From Comamonas koreensis (GTDB taxonomy: Bacteria; Pseudomonadota; Gammaproteobacteria; Burkholderiales; Burkholderiaceae_C): DNA of 64,000 nt. The translations under genes were made by a program, and so were the position numbers. The stretch is from positions 2,108,001 to 2,172,000 of the forward strand of contig NZ_CP043575.1 in NCBI RefSeq assembly GCF_014076495.1. The letters run 5' to 3'. The notes below the pieces were generated by a model, which was not told the origin of the DNA, did not search any database, and saw only the letters and a list, made by a program, of their open reading frames with translations. Positions 1-64,000 of this stretch are shown in pieces (position 1 is the stretch's first letter; each line of letters starts with the position of its first letter).

Positions 1-64
1 GAGGGACAGCCTGCAGCGGATGGATCAGGTCCTGTCAGGTCTTGATCCGCGCCGGCTACGCCGC

Positions 65-1249
65 TTAGCGTGCCTTGTTGGCGTCGCTGGGGCTGTCGCT
101 GAACACGCCATCCACGCCCACTTCATAGAACAGCTTGTACTCGGTCGCCACCTTGCCCTTGAAGTCGCTGGCCAGCAGGGTGGCGTCGTTGCGGTAGGCC
201 CAGGGGTGGACAAAGAGCTTGGCCGCGTGCGCCAGCGTGACCAGGTTGGTAGGCGGCATCATTTCGCGGTCGCGGTAGTCCCACAAACCGTCATTGTTCA
301 GGTCATCGGGCTGGCCGTCGCCATTCTTGTCCAGGTTGCGGGCGGAGATGACGTAAGGCTTCCACGGCGAGATGCCGTTGGCATAGGTCTTGATCTGGGC
401 CAGGCCGTCCGCAGTCACCATCTGGGCGTAGGTGGTGGAGATGCCGGCCACCGTGAAGTCATAGGGCTGACCGTAGGGGAGGGTCATGAGGATCTGCCCG
501 TCGCGTCCGAGTGTGGGATCGCCATTGATCATCTGCACCAGCCGAACCTGGGTTTTGGCGCGCAAGGTCTTGAGGTGGGCGACTTCCAACGAGCGCACGA
601 TCACCGGTGCCGTTTCCTGGGTGTAGCCTGCGGCGGTGAAGGCTGCCAGCAGCTTGTCTTCCATCGCCAGGCCCAGCTGGCTGTGGTAGGTGGGGTTCAA
701 GGTCTGCAGATAGAGGCCGACCGTCTTGCGCTGGCGCTTGGCGTAGGCGATCACATCATTGAGAGACAGGATGCGGCCATTGTTGGCGCCGACCGGTGGC
801 GTGGTGGATGCAGGCAGTTTGGCGCGCAGGCTTTGCAGCTCCACCAGGGTGAAGTCGGAGGCAAACCAGCCCTGGCGCGACTGCCCATCGATCAGGCGCA
901 AGGTCTTGCGGTTGGCATAGACGCTGCGGCTGGAGACGTCGGTGATATCAGTGATGTCGGGCGAGGCCAGGGCGACCAATTCGCCGTCCTTGCTCATCAC
1001 CAGGTCGACAGCGATGAAGTTGGCATCCTGGGCGACGGCGGCGTCAAAGCTCTCGGTGGTATTGGCGGCCTTGCCGTCGATGCTGCTGAGGGAAAAGCTT
1101 TGCGGTGCATTGCCGTCGAGCGTGGGATAGGGCTTGGGATTGGGGTCGGTGCCACCACCGTCGCCCGGGCCCAATTCGGTCTTGCAGGCGGTCAGTGCGG
1201 TGATCGCCAGGGCCGCGGCGCACAGGCGCCAGGTACGTTGTCTTTGCAT
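65..1249 (-). CDS. GDPD-fold lipoprotein with degenerate active site
   Basis: 394-residue exported lipoprotein: a hydrophobic N-terminus ends in a lipobox (L19-T-A-C22), followed by a Gly/Pro/Asp linker. The rest resembles the glycerophosphodiester phosphodiesterase barrel: an ESFDAAV helix, IAVDLVMSKDG at about 79-89 and the typical closing GVDGVFSDSP near the C-terminus. The usual catalytic HRG, IExD and HD signatures are not seen (SIDG, IAVD and SPD stand in their places). An Asp/Asn-rich stretch at about 307-327 (DKNGDGQPDD and NNDGLWD) looks like a calcium-binding insert. I chose the ATG at 1249 because it places the signal peptide correctly; an in-frame start 22 codons upstream gives a poor N-terminus. 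Enzyme activity is doubtful; a binding or structural role is possible. Confidence 0.75.
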   Translation of the reverse strand: MQRQRTWRLCAAALAITALTACKTELGPGDGGGTDPNPKPYPTLDGNAPQSFSLSSIDGKAANTTESFDAAVAQDANFIAVDLVMSKDGELVALASPDITDITDVSSRSVYANRKTLRLIDGQSRQGWFASDFTLVELQSLRAKLPASTTPPVGANNGRILSLNDVIAYAKRQRKTVGLYLQTLNPTYHSQLGLAMEDKLLAAFTAAGYTQETAPVIVRSLEVAHLKTLRAKTQVRLVQMINGDPTLGRDGQILMTLPYGQPYDFTVAGISTTYAQMVTADGLAQIKTYANGISPWKPYVISARNLDKNGDGQPDDLNNDGLWDYRDREMMPPTNLVTLAHAAKLFVHPWAYRNDATLLASDFKGKVATEYKLFYEVGVDGVFSDSPSDANKAR

Positions 1250-1320
1250 ATGCTGGGTGCTCCTCGTCTTATGGTTGGGACGTGGAGAAACAATCTGTGC
1301 ATATGTAAAGATCAATTACT

Positions 1321-2217
1321 TTACGCTATGGATGCCCTGTCTTCCACGCTCGAATGGCTATCGTATCCGCAAATCTCGGAGAAATCTCGGTGGCCTGCTG
1401 GACCGATGGTACGGCTTGCCTGGGCGGCCAGTGCCACGCACTGCACCACATCGCCCACGACGATGATGCTGGGACTGGCCAGCTTGTCGCGGGCCATCGT
1501 GGCGGGCAAATGTGCCAGGTCGGTGATTGCATGGCGCTGCTGGGGCAGGCTGGCATGCTGCACGATGGCCACCGGCGTATCGGCAGGCAAGCCGCTGCCC
1601 AGGCCCTGGCTGATCGCCTCGGCACTGGCCACACCCATGTAGATCACCAGGGTCAGGCGTGCATCGTGCGCCGTGCGCGCCAGTTGCGCCCAATCGGGGC
1701 CTTGTCCGCCTGGCTTGGCGTGGCCCGTGATGAACACCACGCCCTGCGCATGGTCGCGGTGGGTCAAGGGGGCGCCCAGGCTGGTCAGCGCGGCGAGCCC
1801 GGCGGTCACGCCATTGATGATGCGCGGCTCGATGCCGTGGGCGCGCAAAAACTCCACCTCTTCACCGCCCCGGCCAAAGATAAAGGGGTCGCCGCCTTTG
1901 AGCCGCACCACGTTCTCACCGGCTTGCACTTCCTGCAGCATCAGGCGCTGGATGAAGGCCTGGGGCGTGCTCTGGCAGCCGCCGCGCTTGCCCACATGGA
2001 CGATGCGGGCACTAGCGGGCGCCCACTGCAGCACGGCATCATTGACCAGGTCGTCCACCAACAGCACGGTGGCGCGCTGCAAAGCCTTGGCGGCAGCGAT
2101 GGTGAGCAAGTCCGGGTCGCCCGGGCCGGCACCGACCAGGGTGCACTGGCCCTGGCCTGGCAATGGCGCATCAGCCGGCGGGCGTGCAGTAAGAGAGGGC
2201 AGGCTGCTGTCAGTCAT
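1321..2217 (-). CDS. cobA: uroporphyrinogen-III C-methyltransferase
   Basis: 298 residues, the usual length of a single-domain SUMT. It methylates uroporphyrinogen III with SAM to precorrin-2, the entry to siroheme (and cobalamin). Visible signatures are VGAGPGDP at 28-35, RLKGGDPFIFGRGGEE at 105-120 and GVTAGLAA. The start ATG at 2217 lies inside the end of ybiB (8-bp overlap), so translation of the two is probably coupled. No CysG-type oxidase/ferrochelatase domain is fused, so siroheme synthesis needs a partner elsewhere. Neighbouring genes do not show nitrite or sulfite reductase, so the physiological target is inferred from the family. Confidence 0.93.
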   Translation of the reverse strand: MTDSSLPSLTARPPADAPLPGQGQCTLVGAGPGDPDLLTIAAAKALQRATVLLVDDLVNDAVLQWAPASARIVHVGKRGGCQSTPQAFIQRLMLQEVQAGENVVRLKGGDPFIFGRGGEEVEFLRAHGIEPRIINGVTAGLAALTSLGAPLTHRDHAQGVVFITGHAKPGGQGPDWAQLARTAHDARLTLVIYMGVASAEAISQGLGSGLPADTPVAIVQHASLPQQRHAITDLAHLPATMARDKLASPSIIVVGDVVQCVALAAQASRTIGPAGHRDFSEICGYDSHSSVEDRASIA

Positions 2218-3148
2218 GGTGGGAGGCTTGGGGAGCTGGTTGTGTTTGTTGGGCGATGGCCAGCACATGTTCCACTTGCTGGGCCAAGGCGGCGGGCACC
2301 GGCAATTGGCCGGCCAGCACGGCCTCGGTGTAGCGCGCGGTGGTGTCCGCATCGCGCTCGCTGGGCAAGCCGGGCACCTGGCTGTCGGTGCCGCTGCTGC
2401 GTGCCTGCAGCAAATGGTGCTGGCCTGCGACAAAGCCGTCGTACTGGGGGCTGCGGCGCGGGTCGGCGCAGACTTCGCCCTCCAGCCCGCGCGAGAGCAG
2501 GGCATTCGTCTGCAGCTCGGCCAAGGTGGCTTGCAGCATCGGCAGGTATTCCGGGTGCGTGTAGCTGCCCAGCAAGACGGCCGGTCCTTGCACTGGCTGC
2601 AGCAGCTTGGCAATGCTATGCCCCGGGTTGCGCAGGCCGATGAGCTGGCGCACCGCCAGCAGCTTGGCCAGCGCGGGCAGCAAGGTGGCGGTGTGCACCA
2701 AGGCCACTTCCGCTGCGGCAATGGTGCCAGTCTGCGCGCGGGGCACTAAACCCAGGCGCTCGAACACCGCAAAGGCCGAGATGCGGCTCGCTTCAGTCTG
2801 CATGCCATGCACCAGCACCGGCAGGCCTTCGCGCGCCAGGAGCAAGGCCAGCAGCGGGGTCAAGGTGGGCAGGCGGCGCGCGCCGTTGTAGCTGGGCAGC
2901 ACCACGGTGGGCAAGGCGGCTGGGCTGTGAAAGCGGGCGATGCGCGCATGCACGGCATCCCAGAGGCCGCACATCTCTTCGGCCGTTTCCCCTTTGATGC
3001 GCATGGCAATGCAAAAGGCGCCGATTTCATAGTCGCTGACCCGGCCATCGAGTATCTGCGCCATCACATCGCTGGCCTCGACGCGGCTGAGGGCTTTGGC
3101 GCCGCGTGCGCCGCGCCCGATTTCCTTGATGTAGTGCTGTATGGCCAT
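2210..3148 (-). CDS. ybiB: YbiB-type DNA-binding protein (TrpD2 / glycosyltransferase family 3 fold)
   Basis: 312 residues with the anthranilate phosphoribosyltransferase-like fold: a helical N-terminal domain (IKEIGRGARGAKALSR, then EIGAFCIAMRIKGET) and a larger domain with LIGLRNPGHSIAKLLQP. The family (E. coli YbiB, TrpD2) lacks TrpD activity and binds nucleic acids nonspecifically. I chose the ATG at 3148 because it aligns with the E. coli N-terminus; a GTG at 3169 in the same frame is the alternative, and neither has a clear Shine-Dalgarno. It overlaps cobA by 8 bp, so the two form an operon. Function in the cell is unresolved; SOS control is reported for E. coli ybiB, but I see no LexA box here. 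Confidence 0.85.
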   Translation of the reverse strand: MAIQHYIKEIGRGARGAKALSRVEASDVMAQILDGRVSDYEIGAFCIAMRIKGETAEEMCGLWDAVHARIARFHSPAALPTVVLPSYNGARRLPTLTPLLALLLAREGLPVLVHGMQTEASRISAFAVFERLGLVPRAQTGTIAAAEVALVHTATLLPALAKLLAVRQLIGLRNPGHSIAKLLQPVQGPAVLLGSYTHPEYLPMLQATLAELQTNALLSRGLEGEVCADPRRSPQYDGFVAGQHHLLQARSSGTDSQVPGLPSERDADTTARYTEAVLAGQLPVPAALAQQVEHVLAIAQQTQPAPQASHHD

Positions 3149-3291
3149 GGCAGTAAAAAATGCGTTCACCCATTATTTTAGGTTTTATATATACGGAAGT
3201 AATAAGAAAAATCAGCCCATCCGGCATCTCGGGTATGCCGAGCCTGCGCCAGCAGATGGTTCCGGTTAACGAAGATTTGCGCCCCTGTGTA

Positions 3292-3319
3292 TTGCACGGC
3301 CATGCTGAACGTCTACTAT
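3292..3319 (+). promoter_or_regulatory. candidate sigma70 promoter of the DUF937 gene
   Basis: TTGCAC (3292-3297) and TACTAT (3314-3319) are separated by 16 bp and lie 45 bp before the ATG at 3364, in the divergent gap between ybiB and the DUF937 gene. A strong ribosome binding site (AAAGGAAAG) follows. Pattern match by eye only. Confidence 0.4.
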
Positions 3320-3363
3320 CTGCATTCTGTGCCACGCCCTTTGGGCTTTTGAAAGGAAAGAAC

Positions 3364-4101
3364 ATGTCCGCATCTCCCTCTATGGTCGATGAGCTCCTCG
3401 CGCAACTGCAGGGCGCACCGATCCAGCAGATGGCCCAAAGCCTGGGCCAGAGCGAGGCCCAGACCGAGCAGGCCGTGCAGGCGGCCGTGCCGATGATGCT
3501 GGGCGCACTGGGCAACAACGCGCAAAGCGCGGGCGGCGCCAGTGCCTTGTTCGAAGCACTGCAGCGTGACCACGGCGCTGCAGGCGGTGCTGGCGCAGGC
3601 CCTGACCTGGGCGGGCTGCTGGGCTCGCTGTTGGGTGGTGGCGGTGGGGCGCAAGCCGGTGGCATGGGCGGTTTGGGTGGCATGCTGGGCAGTGTGCTCG
3701 GTGGCGCTTTGGGCGGCGGCGCTGCTGCGGGCTCGGGTGCCGGTTCCGCATCGCCTGCGGCTCTGGATGGCGCCAGCATTCTGGGCCATATCTTTGGCGG
3801 CCAGCAAGACCAGGCCTCGGCCAGTCTAGGCCAGGCCACAGGCTTGGGGGCCAATGCCGGCAACCTGCTCAAGATGCTGGCACCGCTGGTGATGTCGTTC
3901 CTGGCGCAGCGCGTCATGTCGGGTGGCCTCAACTCCTCGCAGCTGGGCAATGCGCTGGGCCAGGAAAAAGCCCAGGTGCAGCAGCAAGGCGGCCTGGGTG
4001 GCGGCTTGCTGGGCTCGCTGCTGGACCAGAATGGCGACGGCAAACTCGATGTCAGCGACCTGATGAAGATTGGTGGCTCGCTGCTGGGCGGCAAGCGCTG
4101 A
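3364..4101 (+). CDS. DUF937 family protein with C-terminal EF-hand-like loop
   Basis: 245 residues, no signal peptide. The N-terminal 60 residues ([26 protein letters not shown]) match the DUF937 repeat; residues 70-130 are a very Gly-rich low-complexity linker ([16 protein letters not shown]); a second helical unit ([17 protein letters not shown]) follows. The last 27 residues contain [12 protein letters not shown], which has the spacing of an EF-hand calcium loop (about 221-232). The start at 3364 is set by AAAGGAAAG six bases upstream. Function of the family is unknown. It stands alone between ybiB and tsaD, with its own promoter candidate. Confidence 0.8.
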
Positions 4102-4193
4102 GCCCATTGCCCAAGCGGCAAACCCTGGCGGCCCGCCAGGGTAGCCCCGCCCCCGGGCGCAAAAGCGGCCCAGAGCGCCTACACTTTGGGCCC

Positions 4194-5264
4194 ATGACTG
4201 AGCTGATATTGGGGATCGAATCCTCCTGTGATGAAACCGGCGTGGCCCTGGTGCGCACCCGTGGCCCAGGTACGGTGCCTGAGTTGCTGAGCCATGCGCT
4301 CTACAGCCAGATCGAGATGCACCGCGCCTACGGCGGTGTCGTGCCTGAGCTGGCCAGCCGCGACCATATCCGCCGCGTGCTGCCGCTCACACAAAAAGTG
4401 CTCGATGACGCGGGCTGCACGCTCGCGCAGATCGATGCGATTGCCTTTACCCGTGGCCCGGGGCTCGCGGGCGCCTTGCTGGTGGGCTCAGGCGTGGCCT
4501 GCGCCATGGCTGCTGCGCTGGACAAGCCGGTGCTGGGCGTGCACCACCTCGAAGGCCATTTGCTCTCGCCGTTTTTGAGCGAAGACCCGCCCGAGTTCCC
4601 CTTTGTGGCCCTGCTGGTTTCTGGGGGGCACACGCAGCTGATGCGCGTGGACGGCGTTGGCCGCTACCAGATTCTGGGCGAGACCATCGATGACGCAGCA
4701 GGCGAGGCCTTTGACAAATCGGCCAAGCTGCTGGGCCTGCCATACCCCGGCGGGCCCGAGCTGTCCCGCCTGGCGCAGGGCGGCGACCCGGAGGCCTTCA
4801 AGCTGCCGCGTCCGCTGCTGCACAGCGGCGATTTGGATTTCTCCTTTGCTGGCCTGAAAACCGCCGTGCTGACCCAGGCCAAAAAGCTCGGCGATGGCCT
4901 GGAGGCACGCAAGGCGGACTTGGCCGCATCGACCCAGGCGGCCATTGTGGATGTGCTGGTGAAAAAGACCCTGAATGCGCTGAAGGAGACCGGCATGCAG
5001 CGCGTGGTGGTCGCCGGCGGCGTGGGGGCCAACCGGCTGCTGCGCGAGCAGCTCAACGACGCCTGCCGCAAGCGTGGCATCCGCGTGCACTACCCCGAGC
5101 TGCACCTGTGCACTGACAATGGCGCGATGATTGCGATGGCGGCTGCCATGCGCATCGAAGCGGGGCAACAGCAGGCCGAGAAGGTCTATGCCTTTGACGT
5201 CAAGCCGCGCTGGCCGCTTGATGCCATCGTGCAGCAGCCGCCGGCTCCCGCCACTGCGGCATAG
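4194..5264 (+). CDS. tsaD: tRNA N6-adenosine threonylcarbamoyltransferase TsaD
   Basis: 356 residues, close to the family norm. TsaD transfers the threonylcarbamoyl group to A37 of ANN-decoding tRNAs together with TsaB and TsaE. The N-terminus [16 protein letters not shown] and the metal-binding [11 protein letters not shown] (H118 and H122, equivalent to E. coli H111/H115) are visible, as are SGGHTQL and TDNGAMIA near the C-terminus. The ATG at 4194 gives the canonical N-terminus; an upstream ATG in frame at 4107 would add an unrelated 29 residues. It is followed by a strong hairpin terminator. No tsaB or tsaE is in the window; miaA, another position-37 enzyme, lies at 60336. Confidence 0.97.
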
Positions 5265-5301
5265 ACGGTCACTGGCGCTGGTCATGTACCGGTGACGCAA
5301 T

Positions 5302-5329
5302 CAAAAGGGGCCTTTTCAGGCCCCTTTTG
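5302..5329. terminator. bidirectional intrinsic terminator, tsaD / hsp20
   Basis: An 11-bp perfect stem (CAAAAGGGGCC at 5302-5312 and its complement at 5319-5329) with a 6-base loop. The A/T-rich outer ends give a U-run on either strand, so it can end tsaD on the plus strand and the small heat shock gene on the minus strand. Confidence 0.85.
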
Positions 5330-5354
5330 CTCGGTGGGTGTGCTTGCGCTGATC

Positions 5355-5726
5355 TTATGCAATCGCCAAGGTTTGGGTCGCTGGCTGGGTGGTGCTCAGC
5401 ACCAGGGTCAGCACGCCGTTTTCCAGGCTGGCCTTGGACGCTGCGGCATCGATGCTGGCAGGCAGCTTCCAGGCGCGCTGGATGCTGCGTGGTGCGCCTT
5501 CGATGCTGGTCAGCCGCACGGTCTTGTCCTGCAGCTCAATGCGCAGCTGTTCGCGCGACAGGCCGGGCACATCGATGCCGATGCTGAACACGGAGCCGTC
5601 TTGCTGCACGGTGTCCTGGCTCGTGGTGCCCGTGGTAGTGGCTTGCAGAAAACGCTGCAAGGCGGCATCCATCGCGGATGGGGAGACAGCGTAGGCCGAG
5701 CGGTGCATCAGAGGGGTCATGATCAT
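5355..5726 (-). CDS. small heat shock protein, Hsp20 / alpha-crystallin family
   Basis: 123 residues with a short N-terminal arm and an alpha-crystallin domain from about residue 40: FSIGIDVPGLSREQLRIELQD, and the hallmark LENGVLTLVL near the C-terminus. These ATP-independent holdases keep unfolding proteins soluble. The ATG at 5726 is preceded by AAGGA at good spacing; a TTG two codons upstream is the alternative. It is shorter than many Hsp20 proteins and its C-terminal tail lacks a clear I-X-I motif, which may limit oligomer formation. A heat-shock-like promoter candidate lies 48-77 bp upstream. Confidence 0.88.
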   Translation of the reverse strand: MIMTPLMHRSAYAVSPSAMDAALQRFLQATTTGTTSQDTVQQDGSVFSIGIDVPGLSREQLRIELQDKTVRLTSIEGAPRSIQRAWKLPASIDAAASKASLENGVLTLVLSTTQPATQTLAIA

Positions 5727-5773
5727 CTTCAATCCTTGTGAAACAGGGCAGCGGGTTTGCTGCTCGATGACTG

Positions 5774-5803
5774 ATAGTTGGATGAAGAAGCCGCAATTTC
5801 AAG
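5774..5803 (-). promoter_or_regulatory. candidate RpoH (sigma32) promoter of the hsp20 gene
   Basis: On the minus strand CTTGAAA (5803-5797) is followed after 15 bp by CCAACTAT (5781-5774). The first box is a perfect match to the E. coli sigma32 -35 element and the second a partial match to CCCATNT. The position, about 50 bp before the start codon, fits. Confidence 0.5.
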
Positions 5804-5884
5804 AGAAAATTGCTGGCTTTTATTTTTGCAATGCAGGCCTTGAAAGCCTGCAGATCACGTCCATATGGATTGCCCGGCCAGCGA

Positions 5885-7114
5885 TCAAGGTGCGCTGAAA
5901 TTGGCCGGGTCGGGCGTGCGCTGCTGGCGCGCCTTGCTGCGCAGATAGGCCTTGGCGGCCGCTTCGGCAGTCGGGGAGTTGCTGGTCTCGCTGCTCGGCT
6001 CGGGCGTGCCGGGCTCGCTGTCCGTCGCTGCGGGCGCACCGCTGCGCGCACGCGCAATCGCCTGACCCAGCTCAACCACCGACATCGCGTAAAAGCTGGA
6101 CAGGTTGTAGCGCGTGATGGTGTAGAAGTTGGGCGTGCCCACCACGTACTGGGTCGCAGCGCTCGCGTTGGGCAGCTCGATCAGCGCCAGCGGGCCTGTG
6201 TGCTGGTCGCCTGGCGCCTGGATGCGCAGGCCCAGCGCGGCCATCTCGGCGGCGCTGAAGCTGGGTTTGATATCCGGCGCGAGCAAGGTCTCCAGCTGTG
6301 CCGGTGTGCTGTTCACCTGCACATCGTAGTAAGCCGGCATGCCGCGTTGCCAGCCATGGGCGACAAAGTAGTTGGCCACCGAGCCGATCGCATCGGCCGT
6401 GCTGCCAAACAGGTTGATCTTGCCGTCACCATCAAAATCGACCGCGTAGTTGGACCAGCTGGTTGGCATGAACTGGGGCATGCCCATGGCGCCGGCATAG
6501 CTGCCCACCGTATCGAAGGGGTTGCTGTCAGTGAGGTAGGCCGTGGCAAGAAACTGCTCCAGTTCGCCCCGGAAATACTTGGCCCGGTCGGCCGCGCGCG
6601 GGTGGCTGGCGGGATAGTCAAAGGCCAAGGTGGCCAGCGCATCGACCACGGTAAAGTTGCCCATCTGCTGGCCATAGATGGTCTCGACCCCGATGATGCC
6701 GACGATGTACTCAGCCGGCACCCCATAGGTCTGCTCGGCACGGGCCAGCGTGGCGGCGTTCTCGTTCCAGAAGCGCAGGCCGGCGCGTATGCGGATCGGC
6801 TCGACAAAGCGGCTGCGGTAGCCGCGCCAGTTCTTGACGCCAGCGGGCCCCGTGCGCGGCGTCATCAGGCGCTGCACGGTGGCGTTGAAGCGGGCTTGCT
6901 TGATGCTGGCGCGCAGCCAGGCCTCATCGATATGGCGGCGCTCGGCGACTTCGCGGACAAAGGCTTCGGCCTCGGGCCGGTTGGCATAGCTGGATGCGGT
7001 GGGGGCGGAGTCAGCGCTGCGGGCCTTGTTGGTCGTGTTCTTTTGTGCGTAGGCGCCCGTTGCGCACAGGCCGGCGCAAAGCAGGGCCACAGTGGTCTGA
7101 AGAATTCGGTGCAT
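5885..7114 (-). CDS. mltB: lytic murein transglycosylase B
   Basis: 409 residues. An N-terminal signal peptide (to about A23; no lipobox Cys, so a soluble periplasmic or Slt35-like form) precedes the SLT-B lysozyme-like domain. The catalytic Glu is E144 in GIIGVETIYG; GSYAGAMGMPQFMP and the EF-hand-like DFDGDGKINL, both typical of MltB, follow. The enzyme cleaves the MurNAc-GlcNAc bond to form 1,6-anhydro-MurNAc ends during wall turnover. The C-terminal 60 residues are low-complexity (Ser/Thr/Pro/Ala). The stop of the transglutaminase gene lies only 6 bp upstream of the mltB start, so it may be the last gene of the moxR operon. Confidence 0.93.
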   Translation of the reverse strand: MHRILQTTVALLCAGLCATGAYAQKNTTNKARSADSAPTASSYANRPEAEAFVREVAERRHIDEAWLRASIKQARFNATVQRLMTPRTGPAGVKNWRGYRSRFVEPIRIRAGLRFWNENAATLARAEQTYGVPAEYIVGIIGVETIYGQQMGNFTVVDALATLAFDYPASHPRAADRAKYFRGELEQFLATAYLTDSNPFDTVGSYAGAMGMPQFMPTSWSNYAVDFDGDGKINLFGSTADAIGSVANYFVAHGWQRGMPAYYDVQVNSTPAQLETLLAPDIKPSFSAAEMAALGLRIQAPGDQHTGPLALIELPNASAATQYVVGTPNFYTITRYNLSSFYAMSVVELGQAIARARSGAPAATDSEPGTPEPSSETSNSPTAEAAAKAYLRSKARQQRTPDPANFSAP

Positions 7115-7120
7115 GGGGTT

Positions 7121-9205
7121 TTATACCTTGTTTGCCAGGGCCCGCAGGCGGGACCAGGGCAGAAGTCGTAATTGTTTGCGAAGCGCTGCCAGCTCGGCCT
7201 TGGGCGCTGACTCGCCGGTGGCATGCGCGTAGCGCTGGCGCTCCATGGCCTTGAGCCATTGGCCAAAGGCGGGTGCCACCTCGGGTGCCTGGGCGTGCAG
7301 CATGCGGGCCAGCGCGCGTGGCGTGGCCGCATGGCCCTGCGCAGCCTCGGGCAGGCCGGCCTGGCGCAGCCGTTTGCGCGCCAGGCCCAGCAGGGCCAGC
7401 CAGGGGTCTGTGCGCCTGCGCTGGTACTGCAGGGCCAGCACCACGATGATGGCCGCCGCCAGCACCAGGCCACCCAGAATGCGCACCAGATCCATCCAGT
7501 TGGGGCTGGACAGGCCCAGCTTGCTGAGCATGTCCATTTGCTCGCGCTGGGTGTAGTTCAGCACCCACTGGTTCCAGCTGTTGTTGACCGCCTCCCAGAC
7601 TGCGCGCATGCGCTGCAGCCCGTTGATGGTGGCGGCATTGCTGACACTGAACCCCATGAAGTTGGGGGTGTTGAGGCGCTGTGCAGCCCCGACACGGCCG
7701 GGGCTCACTGCGCCGGTTGGATCAAAGCGCACCCAGCCTTGTTCTTCGCCCAGCCACACTTCAGCCCAGGCATGGGCATCGGCCTGGCGCACGGTCCAGT
7801 AGCCGTCGACGCTGTTGGCTTCGCCCCCTTGGTAGCCGGTCACAATGCGCGCGGGCACGCCGGCGCTGCGCAGTGCAATCACAAAGGCGGCGGAAATATG
7901 CTCGCAAAAGCCTTCTTTGCGGTCGAACCAGAACTGGTCGGCCGCCTGGCCTGTGTAGACGCCCGGGTCCAGCGTATAGGTGTAGCCGCCGCTGCGCAGC
8001 TGCCCCAGCAGGCGCTGCACCAGTTGGGCGCTGCGGTCGGGGCGCTCGCCCACCTCGGCGCTCAGCTGCGCCACCCAGGCCTGGGTGCGCGGGTTGCTGC
8101 TCGCTGGCAGCCGGCGGTTGAAGGCCAGCTCGCGCTTGCCCGCCTGCATGCCAAACTGGTAGCGCGTGTGGCTCTCCACCGCGATGCGGGTCACCTCGGT
8201 GATGGGCCGGTTGCTGAGCCACTGCAGATCGCCGGTGCTGTAGGCGCGGCCGCGTGGCAGCACGGGCGCCTCTCGGGTCAGGTCCAAGGTCAGCAGCCAG
8301 GGCTTTTGGTGCGGCTCCAGGGTCAGCTCGTAGCGCAGTGCCTCGCCTTCGGTGCGGATGTCGGCAAACATCCGGTCATCGGGATTGCGAAAGCTGGGCG
8401 TCGCGCGCCAGGTTGTGCCATCGAAATCGGACAGCACCGGCCCGCGCCAGTACAGCTGGTTGGCGGGGGGCGGCCGGTTTTGCGGTGTGTCGAACTTGAC
8501 GCGAAACGCAATGCCCTCGTCCTGGGCCAGCGATGCCACCGAGCCCACGGTCATCTCATCAGACAGGCCGGTCTTGGCCGTCGGATTCTGGGGCACCCCC
8601 CAGAGCGGCGCCATGCGCGGGAAGAGCACAAACAGCGCCAGCGTGAGTGGCGCGCCAATGGCCACCATCTTGAGCGACAGGCCCGCTGCAAACTTGAGCG
8701 ATGGTTGCCCCACGGGCATATGCGCATGGACTAGCGCGGTGAGCAAGCCCACCAGGCCCATGGCAATGGCCAAGGCTGTCAGCAGCGATTGCGAATGCAG
8801 GAAATTGGCAATCAGCGCAAAAAAGCCCAGGAAGAAAATGACCATCGCATCGCGCTTGGCACGCAGCTCCATGGTCTTGAGTGTCAGCAGCATGCTGACC
8901 AGCGTGACGCCGGCATCGGCGCCCAAGATGGTGCGGTAGCTGAACAAGGTCAGACCAACGACCAGCACCAGCAAGGCCAGCAGCTGCCAGCGGCCGGGCA
9001 GCGGTTTTTGCAAAAGCGCAATGCGGCCGCGCCAGGCGAGCAAGGCATAGGCGAGCGCCGAGGCCCACAGCGGCAAGGTGGCCGTCAGCGGCAGCAGTAT
9101 CCAGCCCACAACGGCCAGCAAAAAGAGGGTGTCGCGCGCCTCGCGTGGCAGGCTGGACCAGCGGCTCGCGCCTGCGGTGTGGGCAGGGTTGAAAACAGAG
9201 GGCAT
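7121..9205 (-). CDS. tgpA: TgpA-like membrane transglutaminase (DUF3488 / DUF4129)
   Basis: 694 residues: about six membrane helices in residues 25-200, a large periplasmic part with a transglutaminase domain, one more helix near 560-590 (ILGGLVLAAAIIVVLAL) and a cytoplasmic DUF4129-type tail. The Cys-His-Asp triad is visible as C434 (EGFCEHISAAF), H478 (DAHAWAEVWL) and D495 (WVRFDPT). P. aeruginosa TgpA is an essential inner-membrane protein of this architecture whose substrate is not known. The start ATG at 9205 has AGGAG at good spacing. It is the third gene of moxR-DUF58-tgpA; the gap to DUF58 is 10 bp. Confidence 0.9.
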   Translation of the reverse strand: MPSVFNPAHTAGASRWSSLPREARDTLFLLAVVGWILLPLTATLPLWASALAYALLAWRGRIALLQKPLPGRWQLLALLVLVVGLTLFSYRTILGADAGVTLVSMLLTLKTMELRAKRDAMVIFFLGFFALIANFLHSQSLLTALAIAMGLVGLLTALVHAHMPVGQPSLKFAAGLSLKMVAIGAPLTLALFVLFPRMAPLWGVPQNPTAKTGLSDEMTVGSVASLAQDEGIAFRVKFDTPQNRPPPANQLYWRGPVLSDFDGTTWRATPSFRNPDDRMFADIRTEGEALRYELTLEPHQKPWLLTLDLTREAPVLPRGRAYSTGDLQWLSNRPITEVTRIAVESHTRYQFGMQAGKRELAFNRRLPASSNPRTQAWVAQLSAEVGERPDRSAQLVQRLLGQLRSGGYTYTLDPGVYTGQAADQFWFDRKEGFCEHISAAFVIALRSAGVPARIVTGYQGGEANSVDGYWTVRQADAHAWAEVWLGEEQGWVRFDPTGAVSPGRVGAAQRLNTPNFMGFSVSNAATINGLQRMRAVWEAVNNSWNQWVLNYTQREQMDMLSKLGLSSPNWMDLVRILGGLVLAAAIIVVLALQYQRRRTDPWLALLGLARKRLRQAGLPEAAQGHAATPRALARMLHAQAPEVAPAFGQWLKAMERQRYAHATGESAPKAELAALRKQLRLLPWSRLRALANKV

Positions 9206-9215
9206 CGTGCTGCTC

Positions 9216-10229
9216 CTAGGCCAGCGCCAGTGCGCGCAGGCAGGCCTGGCGGTGGGCGGGACCGCTGTCAGCGGCTTGCTCGGCATTGGCCGCTCCCAAC
9301 CGCAGTCCGTAGCGCAGGCCTTGCTGGTCGGCCATCAGCACCCAGGCGGTCAGGCGCGAGAGCTGGGCCTCTCGCTCTGCCAGGCCGCAGTGGCTGGCAT
9401 CGAGCCACAGGTCCTGCTGCGCCTGGTGCTGGTTGTCGCGCACGACGAAATGGCCACTGCCCGTGGCCAGCGAGGTCGCCGCTTTCTTCCAGACCACCAG
9501 CTTGAGCGGGTCGCCGCGCCGGTAGCTGCGCACGCCATCGAACTCCCCACTGCTGGCCCGCAGGCTGGTGCTGCTGCCGCTGCCGGCATCGGCCAGGCCC
9601 AAAGGCAAGGGGGGCGGGTGGGATTCGGGGCTGGGGTAGACCAGCGCTTTTTCAGTGGTTCTAAAGACGGTCCACATGCGAAAGACGCCGAGTGGAAAGC
9701 GGGTCTCGACCAGCACCGCAGGCAGGCTTTGGTAGCCGCGCTGCTGGGTCTGCGTGCTCAGTTGCATGGGGGTGGTGGCTTGGGGCGGGGCGTCCACCAG
9801 GCTCAGTTCATGGCCTTGGTAGTGGCGTATGCCCAGTGCATAGCGGGCGCGCCGGCTGGGGTTGTCCAGGCGCAGATCCAGACGCAGCGGCTGACCGGCA
9901 AATTGCGCCTCTGGGGCATGCAGCTCCAGCTGCAGACCCAGCAGATTGCGGTAGCCGATACCCACCGACACCAGCGCCGCGCCGGTGAGCATGAAGGTCA
10001 GCAAAAAGCCCAGGTTGAGCTGAAAGTTGATGCTGGTCACCAGCAGCACCAGCAAGGTGAGCGCCAGCATCCAACCGGCACGCGTGGGCAGCAGGTAGAG
10101 GTTGCGGCGGCTGATGGCATGGCGGCTGGCGCTGGGCAACTGGGCCAGCCACCACTGGCGCATGCGCTGGCCAAGCCGCTGAACAGGGCGGTTGCGGGGC
10201 TGCCCTGAAGCCGCTGGGGGCGCACTCAC
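9216..10229 (-). CDS. DUF58 domain membrane protein
   Basis: 337 residues with two adjacent membrane helices at about 50-95 and a cytoplasmic DUF58 region holding the family signature EFDGVRSYRRGDPLKLVVWK. DUF58 proteins contain a von Willebrand-like fold and are found beside MoxR ATPases and transglutaminase membrane proteins, forming a likely chaperone/assembly module. The start is GTG at 10229, one base after the moxR stop codon, which points to translational coupling. The function of the module is not established. Confidence 0.88.
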   Translation of the reverse strand: MSAPPAASGQPRNRPVQRLGQRMRQWWLAQLPSASRHAISRRNLYLLPTRAGWMLALTLLVLLVTSINFQLNLGFLLTFMLTGAALVSVGIGYRNLLGLQLELHAPEAQFAGQPLRLDLRLDNPSRRARYALGIRHYQGHELSLVDAPPQATTPMQLSTQTQQRGYQSLPAVLVETRFPLGVFRMWTVFRTTEKALVYPSPESHPPPLPLGLADAGSGSSTSLRASSGEFDGVRSYRRGDPLKLVVWKKAATSLATGSGHFVVRDNQHQAQQDLWLDASHCGLAEREAQLSRLTAWVLMADQQGLRYGLRLGAANAEQAADSGPAHRQACLRALALA

Positions 10230-10230
10230 G

Positions 10231-11151
10231 CTACTGCAGCGCCACGCTGTCCATCATCGCGCGCACCTGCTCGACCGCGCTGCGCCCCGAGGTGCTGACC
10301 GGCACCAGCCGGTGTGCGGTGGTCTGCGGCAGGATCGCCTGCACATCATCGGGCGCCACATAGTCGCGGCCCTGGATCAAGGCCTGCGCCTTGGCGGCCC
10401 GGATGAGGCCAATGCCCGCGCGCGGGGACAGGCCTTGCACAAACCACTGGCCCGAGCGCGTGGCAGCGATCAGCGCCTGCACATAGTGGATCAGTGCATC
10501 GCTGGCGCGCACGCTGGTCACTTCCTGCTGCAGGAACTTCAGCTCGACGGCCGAAGTGAGCGCAGGCAACTGGTTGGCGATGTCGCGGTGGCCCTGGCCG
10601 GCCAGCAGCTGGAACTCTGCCGCCTGGTCGGGGTAGCCCAGCGAGATACGCATCAAAAAGCGGTCGAGCTGGCTCTCGGGCAGCGCATAGGTGCCAAGCT
10701 GATCGAGTGGGTTCTGCGTGGCGATGACAAAGAAAGGCTGGGGCAGTGGGCGCGTGGCGCCTTCGACCGTGACCTGCTTTTCTTCCATCGCCTCCAGAAG
10801 CGCGCTTTGCGTCTTGGGGCTGGCGCGGTTGATCTCGTCGGCCAGCAAAACCTGGGTGAATACGGGGCCGGGATGAAACACAAAGGCCTGCTGCTCGCGC
10901 TCATAGACCGATACGCCGATCAAGTCGCTGGGCATCAGGTCTGCAGTGAATTGCACCCGCGCAAACTGCAGCCCCAAGGTGCGGGCCAGCGCATGCGACA
11001 GCGTGGTCTTGCCCACGCCCGGTACGTCTTCAATCAGCAGATGTCCTCCCGCCAGCAAACAAGTCAGACAATCCTGAACCTGCGCCGGTTTCCCCACAAT
11101 CACCGTGTTAAGCTGAGTCAATAATTTTTGTATGGTGTGCTGTGTCTGCAT
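10231..11151 (-). CDS. MoxR family AAA+ ATPase
   Basis: 306 residues. Walker A is VPGVGKTT (43-50) and Walker B VLLADEIN (101-108), followed by a sensor region FFVIATQNPLDQLGTYALPESQLDRF that is highly typical of the MoxR proper subfamily. These ATPases act as chaperones for vWA proteins, here probably the DUF58 protein directly downstream. I chose the ATG at 11151, which gives the usual MoxR N-terminus; an in-frame start at 11202 would run into the divergent gene. It opens the moxR-DUF58-tgpA(-mltB) operon and is transcribed away from the HDAC-like gene with only 43 bp between starts. Confidence 0.92.
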   Translation of the reverse strand: MQTQHTIQKLLTQLNTVIVGKPAQVQDCLTCLLAGGHLLIEDVPGVGKTTLSHALARTLGLQFARVQFTADLMPSDLIGVSVYEREQQAFVFHPGPVFTQVLLADEINRASPKTQSALLEAMEEKQVTVEGATRPLPQPFFVIATQNPLDQLGTYALPESQLDRFLMRISLGYPDQAAEFQLLAGQGHRDIANQLPALTSAVELKFLQQEVTSVRASDALIHYVQALIAATRSGQWFVQGLSPRAGIGLIRAAKAQALIQGRDYVAPDDVQAILPQTTAHRLVPVSTSGRSAVEQVRAMMDSVALQ

Positions 11152-11194
11152 ACCAGCACAATAAACGACAAAGGCAGTTAAGGAGACGAAAACT

Positions 11195-12148
11195 GTGTCC
11201 AAGACAGGTTATTTCAGCCACCGTGACTGTTGGCTGCACGACATGGGGCCTGCCCACCCGGAATGCGCTGCACGCCTGGATGCGATTGAAGACCGCTTGC
11301 TGATCACTGGGGTGGGGGATGCGTTGGAGCGGCGCGACGCCCCCAAGGCCAGCATGTCCGATCTGGAACTGGGCCATGAGCGCCTGCATATCGCATCGAT
11401 ACGCGGCCTGTCCGAGATGGCGGCCGATAACCAGGCCATTGGCGGCCCCGCAACCTTGATGCTGGACACCGACACTGCCGTCAACGGTGCCACCTGGAAT
11501 GCCGCGCTGCGGGCCTGCGGCGCAGCGTTGGCGGCCACCGATGCGGTCATCAGCGGCGAGATGGAAAACGCCTTTTGCGCCGTACGCCCGCCGGGCCACC
11601 ATGCCACGCGCAAGCAGGCCATGGGCTTTTGTTTTTTCAACAATGTCGCGGTGGCTGCCAAGTATGCGCTGATGCGCCACCAGCTCAAGCGCGTGGCGAT
11701 TGTCGACTTTGATGTGCACCACGGCAATGGCACCGAAGACATCTGCGCAGGCGACCCGCACATTCTGATGGTGGGCATATTCCAGCACCCGTTCTACCCG
11801 CATTCGGGCGACAAGGACCCGGCGGCCAATATGCTCAATGTGCCGGTGCCGGCATACACCAAGGGCATGGACATCCGCGAGATTGTCGAGACCTACTGGA
11901 TCCCGCGCCTCGAAGAGTTCAAGCCCGAGATGGTCTTCATCAGCGCCGGCTTTGATGCCCACCGCGAAGACGACATGGGCCAGCTGGGCATGGTCGAGGC
12001 CGACTACGCCTGGATCACCCACCGCATCAAGGACATTGCACGGCGCTTTAGCAAAGGCCGCATCGTCTCCTGTCTGGAAGGCGGCTATGTGATGACGCCG
12101 CTGGCAGCCAGTGTGGAAGCCCACATCCGCGTGCTCGCCGATCTGTAA
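11195..12148 (+). CDS. histone deacetylase family protein (acetylpolyamine / acyl-lysine amidohydrolase)
   Basis: 317 residues with the class II HDAC / acetylpolyamine amidohydrolase fold. Active-site elements are intact: RPPGHHA (H135/H136), DFDVHHGNGT with zinc ligands D173 and H175, and SAGFDAHRED with the third ligand D254. It hydrolyses an amide-bound acyl group; the substrate in bacteria is rarely known. The start is GTG at 11195 with AAGGAGA nine bases upstream. The crotonase gene starts 23 bp after its stop, so the two are likely cotranscribed. Confidence 0.92.
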   Translation: MSKTGYFSHRDCWLHDMGPAHPECAARLDAIEDRLLITGVGDALERRDAPKASMSDLELGHERLHIASIRGLSEMAADNQAIGGPATLMLDTDTAVNGATWNAALRACGAALAATDAVISGEMENAFCAVRPPGHHATRKQAMGFCFFNNVAVAAKYALMRHQLKRVAIVDFDVHHGNGTEDICAGDPHILMVGIFQHPFYPHSGDKDPAANMLNVPVPAYTKGMDIREIVETYWIPRLEEFKPEMVFISAGFDAHREDDMGQLGMVEADYAWITHRIKDIARRFSKGRIVSCLEGGYVMTPLAASVEAHIRVLADL

Positions 12149-12171
12149 ACACCTTTTGAGGACCCGGACCC

Positions 12172-12951
12172 ATGACGGACAGCAACTTGCTTGTGCACAG
12201 CCGCGATGCGCGCGGTGTGGTGACCTTGTGCATGAATGATGCGGCGCGCTTCAATGCGCTGGGCGATGAGATGCTGGCGGCCTTGCGCGCCGCGCTGGCG
12301 GCCATTGCGCAGGATCCATCGGTGCGGCTGGTGGTGCTGGCCGCGCAGGGCCGGGCCTTTTGCGCGGGCCACAACCTCAAGGACATGGCGGCCCACCCGG
12401 ACCGCGCCTGGTACCAGGACCTGTTCAACCGCTGCAGCCAGGTGATGATGGCGATCCAGAAGCTGCCGGTGCCCGTGATCGCACGTGTGCAGGGCATGGC
12501 GACTGCAGCCGGCTGCCAGTTGGTGGCGCAGTGTGACCTGGCCGTTGCCAGCAGCGAGGCGAGCTTTGCCACCAGCGGCATCCAGTACGGCCTGTTCTGC
12601 GCCACGCCCAGCGTGCCCCTGGTGCGCAACATGCCCATCAAGCAGGCGATGGAGATGCTGCTGACGGGCGAATTCATCAGTGCCGAGCAGGCGCTGGCCC
12701 AGGGCCTGGTCAACCGGGTGGCCGCGCCCGAGCAGCTCGATGCCGAGCTGGAAAAGCTGGTCGCGGCCATTGTCAGCAAACCCGCTGCGGCCGTGCGCAT
12801 GGGCAAGGCCCTCGTCTACCAGCAGCGCGAGCTGGGCATCGAAGCGGCCTACCAGGTGGCGAGCCAGTGCATGGCCTCCAACATGATGGACAGCAACGCG
12901 CAGGAAGGCGCGCAGGCCTTTGCGCAAAAGCGCAAGCCGGTCTGGTCCTGA
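12172..12951 (+). CDS. enoyl-CoA hydratase/isomerase family protein, ECHDC3-like
   Basis: 259 residues, crotonase fold. The CoA/oxyanion-hole segment AFCAGHNLKDM and the second loop RVQGMATAAGCQLVAQCDLAVA are present. The region that carries catalytic Glu144 in true hydratases (PEI..G..PG.GG) reads TSGIQYGLFCATPSVPL here, so that Glu is missing; this GLFC.TP form is typical of the ECHDC3 branch. Classical hydratase activity is therefore uncertain. GAGGA precedes the ATG. It follows the HDAC-like gene and may share its transcript. Confidence 0.88.
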   Translation: MTDSNLLVHSRDARGVVTLCMNDAARFNALGDEMLAALRAALAAIAQDPSVRLVVLAAQGRAFCAGHNLKDMAAHPDRAWYQDLFNRCSQVMMAIQKLPVPVIARVQGMATAAGCQLVAQCDLAVASSEASFATSGIQYGLFCATPSVPLVRNMPIKQAMEMLLTGEFISAEQALAQGLVNRVAAPEQLDAELEKLVAAIVSKPAAAVRMGKALVYQQRELGIEAAYQVASQCMASNMMDSNAQEGAQAFAQKRKPVWS

Positions 12952-13090
12952 ATCCCGCACGCATCCGGCAGGGCCAAGTCCGTCTAGGATGTCGGCCGGT
13001 CCTACAAACGCCAGCGCGCCATCGGTGATAGGGTACGAAACCAGCATATGCTCGCGCCTATGCTTTTTTTTGACTCTATGAGACCGGCGC

Positions 13091-14365
13091 ATGGATATCT
13101 TTGATCGTTTACTACAGGACTTTGAACAGGCCAGCACCTGGCAGGAGCTGGCTGTTCTCGTGATTTGCCTGGGCCTGGCCTGGTTGCTCACGCGCAGCTT
13201 TTACCGCCACCGCGACGATGGCAAGCCTTCAGTCTGGTTTGGCAAGACGGCCTGGGGCGGGGCGCTGTTTCCGCTGATGGCATTGCTGATGACGGCCGCT
13301 GCCCGCATGGTGGTGGAGCATTACCAGCCGGTGTTTTTGCTGCGGCTGGCGGTGCAGATTTTGCTGTCGCTGGCGGTGATTCGCCTGGTGGCCCGGGTGC
13401 TGGCCAAGACCTTTCCCAACTCCACCTTGGTGCGCCTGATCGAGCGGATTTTCTCGTGGCTGGCCTGGGGTGTGGCGGTGCTGGGCATCCTGGGTGTGCT
13501 GCCGCAGGTGATGGCCCAGCTCGATGCCGTGCAGTTCGCCTTTGGCAAGACGTCGATATCGGTGCTGGAGCTGTTCCAGGGGGCGATATCGGTGGGCATG
13601 GTGATGTTGGTGGTGCTGTGGATTTCGACCACCTTCGAGCAGCGCGTGATCGATGACATGGTCAAGGACCTGTCGATGCGCAAGATGGCCGTCAACCTCA
13701 CGCGCATGCTGCTGATCACGGTCGGCCTGCTGGTGGCGCTGTCACTGGTCGGGGTCGATCTGACGGCGCTGTCGGTGCTGGGCGGTGCCTTCGGGGTCGG
13801 CCTGGGCTTTGGCATGCAGAAGATCGCCTCCAACTATGTCAGCGGCTTTTTGGTGCTGATCGAGCGCGCCTTGCGCATTGGCGACAACGTGCGCGTTGAC
13901 GGTTTTGAAGGCCGCATCACTGACATCCGCACGCGCTACACGGTGATTCGCGCATCCAACGGGCGCGAATCGATTGTCCCCAATGAGACCTTGATCACCC
14001 AGCGGGTGGAAAACCTCACCGATGCCGACCAGAAGTTCAATCTGACCACCCAGATTGTCGTGGGCGCAGACAGCGATGTCGCGCAGGTGCGCGAGGTCTT
14101 GAAGAGCGCAGCACTGGCGCAGGCCCGGGTGCTGGAAAAGCCCGAACCCTCGGTGTTTCTGGTGAATTTCGCGCCCGACGGGCTGGAGTTCAGCCTGAGC
14201 TTTTACATCAACGATCCGATGAACGGCCAGGCCAATGTGAAGTCGGCGGTCAATATCGCCGTGCTCGAGGGCCTGCGCGCTGCCAGCATCGAGATTCCGT
14301 TCCCGCAACGTGTTTTGCATATCCAGAACAATAGCGGCGGTGCAATACCTGCCAGCCAGGGCTGA
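13091..14365 (+). CDS. MscS family mechanosensitive ion channel
   Basis: 424 residues. Five membrane helices are predicted (about 17-34, 50-70, 75-95, 112-137, 155-178) before the MscS core: a pore helix with the Gly/Ala pattern LGGAFGVGLGFGMQKIASNYVSG, then the beta domain (IGDNVRVDGFEGRITDIRTRYTVIRASNGRESIVPN) and a C-terminal alpha/beta domain. It should open under membrane tension and release solutes on osmotic downshift. It is longer than E. coli MscS (286 residues) because of extra N-terminal helices, as in the YbdG/YnaI-type channels. It appears monocistronic, with a terminator at 14447. Confidence 0.92.
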   Translation: MDIFDRLLQDFEQASTWQELAVLVICLGLAWLLTRSFYRHRDDGKPSVWFGKTAWGGALFPLMALLMTAAARMVVEHYQPVFLLRLAVQILLSLAVIRLVARVLAKTFPNSTLVRLIERIFSWLAWGVAVLGILGVLPQVMAQLDAVQFAFGKTSISVLELFQGAISVGMVMLVVLWISTTFEQRVIDDMVKDLSMRKMAVNLTRMLLITVGLLVALSLVGVDLTALSVLGGAFGVGLGFGMQKIASNYVSGFLVLIERALRIGDNVRVDGFEGRITDIRTRYTVIRASNGRESIVPNETLITQRVENLTDADQKFNLTTQIVVGADSDVAQVREVLKSAALAQARVLEKPEPSVFLVNFAPDGLEFSLSFYINDPMNGQANVKSAVNIAVLEGLRAASIEIPFPQRVLHIQNNSGGAIPASQG

Positions 14366-14446
14366 TGAACCGCCAACTTGTGCGGAAAATGGAGGCTGCT
14401 GCGCAGCGATGCGCCGATAATTGGTCGTTATGGCTCGTCTGGTCAT

Positions 14447-14471
14447 AAAAAAGCACGACCGTGCTGTTTTT
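14447..14471 (+). terminator. intrinsic terminator after the mscS-family gene
   Basis: AGCAC (14452-14456) and GTGCT (14461-14465) with a GACC loop, flanked by an A-run and followed by GTTTTTG. A short but conventional stem and U-run, 80 bp after the stop codon. Confidence 0.6.
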
Positions 14472-14567
14472 GTGCGATGATGGCCTGATCCATGCCCATG
14501 GCTGAGTGGCCGCGCCAACGCGCCGCCACTGGCGCAAACCTATTGAACAACTCAGGAGTCGAGGTTT

Positions 14568-15317
14568 ATGAAAGTACTGGTACCCGTCAAACGCGTGGTG
14601 GACTACAACGTCAAGGTGCGCGTCAAGAGCGATGGCTCGGGAGTGGACATTGCGAACGTGAAGATGTCGATGAACCCCTTTGATGAAATCGCGGTGGAAG
14701 AGGCCGTGCGTTTGAAGGAAAAGGGCGTGGTCACCGAGATCATCGCAGTGAGCTGCGGCGTGACCCAGTGCCAGGAGACGCTGCGCACGGCGATGGCCAT
14801 TGGTGCGGACCGCGCCATCCTGGTCGAAACGGCCGAAGAGCTGCAGCCGCTGGCGGTCGCCAAGCTCCTGAAGGCGCTGGTGGACAAGGAGCAGCCGGGC
14901 CTCGTGATCTGCGGCAAGCAAGCGATTGACGACGACGCCAACCAGACCGGCCAGATGCTGGCAGCGCTCGCTGATCTGCCCCAGGCCACGTTCGCCTCCA
15001 AGGTCGAGGTCGCTGGCGACAAGGTGAGCGTCACGCGCGAAGTGGACGGCGGTCTGGAGACCCTGTCTCTGTCCATGCCCGCTGTCATCACCACCGACCT
15101 GCGTCTGAACGAGCCGCGCTACGTCACCTTGCCCAACATCATGAAGGCCAAGAAAAAGCAGCTCGACACCGTCAAGCCCGAAGACCTGGGTGTGGACGTG
15201 AGCCCGCGCCTGAAGACCTTGAAGGTGCAGGAACCCGCCAAGCGCGGCGCCGGCGTGAAGGTCCCCGATGTGGCGACCCTGATCGACAAGCTCAAGAACG
15301 AAGCCAAAGTCATCTGA
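14568..15317 (+). CDS. etfB: electron transfer flavoprotein subunit beta
   Basis: 249 residues, the family norm. It binds AMP and pairs with EtfA to carry electrons from acyl-CoA dehydrogenases to ETF-quinone oxidoreductase. The N-terminus [31 protein letters not shown] and the beta-signature around [26 protein letters not shown] are visible. CAGGAG precedes the ATG. etfA follows after 43 bp, and an acyl-CoA dehydrogenase after that, which makes a functional fatty-acid oxidation unit. No ETF-QO gene is in the window. Confidence 0.96.
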
Positions 15318-15360
15318 CCTTGACCCGACACCTGACACATTGAATGGAAAGACGATAGAC

Positions 15361-16293
15361 ATGACCGCTCTCGTTATTGCAGAACACGACAACCAAACGA
15401 TCAAGACCGCCACGCTCAACACCGTCACCGCAGCCCTGGCTTGCGGCGGCGATGTGCATGTGCTGGTAGCGGGCGAAGGGGCAGCAGCCGCAGCCCAGGC
15501 CGCAGCCCAGATCGCAGGCGTTGCCAAAGTCATCCTGGCCGATGGCCCGGCGCTGAAAGACGGCCTGGCCGAAAACCTGGCCGCGCAAGTGCTGGCCATT
15601 GCCGGCAACTACAGCCACATCCTGGCGCCAGCCACCGCCTCGGGCAAGAACGTGGCGCCACGCGTGGCAGCCAAGCTCGACGTCGCCCAGATCAGCGACA
15701 TCACCAAGGTGGTGAGCGCCGACACCTTCGAGCGCCCCATCTACGCGGGCAATGCCATTGCCACCGTGCAATCGATCGATGCCACCAAGGTCATCACCGT
15801 GCGCGGCACCGGCTTTGACGCCGCAGCGGCCACCGGCGGCTCGGCCTCGGTCGAGAACGCAGCAGCCGCCGCTGACAGCGGCAAGAGCAGCTTTGTGGGC
15901 CGCGAAGTGACCAAGAACGACCGCCCGGAACTCACGGCAGCGAAGATCATCGTCTCCGGTGGCCGGGCGCTGGGCAGCGCCGAGAAGTTCAACGAAGTGA
16001 TGACCCCGCTGGCCGACAAGCTGGGCGCGGCCATTGGCGCGAGCCGCGCAGCGGTGGATGCGGGCTACGCGCCCAACGACCTGCAAGTGGGCCAGACCGG
16101 CAAGATCGTCGCGCCCCAGCTGTATGTGGCAGCGGGCATCTCGGGCGCGATCCAGCATCTGGCCGGCATGAAGGACTCCAAGGTGATCGTGGCGATCAAC
16201 AAGGACGAAGAAGCGCCGATCTTCAGCGTGGCCGACTATGGCCTGGTGGCCGATCTGTTTGAGGCTGTGCCCGAGATGGCCAGCAAGCTGTAA
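15361..16293 (+). CDS. etfA: electron transfer flavoprotein subunit alpha
   Basis: 310 residues. The N-terminal domain I ([20 protein letters not shown]) and the C-terminal FAD-binding domain ([60 protein letters not shown]) are complete. I chose the ATG at 15361, seven codons into the open frame, because it matches the family N-terminus. It is cotranscribed with etfB and ends at a strong terminator. Confidence 0.96.
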
Positions 16294-16380
16294 AAACGTG
16301 CCTGCAACCACCCCACGCCGCCACAGCATCCCGCTGACGCTGGATGTGAGGGGCAGCGTGGTGGTAGGCAAAAGCACATC

Positions 16381-16409
16381 AAGGCATCCCCTGGGGGATG
16401 CCTTTTTTT
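16381..16409 (+). terminator. intrinsic terminator after etfA
   Basis: AAGGCATCC (16381-16389) pairs with GGATGCCTT (16396-16404) around a small loop and runs into seven T residues. It separates etfBA from the acyl-CoA dehydrogenase gene, which therefore probably has its own promoter or depends on read-through. Confidence 0.85.
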
Positions 16410-16468
16410 GTGTGTGCGGCGCACCCGAACCACGAGCAATGACAAGACGATAAGACGAGGAGACAACG

Positions 16469-18262
16469 ATGAGCTACAAGGCACCTGTCAAGGACATGCT
16501 GTTTGCGATGGAGCACCTGGCCCGCATCGACCAGGTGGCACAGATCCCCGGTTTTGAAGAAGCGGGGCTGGAGACGGCGCAGGCCGTGCTGGAGGAATGC
16601 GCACGCTTTAACGAAGAGGTGGTGGCGCCGCTGAATGTGGTGGGAGACCTGCAGCCCTCGACCTGGAAGGATGGCCAGGTCAGCACCACGGCGGGGTTCA
16701 AGGAGGCCTTTGCGCAGTATGTGCAAGGCGGCTGGCAGGGCCTGCAGCACCCTGTGGATGCCGGCGGCCAGGGCTTGCCCAAGACGATTGGCGCGGCCTG
16801 CGTGGAGATGCTCAACAGCGCCAACATGAGCTTTGCGCTCTGCCCCTTGCTCACCGATGGCGCGATTGAGGCCTTGCTCACCGCCGGCAGCGATGCGCTG
16901 AAAACGACCTACCTGGACAAGCTGGTCTCCGGCCAGTGGACCGGCACGATGAACCTGACCGAGCCCCAGGCCGGCTCGGACCTGGCGCTGGTGCGCACAC
17001 GTGCCGAGCGGCAGGGCGATGGCAGCTACCAGGTCTTTGGCACCAAGATTTTCATCACCTACGGTGAGCACGACATGGCCGAGAACATCGTGCACCTGGT
17101 GCTGGCCCGGGTGGTGGGGGCGCCCGAGGGCGTCAAGGGCATCAGCCTGTTTGTGGTGCCCAAGTTCCTCGTCAATGCCGATGGCACGCTGGGCGCGCGC
17201 AACGATGTGCACTGCGTGAGCATCGAGCACAAGCTGGGCATCAAGGCCTCCCCCACCTGTGTGCTGCAGTATGGCGACCACGGTGGTGCCACCGGCTTCT
17301 TGGTGGGCGAAGAGAACCGGGGCCTGGAGTACATGTTCATCATGATGAACGCGGCCCGCTATGCCGTGGGCCTGCAGGGCGTGGCCATTGCCGAGCGGGC
17401 CTACCAGCAGGCAGCGGCCTTTGCCAAGGAGCGTGTGCAAAGCCGCCCGGTCGATGGCAGTGTGGCCGGCAGCGCCACCATCATCCACCACCCCGATGTG
17501 CGCCGCATGCTGATGACCATGCGCGCCTACACCGAAGGCTGCCGCGCGATGGCCTTGACGGCAGCTGCCGCCTTTGATGCCGCCCATGCCCATCCCGACC
17601 AGCAGGTGCGCCAGGACAACCAGGCGTTCTACGAATTCATGGTGCCGCTCATCAAGGGCTACAGCACCGAGATGAGCCAGGAGGTGACCAGCCTGGGCGT
17701 GCAGGTGCACGGCGGCATGGGCTTTATCGAGGAGACGGGCGCCGCCCAGCACTACCGCGATGCCAAGATTTTGACCATCTATGAAGGCACGACCGCCATC
17801 CAGGCCAATGACCTGGTGGGCCGCAAGACCGCGCGCGACGGCGGCCAGGCTGCGCGTGGCATCGCCAGCCAGATTGCGCAGACCGAGCAGGCGCTGAAGG
17901 CCAGCAGCTCGGGCGCTGCCCAGGCTTTTGTGCGTGCGCTGGCGCAGGCGCGGCAGGACTTTTTGGCCGTGGTCGACTACGTGGTGGCCGGCAGCAAGAC
18001 GGCGCCCAACGATGTGTTTGCGGCCAGCGTGTCGTATCTGATGCTGGCGGGCAATCTGGTGGCCGGTTGGCAGATGGGCCGGGCCTTGCTGGCAGCCGAG
18101 CAGCAACTGAGCCAAGGCGCGGGCGACAAGGCGTTTCTCGAAGCCAAGGTGACAACCGCGCATTTCTATGCCACGCATATTTTGGTAAAAACCTCGGCAT
18201 TGCGTGAAGAAATCCTGCATGGTGCGGCCCCGGTGATGGCGCTGCCGCAGGACAGCTTCTGA
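16469..18262 (+). CDS. acyl-CoA dehydrogenase with C-terminal extension (DmdC/FadE-like)
   Basis: 597 residues, about 200 longer than a standard acyl-CoA dehydrogenase. The core has TEPQAGSDLALVRT (164-177), the FAD region and the catalytic Glu E439 in IYEGTTAIQANDLVGRK; a C-terminal helical domain occupies about 470-590. This architecture is shared by P. aeruginosa long-chain dehydrogenases of the PA0506 type and by methylmercaptopropionyl-CoA dehydrogenase DmdC; chain-length preference cannot be read from sequence. CGAGGAGACAACG precedes the ATG. Its electrons would go to the EtfAB encoded directly upstream. Confidence 0.92.
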   Translation: MSYKAPVKDMLFAMEHLARIDQVAQIPGFEEAGLETAQAVLEECARFNEEVVAPLNVVGDLQPSTWKDGQVSTTAGFKEAFAQYVQGGWQGLQHPVDAGGQGLPKTIGAACVEMLNSANMSFALCPLLTDGAIEALLTAGSDALKTTYLDKLVSGQWTGTMNLTEPQAGSDLALVRTRAERQGDGSYQVFGTKIFITYGEHDMAENIVHLVLARVVGAPEGVKGISLFVVPKFLVNADGTLGARNDVHCVSIEHKLGIKASPTCVLQYGDHGGATGFLVGEENRGLEYMFIMMNAARYAVGLQGVAIAERAYQQAAAFAKERVQSRPVDGSVAGSATIIHHPDVRRMLMTMRAYTEGCRAMALTAAAAFDAAHAHPDQQVRQDNQAFYEFMVPLIKGYSTEMSQEVTSLGVQVHGGMGFIEETGAAQHYRDAKILTIYEGTTAIQANDLVGRKTARDGGQAARGIASQIAQTEQALKASSSGAAQAFVRALAQARQDFLAVVDYVVAGSKTAPNDVFAASVSYLMLAGNLVAGWQMGRALLAAEQQLSQGAGDKAFLEAKVTTAHFYATHILVKTSALREEILHGAAPVMALPQDSF

Positions 18263-18368
18263 GCGCCATGCCCCCACACAAAGCCCCCCGTGCGCCTGGG
18301 CCAAGGTGCACGGGGTCTGCGCCGCCCAAGCGACGCAGCAGGCTTTTGCCCTTTGAAGGAGACCTTGT

Positions 18369-19358
18369 ATGTCCAAACTTCCCGGCGCGTTGCAGAACGT
18401 GCCTTTCCCGGTCATCGGCTCGCCGCTGTTCATCGTCAGCAACCCGCAGTTGCTGATTGCGCAGTGCAAGGCCGGCATCGTCGGTTCCATGCCGGCGCTC
18501 AATGCCCGCCCGGCCGAGCAGCTCGATGACTGGCTGGCCGAAATCACCGAAACCCTGGCCGCGCACAACCGCGCCCACCCAGACCAGCCCGCCGCGCCAT
18601 TTGCCATCAACCAGATCGTGCACCGGACCAACGAGCGTCTGGAGCATGACATGGCGCTGTGCGAAAAGTACAAGGTGCCCATTTTGATCACCTCGCTGGG
18701 TGCACGCGAGGACGTGTTCCAGGCCGCCCATTCCTGGGGCGGTGTGGTGATGCACGACATCATCAACAACAGCTTTGCACACAAGGCCATCGACAAGGGG
18801 GCCGATGGCCTGATTGCCGTGGCCGCTGGTGCCGGTGGCCATGCGGGCATCAAGAGCCCGTTTGCGCTGGTGCAGGAAATCCGTGAATGGTTTGACGGCC
18901 CGCTGGCCTTGTCGGGCAGCATTGCCCATGGCCGTGCGGTGCTGGCAGCCCAGGCCATGGGCGCCGACTTTGCCTATATCGGCTCGGCCTTTATCGCCAC
19001 CGATGAGGCGCGCGCCGTCGAAGAGTACAAGCAGATGATCGTCAGCTCCAACTCGGACGACATCATCTACAGCAACCTGTTCACTGGCGTGCATGGCAAC
19101 TACCTGAGCCCGTCGATCCGCGCAGCTGGCATGGACCCGGACAACCTGCCGGTCTCCGACCCCAGCTCGATGAGCTTTGGCAAGGAGCGCAAGGCCTGGA
19201 AAGACATCTGGGGCAGTGGCCAGGGCATCGGCGCCATCAAGCAGGTGGTGCCCGCTGCCGAGCTGGTGGCCCGGCTCAAGCGCGAGTACTTCGACGCCCG
19301 CGACGCGCTGCTGGCTGGCGGCCCGAGCCGCGCGTCAGCCCCTGCACAGGCGGCGTAA
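18369..19358 (+). CDS. nitronate monooxygenase
   Basis: 329 residues, FMN-dependent TIM barrel of the 2-nitropropane dioxygenase family. AAGAGGHAG (152-160) carries the catalytic His158 and FMN-phosphate contacts; [28 protein letters not shown] is the second phosphate-binding segment. It oxidises alkyl nitronates, including toxic propionate-3-nitronate. The ATG at 18369 has AAGGAG upstream. It lies 106 bp after the acyl-CoA dehydrogenase; family members are often found next to fatty-acid genes, and the true substrate may be an acyl-CoA or enoyl derivative rather than a nitronate. Confidence 0.9.
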   Translation: MSKLPGALQNVPFPVIGSPLFIVSNPQLLIAQCKAGIVGSMPALNARPAEQLDDWLAEITETLAAHNRAHPDQPAAPFAINQIVHRTNERLEHDMALCEKYKVPILITSLGAREDVFQAAHSWGGVVMHDIINNSFAHKAIDKGADGLIAVAAGAGGHAGIKSPFALVQEIREWFDGPLALSGSIAHGRAVLAAQAMGADFAYIGSAFIATDEARAVEEYKQMIVSSNSDDIIYSNLFTGVHGNYLSPSIRAAGMDPDNLPVSDPSSMSFGKERKAWKDIWGSGQGIGAIKQVVPAAELVARLKREYFDARDALLAGGPSRASAPAQAA

Positions 19359-19444
19359 CGCGCAGATACCTACACCGGCCGCCTGGGCTGAACTTTGGCC
19401 CTGCGGCGCTGTCCAACCGCGCTTGACGGCTACGGTGTGATGCG

Positions 19445-20089
19445 ATGGAGAATCAGTTTTTTGCCCAGGGTGCCCCCCAGCCGCTGCAGCGCCGCCGCTG
19501 CCTGGTATGGGCTGCCGCTGCCTTGGTGGCTGGGGCTGGCCTTATGACCAGCGTGGCGCAGGCTGCCGATGCCAGCCTGCCTGCCGGTGCACGCAGCATC
19601 CGCATCAGCCAGGCGCAACTGCAGCAGGCAGTCGCTGCGAAGTTTCCGCTGGCCCGCTCCTGGCAGGGCATTGTCGTCATCCAGCTGCAAAAGCCCAGCG
19701 TGCAATTGCTGGCAGCCAGCAACAGCCTGCGAGCCGCCTTCGATATCTGGGTGACCGAGAAGCTGATGGGCAACGAATACCCTGGCCAGATGACCCTGGA
19801 TTTTGGCCTGGCCTTCGATGACGCCGACGCCAGCATTCGCCTGCACAACGTGCGTGTGCAGCAGCTGCAGATGCAGGGCGTGCCTGCTGCCTACCAGGGC
19901 ATGTTCCAGACCTATGCGCCCCGCCTGGCCGAGCAGGTATTGCAAGGCCTGCTGGTCTATGAGCTGCCGGCCAGCCAGCGCATGCTGCTGCAAGGCCTGG
20001 GCTATACGGTCGAGCGCATGGAGGTGCAGGAGCAAGGCCTGCGCATTGTGCTGGCGCCCAAGACAGCCACTGCTGTGCCAGCGCGTTAG
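19445..20089 (+). CDS. DUF1439 family exported protein
   Basis: 214 residues. An N-terminal signal region with RRR followed by a hydrophobic stretch ends near AQAAD (about 40). The mature part, SIRISQAQLQQAVAAKFPLARSW ... LNVRVQQLQMQGVPAAYQ ... LAEQVLQGLLVYEL, matches the DUF1439 lipid-binding-like family (E. coli YceB-type). No lipobox Cys is seen at the cleavage point, so it is probably soluble in the periplasm. Its TAG stop overlaps the TAA stop of the convergent gene in a TTAG tetranucleotide. Confidence 0.75.
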   Translation: MENQFFAQGAPQPLQRRRCLVWAAAALVAGAGLMTSVAQAADASLPAGARSIRISQAQLQQAVAAKFPLARSWQGIVVIQLQKPSVQLLAASNSLRAAFDIWVTEKLMGNEYPGQMTLDFGLAFDDADASIRLHNVRVQQLQMQGVPAAYQGMFQTYAPRLAEQVLQGLLVYELPASQRMLLQGLGYTVERMEVQEQGLRIVLAPKTATAVPAR

Positions 20090-20571
20090 GCCAGCGTGTA
20101 GGGGTAGTGGGCGGATAAGCCTGGTGCCAGTTGCTCCATCAGCGCCAAGGCTTGCAGTACCACATCCTGCCCCTGGTCCAGCCCCTGGTCTTGCGCAGCT
20201 TCGAGCTGCGCCATCAGATTGGCCAGTTGCAGCCATTGCCCGGCATCGATACCCAGCGGCTGGGGCAGGGCATCAGGCCCGGCAGCGTGGTCCAGAAAGG
20301 CAACGGCCTGCTGCTGGTCACGGCTCAGCAGCCAGGCGTCACCGGTGCCCGAGCAGGCAAACACCCACCAGTCCTGGCCCAGCATGGCCAACGGGGCGTC
20401 GCGCCCCCAGGTCTCTTGGGCCGCGGCCAGGTGGTCCAGCAGCACAAAATCGCCGGCGATCTCGGTCGTGGGCAGGCCATGACCGGGCATCAGGCCAGGC
20501 ACCACAGCGGGCCAGGTGCTGCCGGGCCAGAGCCGCTCGGCAATGGCAGCCGGCGCTTGCAGGGCCAGCAT
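20086..20571 (-). CDS. hypothetical protein, possibly SMI1/KNR4 (SUKH)-like
   Basis: 161 residues, acidic, no signal peptide or membrane helix. I do not recognise it firmly. GDFVLLDHLAAAQETWG, WVFACSGTGDAWLLSRDQQQAVAFLDH and a Leu-rich helix LQLANLMAQLEAA loosely recall SMI1/KNR4 proteins (F..S..GD.. ..D). It starts one base after the GbsR regulator stop and is certainly cotranscribed with it, so it may act with the regulator or its target. The 3' end overlaps the DUF1439 gene by 4 bp. Confidence 0.6.
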   Translation of the reverse strand: MLALQAPAAIAERLWPGSTWPAVVPGLMPGHGLPTTEIAGDFVLLDHLAAAQETWGRDAPLAMLGQDWWVFACSGTGDAWLLSRDQQQAVAFLDHAAGPDALPQPLGIDAGQWLQLANLMAQLEAAQDQGLDQGQDVVLQALALMEQLAPGLSAHYPYTLA

Positions 20572-20572
20572 C

Positions 20573-21157
20573 TCAGTCGTTGCCTTCCTTGCGGGCGGGC
20601 GATTTTCCGGTCAGCCGGTCCTTGAGGGTCAGCACCCGGGTGACGGCGCTGCCCATGCCCATCAGCTGCAGGGCGGTGTCGGGGTTGAGGCGCTGCACAT
20701 CGTCAAACCAGGTCATCAGCTTGTCGATCAGGTCGTACATCTCCTGCATGCGCTGCTGGGCGTACTGCTCATCGGCGGAATGGGTTTCCTGCAGCAGGGC
20801 CGAGCGCAGCATCGACTGCGTGGGTTCGATCTCGCGGCGGCGGCGCTCTTCGGCCAGGGTGCGAAAGATCTCCCAGACATCAGCCGGCGCTTCAAAGTAT
20901 TCGCGCCGGTCGCCCGGCTGGTGGCGCATATGCACCAGGCGCCAGGATTGCAGCTCCTTCAAGCCCATGCTGACATTGGAGCGCGAGAACGACAGGCCCT
21001 CGGCAATCTCGTCGGCATTGATCGGCTGGGGCGAGAGAAAGATCAGCGCGTAGATCTGGCCCACGGTGCGGTTGATGCCCCAGCGGCTGCCCATCTCGCC
21101 AAAATGTGACACGAATTGGCGGGTGAGCTCGGGCAGCGGCGTTGGGGCTTGTTTCAT
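20573..21157 (-). CDS. GbsR/MarR family transcriptional regulator
   Basis: 194 residues with a winged-helix domain (QIYALIFLSPQPINADEIAEGLSFSRSNVSMGLKELQSWRLV) and a long C-terminal helical region that should form the dimer. GbsR proteins in other bacteria sense choline or related ligands; here no glycine betaine genes are adjacent, so the ligand is open. I chose the ATG at 21157, 22 codons into the open frame, as the first start giving a normal N-terminus. The downstream small gene follows after 1 bp; the acyltransferase at 21367 is divergent. Confidence 0.85.
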   Translation of the reverse strand: MKQAPTPLPELTRQFVSHFGEMGSRWGINRTVGQIYALIFLSPQPINADEIAEGLSFSRSNVSMGLKELQSWRLVHMRHQPGDRREYFEAPADVWEIFRTLAEERRRREIEPTQSMLRSALLQETHSADEQYAQQRMQEMYDLIDKLMTWFDDVQRLNPDTALQLMGMGSAVTRVLTLKDRLTGKSPARKEGND

Positions 21158-21366
21158 GGCTGTGATTATCGGTTTTTTCTGGAAGCACTGAAATGCCCAG
21201 GCCGCCGCCACCCGGCCAACCACCCGGCGCCGTGTAAAGAAGGCAGATTTCGCTCGATCAGCGGGGCGGCAGCGTCAACGGGCGCGGATCCCCAGGCGTT
21301 ACACAGGCAGTGGCACTGCGCGCGCGGTGCCACACCTTTGTCAGAACATTGCCAGCCTGCGCTGCC

Positions 21367-22551
21367 ATGGCTTGCCCATTGTGGTGTCGCTGGCCAGAGA
21401 CTATCTTGCCTACCACAACAACCCATAACAAACGAAATCTGTGGCTGGACATGACCAAAGGGGCTTGCTGTGCTGCCATCGTCTGGCACCACCTGGCTTT
21501 CTACGGCCCGATGTCGGATGTCGCAGCGCAAGTCACCCCCGGCATCATTGACTGGCTGGCGGAATATGCGCGCATTGCCGTGCAGATTTTTCTGGTCATG
21601 GGCGGCTTTCTGTCGGCGGCCAGCCTGGCCCCGCAAGGTGTGGCCCGCTTTGGCAGCCCACTGGCCAAGATCGGCCAGCGCGCGCTGCGCCTGCTCGCGC
21701 CTTACTCCGTCGCGCTGTTGCTGGCCGTGCTCATCGCAGCGCTGGTGCGGCCCTGGTTTGCCCACGACTCCGTCCCCGCCGAGCCTACCTGGCAGCAGCT
21801 GATCGCCAATGCGCTGATGCTGCAGGACATCAGCGGCGAAGATGCGCTGTCGGCCGGCGTTTGGTACGTGGCGATTGACTTCCAGCTGTTTGCCGCCGTC
21901 ACCTTGCTGTTTGCATGGAGCCGCCGCTGGGCCCGCCAGTGGCTGGGCCTGCAGCTGGGTCAGTGGGTGGTTCTGGCGCTGACGGCCATGTCGCTCCTGG
22001 TGTTCAACCGCCACAGTGAGCTGGACATGTGGTTTGTTTACTTTATCGGTGCCTATGGCATGGGCATGCTGGCCTTCTGGGGCAGCCAAAGCGCCAAGCC
22101 CTGGTCCTGGACGGCCTGTCTGCTGGCGCTGGGTCTCGTGTCACTGGAGGTCGATTTCCGCCTGCGCATTGCGGTGGCGCTGTGCGGCGCCGTCGCGCTG
22201 CTGTGGCTGATGCGCCTGCCGCACGACAGCCGCCTGGTCGACTGGCTGGGCCGCCAGGCGCCCGTGCGCTGGCTGCAGTCGCTCGGCCAAATGGGCTACT
22301 CGGTGTTTCTGGTGCACTTTTCCATCGTGGTGCTGTGCAACGCGGTGGTCTCGCATGTCTGGCCCAGCCAGCCCTGGCTCAACTGGCTGGGCATGGGCCT
22401 GGCCTTTGCGCTGTCGCTGCTGGCCGGGCGCGCGCTCTACCTGGGGGTGGAGGCGCGCACGCCCAGCCTGCGCTCTGTGGCTCGCTGGGAGCTGGGCCTG
22501 GTCGGCGGCGGTCTGCTGGTGACCCTGGTGGGCGCACGCTTGTCGATGTAA
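21367..22551 (+). CDS. acyltransferase 3 family membrane protein
   Basis: About 394 residues with ten or so membrane helices. The family N-terminus is visible as RNLWLDMTKGACCAAIVWHHLAFYG, including the catalytic-type His-His; later segments (LGQMGYSVFLVHFSIVVL) match the C-terminal helices. Such proteins O-acylate surface glycans or small molecules; the nearest analogy may be OpgC-like enzymes. The start is uncertain: ATG at 21367 is used because the domain begins about 20 residues later, but no clear Shine-Dalgarno is seen, and ATG at 21310 or TTG at 21406 are alternatives. The gene is divergent from the GbsR operon, which could control it. Confidence 0.8.
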   Translation: MACPLWCRWPETILPTTTTHNKRNLWLDMTKGACCAAIVWHHLAFYGPMSDVAAQVTPGIIDWLAEYARIAVQIFLVMGGFLSAASLAPQGVARFGSPLAKIGQRALRLLAPYSVALLLAVLIAALVRPWFAHDSVPAEPTWQQLIANALMLQDISGEDALSAGVWYVAIDFQLFAAVTLLFAWSRRWARQWLGLQLGQWVVLALTAMSLLVFNRHSELDMWFVYFIGAYGMGMLAFWGSQSAKPWSWTACLLALGLVSLEVDFRLRIAVALCGAVALLWLMRLPHDSRLVDWLGRQAPVRWLQSLGQMGYSVFLVHFSIVVLCNAVVSHVWPSQPWLNWLGMGLAFALSLLAGRALYLGVEARTPSLRSVARWELGLVGGGLLVTLVGARLSM

Positions 22552-22585
22552 GCACGCCCTTTGCCGGCTCTGGTCTGTTGGCCGC

Positions 22586-22999
22586 TCAGCGGTGCAGATC
22601 GCCAGCGCGCTCGGGCTGGTAGCTGATGCCGGTCACGCGCACGGTCATGGTCTTTCCTCCCACGGAGGGCCAGGCCAACTGGTCGCCAATCGCCAGGCCC
22701 AGCAGCGCACTGCCCACCGGTGCAAATACCGAAATCTTGCTGCTGGTGTCGTCCAGGTCCTTGGGGTAGACCAGGGTCAGCTGGAACTGCTTGCCCGATT
22801 CGGCAATGTCGAAGTTGACGCTGGAGTTCATCGTCACCACATCCGGCGGAATATCGCTGGGCTCCACGATATCGGCTCGGGCAATCTCGGCCTCCAGATC
22901 CGCCTTGCCGGGGAAGGCACTGGCCGGCATGGCCTCCAGCAGCGCTTCAAGGCGGTCCACATCCAGGGATGACAGGATGAGTTGGGGTTTGCGAGACAT
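22586..22999 (-). CDS. rnk: Rnk-type regulator of nucleoside diphosphate kinase (GreA/GreB-like)
   Basis: 137 residues: a short N-terminal helical arm (LSSLDVDRLEALLEAM) and a GreA/GreB C-terminal FKBP-like domain (VTMNSSVNFDI, FQLTLVYPKDLD, VGSALLGLAIGDQLAWP). Rnk binds RNA polymerase near the secondary channel but lacks the long coiled coil for transcript cleavage. The ATG at 22999 is fixed by a strong GGAGGAAG. The gene is monocistronic and divergent from the radical SAM gene with the LexA box in the shared 161-bp gap. Confidence 0.9.
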   Translation of the reverse strand: MSRKPQLILSSLDVDRLEALLEAMPASAFPGKADLEAEIARADIVEPSDIPPDVVTMNSSVNFDIAESGKQFQLTLVYPKDLDDTSSKISVFAPVGSALLGLAIGDQLAWPSVGGKTMTVRVTGISYQPERAGDLHR

Positions 23000-23127
23000 G
23001 AAAACTTCCTCCGGAGTATGTAATCCCCGAATGTAGGCTATGCCCCATTTCGCACCAAAACGGTGCGAATAGCCCTGGTGCAGGCGGCGCTTGCAGAGGC
23101 TGCCGGGATGGCGGACAATGCATGAAA

Positions 23128-23147
23128 TACTGTATATAAAAACAGTC
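23128..23147. promoter_or_regulatory. LexA (SOS) box upstream of the radical SAM gene
   Basis: TACTGTATATAAAAACAGTC: the CTGT-N8-ACAG core used by LexA in gamma- and betaproteobacteria, with the favoured A/T-rich spacer. It ends 13 bp before the ATG at 23161, so bound LexA would cover the start region of the promoter. The rnk start is 129 bp away on the other side. Confidence 0.85.
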
Positions 23148-23160
23148 ATAATCCGTTAGT

Positions 23161-24468
23161 ATGCCTGCCCGCCATCCCTCCACCCACACCGTTGACTCTG
23201 CCCCGTTTGAAGACGCACAGACCCTGCACCGCTGCGCGGACGAGCTGGATGGGCCTGTGCCGGTGCGTGTGCCACTGCCGGTGGCCCGCAAGGGGCGCGG
23301 CGCGGTTGGCACGCCCCGCCACCGTTTTGCCAGCGATGTGCGGGAATGGGCCGACGATGGCTGGACCCCAGCAGCTGCTCAAGCGGCCGTCGGCGCTGAT
23401 CCAGAATTGGATCTGGAAGAAGGCGCCTGGTGGCAGCAGGACGCCGAGAGCCTGCCGACCCAGGTGCACGCGGAGCGGGCGCGCAGCGCGATCCAGAAAA
23501 ACGACTCACCCGATATCTTCTTTGATCACTCGGTCAACCCCTACCGGGGCTGCGAGCATGGCTGCATCTACTGCTATGCCAGGCCGTACCACAGCTACCT
23601 GAACCTCTCGCCGGGGCTGGATTTTGAAACCCAGCTGTTTGCCAAGACCAATATTGCCCAGGTGCTCAAGGCCGAGATCAGCCGCCCGCGCTACCAGCCG
23701 GCCTCGCTCAATATCGGCTCGGCCACCGATTGCTACCAGCCCATCGAGCGGGAGCTGGGCCTGACGCGGCAGCTGATCGAGGTGCTCAGTGAGGCCGAGC
23801 ATCCTTTTTCACTGATCACCAAGAGCAGTGCGGTGGAGCGCGATATCGACCTGATCGCCGCTGTAGCGCGCAAGAATGCGGCGGCCGTCTACATCACGAT
23901 CACCAGCCTGGACCCACAGCTGACCCGCCTGCTCGAGCCCCGGGCTGCGGCGCCGCACCGGCGGCTGCGCACCATACGCCAACTGGCGGAGGCCGGCATT
24001 CCGGTCGGGGTGAGCGTCGCACCCCATATTCCGTTTTTGACCGAGGACATGGAAGAGGTGCTGGCGGCCGCGCGCGAGGCCGGCGCCACCACGGCCTTCT
24101 ACACCGTGCTGCGCCTGCCTTGGGAGCTCAACGGCGTGTTCCAGCAGTGGCTGCAGGCCCATTACCCGCAGCGCGCAGCCCGGGTAATGCAGCGGGTGCG
24201 CGACCTGCACCAGATCAGCGAGGCCGACCGGCTGCGCGGCAAGAGCTATGACAGCCAGTCGTTCAGCCGCATGAAAGGCCAGGGCCTGTGGGCCGACCTG
24301 GTGCGCCAGCGCTTTGTGCGGGCCTGCGCGCAGCTGGGCTATGGGCGCGAGCGGCAAGAGATGGATTGGCGCGGTTTTGAGGCCTGGCGCGCCCAGCAGC
24401 TGCAGCAGACAGTGCGCCAGGCGGGCGCCGCGCAGGCGCCGCACCCGGGGCAGGGCACGCTGTTTTAG
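23161..24468 (+). CDS. PA0069 family radical SAM protein (SplB-like)
   Basis: 435 residues. The radical SAM cluster motif CEHGCIYCYARP gives C131, C135 and C138; NPYRGCEHGC..C is typical of the spore-photoproduct-lyase-like branch (COG1533). GSATDCYQPIERELGLTRQ and SVAPHIPFLTEDMEEVL are further family signatures. Substrate is not known; the SplB relation and the LexA box point to a DNA-damage role. The start at 23161 lies 13 bp from the LexA box. Its TAG stop overlaps the eptA stop as TTAG. Confidence 0.93.
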   Translation: MPARHPSTHTVDSAPFEDAQTLHRCADELDGPVPVRVPLPVARKGRGAVGTPRHRFASDVREWADDGWTPAAAQAAVGADPELDLEEGAWWQQDAESLPTQVHAERARSAIQKNDSPDIFFDHSVNPYRGCEHGCIYCYARPYHSYLNLSPGLDFETQLFAKTNIAQVLKAEISRPRYQPASLNIGSATDCYQPIERELGLTRQLIEVLSEAEHPFSLITKSSAVERDIDLIAAVARKNAAAVYITITSLDPQLTRLLEPRAAAPHRRLRTIRQLAEAGIPVGVSVAPHIPFLTEDMEEVLAAAREAGATTAFYTVLRLPWELNGVFQQWLQAHYPQRAARVMQRVRDLHQISEADRLRGKSYDSQSFSRMKGQGLWADLVRQRFVRACAQLGYGRERQEMDWRGFEAWRAQQLQQTVRQAGAAQAPHPGQGTLF

Positions 24469-26324
24469 CCGCGCTTGCGTGCAGCAGCGACCGTGGTCGG
24501 CGGCTGCGCTGCAACGGTTGCTGGAGCAGAGGCAGACGCCAGGTGCGCCAAAGTGGCGGGCGGTGCAGAGCGGCCCTTGCAGCTGGCAAAAATATCCAGA
24601 TCGGGCTGGTGCAGCGCGGTCTGCACATCGGTGAGGCCCAGCATCGAGTGGAACAGGTTGTCGTGGCTGATGCGGGCAGTGCCCACGGCCTGCTGCAGGC
24701 AGCTGGTGCTGATGCCCATGCGTTGCTGCATCGCGGGCGAGAGCCAGGTGATCCAGGGCACATGCTTTTGGACATCGGGTGCGACGGAGTAGGGCAGGCC
24801 GTGCAGGTAGATGTTGTTCTCGCCCAGCGATTCGCCATGGTCGGCCACATACATCATCGCCGTGGGCTGGCGCTGGCCCTTGCTGGCGAGCCAGTCGATC
24901 AGGCTGCCGAGCATGCGGTCGGTGGCAACGACGCTGTTGTCATAGGCATTGATCAGCGATGCGCGGTCGCAGGACTGTAGGTTGACGTTGTTGCACTCGG
25001 GGCTGAAGCGCTTGTCCTGGCCCAGCGAACGCTTGAAATAGGCCGGGCCATGGCTGCCCATCTGGTGCAGCACCACCACCACGCCTTTGGCGCGTTGCTC
25101 GGCGGGCAGCGCATTGATGCGTTCATCGAGGCCTTCGAGCAGGGCCATGTCCACGCATTCGCCGTCCTGGCACAGCGCCTTACGGGCCGCGGCGGGCAGG
25201 TCCGTCTCGGTATTGGCGTTGTGCACGCGGGCGCAAACGCCCTTGCAGCCCGATTGGTTCTCGACCCAGAGCACAGCCAGGCCGGCGCGCTGCAAGACAT
25301 CGAGCAGGTTTTCATAGGATTTGTTGCTGTCCTGGCTGCTGCGCCCCAGGTGGGAGAACATGCAGGGCACCGACACGGCGGTGCTGGTGCCGCAGGACCA
25401 GGCGTTGGTGGCGATGGCGAGGTCCTGGCGGGCGGACAGCAAAGGCGTCGTGGGACGCTCATAGCCATTGGTCGCAAAATTGCCGGCGCGGCCGGTCTCG
25501 CCGACGACCAGCGCATAGATCGGGAAGCTGGTCTGGCCAGCATAGCTGGCACCCAGCTTGGCATCTTCGCCAATCGGGTACAGCGTGGTGTCGCGGTGGT
25601 GAATTTGCTGGGCCACCAGGTTGCCTGCGGCGTAGACGGTGGACAGCGGGTTCATCATGTAGCGCAGGTTGGTGTGGTTACGCATGGCTGACGAGATGGG
25701 GCGAAAACCCGCCACCACCACGACGGCCATGGCCAGGACCGCCAGCAGCACCATGCCCAGCTGCTGGAGCACTGGGCGCCAGCCCTTGCGGTGGGGCAGG
25801 GTCTGGCGCCAGATCCACCAGGTGGGGGGAATAGCGATGGCGCCCACGGTGACCACCAAGCTCCAGTGCAGCAGGTCGGCCGCTTCCTTCACATCGGTTT
25901 GCAGCACATTGACGAGCATCGAGGCATCGATGGCAATGCCGTAGTTCAGCATGAAGCAGGCAGCAAACGCGGCGATCCAGCACAGCGCGATCATCACCGG
26001 TTTGGCGGCGCGGCCCCAGCTGAGCAGGTTCAAGAGGGCCCAGCAAGCGCAGGCAATGGCCAGGCCCAGGCTCAGGCCCAGCACCCACTGCTGGGCGCTG
26101 CTCAGGCCGTCTGCCTGCGAGAGGGCCTTCCACAAGGCCAGATTGCCCACGCTGGCCAGCCACAGGCTGACGACCAGGCTCCACAGCCACACGGGACGTG
26201 CGGGCGGGCTACTGCTGGTTGTGGCCAGGTCGGCGCTGAAGGGCAACGCGGCCGAGTGGGGCGGAAACGCCGCGGTGTCGGCGGCCTTGCCTGTGGGGGT
26301 GATAAACCGGGCAAAGAAATTCAT
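24465..26324 (-). CDS. eptA: phosphoethanolamine-lipid A transferase, EptA/MCR type
   Basis: 619 residues: five N-terminal membrane helices (about 45-205) and a periplasmic sulfatase-like domain. The catalytic set is intact: E276 (VVGETGRAGNF), nucleophile T315 (CGTSTAVSVPCMFS), H425 (GSHGPAYF) and D495-H496 (YVADHGESLGEN), corresponding to MCR-1 E246, T285, H395 and D465-H466. Six or more Cys residues form the expected disulfides. It adds phosphoethanolamine to lipid A and can lower polymyxin susceptibility. Compared with MCR the N-terminus is longer by about 40 and the C-terminus carries a low-complexity Ala/Thr/Pro tail of about 40 residues. It has no regulator or PAP2 gene beside it and looks native. 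Confidence 0.93.
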   Translation of the reverse strand: MNFFARFITPTGKAADTAAFPPHSAALPFSADLATTSSSPPARPVWLWSLVVSLWLASVGNLALWKALSQADGLSSAQQWVLGLSLGLAIACACWALLNLLSWGRAAKPVMIALCWIAAFAACFMLNYGIAIDASMLVNVLQTDVKEAADLLHWSLVVTVGAIAIPPTWWIWRQTLPHRKGWRPVLQQLGMVLLAVLAMAVVVVAGFRPISSAMRNHTNLRYMMNPLSTVYAAGNLVAQQIHHRDTTLYPIGEDAKLGASYAGQTSFPIYALVVGETGRAGNFATNGYERPTTPLLSARQDLAIATNAWSCGTSTAVSVPCMFSHLGRSSQDSNKSYENLLDVLQRAGLAVLWVENQSGCKGVCARVHNANTETDLPAAARKALCQDGECVDMALLEGLDERINALPAEQRAKGVVVVLHQMGSHGPAYFKRSLGQDKRFSPECNNVNLQSCDRASLINAYDNSVVATDRMLGSLIDWLASKGQRQPTAMMYVADHGESLGENNIYLHGLPYSVAPDVQKHVPWITWLSPAMQQRMGISTSCLQQAVGTARISHDNLFHSMLGLTDVQTALHQPDLDIFASCKGRSAPPATLAHLASASAPATVAAQPPTTVAAARKRG

Positions 26325-26376
26325 CCCGCCATGGTCGGCTGGCTAGCTTAACAAGTGATTAATAGGACCAGCGCCA

Positions 26377-26404
26377 TAAAAAAACCCGCCGAAGCGGGTT
26401 TTTG
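26377..26404. terminator. intrinsic terminator after gltA
   Basis: AAAACCCGC (26381-26389) pairs with GCGGGTTTT (26394-26402) around a CGAA tetraloop with A/T runs on both sides. It lies just after gltA on the minus strand, separating the sdh-gltA operon from eptA, whose promoter must lie within the remaining 50 bp or so. Confidence 0.88.
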
Positions 26405-26447
26405 GAGAGGGTCTGGTGCAGGGCCAGGCAGCGCCTGGCCGGTGCTA

Positions 26448-27758
26448 TCAGCGCTTGGCGATAGGTTGCACGTCGCGGACCACCGAGCCAGTGTAGAGCT
26501 GGCGTGGACGGCCAATCTTGTACTCGGGATCGGCCATTTGCTCGTTGAGCTGGGCGATCCAGCCGACGGTGCGGGCCAGCGCGAAGATGCCGGTGAACAG
26601 CTTCACAGGGATGCCGATGGCGCGTTGCACGATGCCCGAATAGAAGTCCACGTTCGGGTACAGCTTGCGCGAGACGAAGTAGTCGTCTTCCAGAGCGATC
26701 TTCTCGACTTGCTTGGCCAGTGCGAACAGCGGATCGTTTTCCAGGCCCAGCTCGGCCAGGATCTCGTTGCAGGTTTCCTGCATCAGCTTGGCGCGTGGGT
26801 CGTAGTTCTTGTAGACGCGGTGGCCAAAGCCCATCAGCTTGACGCCGCTGGACTTGTCCTTGACCTGCTCCATGAACTCGCCGACCTTGGCGATGCCGCC
26901 GTTGGCCTGGATGTTTTCCAGCATGTTCAGACAGGCTTCGTTAGCGCCGCCGTGGGCAGGGCCCCACAGACAGGCAACGCCGGCGGAGATGGCCGCAAAC
27001 GGGTTGGTGCCCGAGGAGCCGCACAGGCGCACGGTCGAGGTCGACGCGTTTTGCTCGTGGTCTGCGTGCAGGATGAAGATGCGGTCGAGCGCGCGCTCTA
27101 CCACCGGGTTCACCACATACTCTTCACAGGGGTTGCCGAACATCATGCGCATGAAGTTGCCTGCATAGGACAGGTCATTCTTCGGGTACATGTAAGGCTG
27201 GCCCGTGCCGTACTTGTAGGCCATGGCCACCAGGGTTGGCAGCTTGGCGATCAAGCGGATCGCAGCGATGTTGCGGTGCTCGGGGTTGGTGATGTCGGTG
27301 CTGTCGTGGTAGAAGGCCGACATGCCACCCACCAGACCCGTCAGAACGGCCATGGGGTGCGCATCGCGGCGGAAACCACGCAGGAAGAACTGCATCTGCT
27401 CGTTGACCATGGTGTGCTTGGTCACCGTGTCTTCGAACTCGGCCTTCTGCGTGGCATTGGGCAGCTCGCCGTACAGCAGCAGGTAGCAGGTTTCGAGGTA
27501 GTTGCAGTTCTTGGCCAGTTGCTCGATCGGGTAGCCGCGGTACAGCAGCTCGCCCTTGTCACCATCGATATAGGTGATGGCCGACTGGCAGGCAGCCGTC
27601 GAGAGGAAACCGGGGTCGTACGTGAACATGCCGGTCTGCGCGTACAGCTTGCGGATGTCGATGACATCCGGGCCGATCGAGCCCTGGTAAACCGGAAGGT
27701 CTACGCTTGCTGCGCCGTTGCTAAACGATAGCGTGGCTTTGTTGTCTGCTAGTTTCAT
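26448..27758 (-). CDS. gltA: citrate synthase (type II)
   Basis: 436 residues, the length of Gram-negative hexameric citrate synthases. It condenses acetyl-CoA and oxaloacetate. Catalytic segments are intact: the His in [11 protein letters not shown], the His in GFGHRVYKN and the Asp-containing [11 protein letters not shown]; the N-terminal small beta domain ([20 protein letters not shown]), which mediates NADH regulation in this type, is present. AAGGA precedes the ATG. It is the last gene of sdhCDAB-sdhE-gltA. Confidence 0.98.
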
Positions 27759-27778
27759 AAAACTGGTTCCTTCTCGAG

Positions 27779-28072
27779 TTAGTCCGCAAGAGATGCACGT
27801 GGTTTTCGGCTGCGCAGCATCTCCAGCACTTCATGAACATCTGGCGTGTCGAGGTCGCCTGTTGGTTCCTTGCGCTTGAGCATCAAGTCCAGCAGGTCGT
27901 TGTCCGACAGGTTCATCAAAGTGGTCAGCCCTTGCGCCTGGCGGACATTCAGGCTTGCTCCGTATGTGCGGAAGAACTGCTCGACGAAGATGTCGTTCTC
28001 CACCAGGCCTCGGCGGCTACGCCAGCGCAGCAGATCGCGCGCACGTTCATCCAGCAGTTCGTTTTCCATCAT
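27779..28072 (-). CDS. sdhE: succinate dehydrogenase flavinylation factor SdhE
   Basis: 97 residues. The conserved RGxxE motif needed for covalent FAD attachment to SdhA is present as RRGLVEND, followed by FVEQFF and the [12 protein letters not shown] helix. It acts as an assembly factor for SdhA in the cytoplasm. Its place between sdhB and gltA is the usual betaproteobacterial order. The gene starts with ATG-ATG at 28072; the second ATG is equally possible. Confidence 0.94.
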
Positions 28073-28087
28073 TGCTCAATCTGGTTC

Positions 28088-28792
28088 TTACACCGCACGG
28101 CGAACCATCAATTCCTTGATCTTGCCAATCGCCTTGGTGGGGTTGAGGTGCTTGGGGCACACGTCCACGCAGTTCATGATGGTGTGGCAACGGAACAGAC
28201 GGTAGGGGTCTTCCAGGTTGTCCAGGCGCTCACCGGTGTGGTCATCGCGGCTGTCGGCGATGAAGCGGTAGGCCTGCAGCAAACCGGCGGGGCCCACGAA
28301 CTTGTCGGGGTTCCACCAGAACGAGGGGCAGCTGGTCGAGCAACTGGCGCACAGAATGCACTCGTACAGGCCGTTGAGCTCTTCGCGCTCTTCGGGCGAC
28401 TGCAGGCGCTCCTTCTCGTTGGCGACAAAGCTGTCGGCCATCAGGTAGGGCTTGATCGAGTGGTACTGCTTGAAGAACTGGGTCATGTCCACGATCAGGT
28501 CGCGGATCACGGGCAGACCGGGCAGGGGCTTCAAGACGATGTCACCCTTGAGGGTGTTCATGTTCGTCAGGCACGCCAGACCGTTCTTGCCGTTGATGTT
28601 CATCGCGTCCGAGCCGCACACGCCTTCGCGGCAGGAGCGGCGGAACGAGATCGATGGGTCGAGTTCCTTGAGCTTGACCAGGGCGTCCAGCAGCATGCGC
28701 TCATGACCGTCGAGCTCCACCTCCACCGTCTGCATGTAGGGCTTGGCATCTTTATCGGGATCGTAGCGATAGATTTTGAAAGTACGCTTCAT
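28088..28792 (-). CDS. sdhB: succinate dehydrogenase iron-sulfur subunit
   Basis: 234 residues. The plant-type ferredoxin domain has [21 protein letters not shown] for the [2Fe-2S] cluster; the C-terminal domain has [12 protein letters not shown] and [12 protein letters not shown] for the [4Fe-4S] and [3Fe-4S] clusters. It relays electrons from SdhA to quinone bound at SdhB/C/D. The gap to sdhA is 31 bp and to sdhE 15 bp, in one operon. Confidence 0.98.
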
Positions 28793-28823
28793 TTTGGGAT
28801 GTTCTTTCGTGGGCTGCGTGGAT

Positions 28824-30629
28824 TTAGAAGGTACGGACCTTGGGCGGTACCGACGGCACGGTCAGCGGCTTGAGTTGCACTGGCTTGTACTCCAGGCTGT
28901 TGGCAGCGCTGTACCACAGGGTGTGCTTGAGCCAGTCGATATCATTGCGGCCCAGTGGGTACTTGGGGTCATCGGCAGGGTGCTCGTAGTCATCCACGGT
29001 GTGGGCGCCACGGCATTCCTTGCGGGCGGCGGCCGAGACCATGGTGGCTTGCGCCACTTCGATCAGGTTGGCCACTTCCAGCGCTTCCATGCGAGCGGTG
29101 TTCCAGACCTTGGACTTGTCCTTCAAGGTGACGCCACCGACGCGGGCGCGGATGTCGGCAATCTTCTTGACGCCTTCGTCCATGCTCTTTTGCGTGCGGA
29201 ACACACCGGCGTGCAGCTGCATGCAGGCGCGGATGTCGTTGGCCACGTCCTGCGCGTATTCGCCGCTGGTCGACTCGTCGAGCTTGTTGAGGCGCGACAG
29301 CGAGAAGTCCGATGCGTTCTCAGGCATCGGCTTGAATTCGCCATAGCCATTGACGTAGTTGACGATGTGCTTGCCGGCCGACTTGCCAAAGACCAGCAGG
29401 TCCAGCAGCGAGTTCGTGCCCAGGCGGTTGGCGCCGTGCACCGACACGCAGGAGCATTCGCCCACAGCGTAGAGACCGTTGACCACTTTGTTTTCTTGAC
29501 CATCCCAGACAACGACCTGGCCGTTGATGTTGGTGGGAATACCGCCCATCTGGTAGTGGATGGTGGGCACCACAGGAATCGGTTCCTTGGTGATGTCCAC
29601 GTTGGCGAAGTTGTGGCCGATCTCTTCCACCGAAGGCAGGCGCTTGCGGATGGTATCTGCACCCAGGTGGGTCATGTCCAGCAGGATGTAGTCCTTGTTC
29701 GGACCGCAGCCACGGCCTTCCTTGATTTCCTGGTCCATTGAGCGCGAGACGAAGTCGCGTGGCGCCAGATCCTTCAGGGTTGGCGCATAGCGCTCCATGA
29801 AACGCTCGCCATCGCTGTTGCGCAGAATAGCGCCTTCACCGCGGCAGCCTTCGGTCAGCAGCACGCCCGCGCCGGCCACGCCGGTGGGGTGGAACTGCCA
29901 GAACTCCATGTCCTGCAGCGGGATGCCTGCGCGTGCAGCCATGCCCAGGCCGTCGCCGGTGTTGATGAAGGCATTGGTCGATGCCTGGAAGATACGGCCT
30001 GCGCCGCCGGTGGCCAGCAGAACCGCCTTGGCGTGCAGCTCGTACAGGTCGCCGGTTTCCAGCTCGATGGCGGTCACGCCGATCACGTCACCGGATTCGT
30101 CGCGGATCAGGTCCAGCGCCATCCACTCGACGAAGAAGTTGGTCTTGGACTTGACGTTTTGCTGGTAGAGCGTGTGCAGCATCGCGTGGCCGGTACGGTC
30201 AGCCGCTGCGCAAGCGCGTTGCACGGGCTTTTCGCCATGGTTGGCGGTGTGGCCGCCGAAGGGGCGCTGGTAGATCGTGCCATCGGGGTTGCGGTCGAAA
30301 GGCATGCCGAAGTGTTCCAGCTCGTACACCACCTTGGGTGCTTCGCGGCACATGAACTCGATCGCATCCTGGTCACCGAGCCAGTCCGAGCCCTTGATGG
30401 TGTCGTAGAAGTGCCATTCCCAGTTGTCGGGCGACATGTTGCCCAGCGAGGCGGACACGCCACCTTGCGCTGCCACGGTGTGCGAGCGGGTGGGGAAAAC
30501 CTTGGACAAGGCAGCCACGGACAGGCCAGCCTTGGACAGTTCCAGCGCAGCGCGCAGACCGGAGCCGCCTGCGCCGATGATGACGACATCAAACTTGCGC
30601 TTGGTGATGTTCTCTTTTGTATAGCTCAT
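28824..30629 (-). CDS. sdhA: succinate dehydrogenase flavoprotein subunit
   Basis: 601 residues. The dinucleotide-binding [13 protein letters not shown] is at the N-terminus and the flavinylated His lies in [13 protein letters not shown]; active-site segments around [23 protein letters not shown] and the [12 protein letters not shown] signature are complete. It oxidises succinate to fumarate in complex II. The covalent FAD is presumably added with the SdhE encoded in the same operon. Confidence 0.98.
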
Positions 30630-30651
30630 TGTTCTCTTTCAATCGCGGGTA

Positions 30652-31017
30652 TCACAGACGCCACAGAACCTGCAGGCCCCAGCCGAGGCAGCCCACCAGC
30701 CAGACCAACACAAAAATCTGCAGCACCAGGCGCAGGCCGACGGGCTGGACGTAGTCCATGAGGATTTCACGCATGCCCACCCAGGCGTGGTAGGCCAAGG
30801 CCACCAGGGTGCCCACCGTGATGAACTTCATCCACTGGTGGGAGAAGATGCCTGCCCACTGTTCGTAGCCGATGGGGCCCTTGATCATCAGCACCTGGGC
30901 CAGCAGGGCCACGGTGAACAAGGCCATCAGCAAGCCGGTGATGCGCTGGGCCAGCCAGTCGCGCAAACCGTAGTGCGCACCGGTCACGACGCGTTTGGAG
31001 CCGTAATTGACGGACAT
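30652..31017 (-). CDS. sdhD: succinate dehydrogenase membrane anchor SdhD
   Basis: 121 residues with three membrane helices. YHAWVGMREILMDYV holds the His and the Asp-Tyr pair typical of the SdhD heme/quinone region. I chose the ATG at 31017; an upstream in-frame ATG at 31086 would overlap sdhC by 26 bp and add an unlikely 23-residue leader. AAAGGA precedes the chosen start. Confidence 0.93.
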   Translation of the reverse strand: MSVNYGSKRVVTGAHYGLRDWLAQRITGLLMALFTVALLAQVLMIKGPIGYEQWAGIFSHQWMKFITVGTLVALAYHAWVGMREILMDYVQPVGLRLVLQIFVLVWLVGCLGWGLQVLWRL

Positions 31018-31060
31018 GGGGAATCCTTTCTTATTTATCAGTAAATGCAGTCGCGGGCGA

Positions 31061-31495
31061 TCAGTACAGGCCAAACAGCTTGGCACCCAGGATGGCGGTC
31101 AGCGCCAGGCTGATGGCAAAGCAGACTATGGCCGAGCTCTTGCCGAATTCCTTGTTGACCGACTTGTGCGAGACATCCATCCAGATGTGGCGCAGGCCAG
31201 CGCAGAAGTGGTGCAGGTAGGCCCAGATGAGCGCCAGCACGGCCAGCTTGATGAACCAGCCCGCAAAAATACCGGCGCCGGTGTTGAAGGCGGCGGTGAA
31301 GCGGGCGTAGGAGAATTCGGAGGAGATCGAGGTGTCGAGCAGCCAGACCACAAAGGGCAGCAGGAAGAACATCACCAGGCCGCTGGCGCGGTGCAGGATC
31401 GACAGCTTGGCTGCTACCGGCAAGCGGTAGGTGGTGAGGTCCGAAATGGGGTTGATATTGCGAAACTCAGGCCGCTTCTTCGTGGTATCTGTCAT
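31061..31495 (-). CDS. sdhC: succinate dehydrogenase cytochrome b556 subunit
   Basis: 144 residues, three membrane helices. The signature ILHRASGLVMFFLLPF near the first helix and LHHFCAGLRHIWMD with the axial heme His in the second are typical of SdhC. With SdhD it anchors complex II and forms the ubiquinone site. It is the first gene of sdhCDAB-sdhE-gltA; a promoter candidate lies 30-57 bp upstream. Confidence 0.96.
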   Translation of the reverse strand: MTDTTKKRPEFRNINPISDLTTYRLPVAAKLSILHRASGLVMFFLLPFVVWLLDTSISSEFSYARFTAAFNTGAGIFAGWFIKLAVLALIWAYLHHFCAGLRHIWMDVSHKSVNKEFGKSSAIVCFAISLALTAILGAKLFGLY

Positions 31496-31524
31496 GGTGT
31501 GAAATCTTTCGTGGATGTAACTGC

Positions 31525-31552
31525 TATGTAATCGCTAGGCTCAAACCTGCAA
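31525..31552 (-). promoter_or_regulatory. candidate promoter of the sdh-gltA operon
   Basis: On the minus strand TTGCAG (31552-31547) and TACATA (31530-31525) are spaced 16 bp, about 30 bp before the sdhC ATG. Match to sigma70 is moderate; the site is inferred by pattern only. The gntR gene upstream ends about 80 bp before the -35 box, so read-through from gntR is also possible. Confidence 0.4.
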
Positions 31553-31630
31553 AATTTTATTGCAATGCAGCGCGCAGGTCTAAGGGTTTCTCTTTAACCC
31601 CGTGGTGACTACTCAGACTTGACCGGTGCA

Positions 31631-32425
31631 TTAGCTCAGGGTATTGCTGTAATGGTGGGTGTCCGTCCGATAAAGACCTCGTCGTAATTCCATGGGAACA
31701 TCGTTATAGGTGTAAGCGACACGCTCGACGCTCAGCAGGGGGGTCTGGCCGTCGATATCGAGCAATTGGGCCTGTGCCGCATCGGGCAGCACGGCACGCA
31801 GCTTTTCCTGGGCGCGCACCATGCGCACGCCGTACTCCACCTCGAACATCGCATAGGTGGCGCCGGGGTAGTCGCGCATCTGCTCGGCCGTCAGGCCCTT
31901 GAAGCTGCTGCTGGGCAGCCAGATGTCTTCGACAATCGTGGGAATGCCGGCAAACACCAGCACGCGGCGCACATGGATCAGCGACTCGCCCGTGGGTACC
32001 TGCAGCAGCTTGCAGATCTCGCTGGCGCCCTTGATGCTGCGGCAGGAGATGATGTTGCGCTGTGCCGGGCCTTCTTCGTTGAGGTCGCCGCTGTCCGGAA
32101 GCAGACGCAAGAAGCGGTACTGCACATTGCGCTCGGCATGGGTGGCCACAAAGGTGCCCTTGCCCTGGCGGCGCAGCAGCAGGTTGTCGGCAGCCAGCTC
32201 GTCGATGGCCTTGCGCACGGTGCCTTGGCTGACGCGGTAGCGGGCGGCCAGCTCCATCTCGCTGGGGATCATCTCGCCCGGTTTCCAGGCGCCGGCCTCC
32301 AGGCTTTGCAGGATCAGGCCCTTGATTTGTTGGTAGAGGGGGCTGAATGCCGGGGTCGCACCACCCACGCTGTCGCCAGCGGACGTGATTCCGGTGTCGT
32401 TTGCATTGGGGGTGGAAGATGTCAT
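31631..32425 (-). CDS. GntR family regulator (HutC/UTRA type) beside the TCA genes
   Basis: 264 residues. A GntR winged helix lies at about 30-95 (PLYQQIKGLILQSLEAGAWKPGEMIPSEMELAARYRVSQGTVRKAIDEL) and a UTRA ligand domain follows (LIHVRRVLVFAGIPTIVEDIWLP ... TPLLSVERVAYTYNDVPMELR). Effector unknown; position between sdhC and mdh suggests control of TCA genes by an intermediate. The ATG at 32425 is used; an open frame continues to 32527, but that would reach the operator. A palindrome in the gap to mdh is a likely binding site for autoregulation. Confidence 0.87.
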   Translation of the reverse strand: MTSSTPNANDTGITSAGDSVGGATPAFSPLYQQIKGLILQSLEAGAWKPGEMIPSEMELAARYRVSQGTVRKAIDELAADNLLLRRQGKGTFVATHAERNVQYRFLRLLPDSGDLNEEGPAQRNIISCRSIKGASEICKLLQVPTGESLIHVRRVLVFAGIPTIVEDIWLPSSSFKGLTAEQMRDYPGATYAMFEVEYGVRMVRAQEKLRAVLPDAAQAQLLDIDGQTPLLSVERVAYTYNDVPMELRRGLYRTDTHHYSNTLS

Positions 32426-32532
32426 GCGCTTGTCTTGGGAGAGATTCAATCTCTCAGGTGTCACAGTGGATGTGACATCCAACGGTTCAAATTTACAGCG
32501 CGCATTGTATAGCGCATCCGGGGTCAATCATA

Positions 32533-32552
32533 TCTTATATAAGACATAAGAC
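32533..32552. promoter_or_regulatory. candidate GntR operator in the gntR-mdh gap
   Basis: TCTTATATAAGA is a perfect 12-bp palindrome (32533-32544). The half site ATAAGAC occurs twice in direct repeat, at 32539-32545 and 32546-32552. It sits directly before the mdh -35 candidate and about 110 bp before the gntR start, a good place for a HutC-type regulator to act on both genes. Binding by this GntR is an inference from position. Confidence 0.6.
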
Positions 32553-32555
32553 AAA

Positions 32556-32585
32556 TTGACTGAGTGATCTGTTCAAGAGTACACT
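32556..32585 (+). promoter_or_regulatory. candidate mdh promoter
   Basis: TTGACT (32556-32561) and TACACT (32580-32585) with an 18-bp spacer, immediately next to the palindromic operator. The mdh ATG follows at 32703, giving a leader of about 110 bases. Confidence 0.5.
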
Positions 32586-32702
32586 TACGCGCTGTTTACA
32601 GACCTGCCATCGGGGGATCCCGATCGCTGATTCCAGTCGTTTGACACCCTCTCCGATGCTGGCCTGCTTGGACACCTCATTTCTATTTTCTGGAGTTTTC
32701 CC

Positions 32703-33689
32703 ATGAGCAAGAAGCCCGTACGTGTCGCCGTCACCGGTGCCGCTGGTCAAATCGGTTATGCCCTGTTGTTCCGCATCGCTTCGGGCGAAATGCTGGGCAA
32801 GGACCAGCCTGTCATCCTGCAACTGCTGGAAATTCCTGACGAGAAGGCACAGAACGCGCTCAAGGGCGTGATCATGGAGCTGGAAGACTGCGCTTTCCCG
32901 CTGCTGGCCGGTATCGAAGCCCACAGCGATCCGCTGCAAGCCTTCAAGGACACCGATTACGCGCTGCTCGTGGGTGCCCGTCCTCGCGGCCCAGGCATGG
33001 AGCGTGCTGACCTGCTGGCTGCCAATGCCCAGATCTTCACCGCCCAGGGCAAGGCCCTGAACGCTGTCGCTTCGCGCAACGTCAAAGTGCTGGTGGTCGG
33101 CAACCCTGCCAACACCAATGCCTACATCGCGATGAAGTCGGCTCCCGACCTGCCAGCGAAGAACTTCACCGCCATGCTGCGTCTGGACCACAACCGCGCT
33201 GCCTCGCAACTGGCTGCCAAGGCTGGCTTCAAGGTCGGCGACATCCGCAAGCTGACCGTCTGGGGCAACCACTCGCCCACCATGTACGCTGACTACCGTT
33301 TCGCGACCGTGGACGGCAAGTCGGTCAAGGACGCGATCAACGACCAGACCTGGAATAAGGACGTGTTCCTGCCTACCGTGGGCAAGCGTGGCGCCGCCAT
33401 CATTGCCGCTCGTGGCCTGTCGTCGGCTGCATCGGCAGCGAATGCCGCCATCGACCACATGCGTGACTGGGCCCTGGGCTCGGCGGGCGAATGGGTCACC
33501 ATGGGCGTGCCTTCGAACGGCGAATACGGCATCCCAGCGGGCATCATCTTCGGCTTCCCCGTGACCACCGAAAACGGCGAATACAAGATCGTCGAAGGTC
33601 TGGAAATCGACGCGTTCTCGCAAGAATGCATCGACAAGACCCTGGCTGAGCTGCAAGGCGAGCAAGACGGCGTCAAGCACCTGCTGTAA
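32703..33689 (+). CDS. mdh: malate dehydrogenase
   Basis: 328 residues. The NAD-binding [25 protein letters not shown] is at the N-terminus; [43 protein letters not shown] and the catalytic His in [12 protein letters not shown] follow, the pattern of the cytosolic-type two-domain enzyme found in betaproteobacteria. It converts malate and NAD to oxaloacetate. It opens a plus-strand group with tam, a CoA-ester lyase, an unknown gene and acnB. Confidence 0.98.
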
Positions 33690-33705
33690 TCCAAGGCCGA
33701 TCCGC

Positions 33706-34494
33706 ATGCTTGCATGGAATGCCCAGCTCTACAGCCGGTTCGAGGACGAGCGCACGCGCCCGGCCGCCGAACTGCTGGCGCGCGTGGCCCTGCCCAGCGA
33801 TACCGCCTATGTGGTGGATCTGGGTTGCGGGCCGGGCAATTCCACCGAGCTGCTGGCCCAGCGCTTCGTGCAGGCACGGGTGCTGGGTATCGACCAGTCG
33901 CAAGACATGCTGGCCGCTGCGCGCCAGCGTCTTGCGCAGGTGCATTTTGAGCAGGGCGACATCGCCCACTGGCAGGCTCCACTGCACAACGGTCGTTTGC
34001 CCGACCTGATTTTTGCCAATGCGGCCCTGCAATGGGTGCCGGGCCACGCGCAGCTGCTGCCCCGCTTGATGGGCATGTTGGCCCCCGGTGGTGTGCTGGC
34101 CGTGCAGATGCCCGACAACCGCGATGAGCCCACCCACCGCCTGATGCGTGAGGTGGCAGCGCTGCAGCCCTGGGCTGCAGAAATCGGCGATCCGCATGCC
34201 TTGCGCACGGATTTGCTGTCTTTGAATGATTACTACGATGTGTTGGCCCGTGGTGCGCAGGTGGATGCCTGGCGTACGGCGTACCAGCACCCAATGGACA
34301 GTGCGGAGGCGATTGTCCAATGGGTTCGTGGCACGGGTCTGAGACCCTTTCTCCAGCCTCTGCGTGCCGAGTTGCAAACCAGCTTTGTGGCCGAGTACAC
34401 CCGCCGCATCGATGCCGCCTACGGCCTGCGCAGCGATGGCCAGCGCCTGCTGGCCTTTCCCCGCTTGTTTTTGGTGGCCAAGCGCCCCATCTGA
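33706..34494 (+). CDS. tam: trans-aconitate 2-methyltransferase
   Basis: 262 residues. The class I SAM motif is [15 protein letters not shown] (36-50), and the N-terminus [24 protein letters not shown] plus [10 protein letters not shown] are typical of Tam. It methylates trans-aconitate, an inhibitor of aconitase that forms spontaneously from cis-aconitate. It starts 16 bp after mdh and lies two genes upstream of acnB, which fits the housekeeping role. Confidence 0.93.
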
Positions 34495-34506
34495 CGATTA
34501 GTAGCC

Positions 34507-35493
34507 ATGAGTGTCTCCGCCATCCATCCCGCACAGGTACTGCTGGGCGCCCAGTCTGGGGCCCTGGCACTGCCGGTCTGCGACCACTACAGCGGTGTGG
34601 AAGACCGCATGCGCAAAAGCCTGGCCTTGCAGGCACAGATGATGCAAGAGTTTGGCCGCTGCGTGTTCGATGTGACCTTGGACTGCGAAGACGGCGCGGC
34701 CGTCGGCCAGGAAAAGGCCCATGCCCGGCTGGTTGCGTCGCTGGCCAAGAACGCCGCGCCCGGCGCCCGGGTTGCTGCCCGCGTGCATGCGGCCGACCAC
34801 GCCGCGCTGGCCGAAGATATCGCCACCATCGCCGGTGAGGCGGGCGAGCAGCTCTGCCACATTATGGTGCCCAAGGTCGAGTCGGTCGATGACATCGACC
34901 AGGTCGACCGCTTGCTGCAAGCGGCCACCAGCACCCCGGTGCCGCTGCATGCGCTGATCGAGTCGCCCCAGGCGGTGCACCGCGCTTTCGAGATTGCGGC
35001 CCACCCCCGCGTGCAAAGCATCAGCTTTGGCCTGATGGATTTTGTCTCTGCCCATGGCGGCGCCATCCCCTCGAGCGCGATGGGCGTGCAAGGCCAGTTC
35101 ACGCATCCGCTGGTGCTGCGCGCCAAGCTGGAGATCGCAGCCGCCTGCCACGCCTACGGCAAGGTGCCCTCGCACTGCGTGGTGACCGAGTTCAAGAACC
35201 CCGATGCGATGGAGCAGGCGGCCCGCCGTGCCTACGGCGAGCTGGGCTACACCCGCATGTGGAGCATCCACCCCGCGCAGATCCGCCCCATCCTGCAGGC
35301 CTTCGCGCCCACGCAGAGCCAGGTCGATGAAGCGGCCCGTATTGTGCGGGCGGCGGCGGACGCGCAATGGGCACCGATCAGCGTCGACGGCGTCTTGCAT
35401 GACCGTGCAAGTTATCGTTACTTTTGGCAAATTTTGGAGCGTGCCGCGCAGACGGGTTGTCCGTTGCCGGGTACAGTGCGGGAGTGGCTGTAA
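34507..35493 (+). CDS. CitE-like HpcH/HpaI CoA-ester lyase
   Basis: 328 residues, TIM barrel of the citrate lyase beta / malyl-CoA lyase family. Metal- and substrate-binding positions are visible: [17 protein letters not shown], the Glu in ALIESPQAV and the Asp in [14 protein letters not shown]. The missing citrate lyase alpha and gamma genes argue against citrate fermentation; a CoA thioester such as malyl-CoA, citramalyl-CoA or beta-methylmalyl-CoA is more likely. It follows tam by 12 bp, in the mdh-acnB group. The exact substrate cannot be assigned from sequence. Confidence 0.85.
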
Positions 35494-35546
35494 CCATCCG
35501 GGTCCAGCCCTTTTCCTGTTTCTTGCGTTGTATCGCGGGAGTTGTT

Positions 35547-36140
35547 ATGAAAAATCGCGTGATTTCTTTGTTGGTCCTGGTGCCTGCGCTGACGTTGTCC
35601 ATGGGCAGCGTGCAGGCGCAAGAGAAAAAGGCGGCCAAGCCAGTGGCTGCCAAAACCACCGCCGCCAAGAAGGCACCGGCCAAAAAGGCCCCTGCCAAGC
35701 GTGCGTCCACCGCCAAAAAGGGCGCAGCGGTTGCCGCTGGTGCCGGCGCAGCCGCTGCGGCCGCGTCCATTCCTGCCCAGCAGACCCTGACCCCCGCCGA
35801 GCTGGCCATTGCCGAGCAGGTCTACCAAGGCCGCATCAGCTGCGAGCTGGGTGCCTCGATCAATATCGCTAAGGACTCGGTCAACCCCGGCTACTTCTTC
35901 GTTGAAGGCAAGGGCTTCAAGTACCACATGGCTCCCGTGGCCACCTCGACGGGCACCATCCGCCTGGAAGACCAGCACGCTGGCGCCATGTGGCTGCAAG
36001 TGGCCAACAAGTCGATGCTGATCAACCGCAAGCTCGGTCAGCGCCTGGCCGACGAATGCATGAGCCCTGAGCAAAACCAGGTTGCCGAAGCCATCAAGAA
36101 AAACCCACCTGCCGCACTGTTTGAAGGCAACGGCCGCTGA
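35547..36140 (+). CDS. exported protein with Ala/Lys-rich linker and two-Cys domain
   Basis: 197 residues. A signal peptide ends near VQA-QE (24/25). Residues 26-75 are a histone-H1-like KKAPAKKAPAKRA low-complexity stretch, followed by an Ala run. The C-terminal domain (90-185) has only two Cys, C99 (GRISCELGASINI) and C171 (ADECMSPEQ), bracketing a beta-rich stretch with YHMAPVATSTGTIRL and WLQVANKSMLIN; this layout recalls the MliC lysozyme-inhibitor fold, but the match is loose. The basic linker could bind cell wall, LPS or nucleic acid. It sits between the CoA-ester lyase and acnB (70 bp gap). Confidence 0.75.
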   Translation: MKNRVISLLVLVPALTLSMGSVQAQEKKAAKPVAAKTTAAKKAPAKKAPAKRASTAKKGAAVAAGAGAAAAAASIPAQQTLTPAELAIAEQVYQGRISCELGASINIAKDSVNPGYFFVEGKGFKYHMAPVATSTGTIRLEDQHAGAMWLQVANKSMLINRKLGQRLADECMSPEQNQVAEAIKKNPPAALFEGNGR

Positions 36141-36210
36141 TAAGAACAGCGGCGCGGCTGCCCGAGGCCTTGCGAGCGCCCCACCATTGAAATAGAGAAC
36201 CGGAGAACGT

Positions 36211-38796
36211 ATGTTGAAAGCCTACCGCGACCATGTGACTGAGCGTGCCGCTCTGGGCATCCCCCCACTGCCGCTGGATGCCAAGCAGGTCGCTGACTTG
36301 ATCGAGCTGATCAAGAACCCGCCTGCCGGTGAAGAAGCATTTCTGCTCGATCTGCTGACCCACCGCGTGCCGCCAGGCGTGGACGATGCCGCCAAGGTCA
36401 AGGCTTCCTTCCTGGCAGCCGTGGCACATGGCGACCTGAAAGTGGCGCTGATCTCCAAGGCCAAGGCCACCGAGCTGCTGGGCACCATGGTGGGTGGTTA
36501 CAACGTGCATCCGCTCATTGAGCTGCTCGATGACGCAGAAGTGGCCGCCGTGGCTGCCGATGCGCTCAAGAAGACGCTGTTGATGTTCGACTTCTTCAAT
36601 GACGTCGCAGACAAGGCCAAGGCCGGCAATGCCAAGGCCAAGGAAGTGATGCAAAGCTGGGCCGACGCCGAGTGGTTCACCTCGCGCCCCGCAGTCGACA
36701 AGAAGATCACCGTCACCGTGTTCAAGGTGCCCGGCGAGACCAACACCGACGACCTGTCGCCTGCGCCAGACGCCTGGAGCCGCCCCGACATTCCTCTGCA
36801 CTACCTCGCGATGCTGAAGAACACGCGTCCTGACGCGGCCTTTAAGCCTGAAGAAGACGGCAAGCGCGGCCCGATGCAGTTCATCGACGACCTGAAGAAA
36901 AAGGGCCACCTGGTGGCCTACGTCGGCGACGTGGTCGGCACCGGTTCTTCGCGCAAGTCGGCAACCAACTCCATCGTCTGGGCCACCGGCCAGGACATTC
37001 CCTTTGTGCCCAACAAGCGCTTTGGTGGTGTGACCCTGGGCGGCAAGATCGCTCCGATCTTCTTCAACACCCAGGAAGACTCGGGCTCGCTGCCGATTGA
37101 AGTGGACGTCTCCAAGCTGGAGATGGGCGACGTGATCGACGTGCTGCCCTACGACGGCAAGATCCTCAAGAACGGTGAGACCGTTGCCGAGTTCCAGCTC
37201 AAGAGCGATGTGCTGTTTGACGAAGTGCGCGCCGGCGGCCGTATCAACCTGATCATTGGCCGCTCGCTGACCGCCAAGGCCCGCGAAGCGCTGGGCCTGC
37301 CCGCATCGACCGTGTTCCGCCTGCCCCAGGCGCCTGCCGAATCCAAGGCCGGCTTCACCTTGGCGCAGAAGATGGTCGGCCGCGCTGTCGGTCTGCCAGA
37401 AGGCCAGGGCGTGCGCCCAGGCACCTACTGCGAACCGCGCATGACCACCGTGGGCTCGCAAGACACCACGGGCCCGATGACCCGCGATGAGCTCAAGGAC
37501 CTCGCTTGCCTGGGCTTCTCCGCCGACATGGTGATGCAGTCCTTCTGCCACACGGCCGCCTACCCCAAGCCCGTGGACGTCAAGACCCACCGCGAACTGC
37601 CCAACTTCATCAGCAATCGTGGTGGCGTGGCCCTGCGTCCTGGTGACGGCGTGATCCACAGCTGGCTCAACCGCCTGCTGCTGCCTGATACCGTGGGTAC
37701 CGGCGGTGACTCGCACACCCGTTTCCCTATCGGCATTTCCTTCCCCGCAGGCTCGGGCCTGGTGGCCTTCGGTGCTGCCACCGGCGTGATGCCTCTGGAC
37801 ATGCCTGAATCGGTGCTGGTGCGCTTCAAGGGCGAAATGCAGCCGGGCGTGACCCTGCGCGATCTGGTGCACGCGATTCCGCTGTACGCGATCAAGGCCG
37901 GTCTGCTGACCGTCGCCAAGGCCGGCAAGATCAACGAGTTCTCCGGCCGCATCCTGGAGATCGAAGGCCTGCCAGACCTGAAGGTCGAGCAAGCGTTCGA
38001 GCTGTCCGACGCGTCCGCCGAGCGCTCTGCCGCTGGCTGCACGATCAAGCTCAACCCCGAGCCGATCAAGGAATACCTGACCTCGAACGTGGTTCTGATG
38101 AAGAACATGATCGCCGACGGTTATGCCGATGCCAAGACGCTGCAGCGCCGTATCGAGAAGGTTGAAGCCTGGCTGGCCAAGCCCGATCTGCTCGAAGCCG
38201 ACAAGGATGCCGAATACGCGCACATTATCGAGATCGACCTGGCCGACATCAAGGAGCCTATCGTTTGCTGCCCCAACGACCCGGACGACGCCAAGTTCCT
38301 GTCCGAGGTGGCCGGCACCAAGATCGATGAAGCCTTCATCGGCTCGTGCATGACCAACATCGGCCACTTCCGCGCTGCAGCCAAGCTGCTGGGCGGCCAG
38401 CGTGACATCCCCGTCAAGCTGTGGGTGGCACCACCTACCAAGATGGACCAGAGCGAGCTGATCAAGGAAGGCCATTACGCTGCCTTTGGTACCGCCGGTG
38501 CCCGCACCGAAATGCCCGGCTGCTCGCTGTGCATGGGCAACCAGGCCCAGGTGCGCGAAGGCGCGACGGTCATCTCGACCTCGACCCGCAACTTCCCCAA
38601 CCGCCTGGGCAAGAACACCAATGTGTTCCTGGGCTCGGCCGAGCTGGCCGCGATCGCATCGCGCATCGGCAAGCTGCCCACCAAAGAAGAGTACCTCCAG
38701 GAAATGGGCGTGATCGATGCCGACAAGGCCTCCGTCTACCGCTACATGAACTTCAACGAAATCTCGGAATACGCCGAGGTTGCCGAGAAGATCTAA
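36211..38796 (+). CDS. acnB: aconitate hydratase B / 2-methylisocitrate dehydratase
   Basis: 861 residues, matching the bifunctional AcnB. The N-terminal HEAT-like domain (1-160) is followed by the swivel domain and the cluster domains; [4Fe-4S] ligands lie in SCMTNIGHF and [10 protein letters not shown] (E. coli C710, C769, C772). [14 protein letters not shown] and [13 protein letters not shown] are substrate-binding segments. It interconverts citrate and isocitrate. The ATG has GGAGAA upstream. It closes the TCA block with a strong terminator after it. Confidence 0.97.
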
Positions 38797-38839
38797 GCCT
38801 TTTGGCCTGCGTGCAGGGGTTTGCAGCCTCTGCCCTTGC

Positions 38840-38862
38840 AACCCGCTTCGGCGGGTTTTTTT
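38840..38862 (+). terminator. intrinsic terminator after acnB
   Basis: AACCCGC (38840-38846) pairs with GCGGGTT (38851-38857) around a TTCG tetraloop and runs into seven T residues. It ends the mdh-acnB group. Confidence 0.9.
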
Positions 38863-39021
38863 ACGCCATTTGCGTGGGGTATGCATGCTGCGTCGTGCAG
38901 AAAAAACTGAGGTATGCACAATGTTCGCTGGCCGCAGGCTGGCGCCTGTGCGCCCGCGGGCCTGGCTGCGCCAGGTTTGCGCGCCCAAGTTTTGAAATGC
39001 CCGACTGGAGAAATGAGTCCG

Positions 39022-39471
39022 ATGACGATGTGGAAATATGTGGTGGCGCTGATGGTGCCTGGTGTGATGGCCAGTGCCAGCCTGGCGCAGGTGCAGAGTG
39101 GCGCCACGGACAGCGCAGCCTCTGCCGAGGTGACAACTGCGCAGGCGACGCCTTGCGACGGCGCGGTGATGTATGCGCTGGACAACTGGTACCAGGTGCA
39201 GCGCTGCGAAAGCGCGGGCTTCTTGCTGCCCGAAGACATTGCCCAGAGCAGCGCCGATTTTCTGGCCGCGCACCAGGGCATCGAGCAGGACGTGCGCAGC
39301 CAAAGCCCGCGCGCGCAGCAAGCGCTGGCCTTTGCCGGCACCAGCCCCTGGGACTGGAATGACCCGGGCAACCGCAGCACCCTGGAAAACCTCTGCCGCG
39401 ATACCTTGCAGTCGCAAAAGCGCATGGTGACGGAGCCCAGCTGGCGCGAATCGCTCAGCTGCGCGCGCTGA
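39022..39471 (+). CDS. small exported protein of unknown function
   Basis: 149 residues with a signal peptide (WKYVVALMVPGVMASASLAQ, cleavage near 22). The mature part has four Cys (ATPCDG, QRCES, ENLCRD, SLSCAR), suggesting two disulfides, and is mostly helical (ALDNWYQVQ, ADFLAAHQGIEQDV). I recognise no family. Three ATG codons compete (39013, 39022, 39028); GGAG at 39007-39010 is too close to the first and I use the second. It is flanked by the acnB terminator and a MITE-like repeat, so it is probably monocistronic. Confidence 0.65.
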   Translation: MTMWKYVVALMVPGVMASASLAQVQSGATDSAASAEVTTAQATPCDGAVMYALDNWYQVQRCESAGFLLPEDIAQSSADFLAAHQGIEQDVRSQSPRAQQALAFAGTSPWDWNDPGNRSTLENLCRDTLQSQKRMVTEPSWRESLSCAR

Positions 39472-39594
39472 TAGAGCGGAGCGGGCAGGGCGCTCAAACT
39501 CCAAACGTCCAGCCTTTGTGGGGCTAACCAATCTGAAGCCTTGCAGCAGCCTGTAAAGCCAGGCTGCCCAGGCCGCCAGGGCCGTGTCGCCAAA

Positions 39595-39755
39595 GGATCC
39601 TCTGCAGAACCCTCGCCAAGCGGGATGGGCGCGGATCGGGATGAGACGCAAGGCGTCTTTTGAAGGCAATAGCCGTAGCTATTGCCGAGGAAGGCAACGC
39701 AGCGGATCGCCCGAGACCGCGTTCAGACCACGGCAGGGAGTTTTGCAGAGGGTCC
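39595..39755. repeat. 161-bp MITE-like element with imperfect inverted ends
   Basis: The left end GGATCCTCTGCAGAAC (39595-39610) and the reverse complement of the right end GGACCCTCTGCAAAAC (39740-39755) match at 14 of 16 positions. Inside are two hairpins: AGACGC/GCGTCT (39644-39658) and GGCAATAGC-CGTA-GCTATTGCC (39665-39686). No protein is encoded. The right end touches the stop codon of the 97-residue gene. It looks like a non-autonomous mobile repeat; copy number elsewhere cannot be seen here. Confidence 0.65.
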
Positions 39756-40049
39756 CTAGCCCAGGCGCACGTCGAAGTACGCCTCTTCCACGCCAATCCC
39801 CTGAAAGCCCGCCTGCCGCGCCTTGTCAAAGGCCTTGAGCCAGGCGCGTGCCAGCACCTCTTGCTGGGCGGAGATCTCACCGCCTTCGGCGGCATCGGTA
39901 AATGCACTCAGGGCTTCGAGCATGTCTTGTTGATCGGGGAAAAACTTGCCGATCTCTCTGGCAAAGCGCGCTTCTGCGCGGTGCTTGAGGGCGGGATCAA
40001 TGCCGTGGCAATCCTGCAGGCTGATGGCGATCGGGGTAGAGACTTCCAT
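39756..40049 (-). CDS. 97-residue orphan protein under double LexA control
   Basis: 97 residues, no signal peptide, acidic, probably helical: EIGKFFPDQQDMLEALSAFTDAAEGGEISAQQEVLARAWLKAFDKARQAGFQGIG. I do not recognise a family; it is not YebG, DinI, SulA or ImuA by eye. Two LexA boxes lie 12 and 48 bp upstream of the ATG, so it should be strongly damage-induced. No good Shine-Dalgarno is seen. The 3' end is bounded directly by the 161-bp repeat; the stop codon TAG lies at the junction. Codon use matches the neighbours. Confidence 0.75.
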   Translation of the reverse strand: MEVSTPIAISLQDCHGIDPALKHRAEARFAREIGKFFPDQQDMLEALSAFTDAAEGGEISAQQEVLARAWLKAFDKARQAGFQGIGVEEAYFDVRLG

Positions 40050-40060
40050 AGATTAGGGTG

Positions 40061-40078
40061 ACTGTTTAAATAAACAGT
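40061..40078. promoter_or_regulatory. LexA box 1 of the 97-residue gene
   Basis: ACTGTTTAAATAAACAGT contains CTGT-N8-ACAG and is a near-perfect palindrome with an A/T-only spacer. It is 12 bp before the ATG at 40049 on the minus strand. Confidence 0.8.
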
Positions 40079-40095
40079 GTCTAGTATCCCTGCTA

Positions 40096-40113
40096 ACTGT
40101 TTATTTGTACAGT
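40096..40113. promoter_or_regulatory. LexA box 2 of the 97-residue gene
   Basis: ACTGTTTATTTGTACAGT again contains CTGT-N8-ACAG. Its centre is 35 bp from that of box 1. On the other side the nearest plus-strand gene start (yhhQ) is 206 bp away, so control of the minus-strand gene is the simpler reading. Confidence 0.8.
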
Positions 40114-40280
40114 TTTTTTATCGCGATAGTCATTGAATGTGTGTGTCGGCTGCGCTGCGCTGGCAAAGCGGGTGGGGCGGCCTTGGGCCCAGTGGCCACC
40201 CGGGTTTGCGCAGCGCGTATACAATACGGGCCCCTTGTGCCTGGGAACGCCGCATTGTTCCTGGGCCACTTTTCGTAGCC

Positions 40281-40313
40281 ATGGGTTCCCTCGCCCCCAT
40301 TGACCAAAAAGGA
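40281..40313 (+). promoter_or_regulatory. candidate preQ1-I riboswitch in the yhhQ leader
   Basis: P1: ATGGG (40281-40285) pairs with CCCAT (40296-40300). After P1 comes TTC, as in the conserved GGUUC; then CCT (40289-40291) can pair with AGG (40310-40312) across an A-rich third loop (TGACCAAAA, 40301-40309) to form the H-type pseudoknot. The AGG is part of the Shine-Dalgarno AAAGGA, five bases before the yhhQ ATG, so ligand binding would block translation. The layout parallels the Thermoanaerobacter tengcongensis preQ1-I aptamer (CTGGG...CCCAG, A-rich tail, AAGG end). Confidence 0.72.
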
Positions 40314-40318
40314 ATGTC

Positions 40319-40996
40319 ATGAACTCCGCTCATGCCGTGCAGACCCCTGTCTCGCGCGTGCCCTTCTATCTCTCCTTGCTGGTGGCCTTCCATATCGCCA
40401 TCGTCATTGCCAGCAACTACCTGGTGCAGCTGCCCATCTCGCTGTTGGGTTTTCACAGCACCTGGGGGGCTTTCAGCTTTCCCTTTATCTTCCTGGCCAC
40501 CGACCTGACCGTGCGTCTGATCGGCAAGGCCGAGGCGCGCCGCGTCATCACCCGCGCCATGCTGCCTGCGCTGCTGGTGTCCTATATCGTTGGCGTCATC
40601 TTCCATGAAGGGCGCTTCAACGGCTGGGAGGCGCTGCAGACCTTCAACAGTTTTGTCTTCCGCATTGCGCTGGCCAGCTTTGCTGCCTATGTGCTGGGGC
40701 AGTTGCTCGACATCCAGGTGTTTGACCGCATTCGCCAAAAGAGCCACGCCTGGTGGATGGCACCCGCTGCCGCCTCGGTGTTTGGCCAGGCGCTCGATAC
40801 TGCTGCCTTTTTCTCCATCGCCTTCTGGCGCAGTGCCGACCCCTTCATGGCCGCCAACTGGGTGGAGATCGCACTGGTGGACTATGTGATCAAGCTGGCG
40901 GTGAGCCTGCTGCTGTTTGTGCCCGCCTATGGCGTGGTGCTGGCCGCGCTGGTGCGCTCGATGCGCATGCCGGCGGCGCCTGCTGCGGCATCCTGA
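40319..40996 (+). CDS. yhhQ: queuosine precursor transporter YhhQ (VUT family)
   Basis: 225 residues with six membrane helices. SNYLVQLPISLLGFHSTWGAFSFPFIFLATDLTVRLIGKAEAR is the typical N-terminal half, and AAASVFGQALDTAAFFSIAFW the second-half signature. E. coli YhhQ imports preQ0 and preQ1 for queuosine tRNA modification. The upstream preQ1-I riboswitch candidate supports the assignment. No other que genes are in the window. Confidence 0.94.
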   Translation: MNSAHAVQTPVSRVPFYLSLLVAFHIAIVIASNYLVQLPISLLGFHSTWGAFSFPFIFLATDLTVRLIGKAEARRVITRAMLPALLVSYIVGVIFHEGRFNGWEALQTFNSFVFRIALASFAAYVLGQLLDIQVFDRIRQKSHAWWMAPAAASVFGQALDTAAFFSIAFWRSADPFMAANWVEIALVDYVIKLAVSLLLFVPAYGVVLAALVRSMRMPAAPAAAS

Positions 40997-41033
40997 GAGC
41001 CTTTGGCAGGTGCCAGCGCCTGAGGGGGCTCTA

Positions 41034-41343
41034 AGAACCTGTTCAAAGTCTCTACGCAGCCGCGTTGGAGTGCAATCGGGATGAGTTCGAAGGGATGGAA
41101 CGTAGCTTGCACCTGGGTGCAAGCAAGGGCCAGCGCGCAGAAATCGCCCGATTTCACTCCAACCCGCAGGGACAGTGGCTTTGCGCTGCCCGGGAAGGGG
41201 CGCCCGGCTAGGGAGCGGTCTGCGTCGTTGCAAATCCTCGCAATAGCCGGGCTATTGCTGCGGTATTGCGCGGCTGGGCGCCCCCCTCGCATCCCATCTC
41301 GCAAAGACACTGTCGCGGCGCGAGGAGACTTTGAACAGGTTCT
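41034..41343. mobile_element. 310-bp MITE-like element with 19-bp perfect inverted repeats
   Basis: AGAACCTGTTCAAAGTCTC at 41034-41052 is repeated exactly, inverted, at 41325-41343. A TA lies at each boundary (41032-41033 and 41343-41344), compatible with a TA target duplication of the IS630/Tc1-mariner kind. Internal pairs: a 17-base arm at 41064-41080 with its inverted copy at 41147-41163 (one mismatch), GCTTGCACC/GGTGCAAGC at 41105-41124 and GCAATAGC/GCTATTGC at 41240-41258. No transposase is encoded. It lies between yhhQ and the ferritin gene and fills most of this 442-bp gap. Confidence 0.75.
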
Positions 41344-41364
41344 AAGCTACATGCCGCAATAACA

Positions 41365-41394
41365 AAGGCCGCCAGAATCAAATCTGGCGGCCTT
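41365..41394 (-). terminator. intrinsic terminator after the ferritin gene
   Basis: AAGGCCGCCAGA (41365-41376) pairs perfectly with TCTGGCGGCCTT (41383-41394) around a 6-base loop. On the minus strand the stem is followed by a T-rich TGTTATT, so it can end the ferritin transcript. Confidence 0.75.
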
Positions 41395-41438
41395 ATGCAT
41401 GGGGCGGTGCGCTTTGGTGGCGCACGGCGCCGTACCAA

Positions 41439-41903
41439 TCAGGTCTGGCTTTGCAGGTAGTTGGGCAGGCCCATCATATGGATCAGGCCGAGTTGCTTTT
41501 CCAGCCAGTAGGCATGGTCTTCTTCGGTGTCGCGCAGCTGGGCCAGCAGAATGTCGCGGCTCACATAGTCGCTGTGCTTCTCGCACAGTTCCATGCCCTG
41601 GCGCAGGCCGGCACGCACTTCGTATTCGGTGTCCAAGTCCTTTTGCAGCATCTCGGGCACGGTCGCGCCGGGCGTGAATTCCTTGGGGCGCATATCGGGG
41701 CGGCCGCCCAGCATCAGGATGCGGCGCAGCAGTGCGTCGGCATGCTGGGTCTCTTCCTGCATCTCATGGTCCAGGCGGGTGAACAGCTTGGTAAAGCCCT
41801 GGTCTTCGTAAATGCGCGAGTGGGCAAAGTACTGGTCGCGTGCGGCCAATTCGCCACGCAGCAGGTCCTTGAGGTAGTCGACGACGTCGGGATGGCCTTG
41901 CAT
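41439..41903 (-). CDS. ftnA: bacterioferritin-family ferritin lacking the heme Met (FtnA type)
   Basis: 154 residues, four-helix ferritin. Ferroxidase ligands are present: E18 ([11 protein letters not shown]), E51 and H54 (EETQHAD), and the later EYEVR and DTEEDHAYW. The position of the heme-ligating Met52 of E. coli Bfr is Thr here. From memory, the sequence is closer to P. aeruginosa FtnA (once called BfrA), which carries no heme, than to BfrB, down to the MQGHP N-terminus and NYLQSQ end. It stores iron as a 24-mer. The ATG at 41903 gives this N-terminus; a longer frame to 41993 is unlikely. I saw no convincing Fur box upstream. Confidence 0.92.
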
Positions 41904-42111
41904 GTTCTTGTTCTCGGGTGAGTTTGCGAAGCCTGCAGTATCGCGTGTCTGCGTGCGCTTGGTTGCGAAAGCAGCCAAATGCCCATGTAGCACCGCTCTG
42001 GATGCGGGCTGTAAGCAGATGCATTCGCATTGCCTATGCAGCCAGTGCGGCTCGGGTCAGGGCTGGGTCGCACCGGTTCTGGCAAGATCAACGGTTTTGA
42101 AGGGAGCGAGC

Positions 42112-42930
42112 GTGAACCCATCCGAAGCCTGGCAAGAGCAAGTGCACCCCATCGACCCGGCAGTGCGCGCCGACATCGAAGCCAAGCTGGCGCAGATCGA
42201 GATCGAGCACCAGGTGCGCATTCTGTTTGCCTGCGAGTCCGGCAGCCGGGGCTGGGGCTTTGCATCGCCCGACAGTGACTACGATGTGCGCTTTATCTAT
42301 GCACCGCGCCTGCCCTGGTACCTGAGCGTGAGCGAGCAGCGCGATGTGATCGAGCTGCCTATCTCCGATGTCTTCGATGTCAATGGCTGGGAGCTGCGCA
42401 AGGCGCTGGGCCTGCTCAAAAAGGGCAATGCCACCTTGATTGAATGGTTTGATTCTCCCGTGGTCTACCAGGCCGATCCGCTGTTTGTGGCCGACATGCG
42501 CGCCGCCATCGAGCGCGTGCACCTACCCGAGCGCACGCACTACCACTACCTGCACATGGCGCGCAAAAACTACCGCGAGTACCTGCAGGGCGAGACGGTG
42601 CGGCTCAAGAAATACCTCTATGTGCTGCGCCCGCTGCTGGCCTGCCTGTGGCTGGCCGAGGGCCGGGGCGTGGCACCGATGCGCTTTCAGGATCTGGTCG
42701 ATGGCACGGTCGCTGACCCGGCCGTGCTTGACGCGATTGCGGCGCTGCTGGTGGTCAAGCGCGCGGCCAAGGAATCCGAGCATGGTGCCGCGATGCCGGT
42801 GCTCAATGCCTTTATCGAGACGACCTTGGCGCAGCTGGAAGCCGCCCCCGCGCCGCAGACACCGAGCGTGGACTTTGCGCCGCTCGATGATTTGCTGCTG
42901 CGCACCGTGCTGAGCGGCCACACGGGTTGA
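42112..42930 (+). CDS. YcgL-type predicted nucleotidyltransferase
   Basis: 272 residues. The nucleotidyltransferase signature is ESGSRGWGFASPDSDYDVRF (43-62), with two metal-binding Asp in SDYDVR. A helical C-terminal domain follows (HYHYLHMARKNYREYL, KKYLYVLRPLLACLWL). The family (COG3541) is linked in some genomes to RNA repair; target unknown. The start is GTG at 42112 with AGGGAG five bases upstream. It is divergent from the ferritin gene, and its stop directly touches that of the LysR gene. Confidence 0.85.
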   Translation: MNPSEAWQEQVHPIDPAVRADIEAKLAQIEIEHQVRILFACESGSRGWGFASPDSDYDVRFIYAPRLPWYLSVSEQRDVIELPISDVFDVNGWELRKALGLLKKGNATLIEWFDSPVVYQADPLFVADMRAAIERVHLPERTHYHYLHMARKNYREYLQGETVRLKKYLYVLRPLLACLWLAEGRGVAPMRFQDLVDGTVADPAVLDAIAALLVVKRAAKESEHGAAMPVLNAFIETTLAQLEAAPAPQTPSVDFAPLDDLLLRTVLSGHTG

Positions 42931-43839
42931 TCAGGCGCCTGGGTCAGGGGCTTGCACGGCCTGCACGGCGGATTGCAGGCTGAGCAGCAGCTTGTGCACC
43001 AGCGGGTTGTCTGGCTGGCTGCGCCAGACCGCCAGCAGCTCGGACTGCGGCTGCTCGCCCAAGAGCGGAATAAACACCACATTGGGCATGCCCACGCGCT
43101 GCAGCGCGGCGGGCACAATGGCCGCGCCCTGGCCCAGCGATACGAGCGACAGCACCGACAACCAGTGCCGCACCTCATGCCGCACCTCGGGCGCAAAGCC
43201 ATGGGCCATGCACATCTGGTAGATGCGCTGGTGGTAGAGCGGCGAGACAGCGCTGGAGAACAGCACCAGGCGCTCGTGCTTGAGCTGCGCCAGATCGAGC
43301 GCGGCATGGCCCGCCAGCGCATGCGGGCGCGGCAGGCAGGCCACAAAGGGCTCTTGCATCAGCAGCTGGCTGCGCAGGCCTTCGGGCAGCATCACCGGAT
43401 GCACCAGGCCCATGTCCAGCTCGGCCTGCTGCAGGCCCAGCAGCTGCTCGGCGCTGTTGAGCTCGCGCATGTCGATGCGCACCTGCGGATGCGCGTTCTG
43501 AAAATGGGCCAAAGCCTGGGGCACGCCCCGGTAGAGCGCCGAGCCGACAAAGCCCAGGCGCAGATGGCCGCGCACGCCCTGGCCGACATCGCGCGTCTCC
43601 TGCGCCGCCTGCCCGGCCAGCGCCAACAGTTGGCGCGCGCGTGGCAGCAGGTGGGCGCCGGCAGCGGTCAGGCGCACGCCCTTGCTGCTGCGCTCAAACA
43701 GCGCAGCGCCAATTTCTTCTTCCAGCTGGCGGATGGCGACCGACAGCGGCGGCTGCGAGATGGACAGGCGCTGGGCCGCCCGGCTGAAGTGCAGCTCTTC
43801 GGCCAGCGTTGCAAAGTAGTTCAGCAGCCGCAGCTCCAT
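42931..43839 (-). CDS. LysR family transcriptional regulator
   Basis: 302 residues: a winged helix at 1-60 (MELRLLNYFATLAEELHFSRAAQRLSISQPPLSVAIRQLEEEIG) and a type 2 periplasmic-binding-like effector domain, with C-terminal similarity to the BenM/CatM group that binds small aromatic or dicarboxylic acids. It is divergent from the acyl-CoA dehydrogenase operon at 44020 and very probably controls it. The 180-bp gap contains an AT-rich stretch with ATACGTAT at 43861, a possible operator. Confidence 0.93.
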   Translation of the reverse strand: MELRLLNYFATLAEELHFSRAAQRLSISQPPLSVAIRQLEEEIGAALFERSSKGVRLTAAGAHLLPRARQLLALAGQAAQETRDVGQGVRGHLRLGFVGSALYRGVPQALAHFQNAHPQVRIDMRELNSAEQLLGLQQAELDMGLVHPVMLPEGLRSQLLMQEPFVACLPRPHALAGHAALDLAQLKHERLVLFSSAVSPLYHQRIYQMCMAHGFAPEVRHEVRHWLSVLSLVSLGQGAAIVPAALQRVGMPNVVFIPLLGEQPQSELLAVWRSQPDNPLVHKLLLSLQSAVQAVQAPDPGA

Positions 43840-44019
43840 GGGGGCTCCTATCTATATTTAATACGTATCGATAAAGATTTTAATAATATTTGACGCGAAT
43901 AGCGCTGGCTGCTGAAATGGCGCAAAACCTCGCGACCCGAGCGCGAACCCGCGCACAAAACACGCCTAACCATGCGAGCCGGCAGAGCATCGCCGCCAGC
44001 CCGCCATCAGGAGACCCGC

Positions 44020-45726
44020 ATGTCCGCACCGGACCCATCCCAGCGCAGCGCCATGGCGCAGGTGGCGCAAGCCCATGCCCACCCCGTGCCCGATCGCCAC
44101 GGCAGCAATTTCTACAGCACCGACCCGGCTTTGCAGCAGCTCTTGCAGCTCTACCTGCCCGCCGATCTGCTGGCCCATCTGCAGCCCTATCTGCAGCGCA
44201 TGGGCGAGCTCGCAGGCGGCCGCATCGATGAGCTGGCCAGCATTGCCGACAAGAACCCGCCCACGCTGGAGCACCGCAGCCGCGCCGGGGAAGACCGCCA
44301 GCGCATCATCAAGCACCCGGCCTATGAAGAGCTCGAACGCATTGCCTATGGCGAGTTCGGCCTGCAGGCGATCTCGCACCGCGACGACATGCTGGGCTGG
44401 CAGGGCAAGATGCCGCCCATCGTCAAATATGCGCTGACCTATCTGTTTGTGCAGTCCGAGTTTGGCCTGTGCTGCCCCTTGTCGATGACCGATTCGCTCA
44501 CGCGCACCTTGAAGAAGTTCGGCGCGCCGGAGCTGGTCGCCAAGTACCTGCCGCAGCTGCTGTCGCTGGACTGGGACAGCCAGGCCCAGGGCGCCATGTT
44601 CATGACCGAGCAGGCCGCCGGCTCCGACATCTCCAACACCCAGACCCTGGCCCAACCGCAGGCCGATGGCAGCTGGCGCGTGACGGGTGACAAATGGTTC
44701 TGCTCCAACCCTGATGCCGAGTTTGCGATGGTGCTGGCCCGTGTCGAAGGCGCGCCCGCTGGCATGAAGGGCATCTCGCTCTTTTTGCTGCCGCGCAAGC
44801 TCGATGACGGCAGCCAGAACCACTACCGCATCATTCGCCTCAAGGACAAGCTGGGCACCAAGTCGATGGCCAGCGGCGAGATCCGCATGGAAGGCGCCAC
44901 GGCCTACCTGATCGGCGAGCAGGGCCGGGGCTTTGTGCAGATGGCCGACATGGTCAACAACTCGCGCCTGTCCAATGGTGTGCGCTCGGCCGGCATGATG
45001 CGCCGCGCGGTCGCCGAGGCCGAGTTTGTCGCCAGCGAGCGCGTGGCCTTTGGCAAGCGCCTGCAGGACATGCCGCTGATGCAGCGCCAGCTCGACAAGC
45101 TGCGCGTGCCCGCCGAGCAGGCGCGCTCCATGGTGTTCCAGACCGCGCAGACCCTGATGCGCTCGGACGCGGGCGACAAGGAGGCCTATGCGCTGCTGCG
45201 CATCCTGACGCCGATGATCAAGTTCCGCGCCTGCCGCGATGCGCGCAAGGTCACAGGTGACGCGATGGAAGTGCGCGGCGGCTGCGGCTACATCGAGGAA
45301 TGGACGGACCCGCGCCTGGTGCGCGATGCCCACCTGGGCTCCATCTGGGAAGGCACCAGCAATATTGTCGCGCTCGATGTCGTGCGCGCCATCCAGCGGG
45401 AAGGCTCGCTGCCGGTGCTGCAGGCCTATCTGCACGGCCTGCTGGCGCATTGCAGCATCAGCGCAGGCTACCGCCAGACGCTGGATGCCGCTCTGGCCCG
45501 CGCCAGCGCGCTGGCCGAGCGTGCCGCGCAAGACGGCGGCGCGGTGCTGGCCCGCCAGGCTGCCACCGGTCTGTACAACTGCACCACCGCCATTGCGATG
45601 GCCTGGGAAGCCGGCCAGATCGACTCGGCCGAGCGCCTGCGTCTGTCGCAACTGGTGCTGCTGCACCGCGTGTTGCCGCGCGACCCGTTGGCGAGCGACG
45701 CCATTCCCGCCGATTGGCTGGACTGA
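44020..45726 (+). CDS. AidB-like acyl-CoA dehydrogenase
   Basis: 568 residues. FMTEQAAGSDISNTQT (FAD segment), WRVTGDKWFCSN and the C-terminal GSIWEGTSNIVALDVVRAIQREG place it in the AidB-like branch; the Arg/Lys-rich DNA-binding C-terminus of E. coli AidB is not apparent, so a metabolic role is more likely. CAGGAG precedes the ATG at 44020. It starts an operon with a Bug-type binding protein and a CaiB CoA-transferase, consistent with uptake, CoA activation and oxidation of an organic acid. Confidence 0.9.
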   Translation: MSAPDPSQRSAMAQVAQAHAHPVPDRHGSNFYSTDPALQQLLQLYLPADLLAHLQPYLQRMGELAGGRIDELASIADKNPPTLEHRSRAGEDRQRIIKHPAYEELERIAYGEFGLQAISHRDDMLGWQGKMPPIVKYALTYLFVQSEFGLCCPLSMTDSLTRTLKKFGAPELVAKYLPQLLSLDWDSQAQGAMFMTEQAAGSDISNTQTLAQPQADGSWRVTGDKWFCSNPDAEFAMVLARVEGAPAGMKGISLFLLPRKLDDGSQNHYRIIRLKDKLGTKSMASGEIRMEGATAYLIGEQGRGFVQMADMVNNSRLSNGVRSAGMMRRAVAEAEFVASERVAFGKRLQDMPLMQRQLDKLRVPAEQARSMVFQTAQTLMRSDAGDKEAYALLRILTPMIKFRACRDARKVTGDAMEVRGGCGYIEEWTDPRLVRDAHLGSIWEGTSNIVALDVVRAIQREGSLPVLQAYLHGLLAHCSISAGYRQTLDAALARASALAERAAQDGGAVLARQAATGLYNCTTAIAMAWEAGQIDSAERLRLSQLVLLHRVLPRDPLASDAIPADWLD

Positions 45727-45808
45727 ATAACAGATACGCAGACCGGCAGAGACACCCCCATCAATACGCAGGCAGCAGACCTGCATCCCTCAATACATGG
45801 AGACAAAC

Positions 45809-46804
45809 ATGCAAAAATTTTCCTTGAACACGGCGGCGCTCGCCCTCGCATGCCTGGCCGGGCTGGGTGGCGTGGGCATCGCCTCGGCGCAAGCCGCTGA
45901 CAAATTCCCCGACCGCCCGATCATGTTCACCGTACCCTTCCCACCGGGCGGCCCCACCGATGCGATGGCCCGCATTCTGGCGACCGAGCTGACGCGCGAG
46001 CTGGGCCAGAGCGTAGTGGTGGAGAACCGCGCGGGCGCAGGCGGCAATATCGGCGCCGAGTATGTGGCGCGCGCCAAGCCCGATGGCTACACCATCATGT
46101 TCGGCACCTCGGGGCCGCTGGCGATCAACAAGAGCTTGTACAAGTCGATCAGCTACGACCCGCGCACCAGCTACGCGCCCATCATCTATGTGGGCTACCT
46201 GCCCAATATCCTGGTGGTGAAGGCCAGCCTGCCAGCCGACAACGTGCAGGGCCTGATCGCGCTGGACAAGGCCCAGCCCGGCAAGCTCAATTTCGCGTCA
46301 TCGGGCAATGGCGCTTCGTCGCACCTGGCCGGGGTCATGTTCAACAACCTGGCGGGCACCAAGCTGCAGCACATTCCCTACAAGGGCACGGGCCCGGCGC
46401 TCAATGATTTGCTGGCGGGACAGGTCGACATGAGCTTTACCGATATCCTGACGGCCATGCCCTATATCAAGGCAGGCAAGGTCAAACCGCTGGGCGTAGC
46501 CACCGCGCGCCGCTCCAGCGCCTTGCCCGACATTCCCACCGTGGCCGAGCAGGGCATGGCCGGGTATGACGTGGGTGTTTTCTTCGGTGTCGTCGCCCCC
46601 AAGGGCACGCCGCCCGAGCGTGTGCAGGTGCTCAACCAAGCCTTCTCCAAGGCGCTGGATTCGGACAGTGTGAAAAAGGCCTTTGCCGCGCAGGGCCTGG
46701 AGGCATCACCGGACCGGTCGCCCGCCTATCTGGGGCGCTTTATCGGTACTGAAGTAGACAAATGGCAGGCAGTGGTGCAGCAGTCGGGTGTGACGCTGGA
46801 CTGA
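45809..46804 (+). CDS. Bug family tripartite tricarboxylate transporter substrate-binding protein
   Basis: 331 residues. A signal peptide (to about AQAAD, residue 30) precedes the typical FPDRPIMFTVPFPPGGPTDAMARILATEL, VVVENRAGAGGNIGAEYVARAKPDGYTIMFGT and FGVVAPKGTPPERVQVLNQAF. Bug proteins bind carboxylates in the periplasm and feed TTT transporters; no TctA/TctB membrane genes are nearby, so an orphan partner elsewhere is needed. The ATG at 45809 has GGAGA at good spacing; 45797 is the alternative. Confidence 0.94.
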   Translation: MQKFSLNTAALALACLAGLGGVGIASAQAADKFPDRPIMFTVPFPPGGPTDAMARILATELTRELGQSVVVENRAGAGGNIGAEYVARAKPDGYTIMFGTSGPLAINKSLYKSISYDPRTSYAPIIYVGYLPNILVVKASLPADNVQGLIALDKAQPGKLNFASSGNGASSHLAGVMFNNLAGTKLQHIPYKGTGPALNDLLAGQVDMSFTDILTAMPYIKAGKVKPLGVATARRSSALPDIPTVAEQGMAGYDVGVFFGVVAPKGTPPERVQVLNQAFSKALDSDSVKKAFAAQGLEASPDRSPAYLGRFIGTEVDKWQAVVQQSGVTLD

Positions 46805-46830
46805 TACAACGGAAAACGGAAAAACGGACC

Positions 46831-47973
46831 ATGACAACAACACAGGCGGCCCAAGCAGGCGCTTTGCAGGGCATCAAGGTGCTCGATCTCTCGCGCATTC
46901 TGGGCGGGCCGCTGTGCGGCCAGATCCTGGGCGACCATGGCGCCGATGTGCTCAAGGTCGAGCCGCCGCAAGGCGACGATACGCGCAGCTGGGGCCCGCC
47001 GTTTCGCGAAGGCGTGGCCTCGTACTACCTGGGGCTGAACCGCAACAAGCGCGTGCAGTTCATGGACTTGGCGAGTGCCGAAGGCCAGGCCCAGGTGCGC
47101 GCTTTGATGGCGCAGGCCGATGTGGTGGTCGAGAACTTCAAGACCGGCACGATGGAGAAATGGGGCATTGGCTACGAGCAGATGCAGCAGCAGTTTCCGC
47201 ACCTGGTCTGGTGCCGCGTCACCGGCTTTGGCGCCGATGGCCCGCTGGGCAGCCTGCCCGGTTATGACGCGGCCATTCAGGCCATGGCCGGGCTGATGAG
47301 CATCAATGGCGAGGCCGACCGCGACCCGCTGCGTGTGGGCCTGCCGGTGGTCGACATGGTCACCGGCCTCAATGCCGTCATTGGCGTGCTGCTGGCGCTG
47401 CACGAGCGCGGCCGCAGCGGCCTGGGCCAGCTGGTCGATGCCTCGCTGTACGACGCGGGCATCTCGCTCTTGCACCCGCATGCCGCCAACTGGTTCATGA
47501 ACGGCAAGATCCCCGGCCGCTCCGGCAATGCCCACCCCAATATCTACCCCTACGATGTGGTGAACACCGGCAAGGCGCCAATCTTTCTGGCCGTGGGCAA
47601 TGACCGCCAGTTCCGCCTGATGTGCCAGCACCTGGGGCAGGAGGCCCTGGCCGATGACACGCGCTTTGCCACGGCCGGCCAGCGCTCGGTCAACCGCGAT
47701 GTGCTCAAGCCGCTGCTTGAAAAAGCCTTTGCCGCGCATGACGGCGTGCAACTGGCCCAAGACCTGATGGCCATTGGCGTGCCTGCCGCGCCGGTGCTGA
47801 ATGTGGAGCAGGCCTTGCAAGCCCCGCATACCGCGCACCGCGAGATGGTCGTGAAGATGGGCGACTACACCGGCCTGGGCGCCCCGGTCAAGCTCAGCCG
47901 CACGCCCGCGTCCTACCGCTTTGCGCCGCTGAGCGAAGGCACGGCGTTTTTGGATGCGGCCAACGACCACTGA
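46831..47973 (+). CDS. CaiB/BaiF family CoA-transferase
   Basis: 380 residues, class III CoA-transferase. The N-terminal VLDLSRILGGPLCGQILGDHGADVLKVEPP, GLNRNKRV and the catalytic Asp D175 in GLPVVDMVTGLNA are present. It moves CoA between carboxylic acids through an aspartyl-CoA thioester. It follows the Bug gene by 26 bp and would activate the acid that the AidB-like dehydrogenase then oxidises. Confidence 0.94.
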   Translation: MTTTQAAQAGALQGIKVLDLSRILGGPLCGQILGDHGADVLKVEPPQGDDTRSWGPPFREGVASYYLGLNRNKRVQFMDLASAEGQAQVRALMAQADVVVENFKTGTMEKWGIGYEQMQQQFPHLVWCRVTGFGADGPLGSLPGYDAAIQAMAGLMSINGEADRDPLRVGLPVVDMVTGLNAVIGVLLALHERGRSGLGQLVDASLYDAGISLLHPHAANWFMNGKIPGRSGNAHPNIYPYDVVNTGKAPIFLAVGNDRQFRLMCQHLGQEALADDTRFATAGQRSVNRDVLKPLLEKAFAAHDGVQLAQDLMAIGVPAAPVLNVEQALQAPHTAHREMVVKMGDYTGLGAPVKLSRTPASYRFAPLSEGTAFLDAANDH

Positions 47974-47992
47974 GCCGCACCATTCACCCGCG

Positions 47993-48030
47993 AAGGCCCA
48001 TGTCTGCGCATTGCAGCATGGGCCTTTTTT
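47993..48030 (+). terminator. intrinsic terminator after the CaiB-type gene
   Basis: AAGGCCCATG (47993-48002) pairs with CATGGGCCTT (48017-48026), loop of 14 bases, followed by a T-run. It ends the catabolic operon 20 bp after the stop codon. Confidence 0.85.
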
Positions 48031-48048
48031 CTGAGCCAGGGACTGTGC

Positions 48049-48759
48049 TCAGTCCAGCAGGCGAATGCCCGTGCGCTGCACAAACTCCGCGTAGCTGAGG
48101 GGCTTGCCCGCCTTGGCCGATGGCTGGTTGTCCTGCAGATGCACCCAGCGCTGGCCGGTCGCTGGGTCGTAGACCATCTTGAACACGGCATCGGGCACCC
48201 AGACCTGGCCGTCACCGATGGTGCGGTGTTGCTTGCCAAAAACCGGGCCAGTGATGACAAAGACATCGCCCTTGGCGCGGCGGATATAGCGGCGCGTGTC
48301 CTGCTCGATCTGCGACCAGGGCTTGCCGTTTTGCGTCGGGTCCTGCGGCACCATATTCGCCAGCGAATAGCTTTGGGCCTTGCCGAACTTGGTGCTCATG
48401 TCACCGGCCGCAGCCATATGGCCACGGCTGAGGCCCGAGCGCCGGTAGTCCGACAACTGCGCGCGTTCGCGCGCGGGCAGACGGGCTTCTTCGTAGAACT
48501 TGTCGCTGCGCTTCAAGTCCTTGGCCTGGTCCAGCATGCGGGCGTTCAGGCGCTGGGCCACAAAGATCGGCGTCTTGGTCTGGCCCGAATGCAGCACGGC
48601 AAACTCTTCAAAACACAAAGGACGCAATTGGCCGTAGGCACTGGTGCTGGGCGGCTTGCCCGAGAAGAACTGCGGGCAGTCATCAAAGCCTGCAGCCAGG
48701 GCAGGGGCGGCGGCGCACAGCAGCGCTGGCGCCAAGTAAACAGAGAGGCGGGAAAACAT
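48049..48759 (-). CDS. secreted DNA/RNA non-specific endonuclease
   Basis: 236 residues. A signal peptide (SVYLAPALLCAAAPALA) is cleaved near residue 22. The beta-beta-alpha-metal nuclease core has SRGHMAAAGDM (H114 catalytic; DRGH is SRGH here), followed by YSLANMVPQDPTQNGKPWSQIE with the metal-binding Asn. It would degrade DNA and RNA in the periplasm or outside. The ATG at 48759 starts the signal peptide cleanly; an in-frame ATG at 48780 is possible. Confidence 0.9.
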   Translation of the reverse strand: MFSRLSVYLAPALLCAAAPALAAGFDDCPQFFSGKPPSTSAYGQLRPLCFEEFAVLHSGQTKTPIFVAQRLNARMLDQAKDLKRSDKFYEEARLPARERAQLSDYRRSGLSRGHMAAAGDMSTKFGKAQSYSLANMVPQDPTQNGKPWSQIEQDTRRYIRRAKGDVFVITGPVFGKQHRTIGDGQVWVPDAVFKMVYDPATGQRWVHLQDNQPSAKAGKPLSYAEFVQRTGIRLLD

Positions 48760-48853
48760 AAGCGCGCAAGTGTTGCACAAGATGGGCCCGCCGGGGACAA
48801 AGGCCGGGCAGGCCGTCGGCTATGCGGGCCGTGGATGGCGCTCGCTGCAATGC

Positions 48854-49753
48854 CTAGTGGGCCGCTTCCTGCAGAAAGGTCCATAGCTGCAGCGCGTGGG
48901 GCGGCAGCTGGGCGGGGTCGCGGCAGGCCAGCACCAGCTGGCGTGCGGCCCAGTCGGCGCTCAGCGGCTGCAGGCGCAGCCGGGCCTGGGGCCAGCGCAG
49001 GGTGGCGCATTCGGCAGCGGTGCGCGGCACCAGCGCAGCGCCCAGGCCCATCGCGACCCAGTCGCACAGGGCTTCGAGGTGCGGGGCCAGCGCGCGGTAG
49101 CGCAGCGCCACGCCCGCCTGCAGTGCCTGCGCGGCCATCAGCTGGTGCAGCGCATGCTGGGGCAGCAGGCCCAGGAGCGCAATGTCCTTGAGGTGGTGCA
49201 GTTGCACATCCTGGGGCAGGGCGGCCAAGAGGCGCGTCGTGCCCAGCAGCACCAGCGGGTCATCGCGCCAGACCTGGGTGTGCAGGCTGCCCGCAGGTAC
49301 GGCGTTGGAGAGCACGCCCATATCCGCCTCACCGGCCATCAGCGCGCGCGCAATCGCATCGCTGGTGCATTCGCGCAGCTCCAGGCGCAGCTGCGGGTTG
49401 GCTTGCATAAACGCGCCCAGCGGCGCAATCAGGTGCTCGCTGATCGCTGAGGTGTTGGCCAGCAGCTCAATGCGCGTGCCCAGGCCCTGGCCAAAGGCCT
49501 GCATGTCGCCGGCGAGCTGCTCCATCTGCAGCAGCATGCGGCGGGCATGGGGCAGCAGCACGGCCCCCGCCTCGGTCGCTGTGACCCCGCGCTTGCTGCG
49601 GTGGAGCAAGGGCGCGCCCAGCACCGTCTCCATGCCGCGAATGCGCTCGCTGGCCGATGCCAGGGTGATATGGCAGCGCTCTGCCCCCTGGGTGATGGTG
49701 CCGGACTCCAGCGTATGGACAAAAAGGCGCAGGTCTTGCAGGTCAAAGCGCAT
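48854..49753 (-). CDS. LysR family transcriptional regulator
   Basis: 299 residues: N-terminal winged helix (RFDLQDLRLFVHTLESGTITQGAERCHITLASASERIRGMETVLGAPLL) and a substrate-binding domain. The recognition helix reads LASASERIRG instead of the usual QPALSRQI, a variant seen in a LysR subgroup. The start is placed at 49753, matching the LysR norm; ATG at 49789 would add 12 residues. No obvious target operon is adjacent; the IclR gene is divergent. Confidence 0.88.
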   Translation of the reverse strand: MRFDLQDLRLFVHTLESGTITQGAERCHITLASASERIRGMETVLGAPLLHRSKRGVTATEAGAVLLPHARRMLLQMEQLAGDMQAFGQGLGTRIELLANTSAISEHLIAPLGAFMQANPQLRLELRECTSDAIARALMAGEADMGVLSNAVPAGSLHTQVWRDDPLVLLGTTRLLAALPQDVQLHHLKDIALLGLLPQHALHQLMAAQALQAGVALRYRALAPHLEALCDWVAMGLGAALVPRTAAECATLRWPQARLRLQPLSADWAARQLVLACRDPAQLPPHALQLWTFLQEAAH

Positions 49754-49986
49754 GGCGGGCGGGAAGCGGTGTCGTGGGGGATGCGCCATGGTAGCGGTCT
49801 GCCGCGATGCTGGCTATGGATTTTCCATATTGATCATTCGGAAGGCATCACCGTTGAAGGGATGGAACCGCATTCCTATGGAAAAGAAGAATGCTTTGGC
49901 CTCTGTATGCGTCGAATGGCAGGAGAGCGCGCAGTGCATGCAGCTGGCGACCCTGAACCCTCTTGCGCTGGGGTATGCTACGGCGC

Positions 49987-50787
49987 ATGGCTACTTCGTC
50001 TTCTGAAAGCAGTGTTGCCGGCACGGCAGCGTTTTCCAAGTTCATGCGCGTGCTGCAGCTGGTGGCAGATGGCAGCGAGCCGCTGGGCATTGCCGAGATG
50101 GCCAAGGCAACAGGTTTTCCGCGCCCGACGGTGCACCGCATTGTGGCGGCGCTGCAGGCCGAGCGCATGTTGGTGGAAGTGGGGAGCACGCGCTGCTGGA
50201 CCCTGGGCCCGCGCCTGGTACAACTGGCCAGCCGCAGCTGGAGCCGCTCGGGCCTGCGCATGGCCGCTACCCAGGCGTTGCGTGATCTGCGCGATGCCAC
50301 GCAGGAGACCATCCATTTCGCCGTGCCCTCGGGCCACAGCATGGTCTATATCGAAAAGCTCGAGAGCGACAGCGCCGTGCAGATGTCATCGCGCATTGGC
50401 ACCAGCGTGAACCTGTACTCCACCGCCGTGGGCAAGGCCTACCTGGCCGCGCTGCCTCCCGGCGATGCCAGTGCGCTGATGGCAGAGCTGAGCTATGCGC
50501 CGCTGACGGCGCAGACGGTGGGCGATGCGCAGGCGCTGCAGCAGCAGGTGGACGCAGTGCGCCAACGCGGCTGGTCCACCGATGCGCAAGAAAATGAAGA
50601 GGGCATTTACTGCTTTGGCGCTGCGGTGCTGGGGCCGGACGGCAGCCCCGTGGCCGCCATCAGCGTCAGCACCTTGCTGTTCCGCCAGCGCGAAGATGTG
50701 CAGGCCGCCTATATCCAGCCGCTGCTGCGCACCTGCCGTGCGATTGCCCAGCAGCTGGCGCAAAACCCCAATCTGGTGCATGGCTGA
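49987..50787 (+). CDS. IclR family transcriptional regulator
   Basis: 266 residues. The N-terminal winged helix (FMRVLQLVADGSEPLGIAEMAKATGFPRPTVHRIVAALQAERML) and the effector domain (IHFAVPSGHSMVYIEKLESDS, GTSVNLYSTAVGKAYLA, NEEGIYCFGAAVLG) are complete. Such regulators control catabolic genes; the catabolic operon ending at 47973 is a plausible target but is not adjacent. ATG at 49987 is used; ATG at 49963 is in frame. Confidence 0.9.
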   Translation: MATSSSESSVAGTAAFSKFMRVLQLVADGSEPLGIAEMAKATGFPRPTVHRIVAALQAERMLVEVGSTRCWTLGPRLVQLASRSWSRSGLRMAATQALRDLRDATQETIHFAVPSGHSMVYIEKLESDSAVQMSSRIGTSVNLYSTAVGKAYLAALPPGDASALMAELSYAPLTAQTVGDAQALQQQVDAVRQRGWSTDAQENEEGIYCFGAAVLGPDGSPVAAISVSTLLFRQREDVQAAYIQPLLRTCRAIAQQLAQNPNLVHG

Positions 50788-50829
50788 TAGTTTGTGCGCA
50801 GGCTGGCGCACTCCGCACCAACTACCGCT

Positions 50830-51654
50830 TTAGAGCATCACATTTGAATTGGTGATTTTTTTGACCGGCCGGATGGCGCTGTTGTCCGGCTGGATCGATG
50901 CGGCCGTATCACCGCTGTCCCAGTGCGGGTCGTCGATGCTGTCAAAGGCCTGGCGCAGCTTGTCACCCCAGGTGTTGCGCACCATGCGGAAGTACTGGTT
51001 GAACTCGTCGATGCAGGCGATGTTGTCGCAGGCGAGCTGGTCGGTTTCGTAGACTACCAGGTCCAGCGGCAGGCCCACCGACAGGTTGGATTTGAGCGTG
51101 CTGTCCATGGAGACGAGCGCGCATTTGGCCGCTTCATTGAGGGGGGTCTTGGGCGTCAGCACGCGGTCGAGAACGGGCTTGCCATACTTGGCCTCGCCAA
51201 TCTGGAAGTAGGGGGTCTCGGCCGTGGCCTCGATGAAGTTGCCGGCCGAGTAGACCTGAAAGAGGCGCGGGCTCTCGCCAGCGATCTGGCCGCCAAACAC
51301 CAGGCTGCAGTTGAAGTCGACGCCAGCGCGCTCGAGCGCCTTGCCATCGCGCTCCTGGATATGGCGCACGGCAGCGCCCAGCACGCGGGTGGCATCGAAC
51401 ATGCTCTTGGCGTTCCAGATGGTGATGGGCGGGCCGCCGTTCTCGTCTTCGAGCTGCTGGGTCTGCAATATCTCGCGCACCGATTGCGAGATCGACAGAT
51501 TGCCGGCAGACAGCAGCACCATGAAGCGCTCGCCGCGCTTCTCATACACCATCATCTTGCGGAAGGTGCTGATATGGTCCAGGCCCGCATTGGTGCGGGA
51601 GTCGGAGAGGAACACCAGGCCGGCGTTCAGCTTGATGGCTACACAATAGGTCAT
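50830..51654 (-). CDS. anbu: Anbu, proteasome-like peptidase
   Basis: 274 residues of the bacterial proteasome homologue Anbu (BPH). After Met1 removal the N-terminal Thr of [24 protein letters not shown] would be the nucleophile; D18 and the following SR are conserved in the Ntn fold. [10 protein letters not shown] and [14 protein letters not shown] are other family segments. Anbu usually sits with an alpha-E protein, an ATP-grasp protein and a transglutaminase; here it is alone, and its ATG overlaps the mutS stop in ATGA, so it is translationally coupled to mutS. It forms dodecameric or helical assemblies; substrate unknown. Confidence 0.9.
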
Positions 51655-54305
51655 GACTTGTCAGCGAGTCGCTTGAGTGAATACAGTAGATCGAGGGCGT
51701 CGCGCGGTGTCAACGTATCGGGTTGCAGCTCGCGCAATTGCGCCTCGACGGCGCTGGGAGTGGGGGTCTCGGCCGAGGCCGGCTGGGCAAACAGGTCCAC
51801 CTGGGAGTCGCCCGCCTGCTGGCGCGCTTCCAGCGCGGCCAGTGCATGGCGGGCATGGCTGAGCACGGGCGCGGGCATGCCCGCGAGCTTGGCCACCTGC
51901 ACGCCATAGCTGCGGCTGGCCGGGCCCGGTTGCAGTTCATGCAAAAACACGATGTCGCTGCCCGCTTCGGTCGCGGCCACATGCATGTTGATCGCATGTT
52001 TGGCCTTGGCCGGCAGCTCGGTCAGCTCAAAGTAATGGGTGGCGAACAAGGCCAGGGCCTTGGTCTTGTCATGCAGATGCGTGGCAATGCCGCTGGCCAG
52101 CGCCAGGCCATCAAAGGTGCTGGTGCCCCGGCCGATCTCGTCCATCAACACCAGGCTGTTGGGGGTGGCGCTGTGCAGGATCTGCGCGGCCTCGGTCATC
52201 TCCAGCATGAAGGTGGACTGGGCATTGGCCAGGTCATCGGCCGCGCCGATGCGGGTGTGGATCGCGTCGATGGGCCCGAGCAGGCAGCGCGTGGCGGGCA
52301 CATAGCTGCCCATGCTGGCGAGCAGCGCAATCAGCGCCACCTGGCGCATATAGGTCGATTTACCGCCCATATTGGGGCCGGTGATGATCTGCAGGCGCTG
52401 CAGGCTCGACAGCCGCGTGTTGTTGGCGATGAAGGAAGCGTTGGAGGTTTCGGCCAGGCGCGCTTCCACGACCGGGTGGCGGCCGGCATCGATGTCGATG
52501 CAGGGCTCGGGCACAAACTGCGGCGCGCACCAGTTCAGGGTCAATGAGCGCTCGGCGAGCGCACACAGCGCATCGAGCGAGGCAATCGCCTGGCCCACAC
52601 GCGTGAGGGCGCTGACATGCGGCTGCAACTGGTCGAGCACCTGCTCGTACAACCATTTCTCGCGCTGCAAGGCGCGTTCCTGGGCCGACAGCGCCTTGTC
52701 TTCGAAGGTCTTGAGCTCGGGCGTGATAAAGCGCTCGGCGTTCTTCAAGGTCTGGCGGCGGCGGTAGTCGTCGGGCACCTTGTCCTTGTGGCTGCTGGTG
52801 ACCTCGATATAGAAGCCATGCACCTTGTTGAACTGCACGCGCAGGTTGCTGATGCCGGTGCGCGCTTTTTCGCGCGTCTCCAGGTCCAGCAAAAAGGCAT
52901 CGCAATTCGTCTGGATCGCGCGCAGCTCATCCAGCTCGGTATCAAAACCGTTTGCAATCACGCCGCCGTCGCGCACCAGCGCTGCGGGCTCGGGATCGAT
53001 CGCACGGATCAGCAGCTCCATCGCCTCCAAGGGCGGCTGCAGCGCTTCAAAAATCTCGCCCAGCAGTGGCGCGGGCGCAGCGGCATTGCGCGCCAGCTGC
53101 TGGGCCTTTTGCAAGGTCAAACCCAGCGCTACCAACTCGCGCGGGCGCACCTGGCGCAGGGCGATGCGGGCGGTGATGCGCTCCACATCGGAGACACCCT
53201 TGAGCTCGGTGCGCAGAATCTGCCACGGCGCTGCCGACAGCGTGTCGCTGTCGCCGCGCAGCACCGCGATGGCGCCCAGGCGCGCACGCGCATCGCTGCG
53301 GTCGCGGCTGGGTTCGAGCAACCAGCTCTTGAGCAAGCGGCTGCCCATGCCGGTCTGGCAGGTATCGATCAGCGAGAACAGGGTCGGGCCGTCCTCGCCG
53401 CGCAAGGTCTTGACCAGCTCCAGATTGCGGCGGGTGGTCGCAGGCAGGTCGATCAGTGCATCGTCGCGCACCACATGGATGGTCTGCACATGAGGCAGGT
53501 TGCGGCCCTGGGTGTGCTCGGCATAGGTCAGCAGCGCGCCAGCGGCCGCATGGGCAGCATACAAGGTCTGCGCATTCCAGGCCTGCAGGCTGGCCGCGCC
53601 CAGTTGCTCGAGCAGCTTGCGCTCGCCCAGCTTCTCGTCAAACTGCCAGTCGGGGCGCAGCGCCAGCGGGCAGGTCAGCACGCCGCTGCTGCGCAGCTGG
53701 TAGAGCGATTGCTCAAAGCGCTGCGAGGCACCGGCGCTGTAGGCCACTTCGCTGGGCGCAATGCGCGCAATCCAGGCGGGCAGCTCTTCATGCGTGCACT
53801 CGGCCAGAAAAATCTTGCCCTGGGTGACGCTGAGCCACGCCAGGCCACAGCGGGCGCGCTGGGCCTGGTGCACCACCAGCAGCATGGCCTCGGCCTTGTC
53901 GCTCATCAGCTCGCTGTCGGTCACCGTGCCGGGCGTGACCACGCGCACCACCTTGCGCTCGACGGGGCCCTTGCTGGCCCCCACTTCGCCCACCTGCTCG
54001 CAAATCGCCACCGATTCGCCGAGCTTGAGCAAGCGCCCCAGGTAGTTCTCCAGCGCATGGAAGGGCACGCCCGCCATCGGAATCGGCTGGCCGGCCGACT
54101 GGCCGCGCTGGGTCAAGGTGATATTGAGCAGCTGCGCGGCCTTCTCGGCATCGCCATAAAACAACTCGTAAAAATCCCCCATGCGGTAGAACAGCAAGGT
54201 GTTGGGGTGGTCAACTTTAGCAGCATGGTATTGCTGCATCATGGGCGTATGCGATGAAAAATCGGCTTTTGTCAGCGTTGGATTTTCCATTGGGTTTGAA
54301 CTCAT
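51651..54305 (-). CDS. mutS: DNA mismatch repair protein MutS
   Basis: 884 residues, full length. The mismatch-reading motif is GDFYELF (F45, E47); Walker [10 protein letters not shown] lies at about 640-650, followed by [40 protein letters not shown] and the C-terminal dimerisation helices. It binds mismatches and small loops and recruits MutL. ATG at 54305 is used. Anbu follows with a 4-bp overlap; the RcnB-like gene is divergent across a 476-bp gap. Confidence 0.97.
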
Positions 54306-54781
54306 CTATTGGTATGGGTTGGTATGCATCCAACTTGGCATGGCATGGGTGATGGGGTTAGCACCGGGCTCATAAAGGCGGGCACCACCGGCGGTGCATC
54401 AGGGGGCAGGGTGGCTGCGCCTGTGTGCGTCTGGCCGCTATGCGCATCATACAAGGCTGGCTGGGGGGCGATTGGCCTGGGCGGGGTGAGCATATTAACG
54501 CAATTGGCGAATAAAGTTGGCGGTCACTCGCATGCAGCGCATGGAAATATCTGGCAGATCTGCCATGCAAGGAGTTCTCGGCGCGGGCGGACGCCGCAGC
54601 GGCAAGCGCCGCTATCTTTGAAGAGATTTAACACCCCGATGCGAATGTAAAGCCCATCGCACCGCCTCGAAAATCTCGGTAAAGCTGCCCGATTCCTACC
54701 ACCTTGCCCTCAGGCTTGCGCCATCATGGGTTGCAAGCAAGGCGGTTCTGCCTTCTGCTCTACAAGGATAGGAGGTCCTCA
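54306..54781. other. 476-bp non-coding gap between mutS and the RcnB-like gene
   Basis: No convincing gene. It contains a perfect 14-bp palindrome TGGCAGATCTGCCA (54552-54565), a possible dimeric regulator site, and a weak hairpin AGCGGC/GCCGCT (54598-54613). The promoters of mutS and the RcnB-like gene must lie here, but I cannot place them with confidence. Confidence 0.5.
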
Positions 54782-55174
54782 ATGACAAACGCAACGACAA
54801 CATGGATGAGCCGTATCGCCGCCGCTGCACTGGTGGCTACGATGGGGGCTGGAGCAGTCGGCGTGCAAGCGCAACCGCGCCCGCCGCAGGAGGTGCACCG
54901 CCATGATGACCGGGGTCGTGCGCAGCCCGATCGCCGCCATGATGCGCACCGGCCCGATGCGCGCAACCACCGCGGTGCGGGGCCGGACCACCGCTGGGTC
55001 AAGGGCTCGCGCGTGCCGCCCCAGTACCGGGCGCATGGCTATGTGGTCAATGACTGGCGCGGACACCGCCTGAGCTCGCCCCCGCGCGGCTACCACTGGA
55101 TCCAGAATGGCGGTGACTACCTGCTGGTGGCCATTGCGTCTGGTGTGGTTGCGCAGATCGTGTTTGGCAACTGA
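54782..55174 (+). CDS. RcnB family periplasmic protein
   Basis: 130 residues. A signal peptide (to about VQAQ, residue 27) is followed by a His/Arg/Asp-rich stretch (HRHDDRGRAQPDRRHDAHRPDARNH in part) and the RcnB domain: WVKGSRVPPQYRAHGYVVNDWRGHRL, then GYHWIQNGGDYLLVAIASGVV. E. coli RcnB modulates nickel/cobalt efflux; the His-rich part may bind metal. AGGAGG six bases before the ATG fixes the start. Confidence 0.88.
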   Translation: MTNATTTWMSRIAAAALVATMGAGAVGVQAQPRPPQEVHRHDDRGRAQPDRRHDAHRPDARNHRGAGPDHRWVKGSRVPPQYRAHGYVVNDWRGHRLSSPPRGYHWIQNGGDYLLVAIASGVVAQIVFGN

Positions 55175-55205
55175 CAGACAGAGGCGGTTTTCTGATCGCC
55201 CAAAG

Positions 55206-55238
55206 ACAAAGCCCACAGGCCTGGCCTGTGGGCTTTGT
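55206..55238. terminator. bidirectional hairpin terminator, RcnB-like / suhB
   Basis: A perfect 15-bp stem (ACAAAGCCCACAGGC at 55206-55220 and its complement at 55224-55238) with a 3-base loop between convergent genes. The U-run is short on both sides, but the stem is very stable. Confidence 0.75.
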
Positions 55239-55257
55239 CGTAGGAGAGTGCGGAAAT

Positions 55258-56169
55258 TTACTCGGCTTGCTCGGCGTCGGGCTCGGCCGGGGTGTCCGCA
55301 GCGGGCTCGGCGCCGTCGTCGTTCAGCGCCTGGCGCACGGCAGCCTTGTCGCCCGCGCTGGCAAACTTGCTGTACTTGGCGAGGATGGGCACCAACTGGC
55401 CGTAGATGCGGGGCGTGCCGGCCAGCACTTCGCGCTGCTCCAGGAAGTCAGCTTCACCGGTGAAGTTGCCGACCAGGCCACCGGCCTCGGTCACCAGCAG
55501 CGAGCCCGCTGCCACGTCCCAGATGCTCAGGCCCGTTTCAAAGAAACCATCGCTGAAGCCGGCGGCCACATAGGCCAGGTCCAGCGCCGCTGCGCCGGGG
55601 CGGCGCACGCCGCTGGTGCGCTGCATCACATCGCCGAGCATGGCCATGTACTGCTTGAAGTTGTCGCCCGGACGGAAGGGGAAGCCGGTGGTGATCAGTG
55701 TGTCGCGCAGCTGGGTGCGCTTGGACACGCGGATGCGGCGCTCGTTCAGGAAGGCGCCACGGCCACGGGTTGCGGTGAACAGGTCGTTGCGGGTGGGGTC
55801 GTACACCACGGCTTGCTCGACGCGGCCGTTCACGGCCAGCGCGATGCTGACGCAGTAGACGGGGAAGCCGTGGATGAAGTTGGTGGTGCCGTCCAGCGGA
55901 TCGATGATCCAGATGTGGTTGGAGCGGGGGTTGCCGTATTCGTTGCCCGATTCTTCGGCGAGGATGCCGTGGTCCGGGTAGGCGGTCAGCAAGGTCTCGA
56001 TGATCGCTTGCTCGGAGGCCTGGTCCACTTCAGTCACAAAGTCGTTCACCTGTTTGGTCGATACCCGCACCGATTCCACGTCAAGCGCGGCACGGTTGAT
56101 GATGGCGCCAGCAGCGCGAGCGGCCTTGATGGCCATGTTGAGCATGGGGTGCAGGGAGGAGGACGACAT
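55258..56169 (-). CDS. suhB: inositol monophosphatase family protein SuhB
   Basis: 303 residues. Metal-binding motifs are [28 protein letters not shown] and the C-terminal [18 protein letters not shown]. SuhB hydrolyses inositol-1-phosphate and in E. coli is also part of the rRNA antitermination complex. The N-terminus [15 protein letters not shown] matches; ATG at 56169 is used. The last 30 residues are an Ala/Glu/Asp-rich acidic tail beyond the catalytic fold. It is divergent from trmJ, the usual pairing in proteobacteria. Confidence 0.95.
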
Positions 56170-56331
56170 AAATTGTGTGGGCGTAAGTGGGGCAGCAAAA
56201 ACGCTGCGAAACGCTGGGGCAAGAGCGGCAAGTAGACCGCGGCCGGCGATGCGGCAGCGACAATAGGGGCTAGATTGTACCTGCGGTCGATTTTTTTCGC
56301 TGGTGCATGTCCATTTTTGCTCGACCTGTCT

Positions 56332-57144
56332 ATGAAAACCCGTTTTGTTCTGATCGAAACCAGCCACGCCGGCAATGTGGGCGCCGCCGCCCGCGCCATC
56401 AAGACCATGGGTTTCGATGACCTGGTACTGGTGCGCCCGCGCTGGAGCAATGTGCTGCGCAAGGAAGAAACCATCCAGCGCGCCAGCGGCGCACTGGATG
56501 TGCTGGCCAACTGCCGCATTGTGGCCACCGTGGAGGAAGCGCTCGATGGCATGAGCCACCTGTGCGCCACCGCGATGACCCCGCGTGACTTTGGCCCGCC
56601 CGCGCGCACGCCGCGCGAGCACTTTGCGCTGCTGCTGCAAGGTGCGCTGGCCGCCCAGGCCGGGCCGGATCGGCTGGATGAAGACACCACCCCCGCAGCC
56701 AGCGACGCCGCAGCCGCCAACCCCAGCGGCGAGAGTGGCGTGGCCTTTTTGTTTGGCTGCGAGCGCTATGGCATGGCCAATGAGGATGTGTACCGCTGCC
56801 ATGTGGCGCTGTCGATTCCGACCAATCCGGATTTTGGCTCGCTCAACTTGGCCTCGGCCGTGCAGGTGGTGGCCTATGACTGGCGCCAGGCACTGGGCGG
56901 CTATGGCGTGAGCGATGTGGCGGCGCGGGGCGAGCGGGCCGATGCGCAGCAGGTGGCGGGCATGCTGGCGCACTGGCAGCAGGCGCTGGCCGAGATCGGC
57001 TTTCTGGACCTGGATGCGCCCAAGAAGCTGATGCCCCGGCTCAACCAGATGTTCAACCGCGCGCAACTGACCCAGGAGGAAATCCATATCCTCAGAGGTG
57101 TTGCCAAGGCCATGCTGCGCACGGCCGAGGCCACAAAACGCTAG
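56332..57144 (+). CDS. trmJ: tRNA (Cm32/Um32) 2'-O-methyltransferase TrmJ
   Basis: 270 residues, SPOUT fold. [20 protein letters not shown] is the N-terminal signature; [12 protein letters not shown] and [24 protein letters not shown] are SPOUT motifs 2 and 3 that form the SAM knot. A C-terminal helical extension ([18 protein letters not shown]) is typical of TrmJ. It methylates nucleotide 32 of several tRNAs. cysE follows after 39 bp, a common pairing. Confidence 0.94.
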
Positions 57145-57183
57145 ACTGGCGGGCCCTCGAATACTTATATAACCATTGTTTCC

Positions 57184-57963
57184 ATGCTTGACCGCCTGCG
57201 CTCCGATATTCAGTGCATCCTCGACCGCGATCCTGCTGCCCGCAGCCGTTGGGAGGTCATCACCTGTTATCCCGGTCTGCATGCGATCTGGATGCAGCGT
57301 CCTGCGCACTGGTGCTGGAGCCATGGATTCAAATGGACGGGCCGTTTCATCTCGCACATGGCCCGCTGGCTGACCGGCATCGAGATCCACCCCGGCGCGC
57401 AGATTGGCCGCAATGTCTTTATTGATCACGGCATGGGTGTCGTGATTGGCGAGACCGCGGTTGTCGGCGACGGCTGCACCATCTACCACGGCGTCACCCT
57501 GGGCGGCACCACGCTCTACAAGGGCGCCAAACGCCATCCCACCTTGGGCAAGAACGTGGTGGTGGCTGCGGGTGCCAAGGTGCTGGGCGGCTTTGAGGTG
57601 GGCGACGGCGCCAAGATCGGCAGCAATGCCGTGGTCATCAAGCCGGTGCCTGCGGGTGCCACCGCCGTGGGCATCCCCGCGCGCATCATTGCCTCGCGCC
57701 AAGGCGCCAGCGCCGATGTGACCGAGGCCCAGCCTGAGCAGAAGTTTGCCGCCTACGGCGTGACGCAGGAAGACGATCCTCTGTCCAAGGCCATGCGCGG
57801 CATCATCGACAGCGCGGCCGGCCATGAGCAGCAGATCACCATGCTCTGGGCTGCCATCGAGAAGCTGTCGCTGCAAAGCAAGCTGGGCGATTGCGTGCCT
57901 TGCGATGCGCAGCGAGAGACAGAATTTGAAGCCCAGAAGCTGAGCGACCTGGTCGGCAAGTAA
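57184..57963 (+). CDS. cysE: serine O-acetyltransferase
   Basis: 259 residues. A short N-terminal helical part ([35 protein letters not shown]) precedes the left-handed beta helix of hexapeptide repeats ([42 protein letters not shown]), including the catalytic His. It makes O-acetylserine for cysteine synthesis. The N-terminus is shorter than in E. coli CysE; the C-terminus is longer and ends in LSDLVGK rather than the usual Ile that docks into CysK, so complex formation may differ. Confidence 0.94.
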
Positions 57964-57991
57964 GGCCCTGGCCTGTCTTGCTAATAAGCGG

Positions 57992-58423
57992 CTAGCCCAG
58001 CTTGCGCACCATGGCGGCGCTGGGCGCCAGCACCTGGCCATCGGCGGTTTGCGGCTGCATGCGCGCCACGGGTTTGCCGCTGGCTTTTTCCACCAAACTC
58101 GAATGCGCCTCGCCCGGCGCGAACAGCTGGTCCTCGCCCCATTGCCTGAGCGCCACCACCACCGGGAACAGGCCCAGGCCCTTGGCCGTCAGCGCATATT
58201 CCTGGTAGGCACTGCCGTCGGATGCGGGCTGCGTCTGCAGCACGCCCGCGTCCACCAACTTGCGCAAGCGGTCGCTCAGGATATTGCGCGCCATGCCCAG
58301 GTTGCGCTGCAAATCGCCAAAGCGCTGCACGCCGTCAAAGGCATCCCGCACGATCAAGAGCGACCAGCGGTCGCCAATGGTATCGAGCGCTCGCGCAACG
58401 GGGCAGGGCTCAGGCTGGGTCAT
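57992..58423 (-). CDS. HxlR family transcriptional regulator
   Basis: 143 residues with the MarR-like HxlR winged helix: [56 protein letters not shown]. The N-terminal Cys7, often redox- or aldehyde-sensing in the family, is present. It is divergent from the MFS gene at 58519 and presumably represses it; palindromic AT-rich motifs fill the shared gap. Confidence 0.92.
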
Positions 58424-58483
58424 GCGGTATCCTCCAAGTTTTCATTTGAGTTGCATTTTAAAACTGGAATGCCTAGAATTCAT

Positions 58484-58504
58484 CTGGTTTTAAATTAAAA
58501 CTAG
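58484..58504. promoter_or_regulatory. palindromic operator candidate between hxlR-type gene and MFS gene
   Basis: GTTTTAAATTAAAAC (58487-58501) is a perfect inverted repeat with 7-bp arms, and matching bases extend it on both sides. It lies 18 bp before the MFS ATG. A second AT-rich motif (TTTTAAAA, around 58457) may be another half of the control region. Confidence 0.55.
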
Positions 58505-58518
58505 ATTGTGATGACTCG

Positions 58519-59781
58519 ATGACTTCCTCTTCCTGTGTTGATACCCCGGGCCGGCAGGTCCAGCATCCTGTCGTGCCATCAGGCCTGGTGGGGCTGTTCG
58601 CCGTGGCCGCTGGTGCCAGCGTGGCCAATGTGTACTACGCCCAGCCGCTGCTCGATGCGGTGGCGCTGGACCTGGGCATACCGCTGGCTGCGGTCGGTGG
58701 CGTGATCACCGCCACGCAGCTGGGATCGGCCCTCGCCTTGCTGCTGCTGGTGCCCTTGGGCGACCGGGTCAACCGGCGCCCCTTGATGGCCTGGCAATTG
58801 CTGGCCCTGGTGCTGGCGTTGCTGGCCGTAGCCTGGGCGCCTTCTGCGCCGCTGTTGATGGGGGCGATGCTGGCGGTGGGCTTGCTGGGCACCGCGATGA
58901 CCCAGGGCCTGATCGCCTACGCCGCCAGTGCAGCGCCGCCCGATGCCCAGGGCCGGGTGGTGGGGGGCGCGCAAAGCGGAGTTTTTATCGGCCTGCTGCT
59001 GGCGCGGGTACTGGCCGGGGCCGTGGGCGATGCCTGGGGCTGGCGCAGCGTCTATATGGCATCGGCGGCGCTGATGCTGGCGATGGCGCTGCCACTGTGG
59101 TGGTGGTTGCCAGTGCTGGCGCATCGGCCATCCACCCTGGGCTATAGACAACTGGTGGCGTCGATGGGCAGCCTGCTGCGGCGCGACCGGGTCCTGCAGG
59201 TGCGCGGGGTGCTGGCCTTGCTGATGTTTGCCGCGTTCAGCATTTTCTGGAGCAGCCTGGTGCTGCCGCTGCGCGCAGCGCCTTTTGGTTTTTCGCACAC
59301 TGCCATTGGCCTGTTTGGCCTGGTAGGTGCCGCCGGCGCGTTGGCAGCGACGCTAGCAGGGCGCTGGGTGGACAGGGGCCAGGCGCAGCGCGCATCAATG
59401 TGGGCCTTGCTGGCCTTGCTGCTGGCCTGGCTGCCCTTGGCCGGTTTGGGCGGGCTGCCCGATCCGCGCTGGGCGATCACAGCCTTGGTGTTGGGCATTG
59501 TGCTACTGGATCTGGGGGGCCAGGCCTTGCATGTCAGCAACCAGGGCCTGATCTTTGCGCGCAGCAGCGATGCGCACAGCCGCGTGGTCGCCGTCTACAT
59601 GCTGTTCTATGCAGTAGGCAGCGGCCTGGGCGCCATCAGCGCCACCAGCGTCTATGCCTATGCGGGGTGGCTCGGCGTGTGTGCGCTGGGTGCGGTGGTC
59701 AGCGGCAGCGCGCTGCTGTTTTGGCGGGCGACCTGCGACTGGATGCGTGCGGATCCTGCGAACGCCGCTGCGAACGCTTAG
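58519..59781 (+). CDS. major facilitator superfamily transporter
   Basis: 420 residues, 12 membrane helices. The N-terminal AVAAGASVANVYYAQPLLDAVALDLG and LLLVPLGDRVNRRPLMAW (the A-motif loop G[D]RxxRR) fit the proton-coupled drug/metabolite efflux type. Divergence from an HxlR regulator suggests substrate-induced efflux; the substrate is unknown. Its TAG stop overlaps the convergent DUF2867 gene as TTAG. Confidence 0.9.
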   Translation: MTSSSCVDTPGRQVQHPVVPSGLVGLFAVAAGASVANVYYAQPLLDAVALDLGIPLAAVGGVITATQLGSALALLLLVPLGDRVNRRPLMAWQLLALVLALLAVAWAPSAPLLMGAMLAVGLLGTAMTQGLIAYAASAAPPDAQGRVVGGAQSGVFIGLLLARVLAGAVGDAWGWRSVYMASAALMLAMALPLWWWLPVLAHRPSTLGYRQLVASMGSLLRRDRVLQVRGVLALLMFAAFSIFWSSLVLPLRAAPFGFSHTAIGLFGLVGAAGALAATLAGRWVDRGQAQRASMWALLALLLAWLPLAGLGGLPDPRWAITALVLGIVLLDLGGQALHVSNQGLIFARSSDAHSRVVAVYMLFYAVGSGLGAISATSVYAYAGWLGVCALGAVVSGSALLFWRATCDWMRADPANAAANA

Positions 59782-60320
59782 GCCGCTGCAGGTTGTGCCT
59801 GGCCCAAGGCGGCCAGCACCGCAGGTGCAATGCGCCGGTGCATCGGCGCCACCGGCAGCATATACAAGTGGCCGAGCAGGTTGTGGACATGCACCACCGT
59901 CGTGATGGTGATGGCGACCTGGTCCTGGCGGCCCGCCACAGGCGCGCGGTGGACGCTGAGCACCACGTTCAAATGCTTGTCGCTGTCGCCGATCAGTGCT
60001 TCACCTGCGCTGTTCTCTAACACCGTAAAAACGCCCACGCGCTCGCCAGGCTGGTAGGCGCTGGCGGGCCGCTGCGGGTCGATCTGGGAGAGGGTGCCCA
60101 GGTTCTTGAGCCCTACCAGCTGTCCAACCCGGTTGCGGGCCTGCATGCACCACTCAATCCAGCGCGGCGTGCGCGCGACTGCGGCCAGAAAATAGGCCAG
60201 CGCCGGCTCGCCGGTCTGCGCGGTGTGGATGCACCAGGCATCCTGAAAATGCGCGCCGGCTAGGCGCTCGGCGATGCGGCTGCCCGCAGGCGGCCGTGTT
60301 TCTTGCGGTTGGGTGGGCAT
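59778..60320 (-). CDS. DUF2867 family protein
   Basis: 180 residues, no signal peptide. The domain reads HFQDAWCIHTAQTGEPALAYFLAAVARTPRWIEWCMQARNRVGQLVGLKNLG ... ERVGVFTVLENSAGEALIGDSDKHLNVVLSVHRAP ... THIVVHVHN-like, followed by LGHLYMLPVAPMHRRIAP. In part of the family the domain is fused to an NAD-binding epimerase; here it stands alone. Function unknown. It starts 15 bp after the miaA stop on the same strand, so the two may be cotranscribed. Confidence 0.82.
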   Translation of the reverse strand: MPTQPQETRPPAGSRIAERLAGAHFQDAWCIHTAQTGEPALAYFLAAVARTPRWIEWCMQARNRVGQLVGLKNLGTLSQIDPQRPASAYQPGERVGVFTVLENSAGEALIGDSDKHLNVVLSVHRAPVAGRQDQVAITITTVVHVHNLLGHLYMLPVAPMHRRIAPAVLAALGQAQPAAA

Positions 60321-60335
60321 GGTGTGGGCCCGCGT

Positions 60336-61361
60336 TTAGGCGCCAGCAGCGGCGAGCCGGGCGCTGGCGGCGCGCAGCCATTGGTCCAGCGCACCCGGCG
60401 CATCGCAGGCAATCGCTTGGCGGGCGGGCATGCTGCGCAGCCAGGTGATCTGGCGCTTGGCCAGCTGGCGCGTGGCGGCAATGCCTTGCTCGCGCATCTC
60501 GGCCCACAATGCGGGCGGCACGTCGCGCTCGGTGTGCACGGCAATGCCTCGCTCTGCGCAGCGGTCGAGCATCTCCCACATCTGGCGGTAGCCCACGCAG
60601 CGCATCGATGGCAGATTCAGCTGCAGATCGCCGCGCGCGCGCAGCTGCTGCACCTCGGCCAAGAATCCCTGGGCCAGCATCTGGTCGTAGCGCAGCGCAA
60701 TGCGCGCATGCAGCCAGGCGCGGTCGCTGGGCTCCAAACTGAAGAGCTGAAAACCCGGTGCCAGCTGCAGCAGTGGCGACGGCCGCTTTTGCTGCGCATG
60801 GAAGTGCGACAGCGGCTGGCCGCTGATGCGCCAGACCTCCAGCGCGCGCTGCACCCGCTGGCTGTCGCCCGGCGCGAGGCGCTGCGCGGTCACCGGGTCA
60901 ACCTGCGCCAGCAGCCCATGCATATGGGGCCAGCCATGGAGGGCGGCTTCGGCATCAAGCTGGGCGCGAACTGCCGGGTCGGCGGCGGGCATATCGTCCA
61001 TGCCATCCATCAGCGCCTTGAAGTACAGCATGGTGCCGCCCACCAGCAAGCTGATGCCGCCCCTCGCATGGATTTGCGCGACCAGCGCCAGCGCATCGCG
61101 CACAAACTCGGCCGCGCTGTAGGCGTCCAGCGGGTCGCGGATATCGAGCAGGTGGTGGGCAATGCCGGCCTGCTCCTGCACGCTGGGCTTGGCCGAGCCA
61201 ATGTCCATGCCCCGGTAGATGAGGGCCGAGTCCACGCTGATGATCTCGACGGGCCGCGCCGCGCCCAGTTGCTGCGCCAGCGCAATGGCAGCGCCGGTCT
61301 TGCCGGAGGCGGTGGGGCCTGCCAGGCCCAGGCAGAGAGGAGAGCTTGCAGCGGATGGCAC
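60336..61361 (-). CDS. miaA: tRNA dimethylallyltransferase
   Basis: 341 residues. The P-loop [34 protein letters not shown] and [18 protein letters not shown] are the canonical DMAPP/tRNA-binding segments; [14 protein letters not shown] and [13 protein letters not shown] follow. It prenylates A37 of tRNAs that read UNN codons. ATG at 61361 gives the standard N-terminus. No hfq follows, unlike in many gammaproteobacteria. Confidence 0.97.
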
Positions 61362-61520
61362 GGTAAAGAAGCGGTGAGCTGGCCACGCAGGGACCCTATG
61401 CAGGCATGGGGGCTGGCGCAGACAGCTATCAATACAGGAGTGATGTCTGGCCGCCAGTGTAGGGCCAAAGCGAAGCCAACTGGCTGGGCGGGAGTTTTCG
61501 ATGCAGGCCTGACGCTGGTT

Positions 61521-63392
61521 CTACAGAGTGGCGAGGTAAATGGGTTGGCGCGCGTGGCGCCTTGCCTCTTCTTCGCTGGCCGGCTCGCCCGGGCCCACGC
61601 ACACCACCAGCAGCATGCCGGGCAGGTCGATATCGGCGTACAGCGCGCGGCGCAGCTCGCTGCGTTGCTCTTCATGGAGGCGAGGGGCCTGCACCAGCAG
61701 CAGATGGATGCGCAGCTCGGGCATGCTTGATTCTGGTTTGCTGAGCAGCCAGGCTTGGCTGATCGGCTTGAACAGGGCCAGCTCGCCGCGCAGATCGGCC
61801 AGCTCGAAGGCGCTCAGATCGTTCACGCGGGTGCCCTGGAACACAGGGGCCTGCTGCAAGCGGTCAAAAAATTCCTGCTGTTGCTGTTCGGCCTCGCGGG
61901 CGCGGTCACGCCACAGGCGCATGGCGGCAGCGTCGTAGCTGCTTTGCTTGGCCTGGGCCTCCAGCATGCCCACCATCGCCCGCGTGGCATAGGGACGGTA
62001 GCTCGGGGCGGTCTGCCACAGCGCCTCCAGGCATTTTTGCTGCAAGGCGGTATCGCTGGTGGGCAGGCAGGCGGACAGTCCGGCCAGCGCGCCGGGGTGC
62101 TGCGCATCACGGGCCAGCACCTGCTCGTAGAGCTGGCGCACGGGGGCCTGGCGGTCGATCTTGCGCTCAATGCGCGCGCGCTCGATCAGCTCTGCATTGC
62201 TGGAGTGGGCCGCATTGGCACGCAGCTGCTGGGCATGCTGCTGCCAGCGCGCCATGCGTGCATGGTGCTGCTTCCAGGTGCTGGCGTTGTCCTTGCACCA
62301 GCGGGCGTCGAACTGCTGCATCCATTCCGCAGCCTTGGGGCCCAGCAGGCTCACAGCGCCTTTGGTGGACCAGCTGGGCAGGCCAGGGCGCTCGCCACTG
62401 ATGGCCTCCACGCGGTCGCGCAAGGCGGGATGGGTGTCGTCCACATCGCTGATCCGCGCGAGCGCCTGGCGCAGGGCCTGTTGCGCAAATGCCGGCTCGG
62501 GCTTGAGGCGCAGCAGGGCCTGCATGGCACTGAACGGCCCCTGGGGCAGCGGGTGCTGGGCTGCGCTGCGCCAGTGCTGGCCCCAGAAGGCATCGCTCAG
62601 CCAGGCGGCCTTGATCTCCAGCTCGGTCAGTGTGGCAGCCGCCACGTCGGCCCCCAGCAGCTGGGCGGCGATGCGGTCGGCCTCGTACTCGTCCTGCCGG
62701 GCCATCGCAAAGGTCTTGGCGGCAAAGCGCGGAAAGTACCAGTTCAGGAACGAGCGGGTGGCTGCGGCCATCGGGCCGTCATCTTCGCGCATGCTGTAGT
62801 AAAGCTTGAGCCAGGCGCGCCGCGAGCGGTACACCCAGGCACTGAGGCGATTATGGTTCTCGCGTAGATGGCCGTATTCATGGGCCAGCACGGCCATCAC
62901 CCTGGCCTTGTCGAGCGCCATCAGCAGCGGCAGGCCAATTATCAGGTAGTTGACCGAGACGCCCAGCATGCCAAAGCGGGGCCGCTGCCAGATGGCGGCA
63001 TTGAAGTCATCTTGCAGGTAGACGGCATCGATGGCCGGGCCCTTGACCTTGCGGCGTATGCGATCGAGCGCCTTGAACAGCTCCGGAGCCTCGGCCTCGG
63101 TAATGGCAATGCCTTCGGGCTCGTCGGCCGGGCCCGTCCACAGCGCTTTGAAGCTGGTCCACAGCAGGCCCAGCGCAAACACCAGCGCCAGCACATAGCC
63201 GCCGCGAAACTGGCCGCGCACTGCCTGGGCCACGACAAAGCCGAGGACGCCCAGACTGAGCACCAGGCAGCCCACCACCCAGAGGTAGCCCAGCAGCGCA
63301 AACCGGATGACACTGCGCCGGTAGGCGGCGCTGTCGTTGGCGCTTTCTATTTCGCTCTCGCGCACCAGATGGATAAAGTCCGCTTGCTCCAT
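61521..63392 (-). CDS. M48 family membrane metallopeptidase with long C-terminal region
   Basis: 623 residues. Two membrane helices at about 30-58 and 66-82 precede the protease domain: zinc motif HEYGH (H171, E172, H175) and the third ligand in DEYEADRIAAQLLG near 240. From about 330 an extra region has charged helices (WKQHHARMARWQQHAQQL, TPR-like PVRQLYEQVLARDAQHPGALAGLSACL) and a final alpha/beta stretch. The ATG at 63392 is preceded by GAGGGGC. HtpX-like proteases act in membrane protein quality control; the C-terminal extension has no assigned role. Confidence 0.88.
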   Translation of the reverse strand: MEQADFIHLVRESEIESANDSAAYRRSVIRFALLGYLWVVGCLVLSLGVLGFVVAQAVRGQFRGGYVLALVFALGLLWTSFKALWTGPADEPEGIAITEAEAPELFKALDRIRRKVKGPAIDAVYLQDDFNAAIWQRPRFGMLGVSVNYLIIGLPLLMALDKARVMAVLAHEYGHLRENHNRLSAWVYRSRRAWLKLYYSMREDDGPMAAATRSFLNWYFPRFAAKTFAMARQDEYEADRIAAQLLGADVAAATLTELEIKAAWLSDAFWGQHWRSAAQHPLPQGPFSAMQALLRLKPEPAFAQQALRQALARISDVDDTHPALRDRVEAISGERPGLPSWSTKGAVSLLGPKAAEWMQQFDARWCKDNASTWKQHHARMARWQQHAQQLRANAAHSSNAELIERARIERKIDRQAPVRQLYEQVLARDAQHPGALAGLSACLPTSDTALQQKCLEALWQTAPSYRPYATRAMVGMLEAQAKQSSYDAAAMRLWRDRAREAEQQQQEFFDRLQQAPVFQGTRVNDLSAFELADLRGELALFKPISQAWLLSKPESSMPELRIHLLLVQAPRLHEEQRSELRRALYADIDLPGMLLVVCVGPGEPASEEEARRHARQPIYLATL

Positions 63393-63448
63393 GGCCCGCC
63401 CCTCATACCTTGTCGTTGTGGTTGTCGTTGTGATGTTCTGGCGCGCAG

Positions 63449-63481
63449 CAAAAAGCCCCCAGCGCGCTGAACGATGGGGGC
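63449..63481 (-). terminator. intrinsic terminator after gdhA
   Basis: On the minus strand GCCCCCA (63481-63475) pairs with TGGGGGC (63461-63455) and is followed by TTTTT (63454-63450). It lies 43 bp after the gdhA stop and before the M48 peptidase gene. Confidence 0.8.
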
Positions 63482-63523
63482 ATTGTGCAGTGGGTGCTGA
63501 CCGGGCGCTATGCCCGGGCGTTT

Positions 63524-64000
63524 TTACAACACGCCTTGGGCCAGCATGGCGTCGGCCACCTTCACAAAGCCGGCGATATTGGCGCCGTCGATATAGCTCA
63601 TGGTGCCGTCGTCGCGCTGGCCGTACTTGACGCAAGCCGAGTGGATGCCTTCCATGATTTCAAAGAGGCGCTGGTCGACTTCGGCAGCGGGCCAGCTCAG
63701 GCGCAGCGCGTTCTGGCTCATCTCCAGGCCGGAGGTGGCGACGCCGCCGGCGTTCGATGCCTTGCCGGGCGCGTAGAGCACGCCGGCCTTTTCAAAGGCC
63801 TTGGCCGCTTCGATGGTGCAAGGCATGTTGGCGCCTTCGGCCACGCACAGCACGCCGTTCTTGATCAGGGTCTGGGCGTCGGCCAGTTCCAGCTCGTTCT
63901 GGGTGGCGCAGGGCAGGGCCACGTCGGCCTTGATGAACCAGGGGGTTTTGCCTTCGTAGTACTCCACGCCCGGCACTTGCTTGGCGTAGTCGCTCACGCG
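63524..64000 (-). CDS. gdhA: NADP-specific glutamate dehydrogenase, C-terminal part
   Basis: Only the last 159 or so residues lie in the window; the 5' part is beyond position 64000. The segment has the NAD(P)-binding domain end with DVALPCATQNELELADAQTLIKNGVLCVAEGANMPCTIEA, and the family-typical KASNAGGVATSGLEMSQNALRLSW and the closing YIDGANIAGFVKVADAML. It aminates 2-oxoglutarate to glutamate, tying in with the TCA genes. No frame disruption is visible in this part. Confidence 0.95.
   Translation of the reverse strand, partial: RVSDYAKQVPGVEYYEGKTPWFIKADVALPCATQNELELADAQTLIKNGVLCVAEGANMPCTIEAAKAFEKAGVLYAPGKASNAGGVATSGLEMSQNALRLSWPAAEVDQRLFEIMEGIHSACVKYGQRDDGTMSYIDGANIAGFVKVADAMLAQGVL

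Follow-up and report, generated by a model that had tools for sequence, protein, structure and literature searches.

What might a small gene do that stands behind two LexA boxes and encodes a protein of no named SOS family? The gene lies in the window, by which we mean the whole 64-kb stretch analysed here, part of a single-contig genome of 5.22 Mb. Its start codon is supported by M1 and E2, which are invariant among ten close relatives. The product is acidic (~10.7 kDa, pI 4.8), and AlphaFold2 modelled it with a pLDDT of 89.9 as a strand (residues 7-12), three helices (19-36, 40-54 and 61-81) and a second strand (91-96). The predicted fold is a single small domain of beta-alpha-alpha-alpha-beta order, mostly helical, in keeping with the small, helical 97-residue protein of the original prediction. 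The features discussed here are listed in Table 1.

Table 1. Positions in the window of the gene under study, its LexA boxes, its neighbours and a second LexA-boxed gene
Feature	Position	Strand	Evidence or remark
Gene of new family, subfamily A, 97 codons, ATG start	39756..40049	-	ORF, homologues, AlphaFold2 model
Proximal LexA box CTGTTTATTTAAACAG (- strand reading)	40062..40077		perfect CTGT-N8-ACAG, 12 bp before ATG
Distal LexA box CTGTACAAATAAACAG (- strand reading)	40097..40112		perfect CTGT-N8-ACAG, 47 bp before ATG
Promoter-like pair, weak: TGTACA 40106-40111 / 17 bp / GATACT 40083-40088	40083..40111	-	8/12 matches, by eye
yhhQ, queuosine-precursor transporter, divergent neighbour	40319..40996	+	NF008406 327 bits; synteny
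acnB, aconitase B	36211..38796	+	Pfam; synteny
Hypothetical ORF between acnB and the window gene, 185 codons as listed, start uncertain	38914..39471	+	
PA0069-family radical-SAM gene	23161-24468	+	product ends QGTLF
LexA box of the PA0069-family radical-SAM gene	23130-23145	+	15 bp before gene

The window copy sits at a stable chromosomal locus. In six genomes of the genus it is accompanied by acnB and by the divergent gene that we take to be yhhQ. The closest relatives of this copy are in genus g19, three of them next to acnB and one next to yhhQ. The ORF between acnB and the window gene gave no Pfam match. No tRNA was found from 34000 to 46000 of the window, and there is accordingly no hint of a tRNA integration site at the gene. 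A LysR gene adjoins the copies L022, L023/L071 and L070, which suggests that these derive from the same ancestral locus.

Both upstream sites read CTGT-N8-ACAG without mismatch, as originally claimed. The earlier distance of 12 bp for the proximal site stands and that of 48 bp for the distal one becomes 47 bp; the earlier box ends (40061-40078 and 40096-40113) denote the same sites as 18-mers, with one flanking base on each side of the 16-mers. The window holds three perfect sites, two of them being this pair, 35 bp apart, where dinucleotide shuffles led us to expect 0.75; one of 100 shuffles reached three. Genome-wide, the pattern occurred 44 times and a reversed control pattern 14 times. It is the SOS-box consensus of most Betaproteobacteria according to a statement in PMC6595937. 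A promoter scan upstream of the window gene at a threshold of 9 of 12 found nothing, and the TGTACA element of the weaker pair in Table 1 falls inside the distal box.

Perfect sites in the same genome also precede imuA, two radical-SAM genes, and genes that we take to be recA and umuD-like. The genome encodes LexA, and lexA has two one-mismatch sites of its own, 19 bp apart. A LexA-type operator is thus present at the window gene, together with LexA and the same motif at SOS genes of the genome. We consider LexA control of the window gene very likely on this sequence evidence.

Other LexA-type sites of this genome are worth recording. Two small ORFs of 163 and 109 codons (L046 and L056) lie behind perfect sites at 2,365,739 and 4,606,492; neither has an NCBIfam match, and both are candidates for further SOS genes. 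Three identical sites at 565,532, 584,191 and 594,619 (L004/L060, L005 and L006) precede what look to us like copies of a class 1 integron integrase gene. The site at 2,026,622 (L014) lies 34 bp before a gene that presumably encodes the B subunit of a type II topoisomerase.

The gene had been described as an orphan. This did not hold: by profile search, 50 of the 53 genus genomes and 61 of 399 genomes of the GTDB family contain relatives. In the GTDB-family scan mostly 12 candidates were scored per genome, so that absences from whole genomes are possible misses. An alignment-guided scan added 24 relatives in viral contigs. The genome itself encodes a distant paralogue (L049, at ~3,399,100, -), whose start lies 40 bp behind a perfect LexA box. 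With the window protein as tblastn query, plasmid records yielded one match (Variovorax) and phage records none.

The second part of that description, that the gene belongs to no known SOS family, was borne out, as the window protein has no confident Pfam or NCBIfam match. For the family as a whole, no confident match was found in Pfam, NCBIfam, PHROG or PDB, and no confident structural match in PDB or viral libraries. Two uncharacterised BFVD proteins reached a Foldseek probability of 0.99, yet with E-values of 0.02 and 0.079. The best PDB sequence match was a transposase (E 0.051). We dismissed SigX4, AcrF3, similar lone weak hits and a PHROG match at E 0.048 as chance-level. Among the papers listed by the literature searches we recognised none that names the family; a mention in Sanchez-Alberola 2015 or Erill 2004 is possible. 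By sequence similarity the window gene is a member of a conserved family of hosts and prophages, and that family is best read as an undescribed, putatively LexA-repressed SOS family of Comamonadaceae-like bacteria and their prophages.

We then counted boxes upstream of all relatives examined, accepting at most one mismatch and a position within 100 bp. At least one box was present in 104 of 135 distinct upstream regions and absent from 31; this overall figure is the safe count, since box status was already known when the groups given below were defined. Single-base shuffling of these regions gave one box in 2-3% and two boxes in 0-0.07%. Homologues lacking conserved boxes would have spoken against the original prediction. 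For the close family this was not the case: two boxes were found in all 35 distinct upstream regions, comprising chromosomal subfamily A (12/12 boxed, all with two, 35 bp apart) and prophage or unplaced subfamily A (23/23, all with two). Subfamily B within the genus was boxed in 31 of 31 regions (30 with two), relatives in other genera in 36 of 37 (mostly a single box, three with two), and the paralogue type in two of two, both with two boxes; the own-genome paralogue's region, with one box, was left out of the 135. All 30 loci retrieved in the genus search had at least two upstream boxes with at most one mismatch. Two hits outside the family were also boxed, one perfectly and one with a mismatch.

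None of the 30 relatives set apart in this count was boxed. Ten of them, the 'phage-like distant' rows, were set apart partly because of their box status; L179-L181, L095, L097 and L101 among them form a subclade in the tree described below, the boxless L088 sits on the window gene's side, and L182, L106 and L107 are absent from it. For L101 the perfect box lies 134 bp upstream, beyond the limit. The far group takes in L139, which by a later reading equals L210, and for distant ORFs a rule fixed the choice of start codon. Double operators had also been said to mark, as a rule, tightly controlled, strongly induced or toxic SOS genes. Two boxes do not in themselves indicate toxicity, because they are normal in the close family and lexA itself has two.

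Two boxes ending at most 50 bp from the start were present at 20 of the 24 viral loci; judged by these boxes, the viral copies are small prophage genes putatively under LexA, as known prophage antirepressor genes are. In 18 of the 24 viral contigs the family gene follows a codirectional gene for an HTH-S24 (CI-like) repressor, in some cases after one or two intervening small predicted ORFs. All three repressors tested have matches among repressor PHROGs; in the three contigs tested for them, RecT, Erf and exonuclease genes lie further along. Among the adjoining repressors the N-terminal parts are of several unrelated kinds and the cleavage region is of two: one contains Ala-Gly, the usual repressor cleavage site, and the other Ser-Met-Gly-Pro-Gly. 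The repressors of L162 and L169 are nearly identical in the S24 half and differ in the DNA-binding half, a sign of module swapping.

A weakly resolved tree of 73 rows and 103 columns separated two sides, A and B (94/97, not starred). The window gene falls on side A, as do the paralogue type and 14 of the 17 phage rows; side B comprises the gene commonly found in the genus and in other genera. Taking matches of at least 100 bits as A and of less than 50 bits as B, we found B in 41 of the 53 genus genomes, A alone in nine (one of them 59% complete), both in six and neither in three. B is absent from all six genomes with the acnB-locus copy. A therefore seems to substitute for B in evolution, in the few related lineages where such replacement is seen. 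This apparent substitution argues that phage and host versions share one job, and on these sequence comparisons we suggest a single shared function.

Two distant branches carry additional motifs. In an N-motif branch, where several hits carry the name Pseudorhodoferax and one that of Variovorax, the domain follows a short motif and a Pro-rich linker. The motif QLx[LF]x[LMI] is found near the N-terminus of 18 of 20 extended proteins, the other two reading QRELPI and QLSLND; seven further hits have no extension in their gene model. The branch is predicted to have the same order of elements as the window protein, plus a low-confidence tail. In genus g21, where 8 of 13 places were read and the six long members counted, the proteins end in QGELF, QINLF, QIDLF, QPDLFH, QASLF or QSSLF (QxxLF in 6/6). 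Five of these six were scored against the family profile, and two have a perfect box ~55 bp before the matched start. L214 also ends in QINLF and was left uncounted (profile E 0.11); L219 has no tail motif. The N- and C-terminal motifs resemble hexameric and pentameric clamp-binding motifs as presented in parts of PMC4564189 and PMC9690074, and the g21 tails lack the Leu at position 2 of the published consensus.

In the window protein a loose scan found neither QLxLF nor QLxLxL; its only match, QQDML, lies inside a predicted helix and is missing in close relatives. Most relatives also have no linear clamp motif. Further matches of the scan, to N-terminal QEAIF in five subfamily-B proteins and to several stretches inside proteins, were not counted. 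The clamp link could be a branch-specific addition. The attachment of a clamp-like hook at opposite ends of one domain would be difficult to account for if the domain did not work at the clamp or the fork.

Similar tails occur on other boxed genes. Homologues of the PA0069-family gene of the window are present in 28 of the 53 genus genomes (29 places); 27 were examined, and all 26 with a readable end finish in Q-x-x-L-F. In the own genome, a TIGR03916 radical-SAM gene at ~3,059,100 (-; L048) has two perfect LexA boxes 129 bp apart, and its product ends in QMALF. These boxed radical-SAM proteins suggest that LexA-controlled proteins with clamp-like tails may be common here.

We tentatively propose, with a confidence somewhat short of even, that the family acts at the replication fork and is used by host and prophages alike. 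In an undamaged cell LexA would occupy the distal box, which covers the likely -35 region, as well as the proximal box, which lies between promoter and ATG. Once RecA filaments trigger LexA self-cleavage, the window gene would be derepressed; we infer this regulation from the conserved sequence and the known behaviour of LexA. The product, acidic and of predicted beta-alpha3-beta fold, would influence DNA synthesis at the fork, either assisting or restraining polymerase use at the sliding clamp. We favour a fork role because in two distant branches a linker joins the domain to a clamp-like motif, N-terminal in one branch and C-terminal in the other, and because host and phage versions seem to have taken each other's place during evolution. 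The window protein, which has no clamp motif, would work through the domain itself or through a partner. Several observations weigh against the proposal: most of the family is free of the motif, the g21 tails deviate from the consensus at position 2, neither an explanatory fold match nor a promoter of 9 of 12 was found, 31 upstream regions are boxless (L088 on the window gene's side among them), and the A-for-B replacement is confined to few related lineages. The inhibitor or repair accessory factor of the original prediction is possible, and the clamp-motif branches point to the replication fork as its place of action.

Four other functions were weighed against this proposal. The protein could be functionally analogous to DinI or RecX and modulate RecA filaments or LexA/S24 cleavage. 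Its synthesis during SOS would then adjust the response, and prophages would have kept it to adjust how their own S24 repressors are cleaved. The S24 repressor gene ahead of most viral copies fits such a role, and so does the distribution, a host copy plus prophage copies under LexA, which resembles that of the DinI homologues described as LexA-controlled in Gifsy prophages in part of PMC3121763. DinI was not found in the own genome. However, a kinship with DinI, suggested by eye for the N-terminus, was rejected (hhalign probability with E. coli DinI 0.8%, no PF06183 match), and a modulator leaves the clamp-like motifs of two branches unexplained; we regard it as unlikely. Another candidate function is that of a LexA-controlled prophage antirepressor that inactivates S24 repressors and was later kept by hosts. 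The position behind the repressor with LexA boxes of its own would suit it, and small LexA-controlled antirepressors are known (GfoA, Tum and AntC, as covered in PMC3121763). Yet the adjoining repressors differ strongly in both their DNA-binding parts and their cleavage region, and subfamily B is widespread in the genus, with no repressor noted among the printed neighbours of B loci. One repressor type, moreover, keeps Ala-Gly, which we take to mark a self-cleavable type, and should need no antirepressor. We consider this function improbable.

LexA typically controls cell-division inhibitors, which are also found in prophages, and no SulA match was obtained in the own genome (12 of 23 candidates scored), so a replacement of SulA was considered. 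The family, however, matches neither SulA nor other named families (no Pfam match to PF03846 in the window protein or 22 relatives), and the clamp-like motifs point to DNA rather than FtsZ, which leaves a division inhibitor with little probability. SulA models did hit 27 of the 399 family genomes, with mostly 12 candidates scored per genome, and mostly in open frames of ~250-390 codons; given this length and the weak score of the own ImuA on the same models, we read these hits as probably ImuA-like. A toxin that stops replication by blocking the clamp would account for the clamp-like motifs of two branches and for the tight double LexA control; SocB is reported in part of PMC9690074 to use the usual motif to bind the clamp and so halt elongation. 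Against it, no small partner gene recurs beside the family gene across the loci compared, and the window protein and most members have no motif. A SocB-like toxin is very improbable.

Returning to the fork reading, we put forward, more cautiously still, that the family represents an unnamed class of LexA-repressed fork regulators, exchanged between chromosomes and prophages and hooked to the clamp separately in at least two lineages, through which damage would let the cell or an inducing prophage reset polymerase traffic. The SOS regulon counts as well charted. To damage tolerance in a large group of environmental bacteria, a conserved family under LexA in hosts and prophages, nameless in the libraries searched, would add a component. 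Should the clamp link hold, it would be a further SOS route at the fork besides translesion polymerases and their helpers, and prophages would gain a handle on the same step at induction.

Several known systems share parts of this picture. DinI, in Enterobacterales and their phages, is a small LexA-controlled protein with host copies and, like the window protein, begins with a beta strand followed by a helix. Its prophage copies are likewise placed under LexA in the relevant part of PMC3121763. The present family differs in having no sequence relation to DinI, in its beta-alpha-alpha-alpha-beta order and in its clamp-motif branches. GfoA/GftA of the Gifsy prophages and Tum of phage 186 are also small LexA-controlled prophage genes, whereas the window family is in addition a stable host chromosomal gene. 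SocB of Caulobacter shares a clamp-like motif with some relatives, but it is the toxin of a toxin-antitoxin pair (described as such in part of PMC12795458), and the family has no recurring partner gene and mostly no motif. As for damaged templates, imuA of the own genome has a LexA box, as the window gene does. The ImuA/ImuB/DnaE2 mutasome and UmuDC are LexA-controlled and handle damaged templates at the clamp; the window protein, in contrast, is unrelated to them, small and single-domain, and is encoded at a locus of its own.
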